Shown here: piece by piece, positions 1 to 51,325 of the stretch
How positions within the stretch are numbered: position 1 is the stretch's first letter
Layout: every line of letters starts with the position of its first letter
Source: Elusimicrobiaceae bacterium
Lineage (GTDB): Bacteria > Elusimicrobiota > Elusimicrobia > Elusimicrobiales > Elusimicrobiaceae
NCBI GenBank assembly: GCA_017520185.1
Contig: JAFXGO010000034.1
Location: forward strand, 1 to 51,325
Direction of reading: 5' to 3'
DNA: 51,325 nucleotides
Made by a program: the position numbers and the translations under genes
The notes under the pieces: model-generated
What the model saw: the letters and a program-made list of their open reading frames with translations, nothing else
Databases searched by the model: none
Told to the model about the DNA's origin: nothing

Positions 1-81
1 CACAGGTGGGGTTGTTTTTTCTTAATCGGATTTTATTTAGATTTTTAAAATTTAGCAGATTTCACGACGAAGAACAACAAT

Positions 82-113
82 AAAAAAAGCCCCTCTCTTC
101 ATAAAAAGGGCTT
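82..113 (-). terminator. Intrinsic terminator of the tRNA-Ser transcript
   Basis: Read on the minus strand, an AAGCCC...GGGCTT stem (108-113 with 87-92) is followed by a run of seven T. It lies directly downstream of the minus-strand tRNA-Ser. Positions 1-81 contain no coding region or other recognisable element. Confidence 0.7.
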
Positions 114-125
114 CAGAAGTAAAAC

Positions 126-215
126 GGAGAGGGAGGGATTTGAACCCTCGATACAGGAATTAACCTGTATGGCGGTTTAGCAAACCGCTGCCTTCAGCCT
201 CTCGGCCACCTCTCC
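126..215 (-). tRNA. tRNA-Ser, anticodon GCU
   Basis: A 90-nt tRNA on the minus strand. The acceptor arms GGAGAGG/CCTCTCC pair, the D-arm region reads GGCCGAGAGGCTGAAGGC, the T-arm carries GGTTCGAATCC, and a long class II variable arm (ATACAGG..CCTGTAT) is present, as expected for serine. The anticodon stem GCGGT/ACCGC encloses TTGCTAA, giving anticodon GCU, which reads AGC/AGU codons. No CCA is encoded. It is the last element downstream of the ftsK-epimerase gene string, with a terminator immediately after it. Confidence 0.96.
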
Positions 216-290
216 AAAAAAGGTTTATAATTACGACATAAATATTATAACAAATAATGAAAAACTTTTGTTATTTTTTATATCAAACAG

Positions 291-1247
291 TTAAAAACTT
301 TTTTTAAGCCCTTCATCTAAAGAGGTAAATTCTTGTTTACTCAATTGACGCCATTTTTGGCTGGAGCAAATCCAATGACCGTCGATAACGGCTTCCTTTA
401 CTTTGTCATAATTCAACGCAGGTTGAGCCCCGCTCAGACGGGCCGTAAGAGAGTAAATGCTGGCAGCCAATTTTAGCAACCATAACGGGGCATTGGGCAT
501 AAACGGCTTACGCACGCCCATAGCAGAGGCCATTTTTTCGATAAATACAGGCCATAAATAGGTGGTCTCTTCGCTAATGAAAAAAGTTTCTTTATTTGTA
601 CCTTGTAGATGCGTAAGCATGACTAAGGCTTTGACTAAATCTTCTACATATACAAAACTAAATAAACCTTTTCCGGAAGTGTTTACCATCAGCCCTCTGC
701 GTACCCAAGAAGCAATTTTGGAAACGCCGGAATCATTTCTCCCGTACACAATGGGAGGGCGCACAATCGTCCAAGAAATAGATTCTTTTAATGTTTTAAC
801 GGCCTTTTCCCCTCCCAACTTGGTAATGCCATAGTCCGAGCATGGGTTGGGAATATCGGCCTCCGTACGGGGATGGTCTGCACTGTCGGCATATCCGCTG
901 GCTGCTAAACTTGATACATAAACAAAACGTTCCAAACCTTCAGTTTGGTTGGCGGCTTTCACCATATTTTGTGTGGCAATGGTGTTTGCTCTTTCAAAAT
1001 CTTCAAATTTAAATCCAAAGATGGCCGCTGCCAAATGAAATACCCCGCTGCAGCCTTTCATGGCATTTATTAAAGAATCCACATTCTGATAATCGGCTTG
1101 TACGACAGAAATATCCGGATTAGCCGGTTGTTTGGTAGGAGCACGTCGGGAAACTACCTTCACTTTATATCCGGCTTGCAATAAAGCATCCGTCAATTTT
1201 TTACCAATAAATCCATTGCCGCCAGTCACTAAAATTGTTTTTTTCAT
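291..1247 (-). CDS. NAD(P)-dependent epimerase/dehydratase (extended SDR)
   Basis: A 318-residue extended short-chain dehydrogenase/reductase. The N-terminal Rossmann motif GGNGFIG is at residues 9-15, HLAAA at 71-75 matches the NNAG-equivalent strand, and the catalytic pair is Y139-x3-K143 with S112/S113 upstream. The C-terminal half is variable and would define the substrate, which I cannot assign; NAD(P)-dependent nucleotide-sugar or lipid-linked substrates are typical of the family. The start overlaps the preceding gene by 4 bp (ATGA type), so it is probably translationally coupled as the last protein gene of the long ftsK operon. There is no signal peptide, so it should be cytoplasmic. 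Confidence 0.85.
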   Translation of the reverse strand: MKKTILVTGGNGFIGKKLTDALLQAGYKVKVVSRRAPTKQPANPDISVVQADYQNVDSLINAMKGCSGVFHLAAAIFGFKFEDFERANTIATQNMVKAANQTEGLERFVYVSSLAASGYADSADHPRTEADIPNPCSDYGITKLGGEKAVKTLKESISWTIVRPPIVYGRNDSGVSKIASWVRRGLMVNTSGKGLFSFVYVEDLVKALVMLTHLQGTNKETFFISEETTYLWPVFIEKMASAMGVRKPFMPNAPLWLLKLAASIYSLTARLSGAQPALNYDKVKEAVIDGHWICSSQKWRQLSKQEFTSLDEGLKKSF

Positions 1248-1747
1248 TGGAGATTTTCCTCATCGGCCTGCTCAACAATAATATCCAGCACATCTTGTGT
1301 TTTTTCTACCGCTTTTTGGATTTTTTTCTTTTGAGAGGAGGCTTTTTCCATTTGTTGATTAATGTAGTTAGCGTCGTTTTTTACATTTCTGCGTACGAAA
1401 TCAAAATTAAAAGTAAGGCGCTTTATCCCAGCTTTTGCATCGGCAATCGTGGGCCAAACATTATTTTGCATGCGTTGGAAAGGAGTTTGGTTGTTTTCTA
1501 ATGGGAAGTAATAAATTAATGAGGCCACTAAAGCAACCAAGAATGTTAAACTGATAAGACGGTTTAAAAATTCAAATTTATATAGAGCAAAAATATTGCC
1601 GACAATGGAAATCAAAAGAATAATACATGTCCATAGTACGGCTAACAATGCCATAAACTGCAAACTTTCTCTGTTGTATTGAGGCCATAAAATTAAGGTA
1701 AAAATACAACATACAAACAATAAAAAGAATTTAGCCCATCCATTCAT
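1244..1747 (-). CDS. Small membrane protein with C-terminal coiled coil, function unknown
   Basis: A 167-residue protein that I do not recognise. It has about three hydrophobic segments (roughly residues 5-20, 30-55 and 63-80), then a charged helical region (about 110-165) rich in K, E and Q with heptad-like spacing, likely a coiled coil. Its ATG lies one base after the restored stop of the tonB-like frame, and the ribosome-binding AGGAG sits inside the end of that gene. It therefore belongs to the exbB-exbD-tonB unit and may be an accessory of that envelope complex; this is inference from position only. Confidence 0.7.
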   Translation of the reverse strand: MNGWAKFFLLFVCCIFTLILWPQYNRESLQFMALLAVLWTCIILLISIVGNIFALYKFEFLNRLISLTFLVALVASLIYYFPLENNQTPFQRMQNNVWPTIADAKAGIKRLTFNFDFVRRNVKNDANYINQQMEKASSQKKKIQKAVEKTQDVLDIIVEQADEENLQ

Positions 1748-1748
1748 A

Positions 1749-2499
1749 TTATTTCTCCTGTTTAAACTCTACCGTCACGGTAAGTTCATCTTTTTCATAC
1801 AACATAGGAAGCGGCGGGAAAGGTCCCGCATTAATAACAGCCGATTTTGCTGCAAAATCAAAACTGTCATCTCTCCGAAGATTTTTCTATTTTTAAATCT
1901 TTAATTTTTCCGTCTCTGGCAATGGCAAAAGATACCAAAGTACCCAACGTGACACCAACAGGACGGCGTTTTTCCCACTGACTCCATAAATTATTACGCA
2001 CTTGTGTAATATACCAAGGATATGGGAAAGTGGCAAAATCAGTTTGAATATTCCCCCCCTCAAACTCTCCTTCACCACCGCTTCGGTTAGCGGTAGTGGC
2101 TGAAGACGTACTCTCTTTTTTGGCAGTATCATCTACTTCATCTAAAATACTTGGTGCTTCCAGCGGTGCAGGGGCGGGAGTAGCCTTTTTCTTAGTTTGT
2201 TTTTTAGTAGAAATTTCACTTTTGGATTGATAGGCTTTTTTATCTGCCTTTTTGGTGGTTTCGGCTTTTTTGGCGGGGGCCTGTGCTACTTCTTTTTTGG
2301 GTTCTGCCTTTTTGGGGGCGTCGGCTTGCTCTGCAGCAGCCGGTTTAGCCGTTGCTTGCATAGACATCACTTTTCCGCTGCCTATAAAATCAATGGTGTA
2401 GGTAGTCTTGGCTTTTTTAGTTGTAGGAGCCAACAACACCACAATAAGCAACGCAAGCGATAAATGCAATAAGCAAGAAAGTACAAAATAACGATTCAT
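1749..2499 (-). pseudogene. tonB: TonB/TolA-like energy transducer, frameshifted in C-terminal domain
   Basis: The frame starting at 2499 encodes an inner-membrane anchor (residues 5-25), a long K/A/P-rich periplasm-spanning linker (about 45-125) and the start of a TonB-type C-terminal domain (YPWYITQVRNNLWSQW), then stops at 1867 after KIEKSSER. In the +1 frame, the expected continuation of the domain (DDSFDFAAKSAV, then AGPFPPLP) follows at once and stops at 1749-1751, one base before the next ATG. One extra base near 1872-1875 explains the break. An intact product would be about 249 residues. The neighbouring exbB and exbD fit a role in transmitting proton-motive force to the outer membrane. 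Either the sequence carries an indel error, or the gene is truncated, or it is recoded. Confidence 0.8.
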
Positions 2500-2900
2500 T
2501 AGTTCTTAGACAGCACCCCAATTCCTAACTTGGCGGCACCCAATTTTTTGGCAATGTCAAATACATCTACCACCGTCTGTATCGGCACGTTTTTGTCGGC
2601 CTCTACCATGATGGTTTTTTTGTTGGCTTTGCCCATACGCAAAATTAATTCTTTTTCTAAATTAGCAAGCGTATAATTGCGGTTTTCAATGCGGATTATG
2701 CCATTTTTTTGTACTTCAATGCGGATCACATCATCTTCAGCGGTGGTGTTGACCGCGTTAGACTTAGGCAAATCCACGTTCATTTGCATTTGTACCAACA
2801 TGGGACTCATGACCATAAAAATAATCAACAAAATCAAGGTGATGTCTATAAAAGGCACCATATTAATTTCGGCCATGACGGTTCTTTGTTTATGAGCCAT
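2499..2900 (-). CDS. exbD: ExbD/TolR-family biopolymer transport protein
   Basis: A 133-residue ExbD/TolR protein with a short cytoplasmic N-terminus and one membrane helix beginning with the family signature INMVPFIDI (12-20). The conserved proton-path aspartate is D19, followed by LILLIIFM (22-29). The remainder is a periplasmic domain. With ExbB it forms the proton-driven stator complex that energises TonB or TolA. The stop codon overlaps the tonB-like start by 1 bp, and exbB ends 6 bp upstream, so the three are one operon. ExbD and TolR cannot be separated by sequence alone here. Confidence 0.92.
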   Translation of the reverse strand: MAHKQRTVMAEINMVPFIDITLILLIIFMVMSPMLVQMQMNVDLPKSNAVNTTAEDDVIRIEVQKNGIIRIENRNYTLANLEKELILRMGKANKKTIMVEADKNVPIQTVVDVFDIAKKLGAAKLGIGVLSKN

Positions 2901-2906
2901 ATTCTA

Positions 2907-3545
2907 TTACCCGCGACGTTGAAAAATGATTTCGTCTGCTATATTTTCTAATTCTTTGGCAAAATAATTAGTTTTGGACAAGAAATAGTTGTAAGCGATA
3001 ACCGCCGGAATAGCCACAAACAAACCGGCAGCCGTATTAATCAAGGCTTCGGCAATACCGGCTGCTACTACGGAAGCACCCCCCGTAGCTGCAGTGGCCC
3101 CGGCTAAATCTTTAAAGGCATGCATTACCCCAATAACCGTACCGAACAAACCGATAAACGGGGTAATACTTCCCAAAGTACCTAATACAGTCAGTTTGCG
3201 TTGAAGTTTTGTTATTTCCCAATCAATGGTGGAGGCGGCAATTTCTTTGAGTTCGCTTTTGGGAAGATCTATTTGGGTAATCAAAGCCATAATAACTTGG
3301 GCCGCAGGCGTATTTTTGGTTATTTCTTTTCTACAGGCATCTTTCACTTTTTCAAGGTTAGAAGAATGCAACGGATGACGGCAGTAATTAATGAGTTTAC
3401 GGGAAATACCGATGTTTTTTCTAAAGTTAAAGAAACGTTCTAAGATGACGGATAAAGAATAAACGGACAGTAATAATAAAACTATTAATACCGGTCCTCC
3501 TGCTGCGAATAATTCGCGCAAATTGCTCATGTTGGAAAAGTCCAT
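2907..3545 (-). CDS. exbB: ExbB/TolQ/MotA-family proton channel protein
   Basis: A 212-residue three-helix protein: TM1 at about 16-37, TM2 about 120-143 (GTLGSITPFIGLFGTVIGVM) and TM3 about 163-188 (IAEALINTAAGLFVAIPAV). The TM2/TM3 pattern is the MotA/TolQ/ExbB signature. A good AAGGAG ribosome site lies 8-9 nt before the ATG. It pairs with the downstream ExbD and TonB-like protein as an envelope energy-transduction complex in the inner membrane. TolQ is the alternative name; no tolB or pal is visible nearby. Confidence 0.92.
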   Translation of the reverse strand: MDFSNMSNLRELFAAGGPVLIVLLLLSVYSLSVILERFFNFRKNIGISRKLINYCRHPLHSSNLEKVKDACRKEITKNTPAAQVIMALITQIDLPKSELKEIAASTIDWEITKLQRKLTVLGTLGSITPFIGLFGTVIGVMHAFKDLAGATAATGGASVVAAGIAEALINTAAGLFVAIPAVIAYNYFLSKTNYFAKELENIADEIIFQRRG

Positions 3546-3579
3546 GTCAGTATCTCCTTAATATTGTGAAGTCTTTTAA

Positions 3580-3602
3580 AATCGGCATTCGCTAAGAATG
3601 CA
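3580..3602 (-). other. Small hairpin between exbB and pgpA
   Basis: A perfect GCATTC-ttagc-GAATGC inverted repeat lies in the 67-bp gap between pgpA (upstream in transcription is pgsA-pgpA) and exbB. It is followed by only a short T run, so it could be a weak terminator or an mRNA processing or stability element rather than a full terminator. Confidence 0.35.
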
Positions 3603-3612
3603 AACGCATATA

Positions 3613-4104
3613 CTAAAAAATACCTGCGCGGGAAAGCATTACAAAAATTTGTAAAACGAGATTAGCCAGCAATCCGGCGGAAACATCATCAAAAACAACT
3701 CCAAAAGCATTGGGCATACGGTCAAAGTATTTAACAGGCCAAGGTTTTAAGGTATCAAAGGTGCGAAATAATACAAAGGCGGCTAACAAATAACCCCATG
3801 TACGCGGCAAAAAGATCATTGCCGTAAAATATCCTGCTGCTTCATCAATAACAATTTTTGGATTATCATGCCCTTTAAACGTACCGCCCAACTTTGCTTT
3901 TTGACAAATCCAAATACAAAAAATCCAAAAAACCGCTAATACCGCCAAATATAAAATGCAATTATGTGGAAAGAGCAATACAAAAGGTACAGATAACGCA
4001 GTTCCTAAAAATCCGGCACCGGTATTTTTTTTAAAGGGAATAACAAGCGCCGGCAAATAGCTGATAAAAAAGCCGGTGGCTAAGGCATTGATTATTTTTT
4101 GCAC
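3613..4104 (-). CDS. pgpA: Phosphatidylglycerophosphatase A
   Basis: A PgpA-family integral membrane phosphatase that removes phosphate from phosphatidylglycerophosphate. Family motifs are IVIDEAAGYF, LFRTFDTLKPWPVKYFD and VVFDDVSAGLLAN, together with several hydrophobic segments. I choose the GTG start at 4104 (163 residues) because a GGAG sits 6 nt upstream; a TTG at 4137 would add 11 residues and overlap pgsA by 46 bp. It directly follows pgsA, the enzyme making its substrate, so the two steps of phosphatidylglycerol synthesis are adjacent. Confidence 0.88.
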   Translation of the reverse strand: MQKIINALATGFFISYLPALVIPFKKNTGAGFLGTALSVPFVLLFPHNCILYLAVLAVFWIFCIWICQKAKLGGTFKGHDNPKIVIDEAAGYFTAMIFLPRTWGYLLAAFVLFRTFDTLKPWPVKYFDRMPNAFGVVFDDVSAGLLANLVLQIFVMLSRAGIF

Positions 4105-4712
4105 GGTAAACTCCAAGATTTTTTGAGTAATTCCCAATTATTTTTTAAATAAGAAATGGCGCTAATCCATGTAATGACGGCGGCAATAGCCGTAATAGCA
4201 TAGGGAATCTGGCGCAAGGTACCAAAAGCAATTTGGCAAACAATTTGCGCATTACCTTTTAAGAGGTGAGAAAAGTGATATAGGTCTAATACAAAAAAGA
4301 TAGTACCTACCGCTACCATTTGAATGACCGTTTTAAATTTTCCCCATCTTTCTGCAGCCATTACTTTGCCTTCCAAAGCCGCTATAACGCGCAACGTAGA
4401 AATCATTAACTCACGCAAAAGAATAAAAAATACAGCCCAAATAGGTACATCTAACTCTTTAATTCCTACAAAGGCAAATAAGGCTGCCGCTACTAAAATT
4501 TTATCTACAAAAGGATCTACAATAGCCCCAAAAGGAGTAATGGTGTTGGTCTCTCGGGCAATTTTTCCATCTACCCAATCTGTACTAGCTGCTACAATAA
4601 AAATAAGCGTGGCCGTCAAACGAGCCCACGCAAAAGGCAGTAAAATAAACACAAACATCACTATAGACAAGGCTGCACGCGTAAGCGTAATTTTATTGGC
4701 TAATGTCATCAT
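4092..4712 (-). CDS. pgsA: CDP-diacylglycerol--glycerol-3-phosphate 3-phosphatidyltransferase
   Basis: A 206-residue CDP-alcohol phosphatidyltransferase. The full family motif is present with correct spacing: D45-x2-D48-G49-x2-A52-R53-x8-G62-x3-D66-x3-D70. Multiple hydrophobic helices place it in the inner membrane. It makes phosphatidylglycerophosphate from CDP-diacylglycerol and glycerol-3-phosphate. It starts 2 bp after lolA and overlaps the next gene, pgpA, so the two act in sequence. Confidence 0.93.
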   Translation of the reverse strand: MMTLANKITLTRAALSIVMFVFILLPFAWARLTATLIFIVAASTDWVDGKIARETNTITPFGAIVDPFVDKILVAAALFAFVGIKELDVPIWAVFFILLRELMISTLRVIAALEGKVMAAERWGKFKTVIQMVAVGTIFFVLDLYHFSHLLKGNAQIVCQIAFGTLRQIPYAITAIAAVITWISAISYLKNNWELLKKSWSLPCKK

Positions 4713-4713
4713 A

Positions 4714-5355
4714 TTATTTAATCCTCTTAAATAAACCTTCGTTTAGTTTGGTATTAATCTGCGTATCAGAAAGTACCGCAGACGTTTTCATTAAGTCTGA
4801 AACAATCCGTATGTCCGTAGGAAAACAATCGCTCTGTTTGATAGCCACATAAAGCGTATAATTTTCTTGTTCAGATTTAGGTGTTAATTTTAACAAAACG
4901 GTGTCTTGCTTATATTCTAAAACAGTAGCATTATGGTTGGCAATAAGGGCCGTATAATTACCAAAATCAAATAAGGCTTTGTTAGGCTGGCCGGCACTCC
5001 ATTCTTGCCATGATAAAGAAGATATTTCCTTTTCTTTATCATCTAAAATCCAAATTTTCTTTTTATCCGTTAATGCCGTTTGGGTAATATGTTCACCGTC
5101 TAAATTATCCAAACGCAACTTAGAGCCGTCTTTTTGATAAGACAGTTCCCCTTCCGAGCGGCTGATGAGTAAGCCGTCAAATTCAGTCGTTTGGATAAAA
5201 TGCGTTTGTAAAGTGTGCAATTTATTATCCCACTGAGTAAAGCAAGAAATATAATCTTTTTTGTTCTGCGGTTGAGAGGGTTTTTCCGCCTCGTTTGCCC
5301 AAAGCAAAGCCGTAGAACATATTATCAATAATAAACTATTTATAAACCGTTTCAT
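4714..5355 (-). CDS. lolA: Outer-membrane lipoprotein carrier LolA family protein
   Basis: A 213-residue exported protein beginning MKRFINSLLLIICSTALLWA, a clear Sec signal peptide. The mature part has the LolA-type half-barrel pattern (HTLQTHFIQTTEFDGLLISRSEGELSY, then IWILDDKEKEI). The start is the internal ATG at 5353-5355, preceded by AGGAG, rather than an in-frame start further upstream; it overlaps ftsK by 20 bp. LolA ferries lipoproteins across the periplasm, so its presence supports a diderm envelope. Divergent LolA relatives can bind other lipids, so the exact cargo is open. Confidence 0.8.
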   Translation of the reverse strand: MKRFINSLLLIICSTALLWANEAEKPSQPQNKKDYISCFTQWDNKLHTLQTHFIQTTEFDGLLISRSEGELSYQKDGSKLRLDNLDGEHITQTALTDKKKIWILDDKEKEISSLSWQEWSAGQPNKALFDFGNYTALIANHNATVLEYKQDTVLLKLTPKSEQENYTLYVAIKQSDCFPTDIRIVSDLMKTSAVLSDTQINTKLNEGLFKRIK

Positions 5356-7657
5356 ATTCAGGCTCCTGATATTTGTCGGTATCTTTGTTTTGAAGGGATT
5401 GTATTTGTGCTTCAATTAAGTCGTAATGAATTTCCCAACGGTTGGACCCTTCGGGTTTGGTGATAAATCCTTTCATTTCCAATACACTTAAAATGTTGGT
5501 AGCGCGGGCGGAAGAACCGAAATTGGCTTTTAGCAAGTCTTGAGAAACACGTCTTCGTTCCATGATTAATGTCAAAGCCTGCAATAATTCCTCAGGTGAA
5601 GTGCCTAATCCGTCTTGAGGGCGCACCATAGAGTGGTCTGCCATGATTTGCACCGGATAGTCTGGCCCGCCTTGACTGCGCAAGAAGTCGGCCACCGCTG
5701 TAATTTCGCTTTCGCTTACATAGGCACCTTGTATACGCAGAGGGTCTTTGTCAGAAGTGCTTTGATAAAGCATGTCCCCTTTACCCAATAAGTTTTCCGC
5801 GCCCATCGCATCTAAAATAACTTTTGAGTCAATGCCGGACGCTACCTGCAAAGCAATACGAGAAGGACAGTTGGCCTTGATATTACCCGTAATTACTTTG
5901 ACAGACGGACGCTGCGTGCATAAAATTAAGTGAATGCCAAGAGCGCGCCCCATTTGTGCTAAACGTTGTACAGAATCCTCAATAGAGGCTTTGGTTTGCA
6001 ACATTAAGTCTGCCATTTCATCAATAATGACAAAGATGTAAAACATCTTTTCTTCGTTGTGTTCTTTAGCCCACTGATTGTAGCCTTCAATATTTTTTAC
6101 CTTAGCAAGTTGCATAATATTGAGGCGTTTTTCCATAACTTTCACTAACATTTGCAGCGATTTTACTGCCGCATTGGCATCGGTGATGACAGATACATCA
6201 TCACAAGACGTCTTGGGGTCATAGAGATGAGGAATTCCTTCGTATAATGTTAATTCTACACGTTTGGGGTCAATCATCAGAAATTTTACTTCATCGGGCT
6301 TGTGTTTAAACAACAAAGACATGATGATAGTATGCAGACAAATAGATTTACCGCTGTTAGTGGCACCGGCAATTAAAATATGAGGCCATTTTTCAGCTAC
6401 AGAACCCGCAGGGTTTCCGTCTGCATAGCGACCTAAGGCAATAGGAAGTACCGCTTTTGAGGCGGCATAAACGGGGGATTGCAAAATCTCTTTCATCGTC
6501 ACCATAACGGGGCGCGCATTTGGAATTTCAAACCCGACGGCATTTTTGCCCGGAATGGGTGCTTCTACACGTACAGAGCGAGCCTCCATATTGGCTTGAA
6601 TATCTTTGGCCAAAGAAGCAATGGCAGAAATAGATACGCCCGAATCAGGTTTGATTTCATAACGGGTCACTACCGGACCGGGAGAAACCCCCGTCACATG
6701 TGCGCCCACTTCAAAATCTTTTAAAGTTTGTTCTAAACGTTTGGTAGATTCTTTGATTTCTTCGTCGGTAGGCCCCACTACACCGTTGTTGACGGGATCT
6801 GTTAATAAATCCAAAGAGGGCAATTGAAAAGTAGCCGGATTAAAGGGTTTTACTTCGGTTGTTTCGGGTTCTTCTTTTGAGGCTTCCGGTTCTTTTTTGG
6901 CTTTGGTTTGCGTCGTACGCGGCAATTCTTTCACCATGCCGGCTACGGGTGCTTTAACCTGAGTAGCTGGACGATAAATTTTAAGTTTAGTCGGTTCTTC
7001 TTCCGGTTCAGATTCTTCCACAGTATCGGTAGATGCTTTTTTAGAAGTTGTTTCCTTTTTCATTTCTTCATTGGCTTCTTTTACTTTTTCTTTCAATTCT
7101 GCGCGCGCATCCATCCAACCTTGAAAGTCATCACGTAAAAACTCAACCGTTTTTTGGAGAATGGTTTTCCAAGGAATAGCCACCAACATATGTAGCCCCA
7201 CCAATAAAATGGCCAAAGAGAATAAAGAGGCACCTATCGGTCCGGTAAAATCAGCAAAGCAATAGAAAAGTTTTTCCCCTATTGCGCCACCGGTAATCTG
7301 GGAATCGGTGAAAATAAGTTTGAGCATGGTAAGGACGGCAGAAAAGGCCGAAAGGGTAATTAATGAACCCATTAAAAAGAAAAAGAAGGCAGTTGTTTTT
7401 TTGACGAGACTGCGCACCAACCAATAGGTCAGAAACAAAGGAATCAGTGGGGCACTTTGCCCAAAAACCTGATAAAACCAACTGTAAATCATTTCGCCGA
7501 TTGTGCCTTTAGTGCGCCCAAACCATAACATGGCAAACAACCATGCATCAATGGCAAAGCCCAAAATATACAAGGCTGAAGCCAACCAATGGACGGAAGA
7601 TTGTTTTTTTTGCGTTTTTTTCTTGGATTTTTTACGTGCGTAATAGTAGTTTGCCAT
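5336..7657 (-). CDS. ftsK: DNA translocase FtsK/SpoIIIE
   Basis: About 773 residues from MANYYYARKK. A basic N-terminus is followed by about four membrane helices (roughly residues 25-165), a charged K/E/P linker (about 190-280), and the RecA-like motor with Walker A GATNSGKS (about residue 430) and Walker B FVIIDEMADL (about 540). The C-terminal winged-helix gamma domain contains RVSQDLLKANFGSSARATNILSVLE, which reads orienting sequences. It pumps DNA at the septum during chromosome segregation. A GTG at 7684 is an alternative start. A TAAAAT hexamer (7666-7671) ends 8 nt before the ATG, so the mRNA may be nearly leaderless. It is the first gene of the long operon running to 291. Confidence 0.95.
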   Translation of the reverse strand: MANYYYARKKSKKKTQKKQSSVHWLASALYILGFAIDAWLFAMLWFGRTKGTIGEMIYSWFYQVFGQSAPLIPLFLTYWLVRSLVKKTTAFFFFLMGSLITLSAFSAVLTMLKLIFTDSQITGGAIGEKLFYCFADFTGPIGASLFSLAILLVGLHMLVAIPWKTILQKTVEFLRDDFQGWMDARAELKEKVKEANEEMKKETTSKKASTDTVEESEPEEEPTKLKIYRPATQVKAPVAGMVKELPRTTQTKAKKEPEASKEEPETTEVKPFNPATFQLPSLDLLTDPVNNGVVGPTDEEIKESTKRLEQTLKDFEVGAHVTGVSPGPVVTRYEIKPDSGVSISAIASLAKDIQANMEARSVRVEAPIPGKNAVGFEIPNARPVMVTMKEILQSPVYAASKAVLPIALGRYADGNPAGSVAEKWPHILIAGATNSGKSICLHTIIMSLLFKHKPDEVKFLMIDPKRVELTLYEGIPHLYDPKTSCDDVSVITDANAAVKSLQMLVKVMEKRLNIMQLAKVKNIEGYNQWAKEHNEEKMFYIFVIIDEMADLMLQTKASIEDSVQRLAQMGRALGIHLILCTQRPSVKVITGNIKANCPSRIALQVASGIDSKVILDAMGAENLLGKGDMLYQSTSDKDPLRIQGAYVSESEITAVADFLRSQGGPDYPVQIMADHSMVRPQDGLGTSPEELLQALTLIMERRRVSQDLLKANFGSSARATNILSVLEMKGFITKPEGSNRWEIHYDLIEAQIQSLQNKDTDKYQEPEYETVYK

Positions 7658-7705
7658 ATAAATACATTTTAGCACTTTTAGCACGTAAATAAAAGCGAAT
7701 TTAGT

Positions 7706-7736
7706 ATAAAAAAGCCCCGCATAAACGGGGCTTTAA
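7706..7736 (-). terminator. Intrinsic terminator after accB-winged-helix unit
   Basis: AAGCCCCG-tttatg-CGGGGCTT followed by six T on the minus strand, immediately downstream of the winged-helix gene and upstream of ftsK. It separates the two transcription units. Confidence 0.85.
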
Positions 7737-7737
7737 A

Positions 7738-7974
7738 TTAAAATTGCGGTTGTTGTTCGATATCCGGCTGAGGGAGGGATACTTTGTAATTGATTCCGTC
7801 TGCTTCAAGGCGGATTTTTCCCTGATTTAAAAGTACGCCCAAAGACATATAAAGCACAGAACTAGATAAATGCAAAGCCAACTTGAGCTGCCAAGAAGAA
7901 GCCTCTTTTTTATCCTGTAGATATTCCAACATACGACCACAAGTAGCTTGAATGTTTTCTTGTAGAGGGGTCAT
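7738..7974 (-). CDS. Winged-helix protein (DUF2582-like)
   Basis: A 78-residue protein. The pattern GRMLEYLQDKKEASSWQLKLAL, then VLYMSLGVLLNQGKIRLE, resembles the small winged helix-turn-helix family (DUF2582) in which a short domain ends in a beta-wing (ADGINYKVSL). It could bind DNA, but no target is evident. It begins 2 bp after accB and is followed by a terminator, so it is cotranscribed with accB and might regulate fatty-acid genes; that link is inference from context. Confidence 0.6.
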   Translation of the reverse strand: MTPLQENIQATCGRMLEYLQDKKEASSWQLKLALHLSSSVLYMSLGVLLNQGKIRLEADGINYKVSLPQPDIEQQPQF

Positions 7975-7976
7975 AA

Positions 7977-8477
7977 TTAAATCCTTTCAATGGCAAATAA
8001 CGCATCACCCTGTTTGATGGGTTTTCCGTTTTCTACCAATACTTTTTGAATTACACAATTAAAATCGGCACGTACTTCATTGAAAACCTTCATGGCTTCA
8101 ATCAAGCAGATGACTTCTCCTTTCTTAACTTCTGCACCTTCTTTTACAAACGGAGGAGCACTGGGAGAGGAACCGCGAAAGAAGATACCCATTAAAGGCG
8201 CTTTAATAGTTTCTTTATACTGCTCTTGCGCCACAGCGGCAGCCGCACCGCCAGCAGTGCTTACAACGCCCGTCGCCACCGGTACGGGTACAACGGCAGG
8301 TTTAGATTTTACTAAACGCAGGTAGAGACCATTTTGATCATACTCAATGGTGTCAATATTGTTATCCTGCATAAAGGAGTACAACTGTTTAACATCTTTC
8401 AAAATTGGGGATTCTTTCGCCGCTGTTTTAGGGGAAGTGGAATTTTTAGGTGCAGCTTTTTTTGCAGTTTTTTTCAT
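7977..8477 (-). CDS. accB: Biotin carboxyl carrier protein of acetyl-CoA carboxylase
   Basis: A 166-residue AccB. The C-terminal biotinyl domain (about 90-166) contains the lipoyl/biotinyl motif IEAMKVFNEV, with K130 as the biotin-accepting lysine. The middle region has the AccB N-domain pattern (LYSFMQDNNIDTIEYDQNGLYLRL) and an A/P/V-rich linker. The first 22 residues form a K/A/T-rich tail like that of PPDK at 15918, which is not typical of AccB. The protein carries CO2-biotin between carboxylase and transferase for malonyl-CoA synthesis; accC and accA/D are not in this window. Confidence 0.93.
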   Translation of the reverse strand: MKKTAKKAAPKNSTSPKTAAKESPILKDVKQLYSFMQDNNIDTIEYDQNGLYLRLVKSKPAVVPVPVATGVVSTAGGAAAAVAQEQYKETIKAPLMGIFFRGSSPSAPPFVKEGAEVKKGEVICLIEAMKVFNEVRADFNCVIQKVLVENGKPIKQGDALFAIERI

Positions 8478-8499
8478 AAAGAAAATACCCTCATTTAAA

Positions 8500-8519
8500 G
8501 TCAGGCCACAAACGGCCTT
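8500..8519 (-). other. Hairpin in accB leader
   Basis: AGGCC-gtttgt-GGCCT lies in the roughly 60-nt untranslated stretch before accB. AT-rich sequence with -10-like hexamers (TAGAAT, TATATA at about 8530-8545) precedes it. It may be a leader hairpin; the role is unknown. Confidence 0.3.
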
Positions 8520-8576
8520 ATCAGCATCTTATATATTCTACATAATTTGAAAAAGTTTGGGTAAACCTTATCAATA

Positions 8577-9812
8577 TTAATCAATGGAAACAGATTTGGA
8601 ATCGGGTGTTTCAAATTGCATTATTTCTAATGTTCTTTCCACTTCAAAAGAGGAAATGGCAAAGGCAATATTGTCGCCTATATCATCTAGAGATTGGGCC
8701 CTTTTTCCGTAAGTATTTACGCCTAGCACTTTTCCGCTTTCCAAAGAAATAAGAGGCCCTCCACTATTGCCGGAATTAATGGCGGCATCAGTTTGTAGTA
8801 CATCACGTCCGTTGTCATCTCGCACTGCTCCGATAATCCCTTCCGAAACACTCCACTCTATGCCAAAAGGTGCCCCGATGGCAACCACTTTTTGACCGGT
8901 GAGGTATTGGTTGCGGTCAGTTTCCAATTCTAAATAAGGAAAGTTTTCCCCCTCTATTTTTAGCAGAGCCAAATCTCGTTGTTTGTTGGTTTTTAACACT
9001 TTGGCAAAACGAACTTTGTTGCCAATAGATTTATTATCCATTTCTTGCAACGGACGAGTTTTATCCATTAATTTTCGTTCTTCATAGAGGACTACGGCCA
9101 CATCTCGGTCTTTGCCCACTACGTGGCGATTGGTAATAATATAGCCGTCTGAACTGATTAAGAAGCCGGATCCAAGACCTTGTGAATTTTGAATAAATAC
9201 GGTTGCCTGCATGAACGGGATAAATTTTCCGTCTATGCGAATATTTGTTTTTTCGGTTTCGTGTTGTTTGGTAAAGTTAACGCGGTCTTCTTTCATGGCT
9301 GGCATGATTTCTTTAGCCAAACAATTGTGTAATGTTTCCTCAATTTTATTTCTTACCTTTCCGCCATATATTTGTATATCCAACGGCAATAATACCCCAA
9401 AACTTACAATGGACATAATATTGCTTAACAACAGTGCCGGATCTGAACGGTAGGTGGGCAATAATGTTGCTGACTGGGAGGCATATCGCGCAACGGCATA
9501 CTCGGTGTGCGGATTACGTACCGTTAGTTGTAATCGGGTAGCTAAAACGGGGCTGAAAGTATAATCAGCCGACAGTACACCTTTTCGTCTATATTTTGCA
9601 AACCCCATATCCACCATAGACTCATAATCTATTTCTACCACATAATCATAATTTTGGCGGTATTTAAATTCGTTTACTTCCACTTCCGTAAAAAGCGTGG
9701 CTAAGGCATCGGCTACGGCTATCGGCAAGCCGTCATTAACTTGAAATGTATAAATGTGGTCATTATCCAAATAAATCGTTTTTTCATAAAACTTATCAGA
9801 AACGATCATCAC
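8577..9812 (-). CDS. Trypsin-like serine protease (S1C/HtrA type, no PDZ)
   Basis: A 411-residue open frame. The C-terminal half is a trypsin-fold protease with the full triad: H230 (YIITNRHVV), D280 (RDLALLKI) and S350 (NSGNSGGPLI). No PDZ domain follows, unlike classical DegP. Residues 1-200 are an unrecognised N-terminal domain. GTG/ATG at 9812/9809 has no ribosome site, and the same frame continues upstream, through one TAG, to an ATG at 9950 that would add a lipoprotein signal peptide. The intact ancestor was therefore very probably a lipid-anchored envelope protease. As sequenced, the product would lack its export signal unless the stop is read through or is an error. Confidence 0.8.
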   Translation of the reverse strand: MMIVSDKFYEKTIYLDNDHIYTFQVNDGLPIAVADALATLFTEVEVNEFKYRQNYDYVVEIDYESMVDMGFAKYRRKGVLSADYTFSPVLATRLQLTVRNPHTEYAVARYASQSATLLPTYRSDPALLLSNIMSIVSFGVLLPLDIQIYGGKVRNKIEETLHNCLAKEIMPAMKEDRVNFTKQHETEKTNIRIDGKFIPFMQATVFIQNSQGLGSGFLISSDGYIITNRHVVGKDRDVAVVLYEERKLMDKTRPLQEMDNKSIGNKVRFAKVLKTNKQRDLALLKIEGENFPYLELETDRNQYLTGQKVVAIGAPFGIEWSVSEGIIGAVRDDNGRDVLQTDAAINSGNSGGPLISLESGKVLGVNTYGKRAQSLDDIGDNIAFAISSFEVERTLEIMQFETPDSKSVSID

Positions 9813-9950
9813 GCGGGCCTGAATTTTTTCTGGATAATCTTTATGGTTTTTATAGATGTCGTGTCGAATAATACCCCGATAACTACAACCTTGTAAAAAG
9901 GTTATACAAGTAAACTAAAATAGAAATAAATAAGGGAAAAGTTTCTTCAT
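9813..9950 (-). pseudogene. Lipoprotein signal-peptide region of the protease, interrupted by TAG
   Basis: In frame with the protease at 8577-9812, ATG at 9948-9950 begins MKKLFPYLFLF, then TAG (9915-9917), then FTCITFLQGCSYRG. Ignoring the stop, this is a classic lipoprotein signal peptide: positive start, hydrophobic core and lipobox LQGC. A single T-to-A change (TTG Leu to TAG) would explain the stop. A TAAAAT hexamer (9958-9963) ends 7 nt before the ATG. The coding character upstream of 9812 supports a mutated start region rather than chance. Confidence 0.7.
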
Positions 9951-10016
9951 AAACTAGATTTTAACTTATTTATAAGTACAAAATACGAACTATCTATTTT
10001 TTCTTCTCATAAACAT

Positions 10017-10048
10017 AAAAAAACACGGGGTTAAACCCGTGTTTTTTT
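10017..10048 (-). terminator. Intrinsic terminator (bidirectional in form)
   Basis: ACACGGG-tttaac-CCCGTGT with A and T runs on both flanks, located just after the minus-strand gene that ends at 10063 and before the protease promoter region. Confidence 0.85.
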
Positions 10049-10062
10049 ATAAAAGGGTGTTC

Positions 10063-10866
10063 TTATTGGATCTTTCTTAAAATAGGGGCAGAAAACGTAT
10101 GAACACCGGATTTGGTGACACCAGCATGTTGCAAGGCAAATTGATAGATCGGAGATTGACCATTATCTAAGATTATTTTTACATTTGCAATATGCATTAC
10201 TCCCTCAGTAAGTTCTTTCGGAGCAACAAAGTCAAGCAATTCAATAGAATCAATGAGTTGAATTTGATGTAAAGAATGTAATTGCAATAACGGCTGCAAG
10301 AAAGTTTTTGAGGCATTACCAAAAGGATAGGATTCATCTAATTGTTCTTGCAACTTTTTAAATAAATCTCTTTCTTCTTTCATGATGGCTTTGCCATATT
10401 TAAAGATGCTTTGTGTAGAACCAACAGAAGTTGTTTTTTGGTGCAAGAGTTTGACGTCTCTTAATTCATAAGTCTCCCCACGACGATACAAGTCTACCTG
10501 ATAATAATAATTGGTAGCCGCACTACGATGAGAGGGATAAGACACATGGAAATAGTAAGACAGAAAGTGCTCATTGCGAAGTTCGGTGGAAGTGACAGAC
10601 AAATCATACATAGTACCGATATTAAATACGGCAACCGCGTGAGCGTGTTTTTCGGCCAGTTTGCTTAAGATTTGTTTGCGGACTTGTTTGTCTTTTACAA
10701 CTCCGTCTAAGTTAACAAACGGTTCTGTTTTAAATTCAACAAGTTTTTCTTCGGTTTGTATCTGCGGAATGAAGTTTCTTTCCAAGTTAGCCAATTTCTC
10801 TTCTAAAGAAAAAGCCCCTGCAGAAACAGATACAGATAATAGCAGGAAAACAACTATTTTTTTCAT
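10063..10866 (-). CDS. Exported protein of unknown function
   Basis: 267 residues beginning MKKIVVFLLLSVSVSAGAFS, a clear Sec signal peptide with a likely cleavage after SAGA. The mature part is mixed alpha/beta with no lipobox, no catalytic motif and no family I recognise. An AAGGAG ribosome site precedes the ATG. A promoter TTGTCA-18-TAAAAT lies upstream at about 10899-10928, with a GGGCC-N4-GACCT inverted repeat abutting the -35. A terminator follows, so the gene is monocistronic. Confidence 0.75.
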   Translation of the reverse strand: MKKIVVFLLLSVSVSAGAFSLEEKLANLERNFIPQIQTEEKLVEFKTEPFVNLDGVVKDKQVRKQILSKLAEKHAHAVAVFNIGTMYDLSVTSTELRNEHFLSYYFHVSYPSHRSAATNYYYQVDLYRRGETYELRDVKLLHQKTTSVGSTQSIFKYGKAIMKEERDLFKKLQEQLDESYPFGNASKTFLQPLLQLHSLHQIQLIDSIELLDFVAPKELTEGVMHIANVKIILDNGQSPIYQFALQHAGVTKSGVHTFSAPILRKIQ

Positions 10867-10898
10867 CTTTTTTTCTCCTTAATTAAAACAACAAAACA

Positions 10899-10960
10899 AT
10901 TTTATTAAAAATTAATTTTTTCTGACAAGGGCCAAAAGACCTATTTTGTTATGGGACCTA
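10899..10960 (-). promoter_or_regulatory. Promoter with adjacent GGGYC-type inverted repeat
   Basis: Minus strand: -35 TTGTCA (10928-10923), 18-bp spacer and -10 TAAAAT. The near-palindrome GGGCC-AAAA-GACCTA (plus-strand 10929-10943) touches the -35, and a second GGGACCTA lies at 10953-10960. The same motif recurs at 15691-15798 and, in partial form, at 42304. The arrangement suggests an operator for the exported protein gene ending at 10063. Confidence 0.45.
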
Positions 10961-10961
10961 A

Positions 10962-10988
10962 AAAATCCCCCCGTTTTGGGAGGATTTA
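10962..10988 (-). terminator. Intrinsic terminator after the metalloprotease gene
   Basis: Minus strand TCCTCCC-aaaac-GGGGGGA followed by six T, just after the stop of the gene at 10993-12519. Confidence 0.75.
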
Positions 10989-10992
10989 AATG

Positions 10993-12519
10993 TTAGATGA
11001 GTTTTTCCATTTCACTGAAAAAGTGGCAAGCTCTGGAAGTTTGAAAGATTAACTCTTTATTTTCATTTTCTATCGTTTGCATCTGGTTGCACAGTGCTTT
11101 TGAATCCTCAATAACATCATTTTCGGACATTCTGCTTTTTTGTATTAAAAAGCTCATCTGCGGAGAATCCAAAAAGGTCAGTTGCCCCCCTTTAAGCATC
11201 AAAATCAGTTTCCATTGATACTGCAAGGAGCAGATCCCTTGATCCGAAAAGGGTTTATCTGAAGTACGCTGAGCTTGCAATGTCCCAACTTTACTTGTCA
11301 AAACAAGCGCCTCGTCAGAAGGCTCCAGCGGATTGATGGTTGCAAAGTATGTAGTAGTACTCAATGGGCTTCTTTGATTATTAAATAACACTTCTACAGA
11401 GAAATTAGGCGCAAGAGGCAGGGCGACTTTGCATAGATTTTCCGACAATTCTACAGACGCCATTCTGTCTTGATAAGGGAAATCCCATATCACTTTTCCA
11501 TCTTCCTCTTCTTGTCGGTTCGCAAATATCTTATACGGCCCACTTATAAACTTAAGGCCATTTTTCTCTTGAGAAATATCCCATTCTTCATCTTCTGGTG
11601 TTTTTAATTGCCAATATCCTTTTTTTATCTGGGAATTGATCTCAATATTTTCATGCAAAAAAGGATGTTTGTATTGAGTGCTTTTTAAATCTCCTTGTGC
11701 AGTATAGTCATATCTTCTATTTCCGATCATATAAGGATCGCGATTAACTACTTTAGCATTTTTGTACAGAGTGTTATCACAGAAACTTCTCCAACCTCTT
11801 TTGGCTCTTCCGCTATAAGAACCGTTTGTTTGTGCCAGCGTATAATCTATTAAATTAATAAAGCCGTCCACATCATCACAAGCCAAATCTTTACCTGTAT
11901 CCATAATTCCCATTTCTTTACCAATTCTATCGGAAGTAGAATGTAGCACAGAAGCATTGTCCTCGGCTCCTTGATAATATTGGTCTGCCATCCCATACCA
12001 GTGGCCTATTTCATGCGTCAAAATGCCCAAGATAGTATTATAATTGTTTTCATTTGTTTCTTCGTTTTGCTCTAATTCAGGAGCCAAAATCCATGCATTA
12101 AAGATAATACAACCCAAAGACCCACTTCCGCATTCTTCAGCAATACTGTCTGGCGAAGTAAAAAGCAGTTGCACATCAGACTTGCCTTGATCAGAAGTTT
12201 TGTCTATTTTTACGGGTTTATTTAGCAACGGTAAAATATCGGCAAATTCTTCCTCCCGCCCTGCATTTTTAATTTGTTGAGCGCTATAGGAAAACCAGGA
12301 ATTAATGGCTTGAGAAACAATGCTAGGATAGGCAATATGTTCCTGCGAGGTGAAAACGTCTTCCCCCATCAAATAATAATAAATCGTTTCTTGGGAGATT
12401 ATTTTTTTTAATGGGGACGATTCCGGTTTGAAATCATGCACAATCCCCCATGGTGCGCCCGCCATCAACGGCAACGCACTCAGAAGAAAAAGAAAAAGGG
12501 CGTAGATCTTTTTTGTCAT
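10993..12519 (-). CDS. Secreted metzincin-like zinc metalloprotease
   Basis: 508 residues from the ATG at 12519, starting MTKKIYALFLFLLSALPLMAGA (signal peptide). The extended zinc motif HEIGHWYGMAD gives ligands H169 and H173, catalytic E170 and D179 as possible third ligand (HExxHxxGxxD), which is metzincin-like. Two cysteine pairs flank the active-site region. The C-terminal half is a beta-rich domain I cannot name. The substrate is unknown. The promoter TTGAAA-16-TATACT ends 6 nt before the ATG, so the mRNA should be leaderless; a TTG five codons upstream is a poorer start. Terminators on both sides make it monocistronic. Confidence 0.8.
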   Translation of the reverse strand: MTKKIYALFLFLLSALPLMAGAPWGIVHDFKPESSPLKKIISQETIYYYLMGEDVFTSQEHIAYPSIVSQAINSWFSYSAQQIKNAGREEEFADILPLLNKPVKIDKTSDQGKSDVQLLFTSPDSIAEECGSGSLGCIIFNAWILAPELEQNEETNENNYNTILGILTHEIGHWYGMADQYYQGAEDNASVLHSTSDRIGKEMGIMDTGKDLACDDVDGFINLIDYTLAQTNGSYSGRAKRGWRSFCDNTLYKNAKVVNRDPYMIGNRRYDYTAQGDLKSTQYKHPFLHENIEINSQIKKGYWQLKTPEDEEWDISQEKNGLKFISGPYKIFANRQEEEDGKVIWDFPYQDRMASVELSENLCKVALPLAPNFSVEVLFNNQRSPLSTTTYFATINPLEPSDEALVLTSKVGTLQAQRTSDKPFSDQGICSLQYQWKLILMLKGGQLTFLDSPQMSFLIQKSRMSENDVIEDSKALCNQMQTIENENKELIFQTSRACHFFSEMEKLI

Positions 12520-12525
12520 ATATGA

Positions 12526-12553
12526 AGTATACAACTGATTTAAGGTATTTCAA
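12526..12553 (-). promoter_or_regulatory. Promoter of the metalloprotease gene (leaderless type)
   Basis: -35 TTGAAA (12553-12548), 16-bp spacer, -10 TATACT (12531-12526). Only six bases separate the -10 from the ATG at 12519, so transcription should begin at or next to the start codon. Confidence 0.6.
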
Positions 12554-12570
12554 TACCTCTATTATAACAA

Positions 12571-12600
12571 AAAACCCCTAGTCCTAGAACTAGGGGTTTT
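12571..12600 (-). terminator. Intrinsic terminator of rpsO-pnp
   Basis: AAAACCCCTAG-ttctagg-ACTAGGGGTTTT followed by a T-rich run on the minus strand, 20 bp beyond the pnp stop. Confidence 0.85.
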
Positions 12601-12619
12601 GTAATTAAGTTGAAAAGAA

Positions 12620-14731
12620 TTATTTCAACAAGGCCTTTCTGGAAAGGCGAACTTTACCGTTGTTGTCAATTTCAATACATTTGACTTCCACTTCATCACC
12701 CATGTGCAATACATCTTCCACTTTGTTGATGCGGTGTTTTTCAATTTCAGAAATATGCAACAAACCATCTTTTCCCGGTAAAATTTCCACAAACGCGCCA
12801 AACGGTTGAATGGATACCACTTTGCCTTTGTAGACCTTTCCTACTTCGGCTTCGGCAGTAATCATTTCGATTTCGGCTTTGGCTTGGTCCAATTTATCAC
12901 CGTTTCCGGCAGCAATGGTGACAGTGCCGTCTTCTTGGATATCAATTTTGGTATCCGTAGATTCGGTAATACGTTTGATGTTTTTGCCACCGGGTCCGAT
13001 TAACATACCGATTTTGTCTACCGGAATTCTCATTTTGAAAATTACCGGAGCAAAGCGGGATACATTTTTGTTCGGTTCGGCAATGGTTTTTTCCATATGG
13101 TCCATGATATGCAAGCGGCCGCGCGTAGCTTGAGCGATAGCTTGACGCAAGATGTCCAAAGGAATACCCGTTTTAAGTTTTACGTCCATTTGGAAGGCCG
13201 TAATACCCTGACGGGAACCGGTTAATTTGAAATCCATATCGCCCAAGTGGTCTTCTAAGCCCATAATATCGGACAATACGACAAATTTTCCGTCACCAGA
13301 GATGGCACCCATTGCAATACCGGAGCAGGCCGCTTTCATCGGCACGCCGGCATCAAACAAGGATAAAGAACCACCGCATACGCTGGCCATAGAGGAGGAA
13401 CCGTTAGATTCCATGATGTCAGACACCACGCGAATGGTGTACGGGAACTCAGCCTCGCTGGGGATCAACGGCAATAACGCTCTGCGAGCTAACTCACCAT
13501 GACCGATTTCGCGGCGACCGGGACTGCGGTCCGGTTTGCACTCACCTGTGGCAAAACCGGGGAAGTTGTAATGCAACATAAAGCGTTCATAGCTGGTTTC
13601 ATCCAAGCCTTCCACCATTTGTTGATCGTCAGGTGTTCCCAACGTGGCAACGGCTAAAGATTGGGTTTGACCACGTGTAAACAAGGCAGAACCATGAACA
13701 CGAGGCAAGAGACCTACCATAGAACTTAAAGGACGAATTTCGTCCGGTTTGCGGCCGTCTACACGTACATTTTCATGAAGAACCATATTGCGGGATTCTT
13801 CATACATAATGTTTTCTAAGGCAAAGGCAGCATAGGTAGCAGCATTATCGCCATAGTTAGCGGTCAATTCTTCAGTGAAAGAGGCTTTGAGCTGAGCAAC
13901 CTGCAAATCGCGGGTTTGTTTGTCAGCAAAAGCATGTAAGATCTTTTTGGCTTCTTCGCGGAATTTGCCGTTAGCCAAATCAGCCACTTCTTGCGGCAAT
14001 TTTTCTACGGTGTAGGCAAATTTGGGCTTTCCGGCCAATTCACGCAATTTGAGCTGTACGGCGCAAAGTTTGTCAATTTCCGGTTTTGCCACTTCCATTG
14101 CTTTGATGATGGCTTCTTCTTCTACTTCTTTAGCACCGCCTTCTACCATCAAAAGACCTTGAGCAGAACCGGCGATGACTAAATCCATATCGCCTGCTTC
14201 TTCTTGGGCTTTGGTAGGGTTGACGATGTACTCACCGTTTACGCGGCCAATGCGCACAGCGGCTACGGGCTCGTTAAACGGAATAGAAGATACCACAAGG
14301 GCAGCGGAAGAAGCGAGTACGCTTAAAATATCGGCACCGCGTTCTTCTTCGTAAGAAAGCACCATAGCCGTGACGTTGGTTTCGCAAGCAAAACCTTCGG
14401 GGAAAATCGGGCGTAAGGTGCGGTCAATAATACGAGAACAAAGAGTTTCTTTTTTGCTGGCGCGGCCTTCACGTTTGAAAAATCCACCCGGAATTTTGCC
14501 GGCAGCATAAGTGCGTTCTTTGTAATTTACGGTCAAAGGCATGAAATCAGACAAGCCGGGTTTTTGCTCTTTGGTACTGACGGCGGTGGCTAATACTTTA
14601 GTATCACCCAAAGTGGCCATAATAGCACCGTCAGACTGTCTGGCAATTAAACCGGTTTGCAAGGTAATTGTCTGACCGCCGACTTCCACTTCTACGGAGT
14701 GGATGTCAAAATTATGGTTAAAATTTTCCAT
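12620..14731 (-). CDS. pnp: Polyribonucleotide nucleotidyltransferase (PNPase)
   Basis: 703 residues, the normal length for bacterial PNPase. Order: first RNase PH domain, helical linker, second RNase PH domain with the catalytic aspartates in DIMGLEDHLGDMDFK, KH domain (KIGMLIGPGGKNIKRI) and C-terminal S1 domain (GKVVSIQPFGAFVEILPGKDGLLHISEI). It degrades RNA 3' to 5' by phosphorolysis and is a degradosome component in many bacteria. It follows rpsO by 5 bp, the widely conserved rpsO-pnp arrangement, and ends at a strong terminator. Confidence 0.98.
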   Translation of the reverse strand: MENFNHNFDIHSVEVEVGGQTITLQTGLIARQSDGAIMATLGDTKVLATAVSTKEQKPGLSDFMPLTVNYKERTYAAGKIPGGFFKREGRASKKETLCSRIIDRTLRPIFPEGFACETNVTAMVLSYEEERGADILSVLASSAALVVSSIPFNEPVAAVRIGRVNGEYIVNPTKAQEEAGDMDLVIAGSAQGLLMVEGGAKEVEEEAIIKAMEVAKPEIDKLCAVQLKLRELAGKPKFAYTVEKLPQEVADLANGKFREEAKKILHAFADKQTRDLQVAQLKASFTEELTANYGDNAATYAAFALENIMYEESRNMVLHENVRVDGRKPDEIRPLSSMVGLLPRVHGSALFTRGQTQSLAVATLGTPDDQQMVEGLDETSYERFMLHYNFPGFATGECKPDRSPGRREIGHGELARRALLPLIPSEAEFPYTIRVVSDIMESNGSSSMASVCGGSLSLFDAGVPMKAACSGIAMGAISGDGKFVVLSDIMGLEDHLGDMDFKLTGSRQGITAFQMDVKLKTGIPLDILRQAIAQATRGRLHIMDHMEKTIAEPNKNVSRFAPVIFKMRIPVDKIGMLIGPGGKNIKRITESTDTKIDIQEDGTVTIAAGNGDKLDQAKAEIEMITAEAEVGKVYKGKVVSIQPFGAFVEILPGKDGLLHISEIEKHRINKVEDVLHMGDEVEVKCIEIDNNGKVRLSRKALLK

Positions 14732-14736
14732 TTAAA

Positions 14737-15006
14737 TTATTTCCTCAATTTGAGTTCTTTGGTCACTTGCTGATATTTTTCGAAGTCAGATTTTTTCAAG
14801 TAAGCGAGCAAGCGTTTGCGTTGTCCAACCAATTTGTTTAAGCCGCGTTCACCGGCAAAGTCTTTCGGATTGGATTTGAGGTGGTTAGAAATGTAGCTGA
14901 TGCGTTCGGTAATCAAAGCAATTTGCACAGCAGCAGAACCGGTATCGCCGGGTTTGCTTTGAAATTTACCAATAATATCTTTTCTGTCTTGTAAAGAAAG
15001 TACCAT
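14737..15006 (-). CDS. rpsO: 30S ribosomal protein S15
   Basis: 89 residues, full length, with the S15 signature (GDTGSAAVQIALITERI, then GERGLNKLVGQRKRLLAYLKK). S15 is a primary 16S rRNA binder in the central domain of the small subunit. It is first in the rpsO-pnp operon. Its leader (15021-15086) folds into a closed structure, which suggests autogenous control by S15 as known in several phyla. Confidence 0.98.
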   Translation of the reverse strand: MVLSLQDRKDIIGKFQSKPGDTGSAAVQIALITERISYISNHLKSNPKDFAGERGLNKLVGQRKRLLAYLKKSDFEKYQQVTKELKLRK

Positions 15007-15020
15007 CTTATTTTACACTT

Positions 15021-15086
15021 AGGTTGAAGACTAATAACGACCAAGCGTACCATCACCTTAGGTCACGCCGAGCCGAAGTCCAACCT
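15021..15086 (-). promoter_or_regulatory. Structured rpsO leader, candidate S15 autoregulatory element
   Basis: On the minus strand AGGTTG (15086-15081) pairs with CAACCT (15026-15021), closing a region that contains GCGT/ACGC with an inner ACC/GGT helix. The element lies between a TATAAT (15128-15123) and the rpsO ATG. Ribosomal protein S15 leaders are known in many phyla with differing structures; this assignment is inference from position and fold. Confidence 0.45.
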
Positions 15087-15129
15087 TCTCCTTTTTTAAT
15101 ATTTTTACAACACTACAGATTTATTATAC

Positions 15130-15153
15130 AAAAAAATACCCCTTGTAGGGGTA
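15130..15153 (-). terminator. Intrinsic terminator upstream of rpsO
   Basis: Minus strand CTACCCCT-aca-AGGGGTA followed by seven T. It ends a transcript coming from higher coordinates, consistent with the RNA candidate at 15154-15343. Confidence 0.7.
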
Positions 15154-15343
15154 GAATTATTATACAGAAAGGAAAGAGTTTGAAAGTTTAAACTACAAGG
15201 CCACAGATAAAGCAAGCATTCTCTGCATTTCTGCTTTCAATAATCTGCTTGTAAAGGATAGGTTTGAGACAGTGTGAAATCTGCAATGGAAATGGCCTTT
15301 TAAAAATCAAGAATTTCTGCAAAGATCGTTTTTCTGTCTAGAT
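15154..15343 (-). ncRNA. Candidate 6S-like small RNA
   Basis: No open frame occupies this stretch, yet it is bounded by a -10 like TAAGAT (about 15350) with TTGTTC 18 bp upstream, and by a terminator at 15130-15153. The ends pair (ACAGAAA 15337-15331 with TTTCTGT 15170-15164), a second helix AAGGCCA/TGGCCTT lies inside, then GCAGAT/ATCTGT and AAGCA/TGCTT. The result is one long interrupted hairpin of about 175 nt, the general shape of 6S RNA. The identity is uncertain; I see no sequence signature that proves it. Confidence 0.4.
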
Positions 15344-15387
15344 TTATCTTACCATAATGAATGTACACAGAACAATAAATTTATGCA

Positions 15388-15420
15388 AAAATGCCTGCCG
15401 TTTATATTCGGCAGGCATAA
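15388..15420 (-). terminator. Intrinsic terminator of the 56-codon ORF
   Basis: A strong 10-bp stem ATGCCTGCCG-aatataaa-CGGCAGGCAT followed by five T on the minus strand, 29 bp past the stop of the small ORF at 15449-15619. Confidence 0.75.
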
Positions 15421-15448
15421 CTTTTAGGAGGAGATATGAAGGATAAAA

Positions 15449-15619
15449 TTAACTAAAAATGGCTCCCAAACATACAGCGGCATAACGCTCTGTATTATAT
15501 AGTTCTATATCACTTAACGTTCTGAAATCTTGAAATTCATGTTTCACCCAAGAAATTTCCCGCTCCAAACGTTTTTTCTTTGTGATTTGTATCTTGCGTG
15601 TTAAAAAGAACTTTTCCAT
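15449..15619 (-). CDS. Small basic protein, 56 residues, unknown
   Basis: A short open frame MEKFFLTRKIQITKKKRLER...AAVCLGAIFS. Support comes from a purine-rich GGGGTG about 6 nt before the ATG and an intrinsic terminator soon after the stop. The N-terminal half is strongly basic, the C-terminal half neutral and slightly hydrophobic. No family is recognised. It is divergent from ppdK and shares with it an intergenic region full of GGGYC repeats. It may be a real small protein or a remnant. Confidence 0.4.
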   Translation of the reverse strand: MEKFFLTRKIQITKKKRLEREISWVKHEFQDFRTLSDIELYNTERYAAVCLGAIFS

Positions 15620-15690
15620 ATTTGCACCCCACTTTTTTCAAACTCGTTTTCGTTATACCATATCCTAACTTTTCTATCTTTTTAACAACA

Positions 15691-15798
15691 GGGTCATTAG
15701 ACCCAAACGGAGATATTTTTTGGGCCTAATAAAAAATATGTAATAAGGCCCATAAAAAAACAGGTAGGACCCAGATGATTTTTGGGCCATTGGACCTA
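15691..15798. repeat. Cluster of GGGYC-N4-GRCCY inverted repeats upstream of ppdK
   Basis: Within about 110 bp: GGGTC-ATTA-GACCCA (15691-15705), GGGCCT...AGGCCC (15722-15751), AGGTAGGACCCA (15762-15773) and GGGCC-ATTG-GACCTA (15784-15798). The last lies about 10 bp upstream of the ppdK -35 region. The same near-palindrome occurs beside the promoter at 10929. These look like repeated binding sites for one regulator. Confidence 0.5.
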
Positions 15799-15830
15799 AA
15801 GAAGAAAAAGACTTTATTTTAAATAGGAAA

Positions 15831-15836
15831 TATAAT
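15831..15836 (+). promoter_or_regulatory. ppdK promoter -10 element
   Basis: A consensus TATAAT lies 81 bp before the ppdK ATG. The -35 is poor (AAGACT-like at about 15808-15813), which together with the upstream repeat cluster suggests an activated promoter. The leader from about 15843 to 15917 contains an imperfect GC-rich hairpin. Confidence 0.55.
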
Positions 15837-15917
15837 ACAATATGAGAGTGCAAAACCTGTTTTACGGGGTGGCTGTCGTCGTCCCGCACGCTATATATTT
15901 ATGGAGAAAAGAAAAAC

Positions 15918-18701
15918 ATGGTAAAGAAAACTGCAAAAAAGACCGCAAAAAAAGTTGTAAAATCTGCGGCAACGAAAATGGTGTACGCTTTCGGCGGCGG
16001 TAAAGCTGACGGAAACGGTAAAATGAAAGAATTGTTGGGTGGTAAAGGGGCCAACTTAGCCGAAATGGCAGGCCAATTAAAACTCCCCGTCCCTCCCGGA
16101 TTTACGATTACCACCGAAGTTTGTACCTACTACTGGAATAACAAAAAATCCTATCCCAAAACCTTAAAAGCTGATGTAGAAGCCAACCTCAAAAAAGTTG
16201 AAAAAATTACCAAAAAAGAATTCGGTTCCGAAAAAAACCCCCTCTTGGTCTCCGTTCGCTCCGGCGCTCGTGCTTCCATGCCGGGTATGATGGAAACCAT
16301 TTTGAACATTGGTTTGACCGAAAAAACTATTCCGGGTATGATTGCCAAAACCGGTGATGAACGCTTTGTTTATGATGCATACCGCCGCTTAATTATGATG
16401 TACTCCGACGTAGTAATGGAAAAAGCCGCCGGTATTGAGCCCAAAGACGGCGAAGGCATTCGCAAAATTTTAGATGGCAAATTAGGTGACTTGAAAAAGA
16501 AACTCGGCGTCACCGATGATACCGCCATTCCGGCCGAAGAACTCAAAAAATTATGCGTAGAATTTAAGAAAACGGTTAAAAAAGTATTGGGCAAAGAATT
16601 TCCCGACAATCCGAATGAACAATTGTGGGGTGCCATTGGTGCCGTATTTGCCTCTTGGAACGGTAAACGCGCCATTGCCTATCGCAACATTGAAAACATT
16701 CCGCACGATTGGGGTACTGCCGTAAACGTGCAAACGATGGTATTCGGTAATATGGGTGAAAACAGTGCTACCGGCGTAGCCTTTACCCGCAACCCCGGTA
16801 ATGGTGACAGCCATTTCTACGGAGAATATTTAATCAATGCTCAAGGTGAAGACGTGGTGGCCGGTATCCGCACCCCTTCTCCGATGAACAAATGGTCTTC
16901 TAATGCTCACTCTGCCCACTTGCCTACCTTAGACAAGACCATGCCGAAAGCATACAAAGAACTTGATGCTATCCAAAAACGCTTGGAAAAACACTTCCGC
17001 GATATGTTGGATATTGAATTTACCATTGAAAACGGCACCTTGTGGATGTTGCAATGCCGCGTAGGCAAGCGCAACGGTACCGCTGCTGTGCAAATGGCCT
17101 TAGACATGCTTAAAGAACGCCTTATCAATAAAGAAACGGCTGTTTTGCGTGTGACGCCGGCTCAATTGGGCGAATTGTTGCTCCCTGCCATTGATCCTAA
17201 AGCCGAAGCCAATGCCAAACCGGTGGCCAAAGGTTTGCCGGCCGGCCCTGGTGGTGCTTGCGGTGTAATCGTTTTCAATTCTGACGATGCCATTAAATTG
17301 CAATCTCAAGGCAAAAATGCCATTTTAATCCGCGAAGAAACCAACCCTGAAGATATTGAAGGTATGCGCGCTGCTGCCGGTATTTTGACCCAACGCGGCG
17401 GTATGACCTCTCACGCTGCCTTAGTGGCTCGCGGCTGGGGTAAATGCTGTATCGTAGGTTGCAGCGAATTAGAATTAGATACTGCTAAGAAAACCGTTAA
17501 GATGGGTGGTAAGACCTATAAACAAGGTGATAGCATTACCTTAAATGGTACCCGCGGTTGGGTATATGACGGTGCTTTGAAAATGTTGGAAGCCGGTGAA
17601 GGAAACAAAAACTTGGCCGCTTTCCTCAAATTGGCTGACTCTATCCGCACCATGAAAGTTCGCGCCAATGCCGACACTGCTGAAGATGCTGCCAATGCCC
17701 GCAAATTCGGTGCGGAAGGTATCGGTTTATTCCGTATCGAACATATGTTCTATGGCAAAAACTCCGAAGCCCCGTTGTTCATCTTGCGCAAAATGATTTT
17801 GGCCGGCAGTGAAGAAGAACGCAAAGCCGCCGTTAAAGAGCTTTTCCCGTTCATGAAAAAATCCATCAAGGAAACCATTAAAGCGATGGCTCCGTACAGT
17901 GTCACCATTCGTTTGATGGATCCTCCCTTGCATGAATTCGTGCCGACCTTGTCTGCTAAACAACAAGAATTGGCTAAAGCCTTAAAGATTTCTATGCCCA
18001 CGTTCCAAGAACGTGCCGCCGGCTTGCATGAAGTAAACCCGATGATGGGTCACCGCGGTATCCGCTTGGGTGTCACCTATCCGGAAATTACCGAAATGCA
18101 GTCTCGCGCTATCTTTGAAGCTGCTGCCGAATTGATTAAAGAAGGTGTAAAGGCTGTACCGGAAGTGATGATTCCGTTAACTTGTGATGTAAACGAAATC
18201 GTAAAACAAAAAGCCATTATTCGCCGCGTATATGAAGAAGTGGTAGCCAAAACGAAAGTAAAAAAATTAAACTACTCAGTCGGCACCATGATTGAAATCC
18301 CGCGTGCGGCGGTACTCGCTTATGAAGTAGCCGGCGAAGCCGACTTCTTCTCCTTCGGTACGAACGACTTGACCCAAATGACCTTTGGTTTCTCCCGCGA
18401 TGATATTGGATCCTTCTTGCCTGAATATTTGAAACAAGGCATCTTAGAAGCCGATCCGTTCCAAACCTTGGATCAACGCGGTGTAGGTATGCTCATTCAA
18501 CATGCCGTCACTGAAGGCCGCGAACAGAAACCGAATCTCAAAGTAGGTATCTGTGGTGAACATGGCGGTGACCCCGAAAGTGTGGAATTCTGCCATCGTG
18601 AAGGTTTTAGCTATGTTTCCTGCTCTGCCTTCCGCGTACCTATAGCCCGTTTGGCTGCTGCTCAAGCTGCTGCTAAAGACGTATTGGCTAAGAAAAAATA
18701 A
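15918..18701 (+). CDS. ppdK: Pyruvate, phosphate dikinase
   Basis: 927 residues. An unusual K/T/A-rich N-terminal tail (about residues 1-20, repeated KKTAKK) precedes the ATP-grasp domain (GGKGANLAEM, PVPPGFTITTEVC). The phospho-histidine swivelling domain has GGMTSHAALVARGWGKCC, with the His in TSHAA accepting phosphate. The PEP/pyruvate barrel contains GIGLFRIEHMF and the catalytic cysteine in GICGEHGGDP. It interconverts pyruvate, ATP and Pi with PEP, AMP and PPi, typical of anaerobes using PPi-linked glycolysis. Codon use is strongly biased, suggesting high expression. GGAG precedes the ATG by 11-12 nt. Confidence 0.97.
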   Translation: MVKKTAKKTAKKVVKSAATKMVYAFGGGKADGNGKMKELLGGKGANLAEMAGQLKLPVPPGFTITTEVCTYYWNNKKSYPKTLKADVEANLKKVEKITKKEFGSEKNPLLVSVRSGARASMPGMMETILNIGLTEKTIPGMIAKTGDERFVYDAYRRLIMMYSDVVMEKAAGIEPKDGEGIRKILDGKLGDLKKKLGVTDDTAIPAEELKKLCVEFKKTVKKVLGKEFPDNPNEQLWGAIGAVFASWNGKRAIAYRNIENIPHDWGTAVNVQTMVFGNMGENSATGVAFTRNPGNGDSHFYGEYLINAQGEDVVAGIRTPSPMNKWSSNAHSAHLPTLDKTMPKAYKELDAIQKRLEKHFRDMLDIEFTIENGTLWMLQCRVGKRNGTAAVQMALDMLKERLINKETAVLRVTPAQLGELLLPAIDPKAEANAKPVAKGLPAGPGGACGVIVFNSDDAIKLQSQGKNAILIREETNPEDIEGMRAAAGILTQRGGMTSHAALVARGWGKCCIVGCSELELDTAKKTVKMGGKTYKQGDSITLNGTRGWVYDGALKMLEAGEGNKNLAAFLKLADSIRTMKVRANADTAEDAANARKFGAEGIGLFRIEHMFYGKNSEAPLFILRKMILAGSEEERKAAVKELFPFMKKSIKETIKAMAPYSVTIRLMDPPLHEFVPTLSAKQQELAKALKISMPTFQERAAGLHEVNPMMGHRGIRLGVTYPEITEMQSRAIFEAAAELIKEGVKAVPEVMIPLTCDVNEIVKQKAIIRRVYEEVVAKTKVKKLNYSVGTMIEIPRAAVLAYEVAGEADFFSFGTNDLTQMTFGFSRDDIGSFLPEYLKQGILEADPFQTLDQRGVGMLIQHAVTEGREQKPNLKVGICGEHGGDPESVEFCHREGFSYVSCSAFRVPIARLAAAQAAAKDVLAKKK

Positions 18702-18716
18702 GTTGTTTTAAATCCC

Positions 18717-18746
18717 AAAACCCCTTGCTGATGCAAGGGGTTTTTT
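18717..18746 (+). terminator. Intrinsic terminator of ppdK
   Basis: AAAACCCCTTGC-tgat-GCAAGGGGTTTTTT, 15 bp after the ppdK stop. Confidence 0.9.
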
Positions 18747-18861
18747 GTATTTTAAATAATAAATTTGTTTGGAGACGTGATGCCTGATGAAAAAGGTAAA
18801 AGATTTAATGGCGCTTCTGTTTTGGGGAGTTGTGGGCGGAGCGCTTTTTTGATTTTTTCTT

Positions 18862-18981
18862 TTATTTTTTTCCATGAGGATTGCCTTCCATAAAAAAATC
18901 TTCCGCTACAGAAACCGGCCGATATGACAGAGCATTACTTTCTGCTTTTAGTATTTTTGTCACAAATTCAAGAGGAACCTT
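18862..18981 (-). pseudogene. Probable gene remnant (protein-like frame without start)
   Basis: An open frame bounded by an upstream stop and lacking a good start reads VPLEFVTKILKAE, then ALSYRPVSVAEDFFMEG, ending at TAA 18862-18864. The composition looks like real protein, unlike the surrounding AT-rich DNA. An ATG at 18875 overlaps its end in another frame (ATGGAAAAAAATAA) with GGAAGG before it, as in coupled gene pairs, and opens a 55-codon frame that runs back into the ppdK terminator (to 18708). I do not recognise the family. Best read as the decayed tail of a small two-gene unit. The rest of the 18747-19009 gap holds only short ORFs. Confidence 0.3.
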
Positions 18982-19009
18982 TTAAGTGATTTAATAATGA
19001 AAAGGGGTA

Positions 19010-19038
19010 TTTACCACGCTTTAAATATTTACTAAAAT
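19010..19038 (+). promoter_or_regulatory. gmk operon promoter (leaderless type)
   Basis: -35 TTTACC (19010-19015), 17-bp spacer, -10 TAAAAT (19033-19038). Six bases then lead to the gmk ATG at 19045, and no ribosome site is present, so the transcript should begin at the start codon. Confidence 0.6.
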
Positions 19039-19044
19039 ATACAA

Positions 19045-19644
19045 ATGAAGCCTTTTCCCATTATTATTTCATCTCCTTCCGGTGGCGGTAAGACTACTGT
19101 GGTGGAGCGTTTGTTAAAAAAAGACAAGACGCTTTCTCGCGTTGTGACGGCTACGACGCGTGCTCCGCGTACGGGAGAAAAAAATGGAAAAGACTACCAT
19201 TTTTGGACGGAAAAACAATTTCTTACTGCTGTAGAAAAGGGACAGATGTTGGAGTGGGCCAAAGTACATGTAAATTACTATGGTATCCCCAAAAAATCTG
19301 TAGACGGACTGGTGAAGCAGGGGCTTTGTCCGGTATTGGTAATAGATGTGCAAGGCGCTAAAACCGTATCGGCTAAGTATCCTCAGGCGGTTAAAATTTT
19401 TATTTTACCCCCCAGTTTAGAAGTGTTAAAGGAGCGCATAGCTTCTCGTAAAGATAACACACAGAACGTTGAAGTACGTTTAAAAACGGCTAAAAAAGAG
19501 TTAAAAGAGATTGCGCATTATGATTATGTTGTCTTAAATGACGACTTGAAAAAAGCGGTAGCTGATACTTTTGCTATCATTAAAGCGGAACAACTCAAAA
19601 CCGTTCGAAATTTAAAAGATTTAAAACAATCCAAAGTTATTTAG
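19045..19644 (+). CDS. gmk: Guanylate kinase
   Basis: 199 residues, typical length. P-loop SSPSGGGKTTV (about 10-20), the GMP-binding region TTRAPRTGEKNGKDYHFW and the lid region (RIASRKDNTQNVEVRL). It phosphorylates GMP to GDP with ATP. It heads the gmk-rpoZ-udg-priA unit, an order common in many bacteria. There is no Shine-Dalgarno; the promoter lies directly before the ATG. Confidence 0.97.
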   Translation: MKPFPIIISSPSGGGKTTVVERLLKKDKTLSRVVTATTRAPRTGEKNGKDYHFWTEKQFLTAVEKGQMLEWAKVHVNYYGIPKKSVDGLVKQGLCPVLVIDVQGAKTVSAKYPQAVKIFILPPSLEVLKERIASRKDNTQNVEVRLKTAKKELKEIAHYDYVVLNDDLKKAVADTFAIIKAEQLKTVRNLKDLKQSKVI

Positions 19645-19656
19645 AGGGAGCAAGAA

Positions 19657-19956
19657 ATGGCTAACAATAAAATTGAAAAGAAGTTTGAGTCCGAACTTAT
19701 GAACTTTGACGGAGATCGCTACGACGTGGTAGTATTGGCCTCCATCTGGGCAAAAGAACTTAAAAAACAAGCTGAATATAAAAATCAACCTCATGCTGTG
19801 GTCATCAAAGTAGCTTTAGATGATATTTTATCTGGCAAAATGAGCAAAGATGCCGTTTTGGAAATCAGCCGCCAAAATTTGGAAGCTGAACTCAAAGCTC
19901 AAGAAGAAGCCCGCAGAGAGGCTGAACGCAAAGCCAAAGAACCCATGAGATTATAA
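19657..19956 (+). CDS. rpoZ: DNA-directed RNA polymerase subunit omega
   Basis: 99 residues. The omega core pattern is visible at about residues 20-65 (DRYDVVVLASIWAKEL, then KVALDDILSGKM), followed by a charged E/A/R-rich helical tail (about 72-95). Omega assists folding and assembly of beta-prime. It starts 12 bp after gmk with GAGGGAG before the ATG; the gmk-rpoZ pairing is conserved and supports the call. Confidence 0.85.
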   Translation: MANNKIEKKFESELMNFDGDRYDVVVLASIWAKELKKQAEYKNQPHAVVIKVALDDILSGKMSKDAVLEISRQNLEAELKAQEEARREAERKAKEPMRL

Positions 19957-19958
19957 TC

Positions 19959-20885
19959 ATGAAAGATAGCGTGCGTGCTTTGGCAGCGGAATTCAAACAA
20001 TTCCTCTCCACTCGGCAAGAAGACGATTTGACGCCGGCGGCCTTTTCTCAGGCCGCCGCGCACGTATCTGAGCCTAAAGCCGCACCTACTACTGCAGAAT
20101 CTCAACCTCATTTAACTATTGAATTTGCCAGAGTTGCCAAGAAATCTGCACCATCTACCACTTCTTCTGCGGCAGCTGTTGCTTCTCAGAGCACGCCTGC
20201 GGCAGTTGAACCCGTTTCTGATTTATCTACTTCAAGTAAGGAGTCTTCTTCCATGACTGCTGCAGAAAAGCAAAAAATTTTAGACCAAATTGCCGAAGAA
20301 ATAAAGGCTTGTAGACGTTGCCCATTGGGTTCTGCGCGCTTGAATGCAGTGCCGGGAGAAGGGAAGCCGAATGCCGCCTTAATGTTTATTGGAGAAGGGC
20401 CTGGTTTTGATGAAGACCACAAAGGACGTCCGTTTATTGGACGGGCGGGGCAATTGCTCGATAAAATGATAGCGGCTATGGGTCTTAAGAGAGAAGATGT
20501 GTTTATTGCCAATATTGCTAAGTGTCACCCGATGGTAAATCCGGAAAATCCGCAAGCGCATGGTAATGACCGCGCACCCAATGCCGGCGAAATAGCCGTT
20601 TGTCGCAAATTTATTGAAAGGCAAATTGCTGCGATCTCTCCTAAGTATGTAGTGGCTTTGGGAAGCGTGGCCGCTAAAGCATTGATTAGCGATACGAACT
20701 CTCTGGGGGCATTACGCGGTAAATTTCACACCTTACACTTAGACAGTGTAGAACTAAAAAAACCTGTCAAAATTATCGCCACTTATCACCCTGCTGCTTT
20801 GCTGCGCAATCCGAATTGGAAGAAAGATGCTTGGGCGGATTTGCAAATGGTTATGGCAGAGATGGGACTGAAACGTCCGCAATAG
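19959..20885 (+). CDS. Uracil-DNA glycosylase, family 4 (Fe-S)
   Basis: 308 residues. Residues 1-100 are a low-complexity A/S/T/P-rich extension with no domain. From about 104 the family 4 UDG begins: Fe-S cysteines C118, C121, C189 and C215, motif GEGPGFDED (145-153), GRPFIGRAGQLLD and the C-terminal ATYHPAALLRNP. It removes uracil from DNA in base-excision repair. It starts 2 bp after rpoZ. The long N-terminal tail is the main oddity; some relatives carry similar tails thought to bind partners. Confidence 0.92.
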   Translation: MKDSVRALAAEFKQFLSTRQEDDLTPAAFSQAAAHVSEPKAAPTTAESQPHLTIEFARVAKKSAPSTTSSAAAVASQSTPAAVEPVSDLSTSSKESSSMTAAEKQKILDQIAEEIKACRRCPLGSARLNAVPGEGKPNAALMFIGEGPGFDEDHKGRPFIGRAGQLLDKMIAAMGLKREDVFIANIAKCHPMVNPENPQAHGNDRAPNAGEIAVCRKFIERQIAAISPKYVVALGSVAAKALISDTNSLGALRGKFHTLHLDSVELKKPVKIIATYHPAALLRNPNWKKDAWADLQMVMAEMGLKRPQ

Positions 20886-20893
20886 GGCCGATT

Positions 20894-22861
20894 ATGTTTT
20901 GTAAAGTTGTTTTTGATGTTCCCTTAGATAGAGATTTTGACTATTTGGTACCTGCCGAATTGGAAAGCAAAGTAAAAGCCGGTGTACGCGTGAGCGCTCC
21001 TTTTGGACGCATGTTAACGACCGGACTGATTACCGCCGTTTCCGACACTACTTCTTTGCCTGATAATATATTGATGAAAGAAATTGCTTGTGTTTTAGAT
21101 GAGAAACCCGTTTTTGGTTCGGATTTGTTTTCTTTGGCACAGTTTATGAAAAAAACATGGGGTGGCCCTATCGGGCAAATTTTATTTGCATTGGTTCCCC
21201 CCCAAGCATTTTTCAAAGTGAATCAACCAGAATCTTTGGCAGAAATGAAGTTTTTATCTGCTCCCTTTTCTTTTACCGATGAACAAAAAAAGACTCTGAA
21301 ACAACTATCTTCTTATTTAAATAACGGTTATCATAGCGCATTATTATCAGGTCCTTTTAAAAGTGGCAAAACGGAAGTGATTTTAACATTGGTAGAAGAA
21401 GTATTGAGAGGTTTTGGACAGGCTTTGCTTACTTTGCCTGACGTAATATCAGCTAAAAACTTCGCTGAAATATTGGAAAAAAGATTTGGAAAAGAATATG
21501 TTTTTTGTTGGCACAGTCGTATGCTGCTAAGCCAAAAGAAAAAAATTTTCTCACGTGTGTCCAATGGCCTGCCTTGTTTAATTGTTTCCGCACGATCCGG
21601 AGGCTTGTTGCCTTTTAAAAATCTTCGTTTGGCTGTTATGTTGGAAGAAGAAAATGATAATTACAAGCAAGAAGAAAATAAACCTTATTTTCATTTGAGA
21701 GATTTACTTAATTTCCGAGCGAAACAGCATGAATCTCTCTTTATTGCTTGTTCTGATACCCCTTCTTTAGATATGCTCTATTGCCAACAGCAAAAAGAGA
21801 CGGAACATTTTTCTTTCCACAAAGTCTTTGCAGAGAAAGATGCTTCTTTTCAATGGAAAATCACTCCTAAAAAAGGCGATAAATCTTGCTTACTTTCGGA
21901 CTTTCTAATCCAAGAATTAAGTGAGAATTTGGAGCAGAAAAAAGCCTCTTTGATTATTTTAAACCGTCGTGGATATTCCAACGCCTACTATTGTTTAAAT
22001 TGCGGTACTTATGCCAAATGTCAAGGATGCGGTGCGATTTTGGCGTGGGAAAAATCTGCCATTGGGGAAGATTACTTAATTTGTAAGAAATGCGGTAAAA
22101 AGTATGATTTAAATCAAACCTGCCCGAAATGTCAAAATAAAATTTTTAGGTCACGCGGTGGCGGAACTCAAAAAATCGTTTCCGAACTGAACAAACTTTT
22201 CCCGACGATGCGTGTGTTGCGCTTGGATTCCGATACCTTGAAAAAGAAGGATGATCAGGGGCATTTGGCTACTGCTATGCTAGATAAAGGTCAGGCGGAT
22301 GTTGTTGTGGGTACGCGACAGGCTTTAGAAGTAGCTTTGTCTTCTCGTATCACATTGGCGGCTGTGGCAGATGCAGACTTGGAGTTGGACAGTCCGGATT
22401 TCCGCTCATCAGAAAAATTTGGGCAGTTATTATTTAAACTTAAAAACCTTTTATCTACACGCCACAATGGTCGTTTGATTATTCAAAGTTCTTCTGCAGA
22501 TATTTATCCGTTTGAGGCACTTTCAGAAGGATACGATACCTGCGCGCAAGAGGAAATGTTGGCAAGGGAGAGTTTCGTTTACCCACCTTTTATCAAACTC
22601 GTGAAAGTGTTAATTAAAAGCAAGGATCCAACCTTATTAAAAGCCGAGACCGCCCGCCTTATGAGCGAGGCTGCACCTTTGGTTTGCGAAACATTGGGGC
22701 CTGTTCGTACCGGTAAAAAAACAGATGTGCTAAAAAAACAATATCTTTTATTTAAAACCAACCCCTCACAATATGAAGCACTGATCAGCGTGTTGGACCG
22801 ATTAAACCCCTCTAAACAAACTGATTTTAAATTAGTAGCAGATCCGTATGATTTCTATTAA
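20894..22861 (+). CDS. priA: Primosomal protein N' (PriA), helicase motifs altered
   Basis: 655 residues from MFCKVVFDVPLDRDFDYLVP, the PriA N-terminal 3'-DNA-binding domain; an in-frame upstream ATG is inside udg and less likely. The P-loop is kept (SGPFKSGKTEV) and four CxxC-type pairs of the zinc region are present (CLNC, CQGC, CKKC, CPKC). However, the usual DEEH box reads EEEN before DNYKQEENKPYFHLRD, the GTQMIAKGHDFP motif reads GTRQALEVALSSR, and the QVAGRAGR arginine-finger motif is replaced (KLKNLLSTRHNGR). PriA restarts stalled forks. This copy may load the primosome without strong helicase activity. Confidence 0.88.
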   Translation: MFCKVVFDVPLDRDFDYLVPAELESKVKAGVRVSAPFGRMLTTGLITAVSDTTSLPDNILMKEIACVLDEKPVFGSDLFSLAQFMKKTWGGPIGQILFALVPPQAFFKVNQPESLAEMKFLSAPFSFTDEQKKTLKQLSSYLNNGYHSALLSGPFKSGKTEVILTLVEEVLRGFGQALLTLPDVISAKNFAEILEKRFGKEYVFCWHSRMLLSQKKKIFSRVSNGLPCLIVSARSGGLLPFKNLRLAVMLEEENDNYKQEENKPYFHLRDLLNFRAKQHESLFIACSDTPSLDMLYCQQQKETEHFSFHKVFAEKDASFQWKITPKKGDKSCLLSDFLIQELSENLEQKKASLIILNRRGYSNAYYCLNCGTYAKCQGCGAILAWEKSAIGEDYLICKKCGKKYDLNQTCPKCQNKIFRSRGGGTQKIVSELNKLFPTMRVLRLDSDTLKKKDDQGHLATAMLDKGQADVVVGTRQALEVALSSRITLAAVADADLELDSPDFRSSEKFGQLLFKLKNLLSTRHNGRLIIQSSSADIYPFEALSEGYDTCAQEEMLARESFVYPPFIKLVKVLIKSKDPTLLKAETARLMSEAAPLVCETLGPVRTGKKTDVLKKQYLLFKTNPSQYEALISVLDRLNPSKQTDFKLVADPYDFY

Positions 22862-22952
22862 GGAAAAAGACATAGATTTGAAATTATAAATTTTTCCCTA
22901 CGCGCGTATATGGTAAAATAGAATAAGATCTACTTTAATGGAGGAGACAAAA

Positions 22953-23519
22953 ATGAAAAAATATATCAATAGGGTTTTTTCTTGGAATGGAGAAGCTGGC
23001 CGAAAAGAAATGATCGGTATGAGTTGTATTTGTTTATTGGGTCCTATAGGATTAGCAATTGCTTTAACCGTTCTTAATAAAGTGTTAACGTTTTTGTTCG
23101 AAATTCCTTCTTTTTCTTCCATCATTAATGTTTTGGTATTTTTTCTATTCATATTGGGTGTAATTGGTTTTCTTTTTGTTTCTGCCAGAAGATTGCGCAA
23201 CATCGGTTGGCCGTCTTTTCTTGCGTTTGTTTTTTTAATTGCTTCTTTCATACCTTTTTTGGGCCAAATACTCATCTTGTTATTATGGGTGCTGCCGGCC
23301 GGTAAAAATAAAAATCCCCAACCTTACTCTCCCACGTATTTTTCAGTAAATATTATCTCGTCTCTTTCGATATTGCTGTTTCCTGTAGTATTGCTTTTTC
23401 TATTGACTGCTTTGGCTAAATATTTCCCGGAAAAAGCAAGCCAATTTCCTGCTGTAAAAAAAGAATTACAAATACAAAAAGATTTAAAAAATCAAACATT
23501 AAATAATAAATATTTTTAG
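22953..23519 (+). CDS. DUF805 family inner-membrane protein
   Basis: 188 residues from MKKYINRVFSW; I prefer this ATG to one five codons upstream because GGAGGAG lies at the right distance. The DUF805 layout is visible: an N-terminal GEAGRKE region, hydrophobic segments, RRLRNIGWPSF, then a membrane stretch ending in LPAGKNKNPQPYSP. A fourth hydrophobic segment follows (about 130-155), longer than usual. The family function is unknown. It has its own leader after priA and precedes tyrS by 9 bp. Confidence 0.75.
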   Translation: MKKYINRVFSWNGEAGRKEMIGMSCICLLGPIGLAIALTVLNKVLTFLFEIPSFSSIINVLVFFLFILGVIGFLFVSARRLRNIGWPSFLAFVFLIASFIPFLGQILILLLWVLPAGKNKNPQPYSPTYFSVNIISSLSILLFPVVLLFLLTALAKYFPEKASQFPAVKKELQIQKDLKNQTLNNKYF

Positions 23520-23528
23520 AGGATAATT

Positions 23529-24689
23529 ATGACGATTGAAGAACAAATTTCTTTTTTAACACGCGGTTGTGTAGACATCGTAAATGTTGAAGGACTACAA
23601 AAAAAGTTAGAAAGTGGTAAAAAACTAAAAGTTAAACTTGGCTGTGACCCTACCAGCGCCGATTTGCATTTGGGACACAGTGTGGCTCTTTCTTTGCTTC
23701 GTCGCTTTCAGGACTTAGGTCATACAGCGGTGCTAGTAATTGGGGATTTTACCGCCGCAGTAGGGGATCCCTCCGGCAGAGACTCAACCCGTCCGGTATT
23801 GGGCAGAGAACAAATTTTAGAAAATGCCAAAACCTATACGGACCAAGCCTTCAAAGTTTTAGATCCGCAAAAAACTGAAATTCGTTTTAACAGTGAATGG
23901 TTAGACCCTTTTGTCAGTGGGAAAGAATTGTTGCAAACCTTACAAAAAGTGACGGTTGCTCAAGTATTGGAAAGAGATGACTTTAAAAAACGTATGGCTG
24001 CCGGAAGTCCTATCAGCATGTTGGAAGTATTATACAGCCTGTTTCAAGGTCAAGATTCCGTCGCTTTAAAGGCCGATGTGGAACTTGGCGGGACGGACCA
24101 AATTTTCAACTTACTCGTCGGCCGTCAATTACAAAAACAAAACGGTCAAGAACCGCAAGTGGCTATTACCGTTCCGTTGTTAGTAGGTACGGACGGAGTG
24201 AAAAAGATGTCTAAATCTTATGGAAACTATGTCGGTTTAAATGACGCCCCCAACGATATGTTCGGTAAGTTAATGTCAGTTTCTGATGAATTGATGTTAA
24301 GTTATTATGAACTGTTAACATCTGAAGATTTGGCAACCGTAAAAACCTTACACCCGATGGAAGCCAAAAAACAATTAGCCGGTTTATTAACTCAGCGTTT
24401 TCATGGAAAAGAAGCGGCTTTGGCAGCGCGTGAAAATTTTGAAAAGGTATTTTCTAAAAAAGAAAATCCTGATGACATGCCCGTTCTCAAACCGCAAGAT
24501 GCAGCGATGCTTTCTGCTGTTTTGTTCCAAGCCGGTGCTGCTCAAAGCAAAAATAAAGCCCGGGCTTTAATTGAGCAGGGGGCCGTTCGCTTAAATGGTG
24601 AAAAACTTCTACAAGATACCCCCCTCTCCTTCAAAGACGGTGATGTCTTGCAAGTAGGTAAAAGATCTTTCTTTAAACTCTCTCATTAA
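23529..24689 (+). CDS. tyrS: Tyrosyl-tRNA synthetase
   Basis: 386 residues, class I. HIGH motif as HLGH (47-50), KMSKS at 226-230, tyrosine pocket region GGTDQIFNLLVGRQ, and a C-terminal S4 RNA-binding domain (KNKARALIEQGAVRLNGEKL). It charges tRNA-Tyr. The sequence belongs to the GDPSGRDSTRPVL subgroup of bacterial TyrRS. An AGAGGATAA-type ribosome site precedes the ATG. Confidence 0.97.
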   Translation: MTIEEQISFLTRGCVDIVNVEGLQKKLESGKKLKVKLGCDPTSADLHLGHSVALSLLRRFQDLGHTAVLVIGDFTAAVGDPSGRDSTRPVLGREQILENAKTYTDQAFKVLDPQKTEIRFNSEWLDPFVSGKELLQTLQKVTVAQVLERDDFKKRMAAGSPISMLEVLYSLFQGQDSVALKADVELGGTDQIFNLLVGRQLQKQNGQEPQVAITVPLLVGTDGVKKMSKSYGNYVGLNDAPNDMFGKLMSVSDELMLSYYELLTSEDLATVKTLHPMEAKKQLAGLLTQRFHGKEAALAARENFEKVFSKKENPDDMPVLKPQDAAMLSAVLFQAGAAQSKNKARALIEQGAVRLNGEKLLQDTPLSFKDGDVLQVGKRSFFKLSH

Positions 24690-24697
24690 GGTAATCA

Positions 24698-25669
24698 ATG
24701 AAAAAGCGCATACTTCTTTTTTCCCTGTTTACTGTCGTGATCATCACGGCGTTTGCGCTATTTATTAAATTACATTACTTTCAAGAGGGTACTGCGGTTG
24801 TTTTTGAAATCAAACCCGGTCAAACTGCCGGGCAAGTGGCCTATCAACTTAAACAAAAGGGTATTATTAAGAGCACCACTTGGTTTAAGTTGATTTTAAG
24901 GTTATCTGCCTCCGCCTCTGATTTAAAAGCCGGAAAATATGATTTGCGCACGAACATGCCTGCCGAGTCGGTATTAAACTGCATCAAAAGCGGTCAATGC
25001 CTGCATCTAACCAAACTGACTACATTGGAAGGTTGGAGAAGTGAAGAAATAGCGGAGATGTTGGCCGAAAAAAATATTACAGATCCTCGTGTTTTTTTGG
25101 ATATTGTGCGCAAACGTCAATTGGAAGGATACCTTTTCCCTTCCACCTATCATTTTTCCGAAAACACCCCTGCATGGGCCGTAATTGATGCTATGGTAAA
25201 CCAATACAACAGAAAGATAAAACCGCTTTTTAAACAGTATCCTACGCATTTATCGGAAAAAGAAGTATTGACTGTGGCATCTATTGTGGAGAGAGAAGCC
25301 ATTTTTCATGATGAGCGTCCCAAAATTGCAGCTGTTTATTTAAACCGTTTAAAAATAGGAAAACGCCTTGAAGCGGACCCTACGGTACAATATGCGTTAG
25401 GTTTTAATTTTAGGGAAAACCGCTATTGGAAAAAAGGGCTGACCTACCGGGACTTAAGAAACCCCTCTCCTTACAATACGTATCGTCACGGCGGTTTGCC
25501 TCCGGGACCGATCGCCAACCCAAGTTATGAATCTGTAAAAGCGGTTTTAAACCCTCAGCCGGATTTTGATGCTATTTACTTTGTGGCTGACAACACCGGA
25601 CGACATGATTTTAGCCGTACTTATAATGAACATATTTTAAAGAAAAATAAATATCGCAGAAAAAAATAA
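24698..25669 (+). CDS. mltG: Endolytic murein transglycosylase MltG
   Basis: 323 residues. N-terminal membrane anchor (5-24), LysM-like subdomain (FEIKPGQTAGQVAYQL) and the YceG domain with ASIVEREA; E198 matches the catalytic glutamate. LEADPTVQYALG, PSPYNTYRHGGLPPGPIANP and YFVADNTGRHDFSRTYNEH complete the signature. It cleaves nascent glycan strands at the inner membrane, setting glycan length. It starts 8 bp after the tyrS stop and is probably cotranscribed. Confidence 0.96.
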   Translation: MKKRILLFSLFTVVIITAFALFIKLHYFQEGTAVVFEIKPGQTAGQVAYQLKQKGIIKSTTWFKLILRLSASASDLKAGKYDLRTNMPAESVLNCIKSGQCLHLTKLTTLEGWRSEEIAEMLAEKNITDPRVFLDIVRKRQLEGYLFPSTYHFSENTPAWAVIDAMVNQYNRKIKPLFKQYPTHLSEKEVLTVASIVEREAIFHDERPKIAAVYLNRLKIGKRLEADPTVQYALGFNFRENRYWKKGLTYRDLRNPSPYNTYRHGGLPPGPIANPSYESVKAVLNPQPDFDAIYFVADNTGRHDFSRTYNEHILKKNKYRRKK

Positions 25670-25674
25670 TTAAT

Positions 25675-25703
25675 AAAAACCCCATTAAAAAATGGGGTTT
25701 TTA
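25675..25703. terminator. Bidirectional intrinsic terminator between mltG and murG
   Basis: AAAACCCCATT-aaaa-AATGGGGTTTTT with A and T runs on both sides, serving the convergent mltG (+) and murG (-). Confidence 0.9.
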
Positions 25704-25704
25704 T

Positions 25705-26799
25705 TTAAAGGCTTTTTAAGATTTCTGAAATTCTTTCAGAAGCAGTCATCGGATTGGGTAAATCCAATTTAGAAAAGTTCTCCTTCATATTTTGCAAAGT
25801 AGAGTTATTAGGAGCATTTAAAATGCGGTCCATTACCGTATAAAGTTCTTTTGTTAAATCTCCTCTCTCCTCTATCAAAGAAGCGCACCCCACACTTTGC
25901 AATACTTTGGCATTATAAAACTGATGATTGGCCGCCGCCGTCGGCAAAGGAACCAAAATAGCCGGTTTTTGACAGTACATCAGCTCCGCCAATGTGCCCG
26001 CCCCACTACGACAAACCGCCAAATCACAAGCATGAATTAAGTCATAAATTTCATTGGAATAAGGCAATACAAGGACCCGGTTTGTTTTTCCATATCGATT
26101 GGTAATGGTCTGATACCAGCGTTCGCCACTGATATGGATAAATTGGATTTGCTCATTTTCTGCTACTAACTGCTTGACGGCATCAATTAAAGCAAAATTT
26201 AAGGCTTTTGCTCCCTGACTTCCACCAAAAAGCAAAACCGTTTTATACTGCGGATTAAGCCCTAAATTCTCCAACACTTTTTCTTTATTTACCTTTTCAG
26301 CAAATTCAGGACGGATAGGTGTGCCTACCAGTTGGCTATGGCGAATTTTTTTATTGACCGGAAGCCCTAACATAAACAGATCCGTAAAAACAGAACAAGC
26401 CTTATTGGCCAAACCGATTTTGGTGTTGGAATCATGTACAGCCGTTTTAACTCCTTTTAAATGAGCCGAAAAAATTAAAGGAAAAGAAACATATCCCCCC
26501 GTACCGACGGCTACATCCGGCTTAAATTTCTCCACCAAACGTTTGGTGTGTGCCAGTGCCTTACAAAGTTTTAGTAAAAAAGAAAAATATTTAAAAATAT
26601 TTAACGTACGAGGAAATGCGCAAAAATCAATTTCTTGATATTTTAATTTGTGTTCTTCTAAAACTCGAACAGCAGGATCATTTTTGCGCACGATAAATAA
26701 CACACTACAGTCTTGTTTGTTGAGTAAGCGGCCCAAAGAAAAACCGGGATAAAAATGTCCCCCCGTTCCGCCGGCAGCGATTAAGAAACGTTTATTCAT
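25705..26799 (-). CDS. murG: UDP-GlcNAc--undecaprenyl-PP-MurNAc-pentapeptide GlcNAc transferase
   Basis: 364 residues from MNKRFLIAAGGTGGHFYPG; the start at 26799 has AGGAA upstream, and in-frame codons further up lie inside ftsW. GT-B fold with GGTGGH loop near residue 10, second G loop LLFGGSQGAKALN, and donor-site region CRSGAGTLAELMYCQKPAILVPLPTAANHQ. It adds GlcNAc to lipid I, giving lipid II, at the inner face of the membrane. Last gene of the division/wall cluster; murC and ddl do not follow. Confidence 0.97.
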   Translation of the reverse strand: MNKRFLIAAGGTGGHFYPGFSLGRLLNKQDCSVLFIVRKNDPAVRVLEEHKLKYQEIDFCAFPRTLNIFKYFSFLLKLCKALAHTKRLVEKFKPDVAVGTGGYVSFPLIFSAHLKGVKTAVHDSNTKIGLANKACSVFTDLFMLGLPVNKKIRHSQLVGTPIRPEFAEKVNKEKVLENLGLNPQYKTVLLFGGSQGAKALNFALIDAVKQLVAENEQIQFIHISGERWYQTITNRYGKTNRVLVLPYSNEIYDLIHACDLAVCRSGAGTLAELMYCQKPAILVPLPTAAANHQFYNAKVLQSVGCASLIEERGDLTKELYTVMDRILNAPNNSTLQNMKENFSKLDLPNPMTASERISEILKSL

Positions 26800-26800
26800 A

Positions 26801-28030
26801 CTATCTATTCCTATTTTTATAACTTGTAAAATCGTCTTGATAAGATTGTTTGGGTTGCGATTCACTGGCGGCCATATTAACCATAATCCCCATCATCACT
26901 AAAGTCATAATTACAGAAGACCCGCCATATGAGAAAAACGGCAAAGCGATCCCTTTCGTCGGCAATAGACCGATAGCCATTCCCATATTAAAGAATGCTT
27001 GCAAACAAATTGTTAAAGTAAGACCAAAAATAACCAAACTATGAAAACTATTCTTAGCAATACGAGCCAAAGAAATACCACGTGTCAGCAGCCAACAAAA
27101 AAGGGCCAAAACAATGAGAACCCTAAACAGGCCTAATTCTTCACACATGATAGAAAAAATGAAGTCTGTATGAGCCTCCGGTAAATATTCAAGTTTAAGT
27201 TCGCTGTTTCCCAATCCTTTACCAAACCAACCGCCTGAACCTACGGCCATAAAGGACTGTACTAACTGATATCCGGACGTGGAGGCCGTTGCTTCCGGAT
27301 TTAAGAATGAAAGGACCCTCTCTAAACGATAGCGGTAAAAAATTAATTGATGCAAAATCAGCGGAACAGAACATAACCCTAAAAACACTAAGTGTTTAAT
27401 ATTGGCACCGGCTACAAATAAAAGTGCCACTACTACCGCTGCCATGAGCATTGGAGTTCCCAAATCAGGAGCCAATCCCATCAGAAAAAAGGTGATTGCC
27501 GTTATTAAAAGTGGCTTAATCAACATTTTCCAATTCTTCCCCAGCCTGCCTTGAACAGTGCTTAGGTAATTGGCTATATAGATGACCAAAGTCACCTTTG
27601 CAATTTCTGACGGTTGTATATTAAAAGGGCCTACATCTATCCAGCGATGCACATTGGCTATCGGCTCTGTAAACAAAACCGCAATCAACATAGCCCAAGT
27701 GCCGTACATTAGCCAAATAGGTTTAATGATTTGCTGTAATTTGCCATACATTTGAGACAGAAACAAAGCTGCCAAAATACCGATGGTGTCAAAAATTACT
27801 TGACGGGTAAAAAATCCGGCCGAATCAAAAGCGGAAGAAGAATAGGTAAAAATCAACCCTCCGCACACAAAGGCAAAGGTAATAAAAGCCAATGTTTTGT
27901 CAATTTGCATAAAATGCCAACCTTTGGAGAGGTTGTTTTGTTTGTGTGCGGACGTGGCGGATTTAAACAACGTATTCCGCCTTGTTGCCATGGGTCTTTT
28001 GGCTTTTGATTTAGAAAATAATTTTGGCAT
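26801..28030 (-). CDS. ftsW: Peptidoglycan glycosyltransferase FtsW
   Basis: 409 residues of the SEDS (FtsW/RodA/SpoVE) family. About ten membrane segments begin near residue 45. Signatures: PSEIAKVTLVIYIANYL, LAPDLGTPMLMA, GSGGWFGKGLGNSELKLEYLPEAHTDFIFS, and GLLPTKGIALPFFSYGGSS near the end. It polymerises lipid II together with the class B PBP. A basic cytosolic extension of about 40 residues (KSKAKRPMATRRN) precedes the first helix; an internal ATG (MQIDKTL) would remove it. It follows mraY by 3 bp, with no murD between. Confidence 0.95.
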   Translation of the reverse strand: MPKLFSKSKAKRPMATRRNTLFKSATSAHKQNNLSKGWHFMQIDKTLAFITFAFVCGGLIFTYSSSAFDSAGFFTRQVIFDTIGILAALFLSQMYGKLQQIIKPIWLMYGTWAMLIAVLFTEPIANVHRWIDVGPFNIQPSEIAKVTLVIYIANYLSTVQGRLGKNWKMLIKPLLITAITFFLMGLAPDLGTPMLMAAVVVALLFVAGANIKHLVFLGLCSVPLILHQLIFYRYRLERVLSFLNPEATASTSGYQLVQSFMAVGSGGWFGKGLGNSELKLEYLPEAHTDFIFSIMCEELGLFRVLIVLALFCWLLTRGISLARIAKNSFHSLVIFGLTLTICLQAFFNMGMAIGLLPTKGIALPFFSYGGSSVIMTLVMMGIMVNMAASESQPKQSYQDDFTSYKNRNR

Positions 28031-28033
28031 ATA

Positions 28034-29119
28034 TTAACGTATCTTTAAAGAAGCTAAAGAGAGCAGCATTAACATCGCTCCCATGATCCAAAAACGTACA
28101 ATTACTTTTGATTCAGGTACACCACATAATTCAAAGTGATGATGAATCGGGGCCATTTTGAATAAACGTTTTCCGCGTGTTAATTTAAAATATCCCATTT
28201 GCATCATCACTGACAACGTTTCCAATACAAAAATTCCACCGGCAATCGGCAACAGAAGCTCTTGTTTTACGCACAAGGCGGCCGTTCCCAAAACTCCGCC
28301 CAAAAATAAAGAGCTGGTATCTCCCATAAAGACACTGGCCGGATAGGCATTAAACCATAAAAAGCCTAAACATGCCCCCACCAATGCACCTAAAAATACA
28401 GTAATTTCCCCCGCACCTGGTACATAGATAATTTTTAGATAATCTGCAAAGTTGATATTGCCGGCTAGATAAGCAAATACGGCATAAGTAATAGCGGCAA
28501 AAACCATACATCCGGCTGCCAAACCGTCCAAGCCATCCGTTAGGTTGGTGGCATTAGAGGACCCCACAATTACCAACATGGAAAAGGCAAAATAAAATAC
28601 AGATAAATCCACAAAAGCCTTGCTCATATAGGGAATTAACATAGCAGTAGTGTACTGCCCATTAGGCGGATTCATGGCCAAATAGGCCACAACTACAATA
28701 GCCGTAAACAATTGAATGGTTAGTTTAACAGAGGAGGCGATTCCCTCCGGATTTTTCTTTACCAATTTGGTGTAATCATCTAAAATACCGGCAAAGGCTA
28801 AACTAATAGTGGTAAATAACATTAGCCCGATATAGGCACTGTCCAGTCTGGCCCATAGCAACACACTGAGCAACAGACTTACCAAAATCAGCAGTCCGCC
28901 CATCGTGGGGGTACCATTTTTGCTTAAGTGAGAGGCCGGCCCATATTCTCGTTCAATTTGTTGAATTTTAAAAGAACGAAGTTTAGCAATCAAGCTAGGT
29001 CCAAAAACAAGAGAAATCAAAAACGCAGTGGCAATTGCTCCTCCGGTACGGAAAGTAATGTAGTTAAAGATATTTAAGAAACTTAAATCATCTTTAAATA
29101 AAGACAAGTAATATAGCAT
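28034..29119 (-). CDS. mraY: Phospho-N-acetylmuramoyl-pentapeptide-transferase
   Basis: 361 residues, the usual length, with ten predicted helices. Conserved blocks: KNGTPTMGGLLIL, the catalytic DDYTK, NATNLTDGLDGLA, GFLWFNAYPASVFMGDTSSLFLGG and the cytosolic MAPIHHHFELCG histidine box. It transfers phospho-MurNAc-pentapeptide to undecaprenyl phosphate, forming lipid I. It lies 6 bp after murF. Confidence 0.98.
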   Translation of the reverse strand: MLYYLSLFKDDLSFLNIFNYITFRTGGAIATAFLISLVFGPSLIAKLRSFKIQQIEREYGPASHLSKNGTPTMGGLLILVSLLLSVLLWARLDSAYIGLMLFTTISLAFAGILDDYTKLVKKNPEGIASSVKLTIQLFTAIVVVAYLAMNPPNGQYTTAMLIPYMSKAFVDLSVFYFAFSMLVIVGSSNATNLTDGLDGLAAGCMVFAAITYAVFAYLAGNINFADYLKIIYVPGAGEITVFLGALVGACLGFLWFNAYPASVFMGDTSSLFLGGVLGTAALCVKQELLLPIAGGIFVLETLSVMMQMGYFKLTRGKRLFKMAPIHHHFELCGVPESKVIVRFWIMGAMLMLLSLASLKIR

Positions 29120-29125
29120 GGTTTT

Positions 29126-30469
29126 TTAAATCTCCTTGAGTATTTTTTCAAAATTCATACTGCGAGAGGCCTTTAACAAACAGGTCCCCCCGCGTTTATC
29201 CAGCAGTCCTTTTAACATTGGGATCCATTCATTCGGATTTTCGGCATAATGCAAATTTACCGAAGTGTTATCCTTTAAAATATCGGCGGCATAACCCATT
29301 TCTTTTCCGGCTAAAAAGGCATATTCTATTTGATTATCCAAAATCCAACGGGCAATTAAACGATGAAAATCTTTGGAAGTTTCTCCCAATTCTTTCATGT
29401 CTCCCAAGACGGCAATACGCGGGGTATTTGTATCCCGTCCCAAAATTTGTAAAGCATTTTTCATGCTGGCAGGATTGGCATTATAGCAATCTAAAATAAA
29501 TTGCGTATTATCTCGTTTAAGCCGTTCCATACGCATCGGCATAGGCACGTAGGCCTGCAATCCTTTTTGGATATCGTCCATAAATAATCCCAAAGCGATG
29601 GCGGCAGCACAAGCGGCGGCAGCATTTAATTTATCATGTCGTTCCAATTTTAAATCAAACACATAAGCCGTATCTTTGTATGTAAAAGAAAATTGTTCCG
29701 TTTCCAAAATATGCAAGTCTGCCCTATCTGAAAAACCAAAACTGATAGATTTGCCTTTATACGCTGCCAATCGGGACAGCATTTCATCATCTATATTGTA
29801 CACCAAGCAACCGCCGGGAGCAATACAATCCACAATCTCCGTCTTTGTTTTATAAACCGTTTCCAAATCTTTAAAAAACTCTAAATGAGCAGCAGACACA
29901 TTGGTAATTACGGCAACATCGGGCAAGGCTAAGGAGGCAATTTCGGCAATATCGCCCGGATGAGATGCCCCTAATTCAAAAATTCCATATTTATGTTTGT
30001 CTTGGATTTCTAATAAAGAAAAGGGCACTCCGAATTGATTATTAAAATTACCCATATTAGCCACTGTTTCACCGGCTTGTTGGCAAATGGATTTCAACAT
30101 TTGTTTGGTGGTGCTTTTACCATTAGATCCGGTAATGGCAGCAATTTTAAGTGTACTGTTTTGACGGTGATATTTTGCCAAAGATTGAAGTGCGCGTAAG
30201 GTGTTGTCCACTTCCAAAACGGCTACATGATCCTTAGTGTTTGTGTAGCGGCCTTTTTCCACCACCACAAACTTGGCTCCTTTATCAATAACATCATCTA
30301 AAAAATCGTGCGCATCATGGCTTTGGCCTTTTAAGGCCCAAAACACATCACCTTGCGCAATCACGCGGCTATCGGTGACGAAAGAATTAATTTTATCTGT
30401 TTCTCGCCCTCCGGACAAAACTCCTTGCGTGATAGAAACAAGTTTATTTACCGTCAAATTCAACTTCAT
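29126..30469 (-). CDS. murF: UDP-N-acetylmuramoyl-tripeptide--D-alanyl-D-alanine ligase
   Basis: 447 residues from MKLNLTVNKL; the start at 30469 has a strong GGAAGGAG site, which earlier in-frame codons lack. Mur ligase P-loop AITGSNGKSTTKQML, YGIFELGASHPGDI, C-terminal domain DCYNANPASMKNAL and RIAVLGDMKELG, typical of MurF. It adds D-Ala-D-Ala to the muramyl tripeptide. The gene follows ftsI directly; murE, which normally sits between them, is absent. Confidence 0.97.
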   Translation of the reverse strand: MKLNLTVNKLVSITQGVLSGGRETDKINSFVTDSRVIAQGDVFWALKGQSHDAHDFLDDVIDKGAKFVVVEKGRYTNTKDHVAVLEVDNTLRALQSLAKYHRQNSTLKIAAITGSNGKSTTKQMLKSICQQAGETVANMGNFNNQFGVPFSLLEIQDKHKYGIFELGASHPGDIAEIASLALPDVAVITNVSAAHLEFFKDLETVYKTKTEIVDCIAPGGCLVYNIDDEMLSRLAAYKGKSISFGFSDRADLHILETEQFSFTYKDTAYVFDLKLERHDKLNAAAACAAAIALGLFMDDIQKGLQAYVPMPMRMERLKRDNTQFILDCYNANPASMKNALQILGRDTNTPRIAVLGDMKELGETSKDFHRLIARWILDNQIEYAFLAGKEMGYAADILKDNTSVNLHYAENPNEWIPMLKGLLDKRGGTCLLKASRSMNFEKILKEI

Positions 30470-30495
30470 ACTTTCTCCTTCCAATAATAAAAAAA

Positions 30496-32196
30496 TCACT
30501 TTTCCTGTTCTTCTTCAGCCGGCTCTTGGGGTACGCCATACATAGCCAAAAGCCCTTCGGCCACTTGTTTAAATACCGGTGTAGCCGCCGTACCGCCGAA
30601 GGTATATTTAGCAGGATTATCCAACACAACCAAAATAGTAAAACGGGGGTCTTTGATAGGCGTAAACCCACAAAAAGAAACCACATGGTGTCGCTTGGCA
30701 TAGCCACCTTCTTTGCTTAATTTTTCGGCGGTCCCCGTTTTTCCGGCCACACCGTAGCCGGCAATTTTAGCTCTTTGACCAGACCCTTCCAAAACCACGT
30801 GTTCCAGCACTTCTTTCATTATTTTTACTGTTTCCGGTTTTAATACGCGGCGTATCTTTTGTACTTTGGCCTTTTTTTCCACTTTGCCGTTGAAATATTC
30901 AATACGGTCCACAAGGTGCGGTTGCATTAAATATCCGCCATTGGCAATGGCAGAATAAGCGCCGATGAGTTGTATCGGAGTAAGTGATATGCCATAACCA
31001 TAACCTTTACTGGCAGTGTCCACTTTTGTCCATTTATTATAAGGCGGCAGATACCCTTTTGATTCGCCATTAAAATTAATATCTGTTTTTGTACCGAAAC
31101 CAAAGGCTTTAATATAATAAAAGAAGTTTTTTGCTCCCAATTCCAAAGCGATTTTCCCCGCTCCAATGTTGGAAGACAAGGCCATAATTTCAGGAATAGT
31201 TAGTTCATCTTTATCGTGTTGCTTATCTCTTACGGTGACACCGCGCGCCACTTCCCACTTACGTCCTTCCATGTCGATAGCATCATCAATAGATACCGCC
31301 CCTGCATCTAAGGCAGAAGCAACGGCTATTGTTTTAAAGGTGGAGCCTGGTTCATAAGTAAATTGGAAAGGCAGAGCCTGCCCGTCTTTACGAGGATAAG
31401 ATGCAGAAGCCAAAATGCGCCCTGTTTTGGGTTCTTGCACCAAAATTAAGCCATGTTCCGGCGCATAATCAGCCACCGCTTGATCCAATGCTTTTTCGGC
31501 ATAATACTGAGCCAAAGAATCAATGGTTAGATAAATACTTCCTACCGATTTTTCCTCTTTTAAACTGCGGTCGTAAATCACTTCTCCGCGTCCGCCGCGC
31601 TTGGCTCTGCGCTTGCTGATGTCTTGACTCAATTCATCATTAAACATTAATTCTATGCCGGAAAGTCCCAAATTTTTAGAGTTGGCTTCTCCCAAAATAT
31701 CAATGGCACTGTCTCCGTAGGGGTGAATGCGCTCATATTCCGGAGTTAATTCTAGTCCTTGTCCCAAAGAGGTGCGCAAAACGGGCCTCATCTTCATATA
31801 GGTTTCAGGTTTTATTTTCTTTGCAACGAAGAAGAAATTTTTATGCTGATTCCACTTTTTTTCTATTTCTTTTTTAGTTAACCCCAAGTTTTCCGACAAA
31901 AACGCAATTGTTTTTGCTTTATCTTTGACATAACGTTTATTTACACCGCAAGAATGGGTGCGCACAGATTCCGCCAAAAAGTTCCCGTTCACGTCATAGA
32001 TTTCCCCACGCAGGCGATCCTCTTTTAAGTAATTATAAATCGTACGGTCTGCCTTAGATGCAAACTCATCATGCAAAAAAGTTTGCATATAAAACAAGCG
32101 AATACCGATGGCCAAAGGCGCAAACAAACAAAGCATCCCGCATAATTTCATGCGTGCTTTAGTATTAAAGGAAAAAGGATTTTTCTTTCGAAACAT
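30496..32196 (-). CDS. ftsI: Class B penicillin-binding protein (FtsI/PBP3 type)
   Basis: 566 residues: short basic cytosolic tail, one membrane helix (about 17-37), pedestal domain, then transpeptidase domain with S285-x-x-K288 (EPGSTFKTI), S341-S342-N343 and K486-T-G (AGKTGTAEKL). No C-terminal PASTA domain. It cross-links septal peptidoglycan, working with FtsW. It is preceded 1 bp by the FtsL-like gene. Confidence 0.95.
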   Translation of the reverse strand: MFRKKNPFSFNTKARMKLCGMLCLFAPLAIGIRLFYMQTFLHDEFASKADRTIYNYLKEDRLRGEIYDVNGNFLAESVRTHSCGVNKRYVKDKAKTIAFLSENLGLTKKEIEKKWNQHKNFFFVAKKIKPETYMKMRPVLRTSLGQGLELTPEYERIHPYGDSAIDILGEANSKNLGLSGIELMFNDELSQDISKRRAKRGGRGEVIYDRSLKEEKSVGSIYLTIDSLAQYYAEKALDQAVADYAPEHGLILVQEPKTGRILASASYPRKDGQALPFQFTYEPGSTFKTIAVASALDAGAVSIDDAIDMEGRKWEVARGVTVRDKQHDKDELTIPEIMALSSNIGAGKIALELGAKNFFYYIKAFGFGTKTDINFNGESKGYLPPYNKWTKVDTASKGYGYGISLTPIQLIGAYSAIANGGYLMQPHLVDRIEYFNGKVEKKAKVQKIRRVLKPETVKIMKEVLEHVVLEGSGQRAKIAGYGVAGKTGTAEKLSKEGGYAKRHHVVSFCGFTPIKDPRFTILVVLDNPAKYTFGGTAATPVFKQVAEGLLAMYGVPQEPAEEEQEK

Positions 32197-32197
32197 A

Positions 32198-32452
32198 TTA
32201 ATTTTCCAACACTACGACATTTTGTGGCGGAGTACGCCGTAATTTTAATTGTTCTTGGGCTATTTCGCTTACGATTAAGGGACTTGATAAACGTGCATTT
32301 TCCAACTCTAAATATTGATTTCGCGCTTCTTTTACCTGTACTTCATTTTGTAATTTACCAATAGAACGGCCCGCACGATGAATTTCCACCCTCATCATCA
32401 CGACTCCAAAAGCAAAAATAGCTGAAATAAAAACAATGATAAATACTCTCAT
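32198..32452 (-). CDS. FtsL-like small bitopic division protein
   Basis: 84 residues: an N-terminal membrane helix (about 3-20) followed by a helical, heptad-like region (GKLQNEVQVKEARNQYLELENARL). Sequence alone is weak, but the size, topology and location between rsmH (4-bp overlap) and ftsI match FtsL of other dcw clusters. FtsL would form the FtsQLB-type complex that activates FtsWI at the septum. Confidence 0.75.
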   Translation of the reverse strand: MRVFIIVFISAIFAFGVVMMRVEIHRAGRSIGKLQNEVQVKEARNQYLELENARLSSPLIVSEIAQEQLKLRRTPPQNVVVLEN

Positions 32453-33330
32453 ATTCTTTCAATCACTCTTAATTTGGCACTTCGGCTGCGGCTATTGCTG
32501 CGTACCTCTTGATAACTGGGCACAATGACATGTTTATTAACCAATTTCCAAGCGCCGCCGGAGGCCAAATCTTTAAAATATTTTTTCACCAAACGATCTT
32601 CTAAAGAATGGAAGGTCAGCACAGCGGCCCGTCCACCCGCTTTAATAATATCGGGCAAGGTGGATACCACGCTTTCCACAGCCCCCAACTCATCATTCAC
32701 AGCAATGCGAAGTGCTTGGAAAATTTGTGTAGCCGGATGGATTTTTCCTCTGCCTTTTACTACCTTTTCAACGATATTTTTTAATTTAAATGTAGTGTCT
32801 ATGCGTCCTTCTCTGCGGCTGGCCATGATAGACATAGCGATGGCATGGGCATTTCTATCCTCTCCATATTCCACAAAAATACGCTCTAATTCGGCAAGGC
32901 CCCACTCATTGACTATCTTTTCGGCAGTTAAAGGGGCCGATAAATCAAAACGCATATCCAAAGGCCCATCTCTTAACAGGCTAAATCCTCTAGCAGGATT
33001 ATCTAATTGATAAGAACTTAACCCTAAATCAAACAAAGCCCCATCAACCCCGTCAATTCCTTGTTTTTTCAGCACTTCGGCCGCTTGAGTATAAGAGGCA
33101 TGGATAGCCGTCAAACGCGCATCTGCCACCCGTTCTTGCGCCATAGATAAGGCCTGTGAGTCCCGGTCAAAACCGAATATACGTGCTTGGGCAGAGAGCC
33201 TTTCCAAAAAGAATTTAGTATGACCGCCCAATCCTAAAGTGCCATCTATGTAAATGCCGTCTTTATTTAATAAAAGAAGTTCCGCTATTTCCGGAGCTAA
33301 TATGGGAATATGCGTCCATTGTTGTTGCAT
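32449..33330 (-). CDS. rsmH: 16S rRNA (cytosine(1402)-N(4))-methyltransferase
   Basis: 293 residues. Start HIPILAPEIAELL, then YIDGTLGLGGHTKFFLERL (SAM motif I), FDRDSQAL, GALFDLGLSSYQLDNPARGFSLLRDGPLDMRFD, and C-terminal LTFHSLEDRLVKKYF, all RsmH hallmarks. It methylates C1402 in the ribosomal P site. It starts 1 bp inside the end of the metallopeptidase gene; mraZ, often its upstream partner, is missing here. Confidence 0.98.
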   Translation of the reverse strand: MQQQWTHIPILAPEIAELLLLNKDGIYIDGTLGLGGHTKFFLERLSAQARIFGFDRDSQALSMAQERVADARLTAIHASYTQAAEVLKKQGIDGVDGALFDLGLSSYQLDNPARGFSLLRDGPLDMRFDLSAPLTAEKIVNEWGLAELERIFVEYGEDRNAHAIAMSIMASRREGRIDTTFKLKNIVEKVVKGRGKIHPATQIFQALRIAVNDELGAVESVVSTLPDIIKAGGRAAVLTFHSLEDRLVKKYFKDLASGGAWKLVNKHVIVPSYQEVRSNSRSRSAKLRVIERI

Positions 33331-34595
33331 TAAAATCCCCCTCTAAAACTGTTTGTGTCTACTTTTTTTAATTTAGGAATCACTGTTTTTTGTGGGTTTT
33401 TAACTACCGCTCTTGGCTGCTTTCTTACAGAGACCGTTTGGGTAGAAGATATTACTTCCGCCGGCAAGGGCCGTTTTTGATTAGACAAAAACAAATGTCC
33501 CTCTCCATGCTTAGCCAAATCATGCAGCCAAACATTCTGTAAAACGGATACTTTGGTAAAAGGCATGCCATAGGCTCTGTACAATGCTTGATAAATGGGA
33601 GTGCCCATCTTTAATTCATTACAAAAACGATAAAACTCATCCCTTGTCCGCTCATTGAGCAAATAATCAATAATGCTATAGGCCTGCGTATACCATAATT
33701 CTGCCTGATCAGTGGTTAAGTGCGATAAATCTTCCACTGTCACCATTTCCTCTAAAGGAATGTATCCTCCTCTTAAAATATTTCCGATACTATGGCCTAT
33801 CCAGGCCGGTTTTTGACGGGTAGCATAAATCTGCATATAAACAGCCATTCCTTCAGAAAGCCAAAGCGGAGAAACAGAAGGCAAGAAATATCCATCAAAA
33901 TATAAGTGCGTCAATTCATGCACAGATAACGGATAAAAATTTTTTCCTTCTATCACATACATGGTATCGGCACGCAAATCAGAAGCCGCACCGGACCACG
34001 GCGGACGTTTGGTGAACGTGGTATAAGTTTTCCTATCGCCAAAGAGCATGACCAAAATTTTATTAGGTTTAGATACCAAAGTAAAAGGAGTTAAATCCAA
34101 CATTAAATTACCATGAATAGTATCTAACACACTTTTTAGTTTCTCCCCTACGGAGGAGTTTTCACGATAGATTAAATAATTAAAAGTTTCTCCCGTAGAG
34201 AAGCCCGGCGGTGGCGGCAACCAGCGCACTTTATTTTCTGCCCCTTTCGGTGCACGAAAAGCCGCCGGCACACCGATTACTTTATCTCGATTTTCATGAA
34301 CAATCGATTCAACCCGTTCCAAACCGGAAATTAATTCTTTAAATTCTTTTTCCAAAACCTTTTTGTCTAGATTTTCTTCATGATAATCTTGAAACAACTC
34401 ATCAAAAATCTCCTGAGAAATATCTTTCTTTTTCAAAACGGATTTATCAAAGGCATCTTTTTTATGACTGTCAATGGCTAAAATTTTGGCATAGGCCTCT
34501 TTTACGTCAACATCAAAATGACGCAAAATTGGAGGAGCTATCAGCACCGCTCCCAGCACCCACAACAAAATGGAAATTTGTTTTATGATATCCAT
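33330..34595 (-). CDS. Membrane-anchored gluzincin metallopeptidase (peptidase MA-like)
   Basis: 421 residues. An N-terminal membrane anchor (about 5-24), a helical charged region (30-105), then a zinc peptidase domain: H226-E227-L-T-H230 with third ligand E248 in WLSEGMAVYMQ, the pattern of peptidase MA-like gluzincins. The C-terminus is a basic, proline-containing tail. It probably faces the periplasm; the substrate is unknown. It is embedded between rsmG (13-bp overlap with the rsmG 3' end) and rsmH, so it is cotranscribed with division genes, an unusual place for a protease. Confidence 0.8.
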   Translation of the reverse strand: MDIIKQISILLWVLGAVLIAPPILRHFDVDVKEAYAKILAIDSHKKDAFDKSVLKKKDISQEIFDELFQDYHEENLDKKVLEKEFKELISGLERVESIVHENRDKVIGVPAAFRAPKGAENKVRWLPPPPGFSTGETFNYLIYRENSSVGEKLKSVLDTIHGNLMLDLTPFTLVSKPNKILVMLFGDRKTYTTFTKRPPWSGAASDLRADTMYVIEGKNFYPLSVHELTHLYFDGYFLPSVSPLWLSEGMAVYMQIYATRQKPAWIGHSIGNILRGGYIPLEEMVTVEDLSHLTTDQAELWYTQAYSIIDYLLNERTRDEFYRFCNELKMGTPIYQALYRAYGMPFTKVSVLQNVWLHDLAKHGEGHLFLSNQKRPLPAEVISSTQTVSVRKQPRAVVKNPQKTVIPKLKKVDTNSFRGGF

Positions 34596-35227
34596 TCTTT
34601 TTGAAATACCGCCAAAAAGCGTTCTTTATTTTCCTCCGGTAAAGTATACGCTACCGGAGTTTGTTTGCTTAAATTTAAGCGCGTTAATAAATCTTTTTTT
34701 GCTTCATGAGGGTCACTTTGATAAGGTATAAAAAATCCCCCCTCTTTTACACAAGGAGCAATCAAAGGCAAGATGTCATTGATTTGCCCCATTGCGCGCT
34801 CCGTCACAAAATCAAACGTTCCTACTTCTTTTTGTCCTAAACGGGCACAAGATACGGTCACATTTTGTAGTCCCAACTTTAAAATAGCCCAATTCATAAA
34901 AGAGCATCTTTTTTCCAAACTTTCTACCAATGTCACCTTAACCTGCGGTAATGTAATGGCAATAGTTAAGCCGATATATCCCGCTCCGGAGCCCATATCC
35001 GCTACAGAAAAAACGCCCCCTTGTGTTTTTTTGTTCAAAAAAGCAGCTGCACTTAACCCATCACATAAGTGACGCGAAAAAATTTCCTGCTTGGAACAAA
35101 CACTAGTCAAATTTAAAAAATCTTTTTTTTGCCACACTAAATCAGCATACAAAGCCAATTTTTCTAAGGCATTGTCAGTTATGCTTAAACCGATTTTAAA
35201 GGCAAAATCACGCATTTTTTTCTGCAT
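34583..35227 (-). CDS. rsmG: 16S rRNA (guanine(527)-N(7))-methyltransferase
   Basis: 214 residues from MQKKMRDFAF, chosen because CGGAGG lies 7 nt before it; it overlaps mnmG by 20 bp. RsmG/GidB signatures: LNLTSV, RHLCDGLSAAAFL, VADMGSGAGYIGLTIAI, VTLVESLEKRCSFMNWAI, and DFVTERAMGQINDIL. It methylates G527 of 16S rRNA. Adjacency to mnmG is the classical gidA-gidB pair. Confidence 0.96.
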   Translation of the reverse strand: MQKKMRDFAFKIGLSITDNALEKLALYADLVWQKKDFLNLTSVCSKQEIFSRHLCDGLSAAAFLNKKTQGGVFSVADMGSGAGYIGLTIAITLPQVKVTLVESLEKRCSFMNWAILKLGLQNVTVSCARLGQKEVGTFDFVTERAMGQINDILPLIAPCVKEGGFFIPYQSDPHEAKKDLLTRLNLSKQTPVAYTLPEENKERFLAVFQKEWIS

Positions 35228-36992
35228 GTTTAAGCCTCCGAAAACGTTCAATATGAATAGCCAACAATTGGATATCGGCCGGTGTCACTCCCGGTATGCG
35301 AGAGGCCTGCCCCAACGTGCGAGGACATACGGCCTTTAACTTTTGTCTGCTCTCAATCAACAAACCTTTGACTGACGAAGGATCAAACCCTTCCGGAATA
35401 ACGATATTATCAGATTGAGCCAACTTTTCGGCATCTTTTTTGTTGCGTTCGTAATAGCCCGAATATTTCTGATGTACTTCCACATGAAAACGAACCTTTT
35501 CGGCACTCCATGGGTAAAGGTCGGTTTCATCTATTTGATGATTTGGGTCCGCCTTTAATAATTCTACTTGTTTTTGGTAATTTTCAAAGGCCTTTTTGTA
35601 TTTTGTATCTAATGTTCCCAGCGCAAAACCATGAGGACATAAGCGCAAATCGGCATTATCGTTTCTAAGCAAAATGCGGTACTCTGCCCGAGAGGTAAAC
35701 ATACGGTAAGGCTCATTGACCCCTTTGGTCACCAAATCATCTATCAAAACTCCGATGTAAGCCTCATCTCTGCGTAGCACAAAAGGTTCTTTATTTTGCG
35801 TCTTTCGGGCCGCATTCACACCGGCCACAAACCCTTGTCCGCCGGCTTCTTCATAACCGGTGGTTCCGTTCATTTGTCCGGCGCAAAACAACCCCGCAAT
35901 CTTCTTGCTTTCTAAAGAAGGATAGAGGTCCATCGGATCGGCAAAATCATATTCTACGGCATATCCCGCCCGTGTAATAACGGCATTCTCCAAACCCGGT
36001 ACAGAAGCCAACAATGCCCGTTGCACTTCTTCCGGCATACTGGTAGAAAACCCTTGAATATAATATTCTTGGGTATTGTTTCCTTCCGGCTCTAAAAATA
36101 ACGGGTGAGATTTTACCTCCGGAAACTTTTTAGTTTTATCTTCTACAGAAGGACAATAACGCGGCCCTAATGCGGTAATATTACCGCTATACATGGCCGA
36201 ACGTTGGAAATTCTCCCGCAAGATTTTATCTGTTTCATCAGTTGTACGCGTAATGTAGCAAGAGAGAAATTTACGCTTAGACTGCGTTTGATAATCCGTA
36301 AAATGAGAAATAGGTTGGAAAGGATTATCGCTGGGTTGCAGGCGAAACTTAGAAAAATCAATTCCCCGGGCATTAATTCTCATGGGAGTACCTGTTTTAA
36401 AGCGAATGATGTTAAGCCCTAATTTCTTTAAACTATCAGAGAGGTGATTGCTGGGCATGTCGTTATAACGACCGCCCGGAAACATAATTTCCCCGATATG
36501 AATCGTTCCACCTAAAAATGTACCCGTTGTCAGCACCACCGTTTTTGCACGGTAAAAAGTTTGACGCAGGGTGATAATGCCGCATACCCCTTTGTCATCG
36601 GTGGCTACTTCGGTTGCTTCGTCTTGAATAACGTCTAAATTATCTTGCAATTCTAGGGCATGTTTAAAATTAAATTGATAGTCTTTTTTATCGCATTGCA
36701 CACGCGGAGAATGAACAGCCGGCCCTTTACCAGTATTGAGCAAATGGTAATGTACGGCAGCAGAATCTGTAATTAAACCCATCGCTCCGCCTAAGGCGTC
36801 TATTTCTCGCACAATTTGGCCTTTGGCAATACCACCGATAGAGGGATTGCAGGACATTTGGGCAATGGTATCTAAGTTTTGACTCATCAGCAAAGTTTTA
36901 GCACCGGTTTTTGCCGCTGCCAAAGCCGCCTCACAACCGGCATGTCCGCCACCTACAACAATGACATCATACATTTCTTTATATTCAAACAT
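35208..36992 (-). CDS. mnmG: tRNA uridine-5-carboxymethylaminomethyl(34) synthesis enzyme MnmG
   Basis: 594 residues, slightly short of the usual 620-630. FAD-binding GGGHAG at 14-19, QMSCNPSIGGIAKGQIVREIDALGG, LTTGTFLGG, CPSVEDK, and the C-terminal helical domain that contacts tRNA. With MnmE it modifies U34 in the wobble position of certain tRNAs. It begins 1 bp after mnmE, so the two partners are cotranscribed. An in-frame ATG six codons in is an alternative start. Confidence 0.97.
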   Translation of the reverse strand: MFEYKEMYDVIVVGGGHAGCEAALAAAKTGAKTLLMSQNLDTIAQMSCNPSIGGIAKGQIVREIDALGGAMGLITDSAAVHYHLLNTGKGPAVHSPRVQCDKKDYQFNFKHALELQDNLDVIQDEATEVATDDKGVCGIITLRQTFYRAKTVVLTTGTFLGGTIHIGEIMFPGGRYNDMPSNHLSDSLKKLGLNIIRFKTGTPMRINARGIDFSKFRLQPSDNPFQPISHFTDYQTQSKRKFLSCYITRTTDETDKILRENFQRSAMYSGNITALGPRYCPSVEDKTKKFPEVKSHPLFLEPEGNNTQEYYIQGFSTSMPEEVQRALLASVPGLENAVITRAGYAVEYDFADPMDLYPSLESKKIAGLFCAGQMNGTTGYEEAGGQGFVAGVNAARKTQNKEPFVLRRDEAYIGVLIDDLVTKGVNEPYRMFTSRAEYRILLRNDNADLRLCPHGFALGTLDTKYKKAFENYQKQVELLKADPNHQIDETDLYPWSAEKVRFHVEVHQKYSGYYERNKKDAEKLAQSDNIVIPEGFDPSSVKGLLIESRQKLKAVCPRTLGQASRIPGVTPADIQLLAIHIERFRRLKHAEKNA

Positions 36993-38351
36993 TTATTTAC
37001 CCATGCAAAATTTAGAAAAAATAATTCCAAGTACATCATCGGGAGTCACTTCACCGATCAAATCTTTTAAAGCACCCAAGCAAGAGCGAATATGCTCAGC
37101 ATATAGTTCCAACCCTGCTTGATATTTCAGTTGCACCAACGCGCTTTCCAGCTCCGTTTGTGCATGCAAGACGGCCTCATATTGGCGCAAGTTAGAAATC
37201 ATTACCCCGTCTTGTTGTTCAAATTGTGGCGCGGAAACAAAAGATAAAATCTCTTTTTTTAATATGTCTAACCCTTGTCCGTTTTGACAAGAAACATAAA
37301 CGGTTTTTAAGGCTTTTCCTTCCAAAGAGCAACGACCCTCCGGTGCGCGATCTGTTTTATTTAGCACCAAAATGACGGGTTTATTTTGTTTTTCCACATC
37401 TGTCCAAAGAGCCTGCTCCTCTAAGGTTAATTCTCTGGTTAAATCCGTCACAAACAACACCAAGTCAGCCTTTTCCATCGCGCGCAAACTGCGTCTCATA
37501 CCTTCTTGTTCGGCAGGGTCTAAGGCATGTTCGCGGATACCGGCAGTATCGGTTAAAATAAATTTTTGCCCCTCCAAATCTAGGGTTTCTTCTACGGTGT
37601 CTCTGGTAGTGCCGCTTTGGTCTGCCACGATGGCCCGGTCAAAACCTACTAAAGCATTGAGTAAACTGGATTTACCGCAATTTGGCGCACCCACGATGGC
37701 TGTTTTTACCCCTTCTTTAATAAGACGTCCGACGGAAAAGGTATCTGCCAATTTGTTTAATACGTGGATTTGTTCTTGTAAAACAGTGGAGACATATTCT
37801 TCAGATAACGGAGTCATTTCTTCATCTACATCATCTAAACGCACTTCTATCTGCGCCAATAACTCCGATAAAGCAGATTTAATGTGGGTAAATTTTTCAC
37901 TGAGTCTGCCATCTAAGGAAGAAAGGGCTAAATCATGCGCGGCTTTATTTCCGGCGGAAATTAAATCACATAAGCCTTGTGCTTCCAACAAATCCATTTT
38001 TCCGTTCAAAAAAGCCCGATAAGAAAATTCCCCCCTTGCGGCAGGTACCGCACCGGCTTGGCACAAAAGTTCCAACAATCGTCCACGAATGTAGGCAGAT
38101 CCGTGTAAGGCAAATTCTACCACATCTTCCCCCGTAAAACTGCGCGGTGCCGGAAAATAACAAACCAATGCCTCATCTAACACACTATCTCCGTCTTTTA
38201 AACGACAAAACACTTGCTCACGCGGCGGAAAAACTTTATTTGCTTGCGTGAGTTTGCGCAATATAGACAAACTCTCCGGTCCGCTTAAACGGACCAAAGA
38301 AACGGCACTTTGACCGGCTGCAGTAGCCGGTGCGACAATGGTAGTTTGCAT
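36993..38351 (-). CDS. mnmE: tRNA modification GTPase MnmE
   Basis: 452 residues. N-terminal folate-binding domain (IVAPATAAGQSAVSLVRLSG), helical domain, G domain with P-loop GAPNCGKSS (221-229), DTAGIRE and NKTD, and C-terminal FCMGK (the family usually has CIGK, with the cysteine kept). It partners MnmG. It is the first gene of the unit downstream of the jag terminator. A TAAAAT hexamer (38359-38364) ends 7 nt before the ATG with no ribosome site, so this large operon may start leaderless. Confidence 0.97.
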   Translation of the reverse strand: MQTTIVAPATAAGQSAVSLVRLSGPESLSILRKLTQANKVFPPREQVFCRLKDGDSVLDEALVCYFPAPRSFTGEDVVEFALHGSAYIRGRLLELLCQAGAVPAARGEFSYRAFLNGKMDLLEAQGLCDLISAGNKAAHDLALSSLDGRLSEKFTHIKSALSELLAQIEVRLDDVDEEMTPLSEEYVSTVLQEQIHVLNKLADTFSVGRLIKEGVKTAIVGAPNCGKSSLLNALVGFDRAIVADQSGTTRDTVEETLDLEGQKFILTDTAGIREHALDPAEQEGMRRSLRAMEKADLVLFVTDLTRELTLEEQALWTDVEKQNKPVILVLNKTDRAPEGRCSLEGKALKTVYVSCQNGQGLDILKKEILSFVSAPQFEQQDGVMISNLRQYEAVLHAQTELESALVQLKYQAGLELYAEHIRSCLGALKDLIGEVTPDDVLGIIFSKFCMGK

Positions 38352-38436
38352 AGATTATATTTTATAATTTTTAGATTAGTTTTTGGGTATCTTTTCCGTA
38401 CGCGCGCGCAAATAATCCACAAACAGGCAGGGAGAC

Positions 38437-38468
38437 AAAAAAAGCCCCAGCATAAAACTGGGGCTTTT
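38437..38468 (-). terminator. Intrinsic terminator after jag
   Basis: AAAAAGCCCCAG-ttttatg-CTGGGGCTTTTTTT on the minus strand, separating the rpmH-jag unit from the mnmE unit. Confidence 0.9.
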
Positions 38469-38482
38469 TAGTTTTAATGAAG

Positions 38483-39778
38483 TTATTTGTTTTCGTTATT
38501 TTCAACGGATTGAAATAAGGGACCGCAGGCACAATCCGTCTGAGACTCATTTTCAGAAGATGAAGCGCTATTCTCTACTTGAGAAACGGGCTGCTCTACC
38601 TGGTCTTGAGATTGTGATTCTGGGGCAAGTGTTTGAACAGTAGCAGAGACCTCATTTTCTACTACAACAGGTTCCTGCTCGATATTTTCTACTGTTTCCA
38701 CATTTTCGGCAGGTACTTGTTGCAGAGGAACATTTTCCTCAACAACCGTTTCAGGTTGGGTATCTTGTGTGGCTTCTGCGACTGCTTCAACTTGGGTCGG
38801 AGTTTGCACAAAGACCTGTTCTTCTGCCGGCACTTCTGCAGGGGTAGCCTCGTTTAGCGTTGTTTCAGATACCGCATTTTCTTTTTGAACGGGTTGATCT
38901 GCCGGACGAGGACGCAACGTCACTTTACGCCATTGGCCTTCGCCTTCAGATACAGTAATGACAAACTCATTGTTTTCTGCTGCACGATGAATATATCGAC
39001 GTAATTGAGCACTCATCGGGCGGAAACGATAGACACTGTAGCCGTTTTTGATTTGGTTGATACCATATTCCAAATCGGCATTAATTTTATCTTCGGCTTT
39101 GCGCCAATAGTTTTGCGTATCGGCAATAACGGATATCGGCTTATCAAAATGGCGGCTCAAACTCAATGTAGCCAAATATTGCAAAGACTCTAACGTTTTA
39201 CCTTCTTTACCGATCACAATGGCCGGATGATCACAATCAAAGGTGAGCAAAATACGGTGTTGTTTTTCGTCCCACCAAGCATTCAAGTTTTCCGCTTTTA
39301 CGTCCATATGAGCCAAAACATTGTTTAAAAAGTCTTTGGCCTCTTGTAAAGGGGCTTGCAAATATTCGGGCACAACGGCATTTTGGATTTCCAAAGACGG
39401 CAAAAGTTGTTTTTCATTCGTTTTTAAGATATTTTCAGCTTTACGGCCGGCTCCGTAAGAGCGACGTCCTCCACGTTTAATTTCGCGTACGGCGCCATCT
39501 TCTTGTTTACGACCGCGTCTATTGCCAGAGGAATGCCCTTTATTAGAACGTTTCTTTTTAGGAACGTCCATATAGATTTGAGCATCTAAATTAGAAGATA
39601 CCCAACGTTTCTGGCGCACTTCCACAATAGCCGGACGAGCACCAAAACCTAAAAAGCCTTTGCGCGGATTTTCAATAACCGTCACTTCCACTTGATCTCG
39701 GCGAAGACCTAATTTTTTTAAGCCTTTTTCAATAGCCAAAGAAACATCTTTTGCTTCTACTTTTACTTTATGCGGCAT
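38483..39778 (-). CDS. Jag/KhpB RNA-binding protein with long acidic tail
   Basis: 431 residues. Jag N-terminal domain (about 5-50; KGFLGFGARPAIVEV), basic linker (about 60-110), KH domain (HPAIVIGKEGKTLESLQYLATL, HFDKPISVIAD) and R3H domain (MSAQLRRYIHRAA). After about residue 285 comes a 140-residue low-complexity tail rich in E, V, Q, T and P, ending in a CACG-containing stretch. KhpB binds RNA and affects division and elongation in Gram-positives. The yidC-jag order is conserved. The tail is unusual and probably disordered. Confidence 0.9.
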   Translation of the reverse strand: MPHKVKVEAKDVSLAIEKGLKKLGLRRDQVEVTVIENPRKGFLGFGARPAIVEVRQKRWVSSNLDAQIYMDVPKKKRSNKGHSSGNRRGRKQEDGAVREIKRGGRRSYGAGRKAENILKTNEKQLLPSLEIQNAVVPEYLQAPLQEAKDFLNNVLAHMDVKAENLNAWWDEKQHRILLTFDCDHPAIVIGKEGKTLESLQYLATLSLSRHFDKPISVIADTQNYWRKAEDKINADLEYGINQIKNGYSVYRFRPMSAQLRRYIHRAAENNEFVITVSEGEGQWRKVTLRPRPADQPVQKENAVSETTLNEATPAEVPAEEQVFVQTPTQVEAVAEATQDTQPETVVEENVPLQQVPAENVETVENIEQEPVVVENEVSATVQTLAPESQSQDQVEQPVSQVENSASSSENESQTDCACGPLFQSVENNENK

Positions 39779-39789
39779 AAAATAGACTC

Positions 39790-41376
39790 CTATTTCGCTT
39801 GTGCGAGTTTTTTATTAACCATGGTTTGAATACCAAAGGTAATCAAACTGTTTGTCAACCAGTACAATACTAAACCGGAAGGAAAATTCATAAACAACAA
39901 GGTAAAAATCAAAGGCATGTATTTAAACATGGCTGCCTGCGCAGGATCCATACCACTAGGTACGGTGGAACGTTGTTGGAAGAACATCACTGCCCCCATC
40001 AAAATAGGCAAGATGTAATAGGGATCTTTAGCAGACAAGTCCGTAATCCAACCCACAAATCCCGCTCCGTGCAAAGACCAAGAAGTGCGCAAGGCATTAA
40101 ACAATGCCAAGAAAATCGGAAGTTGAATCAGCATCGGCAAACAACCTGCCAACGGATTAATCCCGTGCTTTTGGTACAAAGCCATCATTTCGCGGTTTAA
40201 TACTTCCGGATTTGCTTTATATTTCTCTTGCAATCGCTTCATTTCAGGCTGTACTCTTTTCATTTTTACGCTGGATTTTAAAGACATTAAGGTAAACTTA
40301 AACAATAAAGTCTGTAAAAGCACCGTCAGCATGATAATAGCCACCCCGTAATTGCCGGTCCAACCATAGAAAGTTTCCAGCACATTGCGGGCTAAGCGAC
40401 CCAATGTACCGAAGAAACCAAATTCAATACTGCGGCTAAAATGATAGGGCAGATGCTCAAAGGCTTGATAATCCTTAGGACCAAAGTAAAAGTCGGAATT
40501 TAACGCTATATTGGTTTTTCCGGCCAACGTTTGGCTGGGCACATTGATAGACAGTTGCGGTCCTTTCACCTCGCTCGTGCCAAATAATCCCCAAAAGCGT
40601 TCTTGGGTGTCAACCACTTCGCTCTTGGTCTGCAGTGTGGCGGCCGTCCAATTTTGAGGAATCAACACACTTAAAAAGTAGCGGTTTTGCACACCGGCCC
40701 AAATCCACTCTTTACTGGAAACAGGAGATTTATCTTTAGACGTAAACTTGACCAAAGTAGGGTGCTTTTTCCCTTCTTCCTGCATCAAATATACGGCTTT
40801 TGACTCACGTGCGTTATCCTTCAACTCACTTTTTACGGTAGATAAACCGGGCCCAAAGTTAAAAGAAAATGCCGGTAAGGTAATATCTTTGTTTGTTTTA
40901 TTGGCAAAAGTAATATTGACGTGATTGATACCGTTTTCCGCAAAGGTATAGGTTTTTTCCATCACCACACCGCCGGCTAAATCACCCGCAAAAGTAATGG
41001 TATCTTTTGTGCGTTTGGTTTCACGGAAATCGACTTGCGGTAAGGTGGTCAAATACCCTTCCCCTTTATAAGGAGTCAGGTTAACATCACCCAATACATC
41101 TTTGAACAAATATTCTTTGATACCAGCGCCTTTAGATGTAAAAGTAATCTGAGCAACTGGAGATTGGAAGGTAATTAATTCTTCCGGTAATGCGGTTTTT
41201 TGAGTTTTAACAACAGATGCGGAAGACTCCGCCATAGCCAATTCTTGTTGAGTCTTGGCCAAAGCTTCTTCAGCGGCTTTTTGCTCTGCTTGTACACGAG
41301 GCACGACAACAAATTGATTATACCCCGTAAACAACAGCATAAAAAATACCGCTGCAAGTAAAAATTTTCTATCCAT
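39790..41376 (-). CDS. yidC: Membrane protein insertase YidC
   Basis: 528 residues of the Gram-negative type: N-terminal membrane helix, large periplasmic beta domain (about 60-330), then five membrane segments with GYGVAIIMLTVLLQTLLFKFTL-like TM2, MKRVQPEMKRLQEKYKANPEVLNREMMALYQKHGINPLAGCLPMLIQLPIF and a short basic C-terminus. It inserts proteins into the inner membrane alone or with SecYEG. It is downstream of rnpA-yidD, the classical order, and the periplasmic domain supports a diderm host. Confidence 0.97.
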   Translation of the reverse strand: MDRKFLLAAVFFMLLFTGYNQFVVVPRVQAEQKAAEEALAKTQQELAMAESSASVVKTQKTALPEELITFQSPVAQITFTSKGAGIKEYLFKDVLGDVNLTPYKGEGYLTTLPQVDFRETKRTKDTITFAGDLAGGVVMEKTYTFAENGINHVNITFANKTNKDITLPAFSFNFGPGLSTVKSELKDNARESKAVYLMQEEGKKHPTLVKFTSKDKSPVSSKEWIWAGVQNRYFLSVLIPQNWTAATLQTKSEVVDTQERFWGLFGTSEVKGPQLSINVPSQTLAGKTNIALNSDFYFGPKDYQAFEHLPYHFSRSIEFGFFGTLGRLARNVLETFYGWTGNYGVAIIMLTVLLQTLLFKFTLMSLKSSVKMKRVQPEMKRLQEKYKANPEVLNREMMALYQKHGINPLAGCLPMLIQLPIFLALFNALRTSWSLHGAGFVGWITDLSAKDPYYILPILMGAVMFFQQRSTVPSGMDPAQAAMFKYMPLIFTLLFMNFPSGLVLYWLTNSLITFGIQTMVNKKLAQAK

Positions 41377-41450
41377 AAAAACCTCTGAAAATAGGCCGCT
41401 TGAGCGGCGGGCTTCTTTTCAGTAGGCTTTCAAACACGGAAAAGCGGGCT

Positions 41451-41696
41451 CTAAGGTACCGGATCGTATCCGCCCGGATGAAAAGGGTGGCATTTTAATA
41501 CTCTGATAAGAGATAGCCACACTCCCTTAAAAACCCCATGTTTGGTTATTGCCTCTTTGGCATATTGACTGCAGGTAGGCGTAAAACGACACACCCCTCT
41601 CGGCCCCAACAAAGGCCGAACCAACAGCATAAAAACGCTAAGTAAAAATAGCAATAAATTCTTGCCCATCAGCGAAATTTTATTCATTTTGGGCAC
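41451..41696 (-). CDS. yidD: Membrane protein insertion efficiency factor YidD
   Basis: 81 residues. Signature [22 protein letters not shown], then [19 protein letters not shown], with the conserved cysteines. An N-terminal hydrophobic stretch suggests membrane association. It assists YidC-dependent insertion. It overlaps rnpA by 17 bp and precedes yidC. Confidence 0.95.
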
Positions 41697-42075
41697 CGTA
41701 GCTCTGAATAGTTTGTTGAGCTTGTAATAATCCGGCCCTTTGGCACACCGCCAACAGGGCTTTTTCAGCCATGTTCAACGTGGCTAAGGTCTCGCTGTTG
41801 CGGGGACTGAAAATATAATACACCCCGCCTGATAATCTTTCCCGGTTAAGTCTGAAAGCTTCCCGCAGAAGCCGTTTTACGCGGTTTCTGACTACCGCGT
41901 GTCCTAACTTTCTAGATACAACTAGCCCCAAACGTCTTTGCTCTGTTCCCAGAGGGGCAGGCTTCCACCATAGCACAAGGCCGGGGCCTTGTATACGTTT
42001 ACCGTCATGAATGGTACTCTTAAAATCGTTTTTAAGATGCAGACGGCAACCTCTGGGGAAGCCCTGGGAACTCAT
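41680..42075 (-). CDS. rnpA: Ribonuclease P protein component
   Basis: 131 residues. The RNR motif is clear ([18 protein letters not shown]), with [16 protein letters not shown] before it and YYIFSPRN after. It binds RNase P RNA in tRNA 5' maturation. It begins 3 bp after rpmH, the universal rpmH-rnpA order. No rnpB RNA is recognisable in the window. Confidence 0.96.
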
Positions 42076-42078
42076 ATG

Positions 42079-42216
42079 CTAAGCACGAATCAATTCGTGG
42101 CGGCCTTTGGCTCTTCTGGCGCTGAGGACTTTGCGTCCACCGGCGGTAGCCATACGGGCGCGGAATCCGATGTGTTTAGCTCTTTTGGCTTTATTAGGTC
42201 TGTATGTAGGTAGCAT
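42079..42216 (-). CDS. rpmH: 50S ribosomal protein L34
   Basis: A 45-codon frame, [18 protein letters not shown]...[20 protein letters not shown], which is L34 almost from end to end (RPNK, FRARM, GGRKVL, RRAKGR). First gene of the rpmH-rnpA-yidD-yidC-jag unit, 3 bp before rnpA. Its leader is about 100 nt and contains a GAGC...GCTC hairpin just before the start. Confidence 0.97.
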
Positions 42217-42321
42217 GCTTCTTTTTATACGAGCGGAGCAAAATACTCAAGCTCATATACTCCTGTTATTAAGTTAAATTCTCCTCTGCGGCGCAACTCA
42301 CGCGGCAAAAAGGACCTATAT

Positions 42322-42351
42322 ATTATAGCTTATCAAAACGCAACTGTCCAA
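42322..42351 (-). promoter_or_regulatory. rpmH promoter
   Basis: Minus strand -35 TTGGAC (42351-42346), 18-bp spacer, -10 TATAAT (42327-42322). A GGACCTA word resembling half of the GGGYC motif lies over the likely start of transcription (42312-42318). The 100-nt leader that follows contains a short SD-ATG reading frame overlapping the rpmH start in another frame. Confidence 0.55.
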
Positions 42352-42412
42352 CAGGATTTTTATTTTCCCTCTGTTTTACACAATGCGCTAAGAAATTTGC
42401 TACATTTATTAT

Positions 42413-43117
42413 ATGATATTTACAGATTCAGGTATTGTGCTTTTTCGTCAAGACTTTCGCGAAGCAGACCGCGTGATTGCGCTTTATACGTTAGAACATG
42501 GGCGCATCAACCTGCGTTTGCCGGGTGTTAACCGCGCCAAAGGAAAGTTAAAGGCTTTTAGCGAGCCTTTTACCTGCGCTACGTATCGTATTTATACTAA
42601 AAGAGCCAATGTAATGGGAACCGTCACCGGTGGAAAATTAGAACACATTTTCCCCTCTATTCGTACGGATTTGAAACGCCAAACACTAGCCTTGCATTTT
42701 TGTGAGTTGATGATGCGCCTTACCCCAATGCATCAACCCAGCGCTGAAAAGTACCGCCTTTTATTGCAGGCTTTGACAGAGCTTGAGTTAAACGGAGTAA
42801 ATACTGCTTTTTCTGCTGCTTTTACCTTGCGTTTGATGACTGCCGCCGGTTTTGGTTTAGATCACCCTGTATTAAAAATAAGCAAAGAATTTTGGGAAAA
42901 AATGCACTTTGAATCTTTTTCCGCCTTAAATTTTCAAGAGCCGGAAGATTTGCTTTCTTTAAGTAAATGCAATGAAGTTTGCAGACGTTTTTTAAATCAA
43001 TATCTTACTTTCCCTCTGCAAACATTAAAGCCTTTTGCCTTATCGGAAGAAGAATATTTTGAAAAATCAGAGCAATCCCCCGCCCTCGATTTGAAAGCGG
43101 CAGAAGTGATTGCGTAA
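42413..43117 (+). CDS. recO: DNA repair protein RecO
   Basis: 234 residues. N-terminal OB-fold pattern (DSGIVLFRQDFREADRVIALYTLEHGRINLRLPGVNRAKGKLKAFSEPF) is typical of RecO, followed by the helical domain. The four-cysteine zinc site of some RecO proteins is not evident. RecO loads RecA on SSB-coated DNA with RecR. There is no ribosome site; a TACATT hexamer ends 6 nt before the ATG. It is divergent from rpmH. Confidence 0.9.
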   Translation: MIFTDSGIVLFRQDFREADRVIALYTLEHGRINLRLPGVNRAKGKLKAFSEPFTCATYRIYTKRANVMGTVTGGKLEHIFPSIRTDLKRQTLALHFCELMMRLTPMHQPSAEKYRLLLQALTELELNGVNTAFSAAFTLRLMTAAGFGLDHPVLKISKEFWEKMHFESFSALNFQEPEDLLSLSKCNEVCRRFLNQYLTFPLQTLKPFALSEEEYFEKSEQSPALDLKAAEVIA

Positions 43118-43140
43118 AAGAAATGTCAAAGCGAACACAT

Positions 43141-43800
43141 CTAGGCCAGCAAATCATCCATATCCGGATAAATATCACACATAGACCGATAGACTTTAAA
43201 GGCGTTCTCTTTTACAAAACTAGTAGGTTGTTTTAAATCAGGAATTATAATTGCACGTGCGCCGGCCGATATAGCCGCCGTAGCTCCTGCTACGGAATCT
43301 TCAAAAACGATGCATTGAGCAATATCCGTCTGTAAATTTTGCGCACAACGCAAAAACACTTCCGGATCAGGCTTGGGATTGGCCACATCGTCTGCCGTCA
43401 CCACAGTGTGAAAAAACGACCTGATTTCATTTTTCTCCAGCAAGGTTTCCGCCCAGCGGCGAATATTAGAGGTACCCACTCCCAATTTAAATCCTCTATC
43501 ATAAAAGTATTTTACCGTTTCTTTTGCACAAGGACGAAACGGAATGGGATATTTCTGCATATAGTCTTCAAAATGTCGGCAGCATGCATCGTGCAAAGCC
43601 TGCACGTCCACTTCCCTTCCGAAGTAGCTTTTCATAATCGGGGCAGCATCGGCTGCGCTCATACCAATACAGCTTTCAAACAAATCAAAAGTAAAATCCA
43701 ACCCCATCGGTTTAGCGGCCGATTGATAACATTTAAAATAAATCGGCTCCGTACTAAACAGTGTGCCATCCATATCAAAAATAATGCTCTTAATCATCAT
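43141..43800 (-). CDS. HAD-superfamily hydrolase (beta-phosphoglucomutase-like)
   Basis: 219 residues. Motif [12 protein letters not shown] with nucleophile D9 and acid D11, motif II TSNIR, motif III K near KPDPEVF, and motif [15 protein letters not shown] helical cap sits between motifs I and II (subclass IA), so small phosphorylated sugars or nucleotides are likely substrates; the exact one cannot be given. Convergent with recO and divergent from glyQ, so probably transcribed alone. Confidence 0.85.
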
Positions 43801-43870
43801 TTTATTGTAGCAGTTATTTTTTCTTTCGCCAATCTTTCATTTTTATCTTCGCGCCTTCCCCTATGTTTTG

Positions 43871-43876
43871 TATAAT
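43871..43876 (+). promoter_or_regulatory. glyQS promoter -10 (leaderless type)
   Basis: Consensus TATAAT seven bases before the glyQ ATG at 43884. No good -35 is seen at the right distance and there is no ribosome site. Confidence 0.55.
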
Positions 43877-43883
43877 TGTATAT

Positions 43884-44768
43884 ATGAAACACGGAATGAA
43901 CTTTCAAGATATTATTTCTTCCTTAAACGATTATTGGAAGAAACAAGGCTGTATCCTTGTACAACCCTATGATATGGAAAAAGGTGCCGGCACATTTAAC
44001 CCCGCCACCGTTTTGGGTTCTTTAACCAAGACCCCCGTTAACCGCGCTTATGTAGAGCCCTGCCGCCGCCCTGCCGACGGTCGCTACGGAGAAAACCCTA
44101 ACCGCTTGGGCAAATATTATCAGTACCAAGTTATTATGAAGCCGGCTCCGGCCAATATTCAAGAAATCTATTTAAACTCTTTAAAAGCTATCGGCTTAAA
44201 CCCTAAAGAACATGATATGCGCTTTATTGAGGACGATTGGCAATCCCCCACCTTAGGGGCGTCCGGCGTAGGTTGGGAAATTTGGTTAGACGGCATGGAA
44301 ATTACGCAGTTTACTTATTTCCAAAACATGGCCGGTTACTCGTTAAATCCCATTACGGTAGAAATTACCTATGGGTTGGAACGTATTGCTATGTATTGTC
44401 AAAAAGTGGACAATGTCTTTGACTTACGTTGGAACGATACCGTCACTTATCGTGATGTACATCACGAAAATGAACGTCAATTCTCCCACTATTATTTTGA
44501 AGAAACCAATGTAGAACACTTGCGCCGCTACATTCAAGAAGCTGAAGAAGAATGCCATGCTTTATGCAAAAAAGGCCTCTACCTGCCTGCTTATGAATGT
44601 GCCATGCGCGTATCTCATTATTTCAATATGTTGGAAGCACGCGGAGCCATTTCTGTTTCGGACCGCACGAATATCATCACTAAAATCCGCAATTTAGCCA
44701 AAGCCTGCGCAAAAGTATATGTAGAAAGCGTAGAGCCTAAAGAAGAAAAAGAGGAGGTTGCTAAATGA
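43884..44768 (+). CDS. glyQ: Glycyl-tRNA synthetase alpha subunit
   Basis: 294 residues from [14 protein letters not shown]; an earlier in-frame ATG would lie within the promoter. Class II core: [88 protein letters not shown]-type blocks, and [11 protein letters not shown]. It forms the alpha2beta2 GlyRS with GlyS. It overlaps glyS by 4 bp (ATGA), so the subunits are translationally coupled. Confidence 0.97.
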
Positions 44769-46842
44769 ACGCATTTTTAGAAATTGGTTGTGAACATCTG
44801 CCTTCTCGCTTTGTTAAACCGGCTATGAGCCAAATGGAAAGTTTGGCTAAATCCCTTTTAGAAGAAAAACGCATTTCTTACCATCAAGTATCTGCGTTTG
44901 GCACTTATCGCCGTCTGTGCCTGATTATAGAAGGCATTGCCGAGAAATCTGCCGATGAGAAAAAAGAAGTCAAAGGACCTCCGGCTAAACTTTTAAAAGA
45001 TGCTCAAGGAAACTTCACTCCTCAAAGTGCCGGCTTTGCCCAAAGAAACGGTATTGCTCCTGAAAAATTGGTTATTAAAGAAACCGAAAAGGACCTTTTA
45101 TTTTTGCCGATTTAAATATTAAAGGTGAAAAAACGATTAAACTCTTGCCGGAAATTTTTACTCGTATTATTACCGGTATTGAATTTGCCAAAAATATGGT
45201 TTGGGAAGAAAGCGGGCTTAAATGGGCGCGCCCGATTCGCAGTTTAATCGGTTTATACGGAAATAAAATCGTTCCTTTTGAGGTAGCCGGTGTAAAATCC
45301 AACCGTTTTACTTATCCGATTACTTCTTTTGGTCGCAAGCCGATTCGTGTGGAAAAAGCCGATAAATCTTACTATGTAGATCTTTTAAAATCCCAACCGC
45401 AGCCTATTTTGGCCCTTCCGGAAGAACGCAGAGAAGCCTTAATCCGCAGCGTTATGGCAGAAGCCAAAGCACGCGGTTATCATGCGGATTTAGATGCTGC
45501 CCTAATTGAAGAAACCGTTTATTTCACCGAACATCCGGTAGCAGTTTGCGGAGATTTTGAACTTAAGTTTTTAACTTTGCCGAAAGCCTTTATCGGCACC
45601 GTTTTCAAAACCCAACTCAAAATGTTCCCCGTAGTCAATGATCAAAATGAAATTCAGCCGTACTTTATCGCCGTACGGGATGGTGTTTCCGTCAATCAGC
45701 AAGAAGTATGCGACGGATTTAAAAAAGTAATGTCTGCACGTATGTCTGATGCTGTTTTCTTCTATGAAAACGATAAAAAAGAAAGTTTGGACTTATTTAA
45801 AAACAAATTGGCAGACCGCACTTTTTTGGAAGGCTTGGGCAATTTGTTGGAAAAATCTGACCGCACGCGCGAATTGGCCATGTGGCTCTGTGACCGCTTA
45901 AATCAAAATGCTATTAAAGACAGCGTCACCTATGCGGCTGGTTATGCTTATGCAGATTTGGCCAGTTCTGTAGTCTATGAGTTTCCTGAATTACAAGGCT
46001 ACATGGGTGGCCGCTATGCAGAATTGGAAGGCCATAATGAAGAAGCCCAAGCAATGGAAGAATTTTACTTCCCTCTTTCTTCTAATTCAGAAATTCCCTC
46101 TACCTTAACCGGTGCTATCGTTTCTTTAGCCGGAAAAGTAGATACTTTGGCTGGAAACTTTATTATCGGGCAAATCCCCACCGGAAGTGAAGACCCCTTT
46201 GCTTTACGTCGTCAGGCCTTTGGTGCAGTGCGCATTTTACTTGAAAAAGGATTAAACGTTTCTTTAAAAGAAGTAATCCAAAAATCTTTATCTCTTTATG
46301 CCGGTAAAGATCTACAAGAAGCAGAGAAACAACTAAAAGATTTCTTCTTCCAACGTTTAGCCTTGCTCATGCAACAACGTGGCCATCAAGCCTCCACCTT
46401 ACAAGCGGTCAACCATTGGTATGAAACACCCCTTGAACAAGTGGAAACCTTGATTAAAGTGTTGGAAAATAGCCGAAGCGGTGCAGACTTTGCTGCCGCA
46501 GCAGAAGCCTCCAAACGCGTATGTAATATCCTGAAAAAGGCGTCTGTTTCCGACAATCGCGTAGAGGAAAACCTCTTACAGCAAGAAGCTGAAAAAGAAC
46601 TTTTCAAAACTGTACAAAATGCAGAATCCGTATTAAATGAATTGGCATCTCAAGGACAAACACAAAACGTTTGCGAACAAACTTTGTCTGTTTGTGCTGG
46701 CTTTGCCGCTCCGTTATCTAAGTTCTTTACAGATGTAATGGTCAATGTAGACGATACCGCCGTACGCAACAATCGGTTAGCATTGCTAAGCCATGTGCGC
46801 AGTATTTTAACGCAAGGCATAGCAGATATCAGCAAATTATAA
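44765..46842 (+). pseudogene. glyS: Glycyl-tRNA synthetase beta subunit, frameshifted at about 45105
   Basis: The first frame (44765-45115, 116 residues: FLEIGCEHLPSRFVKPAM, GPPAKLLKD) stops shortly after KETEKDLLF. The next frame continues without a gap as FADLNIKGEKTIKLLPEIF and runs to 46842 (KNMVWEESGLKWARPIRSLIGLYG, FYFPLSSNSEIPSTLTGAIVSLAGKVDTLAGNF, GSEDPFALRRQAFG, C-terminal anticodon-binding region). One missing T in the run ATTTTTG (about 45100-45107) restores a 692-residue GlyS, the normal length. GlyS is essential where GlyQ is used, so a sequencing error or recoding is more likely than true loss. Without correction the second part starts at 45145 from a non-ATG codon. Confidence 0.85.
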
Positions 46843-46857
46843 GGTTAAAAACACATC

Positions 46858-46891
46858 AAAAACCCTCGTTTATCGACGAGGGTTTTCTTTT
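46858..46891 (+). terminator. Intrinsic terminator of glyQS
   Basis: AACCCTCG-tttatcga-CGAGGGTTTTCTTTTTT, 16 bp after the glyS stop and just before the promoter of the ncRNA. Confidence 0.9.
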
Positions 46892-46903
46892 TTATTTTAC
46901 CCC

Positions 46904-46931
46904 TTGACAATTTATTAAATCCGCTTATACT
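46904..46931 (+). promoter_or_regulatory. Strong promoter of the structured ncRNA
   Basis: A perfect -35 TTGACA (46904-46909), 16-bp spacer and -10 TATACT (46926-46931), the closest match to the sigma-70 consensus in the window. Transcription should begin near 46938, and no ORF starts downstream. Confidence 0.8.
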
Positions 46932-46937
46932 AAGTAA

Positions 46938-47295
46938 TAAGTTAGTCCCGGTTCTAATGTTGTTTGGGGCTTTGTATGACTGCCAGATGTGAGAGGTTGG
47001 ACCGCTGGGTTGGGCTTCATTTACGCGCGGATGTATGAGCCGCAAATGGAGTGTTGCAAGGAAGGTTGCCGTTGATGTGCGCCGCGTATGTTGTGTGTCT
47101 TCTCTGCGGCGGCTAGCGGTAAGGCCGTGCAGACGTGGCGGAAGTAGCGGAGGTTGATGTATATGGTTCGGCCGATGCGAAGTGAGCAGTTGACAAGGTG
47201 TCCGAAGCGTAATTCGTTGGAACTGAGTAGAAAAGGAAAATGCAATGACACAAACGACGTGACCCCCCGATTGGATATCGGGGGGCCTTTTTTGT
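46938..47295 (+). ncRNA. Free-standing structured ncRNA of unknown class, about 355 nt
   Basis: The stretch lies between a consensus promoter and a strong terminator, carries no plausible ORF on the plus strand, and is much more GC-rich than its flanks. A 10-bp long-range helix joins 46957-46966 to 47251-47260. Internal hairpins: GGCT(T)CAT/ATGAGCC (47013-47041), GCAA/TTGC (about 47055-47068), GCCGC/GCGGC around 47080-47112, and a three-way junction closed by CAGTT/AACTG (47187-47225) holding GACA/TGTC and CGAA/TTCG hairpins. The motif GTTGATGT occurs twice. I find no RNase P core, no tmRNA tag/acceptor and no SRP GGAAGCAGC signature. Function unknown. Confidence 0.75.
47263..47292 (+). terminator. 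Terminator of the ncRNA
   Basis: A 9-bp stem CCCCCCGAT-tggat-ATCGGGGGG (47263-47285) followed by CC and a T run: a very strong intrinsic terminator. Confidence 0.92.
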
Positions 47296-47342
47296 GAAAA
47301 AATATATATGAATAAAAATCCCACTTTTAGCAGGGTCTTTAA

Positions 47343-47750
47343 TTACTCAAGCACACTGGGCGGTGGCAAAGGCCCATCTGTCAACAGAGAGTCTTCCTTC
47401 GGCTGAGATGTAGCCGTTGAAACGGTACTTTGAGTACCCGTCAAATTCAACTCTTCAGCTTCAGTCATCTCTTTGTCAATTTGAGTTTCTTGGTTTTGTT
47501 CTGTCCCGTCTGTCTGTGGCAAAGGGGTTAAGCGCATTTCTTCATAGGATTCCAATGCCGGCTCAATGGATTGCTCCATCGGTTCTTCTTGCACAGTCGG
47601 CCCCATGACAACAGGTTTAGATTGAACCTCTGCTTCTTGGTGAGAGTTCGTTTTCGGGCTGTATGTACCGGAGGGATTCCACCAAGTCGGAGGATTTCCG
47701 GCACAAGCACACAAAGATAGAGCAAACAAACAAATAAATAAATTTTTCAT
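47343..47750 (-). CDS. Small lipoprotein, proline/glutamate-rich, unknown
   Basis: 135 residues. MKNLFICLFALSLCAC has a lipobox with C16 (LCAC), so the product is likely lipidated. The mature chain is low-complexity (P, E, Q, T, S) with no fold recognised, and it ends in DGPLPPPSVLE. A TATAAT (47762-47757) six bases before the ATG gives it its own leaderless-type promoter inside the lipA tail, and it may also be read from lipA. A cell-envelope location is likely; the role is unknown. Confidence 0.7.
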   Translation of the reverse strand: MKNLFICLFALSLCACAGNPPTWWNPSGTYSPKTNSHQEAEVQSKPVVMGPTVQEEPMEQSIEPALESYEEMRLTPLPQTDGTEQNQETQIDKEMTEAEELNLTGTQSTVSTATSQPKEDSLLTDGPLPPPSVLE

Positions 47751-47768
47751 ATTTTTATTATATCCTTT

Positions 47769-48662
47769 TTATAAAATTTTTTGTGCTAAAAGAGCCTCTT
47801 TATATAAAGCACCTGCCCGATAACTGCTCCGCACCAACGGACCACAAGCAGCACCTAAAAACCCAATAGAGAGAGCATATTGCTGCCACTTTTGATATTC
47901 TTGCGGCTGAGGATAAGACAGTACGGGATGATGCTCTTTAGAAGGTGCCAAATACTGCCCGATCGTTAGCAAATCCACCCCTACAGAACGCAAATCCTGT
48001 AAGGTATGTTTGATTTGTTCGTTTGTTTCCCCCAGCCCCAACATGATGCCTGATTTAGTGAAAACATTCGGAGCTACTTTTTTGCAATGGGCCAATAGGT
48101 CTAAAGAACGTCTGTAATCCGCTCCCACACGCACGCCGGCATAAAGTTCGGCAACGGTTTCTATGTTATGGGCCAATACGGCAGGACGCGCCGACAGCAC
48201 CGTTTCCAAATCTTCAGTTTTTCCGCGAAAATCAGGAATCAACGGCTCTACTTGTACTTCAGGAGTGCAAGCGCGTATCGCCTCTATCACGCGGGCAAAA
48301 TGGCCGGCCCCTCCGTCTTTTAAATCATCGCGGGTAGGAGATGTCAGCACCGCGTAGTGGATATTCCATTCTTTGACGGTTTTTGCCACATTTTCCGGCT
48401 CTTGCTCATCAGGCGGTAAAGGGGTTTGTTTGGTGACGGCGCAAAATTTGCAACCGCGCGTACAAATGCCCCCCAAAATCATAAAGGTAGCATCACCGCA
48501 GTTGAAACATTCACCGCGATTGGGACATCGCGCCTCTACACATACAGTGTGTAAAGAGCGCACGTCTAATGAATTTTGCGCTTGCAAAGCGCGCTGAGAA
48601 CGAAGGGCGGCCTTGTTTTTGCCGACCATTTCTTTTAACCATTGAGGAATTTGTGCCGTCAT
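47769..48662 (-). CDS. lipA: Lipoyl synthase
   Basis: 297 residues, radical SAM. The LipA-specific auxiliary cluster cysteines C41, C46 and C52 (CVEARCPNRGEC) and the SAM cluster C67-x3-C71-x2-C74 (CTRGCKFC) are intact, as is the C-terminal RSSYRA motif that supplies the serine ligand. It inserts two sulfurs into octanoyl groups on lipoyl domains. The start lies 21 bp from the divergent SpoIID gene, and no lipB is adjacent. Confidence 0.97.
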   Translation of the reverse strand: MTAQIPQWLKEMVGKNKAALRSQRALQAQNSLDVRSLHTVCVEARCPNRGECFNCGDATFMILGGICTRGCKFCAVTKQTPLPPDEQEPENVAKTVKEWNIHYAVLTSPTRDDLKDGGAGHFARVIEAIRACTPEVQVEPLIPDFRGKTEDLETVLSARPAVLAHNIETVAELYAGVRVGADYRRSLDLLAHCKKVAPNVFTKSGIMLGLGETNEQIKHTLQDLRSVGVDLLTIGQYLAPSKEHHPVLSYPQPQEYQKWQQYALSIGFLGAACGPLVRSSYRAGALYKEALLAQKIL

Positions 48663-48683
48663 ATTGATATAATTATAGTAAAT
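48663..48683. promoter_or_regulatory. Overlapping divergent -10 elements of lipA and spoIID
   Basis: The whole 21-bp gap between the two ATGs contains TATAAT on the plus strand (48668-48673, 10 nt before the spoIID ATG) and TATAAT on the minus strand (48677-48672, 9 nt before the lipA ATG), sharing two base pairs. Both mRNAs would be almost leaderless and the two promoters should exclude each other. Confidence 0.55.
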
Positions 48684-50747
48684 ATGAAAAAATTACTCCT
48701 TTTATTTTTAACGTTTTTTATTGCTTTTTGTGCGCAAGCGCAAGAAAAAGCAGCGGTTAGTTTGTCAGAAGCGGCAGAAACTTATTTTTCCGGCCACCCA
48801 CAAACCGCTTTAGAGCAATATTTGCAAATTTCCAAAGAGAGCAAAGAAAAAGATGCTTTTTTAAATGCGGCCTATATTGAATTGGAACAAGGCCACCCCA
48901 AGCAAGCAGTAGATATTATGAGCGTGGCTTATTTGCTTTATCCGACTGATGCTGAAGTGACGGAATTTATGGCCGAAGCCTATTTGGCAGACGGCCAATA
49001 TGAAAATGCTGAGAAATTTTTCTCATTATTAGAGGGCGGCGGAGAACGGTCCGAATTTTTACTTATTCACTTAGCCAGAGCACAGCTGGGTATGGGTGAA
49101 ACTCAACTGGCCAAACTTAATTTACAAAGAGCCGCCAACGGCAATAATCATACCGCTTTGTCTAATTTTTTATTAGGACAAATTTACGAGAAAGAAACAC
49201 AATGGCAGCAGGCAGCCGCTGCCTATGAAAAAGCGGTCAATTATGACCATCAGTTTACCGAAGCCCGCCTTGCTTGGGCACGTAGTTTGGAAAAAGCCAA
49301 AAATTATAATGAGGCTTATCGTCAATATCGCATTTTACGCTCTGCCAGCCCCAAAAATACCGTTTACAATGCCGCCCTTACGCGTCTAAAACCCAAACTT
49401 ACCAAACAAGAAAAAGAGTTGGAAAACCGCAAAGAACGCCAACTGCACACCATTGTAAAGCCGGTTGTTTCGCTGGAAGGCAAATTACAAACCCTTCGTG
49501 TCGCCATCGGCACTACGGCCGGAGGAAGGCCTGCCACGCGCAACCAATTGACCTTTATCCCCTCCCACCCGTTTACAGTCACACTAAAAGCAACCGGCAA
49601 AACCTTGCTGATCGGCAAAGCCAAAGAAACTTGGAGTGTGCAACTAAATAAAGGGAAAGCAGTATTAGTATCTGCAAAAGGGAAGAAATATCCTTTTTCG
49701 GGCAGTATTATCATAACTGTAAAACCCCCCTCCTCGTTTGAGGGTGCTACCATTTTGGTGAAAAAAGTAATGAGCGGCGCCGGTATGACGTGGGCCAGTG
49801 TTGATGATAAAGAGTATCGTGGACAATTGGAAATAAAACACGACGTCAAACGCGCCACATTGTTGGCAATCAATATCGTCAATATTGAGGAGTATTTAAT
49901 GGGGGTTATGTCTTCGGAAATGCCCAAGCAATTTCCTATGAATGCCTTGCGTGCACAAGCGGTATTGGCACGCACATATGCTATGAAGCACTTAGGTAAG
50001 CATAAAGCCTACGGCTATGATTTATGCGATACGCAAAACTGCCAAGTATATGGTGGGGTCACAGCCGAAAGCGAAACGGGAAACGCAGCCGTAGAGTCTA
50101 CGATGGGTCAGGTACTCTTGTACAAAGAAAAACCCATAGAAAGTGTGTTTTCGGCTAATGCAGGAGGTTTTACACAGAGTGCCAAAGAAGCAGGCTGGTA
50201 TGCTACGGACTATTTAAACCCCGTTTCCGATTATAAAGATTTTGATTTTACCGCCCTTCAGCCCTATCAATTTAAAAATTTACTTCAGCATCCGCATGAT
50301 GCATATAGTAAATATGACAAAAATGTCAGCCGTGCGGCCTATCGTTGGACGCGCGTCGTGGAAGAAAAAGACTTGCGCCAGATTATTAAACGACAGAAAA
50401 AAGACATCGGCACCATTACCGCCATTATTCCGCAAAAGCGGGGACGTTCCGGTTATGTCAGCCAAGTTTTAGTCAAGGGAACAAAGGGTAGTGTGACACT
50501 TAAAAAAGAAAATGTAATCCGCAATAACCTTTGTCCCGGCATGCTTAGAAGCAGTTATTTCATTGTGGTGCCTAACTATGAAGACAGAAAACTGAAAAAC
50601 TTTGTCTTTTACGGTGGCGGTTGGGGGCATGGGGTAGGCTTTTGTCAAACAGGTGCTGCCGGCCGGGCTGAAGCTGGGCAAGACTATAAAGAAATTTTAC
50701 AACATTACTTCCCCAATACTGATTTAACCGATACCAGAAAAGAATAA
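48684..50747 (+). CDS. TPR-repeat SpoIID/LytB domain protein
   Basis: 687 residues from MKKLLLLFLTFFIAFCAQA, a signal peptide; an earlier in-frame ATG would place the start inside lipA. Residues 20-250 are TPR-like helical repeats (ALEQYLQIS, AEKFFSLLE, AAAYEKAVNYDHQFTEARLAWARS). The C-terminal 430 residues are a SpoIID domain: VNIEEYLMGVMSSEMP, ALRAQAVLARTYAM, CDTQNCQVYGG, ESVFSANAGGFTQSA, GWGHGVGFCQTGAAGRAEAG. SpoIID proteins cleave denuded or peptidoglycan glycan strands or stimulate amidases. It is probably periplasmic and involved in wall remodelling, not sporulation. The TPR fusion suggests partner binding. Confidence 0.88.
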   Translation: MKKLLLLFLTFFIAFCAQAQEKAAVSLSEAAETYFSGHPQTALEQYLQISKESKEKDAFLNAAYIELEQGHPKQAVDIMSVAYLLYPTDAEVTEFMAEAYLADGQYENAEKFFSLLEGGGERSEFLLIHLARAQLGMGETQLAKLNLQRAANGNNHTALSNFLLGQIYEKETQWQQAAAAYEKAVNYDHQFTEARLAWARSLEKAKNYNEAYRQYRILRSASPKNTVYNAALTRLKPKLTKQEKELENRKERQLHTIVKPVVSLEGKLQTLRVAIGTTAGGRPATRNQLTFIPSHPFTVTLKATGKTLLIGKAKETWSVQLNKGKAVLVSAKGKKYPFSGSIIITVKPPSSFEGATILVKKVMSGAGMTWASVDDKEYRGQLEIKHDVKRATLLAINIVNIEEYLMGVMSSEMPKQFPMNALRAQAVLARTYAMKHLGKHKAYGYDLCDTQNCQVYGGVTAESETGNAAVESTMGQVLLYKEKPIESVFSANAGGFTQSAKEAGWYATDYLNPVSDYKDFDFTALQPYQFKNLLQHPHDAYSKYDKNVSRAAYRWTRVVEEKDLRQIIKRQKKDIGTITAIIPQKRGRSGYVSQVLVKGTKGSVTLKKENVIRNNLCPGMLRSSYFIVVPNYEDRKLKNFVFYGGGWGHGVGFCQTGAAGRAEAGQDYKEILQHYFPNTDLTDTRKE

Positions 50748-50769
50748 AATCCCACTCCGATTAGAGATG

Positions 50770-51325
50770 CTAATCTTGCTGGTTCCCATTCTCGATGAAC
50801 GATAGACTATTTTTAATTGCACGACGAGAAAATGAATTTATAAAATCCCACATTAATTGTAAATCTTTACTGTTTTTCCAATTTAAGGAACGGTAAAAAT
50901 TAGTTGTCAAATCTTGTCTATATATACTAATCTGTAAGATTTCAGGGGAAATCTCTGCCACTAATTGATCAGATATTTTGACATAAATCGGATTAATACT
51001 TACACTAGTTACGCTGAAACCGTCAGGGTCACGAATAAGGTATCCGTCGACATTGACCATAACGTTTGGAGCAGATCCTAGAAAATATTGCCAACCTTCA
51101 GTCAGTTCCGCCCCAGAAAAGAAGGCGATCAAGGTTTCATACTCTTGTTGATTTAAAGATTGTAGGTCTGCAAAATTACGGTTTAAGACATAATATTTAA
51201 AGATCGGGTTTTTCTCCATATAATACACCCATTTTTCCCGGACCTCTAAAATATTCTTAAACTCTTGGAGTTTTCTCTCGCCGTACTTAGCTCTATACGT
51301 TTCTTCGCAAGCTTCCAAACCGCCA
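50770..51325 (-). CDS. Hypothetical protein, 5' end cut by window edge
   Basis: The frame is open to the right edge (reads G-G-L-E-A-C-E-E-T upstream of the first usable codon), so the N-terminus is missing. At least 182 residues are visible: helical, charged N-part (YGERKLQEFKNILEVREKW), then mixed alpha/beta. No family is recognised. Convergent with the SpoIID gene with a 22-bp gap and no clear terminator. Confidence 0.6.
   Translation of the reverse strand, partial: GGLEACEETYRAKYGERKLQEFKNILEVREKWVYYMEKNPIFKYYVLNRNFADLQSLNQQEYETLIAFFSGAELTEGWQYFLGSAPNVMVNVDGYLIRDPDGFSVTSVSINPIYVKISDQLVAEISPEILQISIYRQDLTTNFYRSLNWKNSKDLQLMWDFINSFSRRAIKNSLSFIENGNQQD

Follow-up and report, generated by a model that had tools for sequence, protein, structure and literature searches.

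What kind of gene, if any, occupies the region between glyS and the convergent lipoprotein-like gene next to lipA in the genome of an Elusimicrobiaceae bacterium (1.42 Mb, here labelled G000)? For this part of the window (the whole stretch of DNA analyzed, 51,325 nucleotides, contig C34 of this genome), the original prediction proposed an unclassified structured RNA, either a lineage-specific housekeeping one or a highly diverged version of a known one. Comparison with 65 other genomes of the same genus leads us to a tentative answer, to which we give slightly less than an even chance: the RNA gene of locus 46904-47293, hereafter RNA-I, would be a structured RNA specific to one genus of Elusimicrobiaceae, predicted to be transcribed independently and to engage ribosomes.

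RNA-I as an Independent Gene

The features that delimit the gene, with gene names taken from the original prediction and synteny checked, are as follows.

45145..46842, + strand: glyS, upstream neighbor
46904..46931, + strand: sigma-70-type promoter TTGACA-N16-TATACT (11 of 12 consensus matches)
46938..47293, + strand: predicted RNA-I transcript, its start placed about 7 nt past the -10 box and its end in the terminator T run
47263..47293, + strand: intrinsic terminator CCCCCCGAT-TGGAT-ATCGGGGGG with T run
47343..47750, - strand: lipoprotein-like gene, downstream, convergent to RNA-I
47769-48662, - strand: lipA, beyond the lipoprotein-like gene

Both transcription signals were found as the original prediction had described them. 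The promoter box (TTGaca..TATACT) is kept 5' of nearly all RNA-I homologues, and the terminator stem (47263-47285) comprises nine pairs, seven of them G-C, followed by the T run; terminator-like sites number 4 in 801 bases vs. 0.9 in shuffles. The raised GC content likewise holds (0.515 for the RNA-I body vs. 0.415 for the window), and glyS has a terminator of its own at 46859-46886, 5' of the RNA-I promoter. At the level of sequence comparison, RNA-I is established as a conserved independent gene with its own predicted promoter and terminator. The claim of a real, independent RNA gene thus stands as to promoter, terminator, GC content, absence of an Rfam class and conservation, with the exception of the helices that had been named and of the statement that no ORF is present (both discussed below).

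Thermodynamic stability was dropped as support for a structured RNA, since the folding energy (z = -2.17 with the terminator) gives only z = -0.47 once the terminator is removed. A protein encoded on the minus strand (159-aa ORF, 46845-47324) was also rejected: long minus-strand frames are expected from base composition (median p 0.26), and this frame is broken by single-base indels inside a close clade.

Distribution and Synteny Across the Genus

In a DNA similarity search, RNA-I is 84–86% identical in two close relatives, and only fragments match in others. A covariance model built on the 3' core of RNA-I with the ORF region included (R1) retrieved one copy in each of 44 of the 66 genus genomes, and 10 further, strongly diverged copies, some of which score weakly with R1 once filters are off, were located via the lipA neighborhood in genomes that R1 had missed. 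Recognizable homologues are thus present in most of the genus (54 of 66 genomes, a single copy each) and in none of the 275 other genomes of the phylum searched. The remaining 12 genus genomes gave no RNA-I, several of the regions being cut by a contig end or having no lipA match; in two of the genomes (G011 and G015) the region is intact and no copy was recognized. The shortest copies of RNA-I (L108, L109) measure about 190 nt, the longest (D clade) about 520 nt.

Matches further afield did not hold up. Five R1 matches outside the genus (L099-L103; E 0.003-0.009, at the threshold) lie in coding-like sequence devoid of the promoter, ORF and terminator anatomy of RNA-I, and a Colwellia match (L037), coding-like and with neither promoter nor terminator, is a chance motif match. 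All credible matches of the motif search come from Elusimicrobiaceae/Elusimicrobiales metagenome-assembled genomes (MAGs) or from gut MAGs with the same gene neighborhood, such MAGs or relatives of them being present in the guts of sheep, buffalo, deer and horse; the motif was absent from the viral contigs searched for phage carriage.

In nearly all genomes the order is glyS, RNA-I and then, convergent to them, the lipoprotein gene and lipA. In one subclade (L013, L087, L088) order or orientation is altered, RNA-I being flipped as a unit in which promoter, body and terminator stay together; it is therefore an independent unit, not a leader. These observations bear directly on the possibility that read-through of the terminator, governed by the short ORF described below, controls a downstream gene as in a leader or attenuator. 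As in attenuators, the stop codon of that ORF directly adjoins the terminator hairpin, and a related RNA (RNA-II, see below) sits 5' of a co-oriented ORF in this genome, but a co-oriented gene directly downstream, expected of a cis-regulatory leader, riboswitch or attenuator, is not found, the neighbor of RNA-I being convergent nearly everywhere. Orientation and the flipping of the unit rule out an attenuator or UTR of lipA or glyS, and the attenuator reading as a whole is largely refuted and, in our estimate, highly improbable.

Comparison With Known RNA Classes

Nothing in Rfam matches RNA-I at the gathering threshold, and at E <= 10 only terminator-like or leader-like chance matches appear; the outcome was the same for 13 diverged homologues and for the RNA-II locus identified first. 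The unclassified status assigned by the original prediction is therefore retained, and RNA-I represents a new RNA family missing from Rfam and conserved through a genus of gut bacteria.

The signatures of RNase P RNA, tmRNA and SRP RNA had been reported absent, and Rfam gives no match to any of them at this locus. RNase P RNA (RF00010; G000:C19, 215 bits) and tmRNA (RF00023; G000:C29, 133 bits) are encoded on other contigs, RF01849 was not found in this genome, and ARAGORN detects neither a tmRNA nor a tRNA at the RNA-I locus. As for SRP RNA, neither RF00169 nor RF01854 matches the locus. In 71 Elusimicrobiales genomes, that of the window included, searches with positive controls gave no small SRP RNA (RF00169) over the cut-off and no M domain of its partner Ffh (PF02978), the latter being detected in all 14 of its controls. 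A highly diverged RNase P RNA, tmRNA or SRP RNA as the identity of RNA-I is thus largely excluded. 6S RNA (RF00013) was found neither at this locus nor anywhere in this genome.

The absence of a 6S match in this genome and of a small SRP RNA match in the order speaks for RNA-I being a diverged housekeeping RNA (6S, SRP, tmRNA or RNase P). We nevertheless consider this very unlikely, given the RNase P RNA and tmRNA genes at other loci, the missing Ffh M domain and an architecture (two long-range helices, P1 and P2, plus a hairpin) that differs from the hairpin of 6S RNA. The signal recognition particle itself appears to have been lost in the order Elusimicrobiales, in agreement with the remark that few Elusimicrobia possess SRP homologues (PMC7987157), and the translation and secretion biology of these bacteria deserves attention.

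Consensus Secondary Structure

The conserved elements of the RNA-I fold, in window coordinates, are listed below.

46940..46945, + strand: P0, 5' strand AGUUAG, pairs with CUGAGU at 47223-47228
46952..46959, + strand: P1, 5' strand UUCUAAUG, pairs with CGUUGGAA at 47215-47222
46961..46975, + strand: P2, 5' strand, pairs with a 3' strand upstream of the UAAUU bulge
47152..47173, + strand: hairpin GGUUGAUGUAUAUGGUUCGGCC, conserved, with two G-U pairs in its stem (47152-47157/47168-47173)
47193..47209, + strand: P2, 3' strand
47210..47214, + strand: 3' bulge separating P2 from P1, conserved as UAARU (UAAUU in the window)
47215..47222, + strand: P1, 3' strand CGUUGGAA
47223..47228, + strand: P0, 3' strand CUGAGU

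The comparative evidence establishes a predicted RNA-I body that is closed by P1 and P2 around the conserved bulge and carries, in addition, the conserved hairpin. The same P1-bulge-P2 arrangement is given by RNAalifold in each of six clades aligned separately, and is recovered by duplex folding of the RNA-I ends. P1 shows compensatory changes (C-G to U-A, A-U to G-C) inside the clade of the window; P2 is weak in this clade and strong in others; P0 contains one G.G mismatch in the window and is fully paired in three relatives. The hairpin (GGUUGAU...UUCGGCC) contains the most conserved letters of RNA-I, and its outer stem shows double changes too.

For a covariation test of P1/P2 (14 pairs), 16 distant copies were aligned with the bulge as anchor, the alignment anchors having been picked with the help of the fold for clade D and from sequence for clades E, F and L090. 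Among these copies 92.9% of cells are paired, and 57 cells are changed on both sides vs. 16.4 in shuffles (0 of 500 shuffles as high). The covariation score is 0.789 vs. 0.306 for shuffled alignments, and reaches at most 0.292 when the alignment is slid by one to three columns. RNA-I thus possesses the covariation-supported secondary structure that marks a structured RNA gene. Together with the Rfam negatives, the genus-wide conservation and the independence from neighboring genes, this strong covariation upholds the prediction of a lineage-specific unclassified RNA. The particular helices proposed earlier fared less well: a 10-bp helix joining 46957-46966 with 47251-47260 can be written in the window, but each of its three nearest relatives breaks 3–5 of the pairs and shows no compensatory changes. 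A three-way junction at 47187-47225 is not part of the consensus, where these positions supply the 3' side of the long-range pairing in P1/P2.

A Micro-ORF in the 3' Tail

The region had been described as having no ORF; this proved incorrect, as a five-codon ORF preceded by a Shine-Dalgarno sequence and conserved across the genus lies between the body and the terminator.

47233..47237, + strand: Shine-Dalgarno sequence AAGGA in a single-stranded tail
47245..47262, + strand: micro-ORF ATG ACA CAA ACG ACG TGA (MTQTT*), 5 codons, its stop adjoining the terminator

A Shine-Dalgarno sequence, an ATG, a few codons and a stop precede the terminator in 26 of 26 motif-selected copies and also in the diverged genus copies selected by the covariance model, with some bias towards copies retaining the micro-ORF, because both the homologue harvest and R1 take in the ORF region. 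If the ATG closest to the stop is taken as the start in copies with tandem ATGs, the micro-ORF has 5 codons in 48 of 52 copies, 8 in three and 4 in one, and it ends in TGA (40 copies), TAA (8) or TAG (4). Given the base composition, a first in-frame stop would fall at codon 6 with a probability of about 0.04 in each independent lineage. The stretch from the Shine-Dalgarno sequence to the AUG is predicted to be more unpaired than the whole RNA in 50 of the 52 copies. The inner 12 nt show a mean identity of 37% between distinct versions vs. 30% expected from composition, and the cores fall into 2 single-linkage clusters. The micro-ORF keeps its start, frame and stop, whereas its inner letters are not kept across the genus. 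Some clades do have nearly fixed letters (GAGTCGACG, GAGACGTCA), and the peptides, uniformly polar, follow recognizable patterns within subclades: M-x-S-C in one (MHSCK, MHSCN, MYSCC, MHSCC), METS[RKN] in a second and MKEST in a third. Of the traits of a dual-function (coding) small RNA, RNA-I therefore displays a part, namely the conserved Shine-Dalgarno sequence, start, frame and stop of an ORF.

Two smaller observations concern individual clades. Three copies of one subclade (L094, L107, L114) carry 8-codon, cysteine-bearing micro-ORFs (MSSCKIEQ, MGCCSGAV, MVCSGCGC), their neighbors having M-x-S-C-x. In the clade of the window, an overlapping ATG CAA TGA (47240-47248; ATG AAA TGA in relatives) begins 5 nt before the micro-ORF start; the ATG at 47240 is likely too near the Shine-Dalgarno sequence to serve as a start.

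Related RNAs With the Same 3' Module

A BLAST match limited to the promoter of RNA-I (L020) led to RNA-II, another unclassified structured RNA, which has its own promoter, a body unlike that of RNA-I and no match in Rfam, and ends again in a Shine-Dalgarno sequence, five codons and a terminator.

G000:C29:43512-43892 (L146): RNA-II copy of this genome
L122:2377-2757: RNA-II copy
L134-L152: RNA-II copies

RNA-II occurs in some 20 genus genomes. Its micro-ORF reads MIEST* in this genome and MKEST*, MKECT*, MTKSA*, MKASV* and others elsewhere (peptide pattern M[KNI]E[SC][TS]), and its stop is always TAG in the copies displayed. RNA-II also contains GCRUAAGUA beside a hairpin, reminiscent of the UAARU bulge of RNA-I.

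A scan for the combination of a Shine-Dalgarno sequence, a short ORF and a terminator, covering 1.31 of the 1.42 Mb of this genome, returned six units, including RNA-I, RNA-II and a candidate for a third RNA (RNA-III), while three Markov-1 random resamplings returned zero. A further unit (L188), its ORF lying inside a longer open frame, was not judged to be RNA-like.

G000:C17 (L172), near position 2657 of the reverse complement, reverse strand: RNA-III candidate

This candidate combines a promoter (TTGAAA..TATATT), a G/C-rich body of about 100 nt, a Shine-Dalgarno sequence, the short ORF ATGAAAATGACATACATGAGCTAA (MKMTYMS*) and a terminator, and is perhaps a third small RNA of this kind.

Proposed Function of RNA-I

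What would a structured RNA gain from ending in five codons? The reading we prefer, though with a confidence that falls just short of even, is that RNA-I is a trans-acting, ribosome-engaging regulatory RNA composed of a structured body and a translated micro-ORF tail. Ribosomes would bind at the exposed tail and go on to translate the micro-ORF, which would keep RNA-I on the translation machinery, or sensed by it, while the structured body would do the specific work in trans, with a protein or another RNA as its binding partner. With five codons, the terminator hairpin comes to lie roughly at the position that ribosome footprints indicate for the leading edge of a ribosome seated on the AUG. 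The distance between the AUG and the micro-ORF stop corresponds to about one such leading edge (some 15 nt), which may leave just enough room for an initiating 30S subunit between body and terminator, and a spacing of five codons from AUG to terminator would explain the fixed size of a micro-ORF with free letters. As the micro-ORF codes for no conserved peptide, translation is suggested here solely by frame, start, stop and spacing. The three copies with 8 codons and the one with 4 count against the ribosome-engaging reading, as the length is not absolute. Moreover, very short ORFs with strong Shine-Dalgarno sequences can be costly to a cell, which argues for a regulation not seen here.

Two other interpretations give different weights to body and tail. 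The leading rival, which we regard as unlikely, takes RNA-I as an mRNA that encodes a very small peptide of 4-8 residues (a signal, leader-type or modified peptide) under the control of a long structured 5' UTR. It draws on the retention of Shine-Dalgarno sequence, AUG and stop in all copies, on the polar character of the peptides and on the patterns kept within subclades and in RNA-II, but the residues are unconserved across the genus although the core of the RNA body is conserved, and no export or processing gene is linked to RNA-I. Since the residues are not conserved, a peptide made from the micro-ORF would more likely be a by-product than the product.

Alternatively, RNA-I may be a purely noncoding structured RNA (an RNP scaffold or small RNA), the letters resembling a Shine-Dalgarno sequence, ATG and stop being a protein- or RNA-binding site or a linker. 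Its covarying body would suit such a role, and the near-fixed ORF letters of some clades could represent a site acting at the RNA level. The low probability that we assign to this interpretation reflects inner codons that are near random between clades, yet flanked by an ATG, a frame and one of three different stops that are all kept, as well as the recurrence of the module in RNA-II, where the letters differ and the stops are TAG.

With RNA-II bearing this 3' module as well, the ribosome-engaging reading can be extended into a broader proposal, which we consider possible but rather doubtful: RNA-I, RNA-II and perhaps RNA-III may form a class of ribosome-engaging RNAs in Elusimicrobiaceae that have no overall shared sequence and are united by a closed structured body, an exposed Shine-Dalgarno sequence, a micro-ORF of about five codons and a terminator. 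The micro-ORF would then be a docking site at one ribosome footprint and not a peptide gene, and the RNAs would influence translation or signal its state. If so, this would be a simple way of tying a regulatory RNA to ribosomes.

Comparison With Known Systems

tmRNA, which combines a tRNA-like domain with a tag reading frame that has no start of its own, resembles RNA-I in being a stable, structured RNA that contains a short reading frame, ribosome use being characteristic of the former and predicted for the latter. RNA-I differs in having a Shine-Dalgarno sequence and an AUG, and this genome encodes its tmRNA elsewhere.

The literature searched yielded no paper on noncoding RNAs of Elusimicrobia, nothing on minigene-type ORFs in small RNAs and no description of an otherwise noncoding structured RNA whose 3' end carries a micro-ORF of fixed size; nor did the sources on raiA/ModT, OLE/ROOL/GOLLD and coding small RNAs (PMC11706538, PMC12286853, PMC5521070) reveal the 3' module of RNA-I in any of these. 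The raiA-motif RNA (ModT; PMC11706538) is, like RNA-I, a stand-alone structured chromosomal RNA whose role was long unknown, present in many species. It spans Bacillota and Actinomycetota, whereas RNA-I is limited to one genus and has another fold, a micro-ORF and no Rfam match. OLE, ROOL and GOLLD (PMC12286853) are, like RNA-I, large structured RNAs of bacteria and not riboswitches, RNA-I being shorter (190-520 nt), ending in a Shine-Dalgarno sequence and micro-ORF, and lacking a match in Rfam. A parallel in layout is found in the dual-function small RNAs, for which a survey (PMC5521070) covers ORFs of 10-50 aa: these, too, unite a structured or regulatory body and a ribosome-binding site with an ORF in one RNA, while the ORF of RNA-I has only about 5 codons, is not conserved in sequence and lies at the extreme 3' end, next to the terminator.
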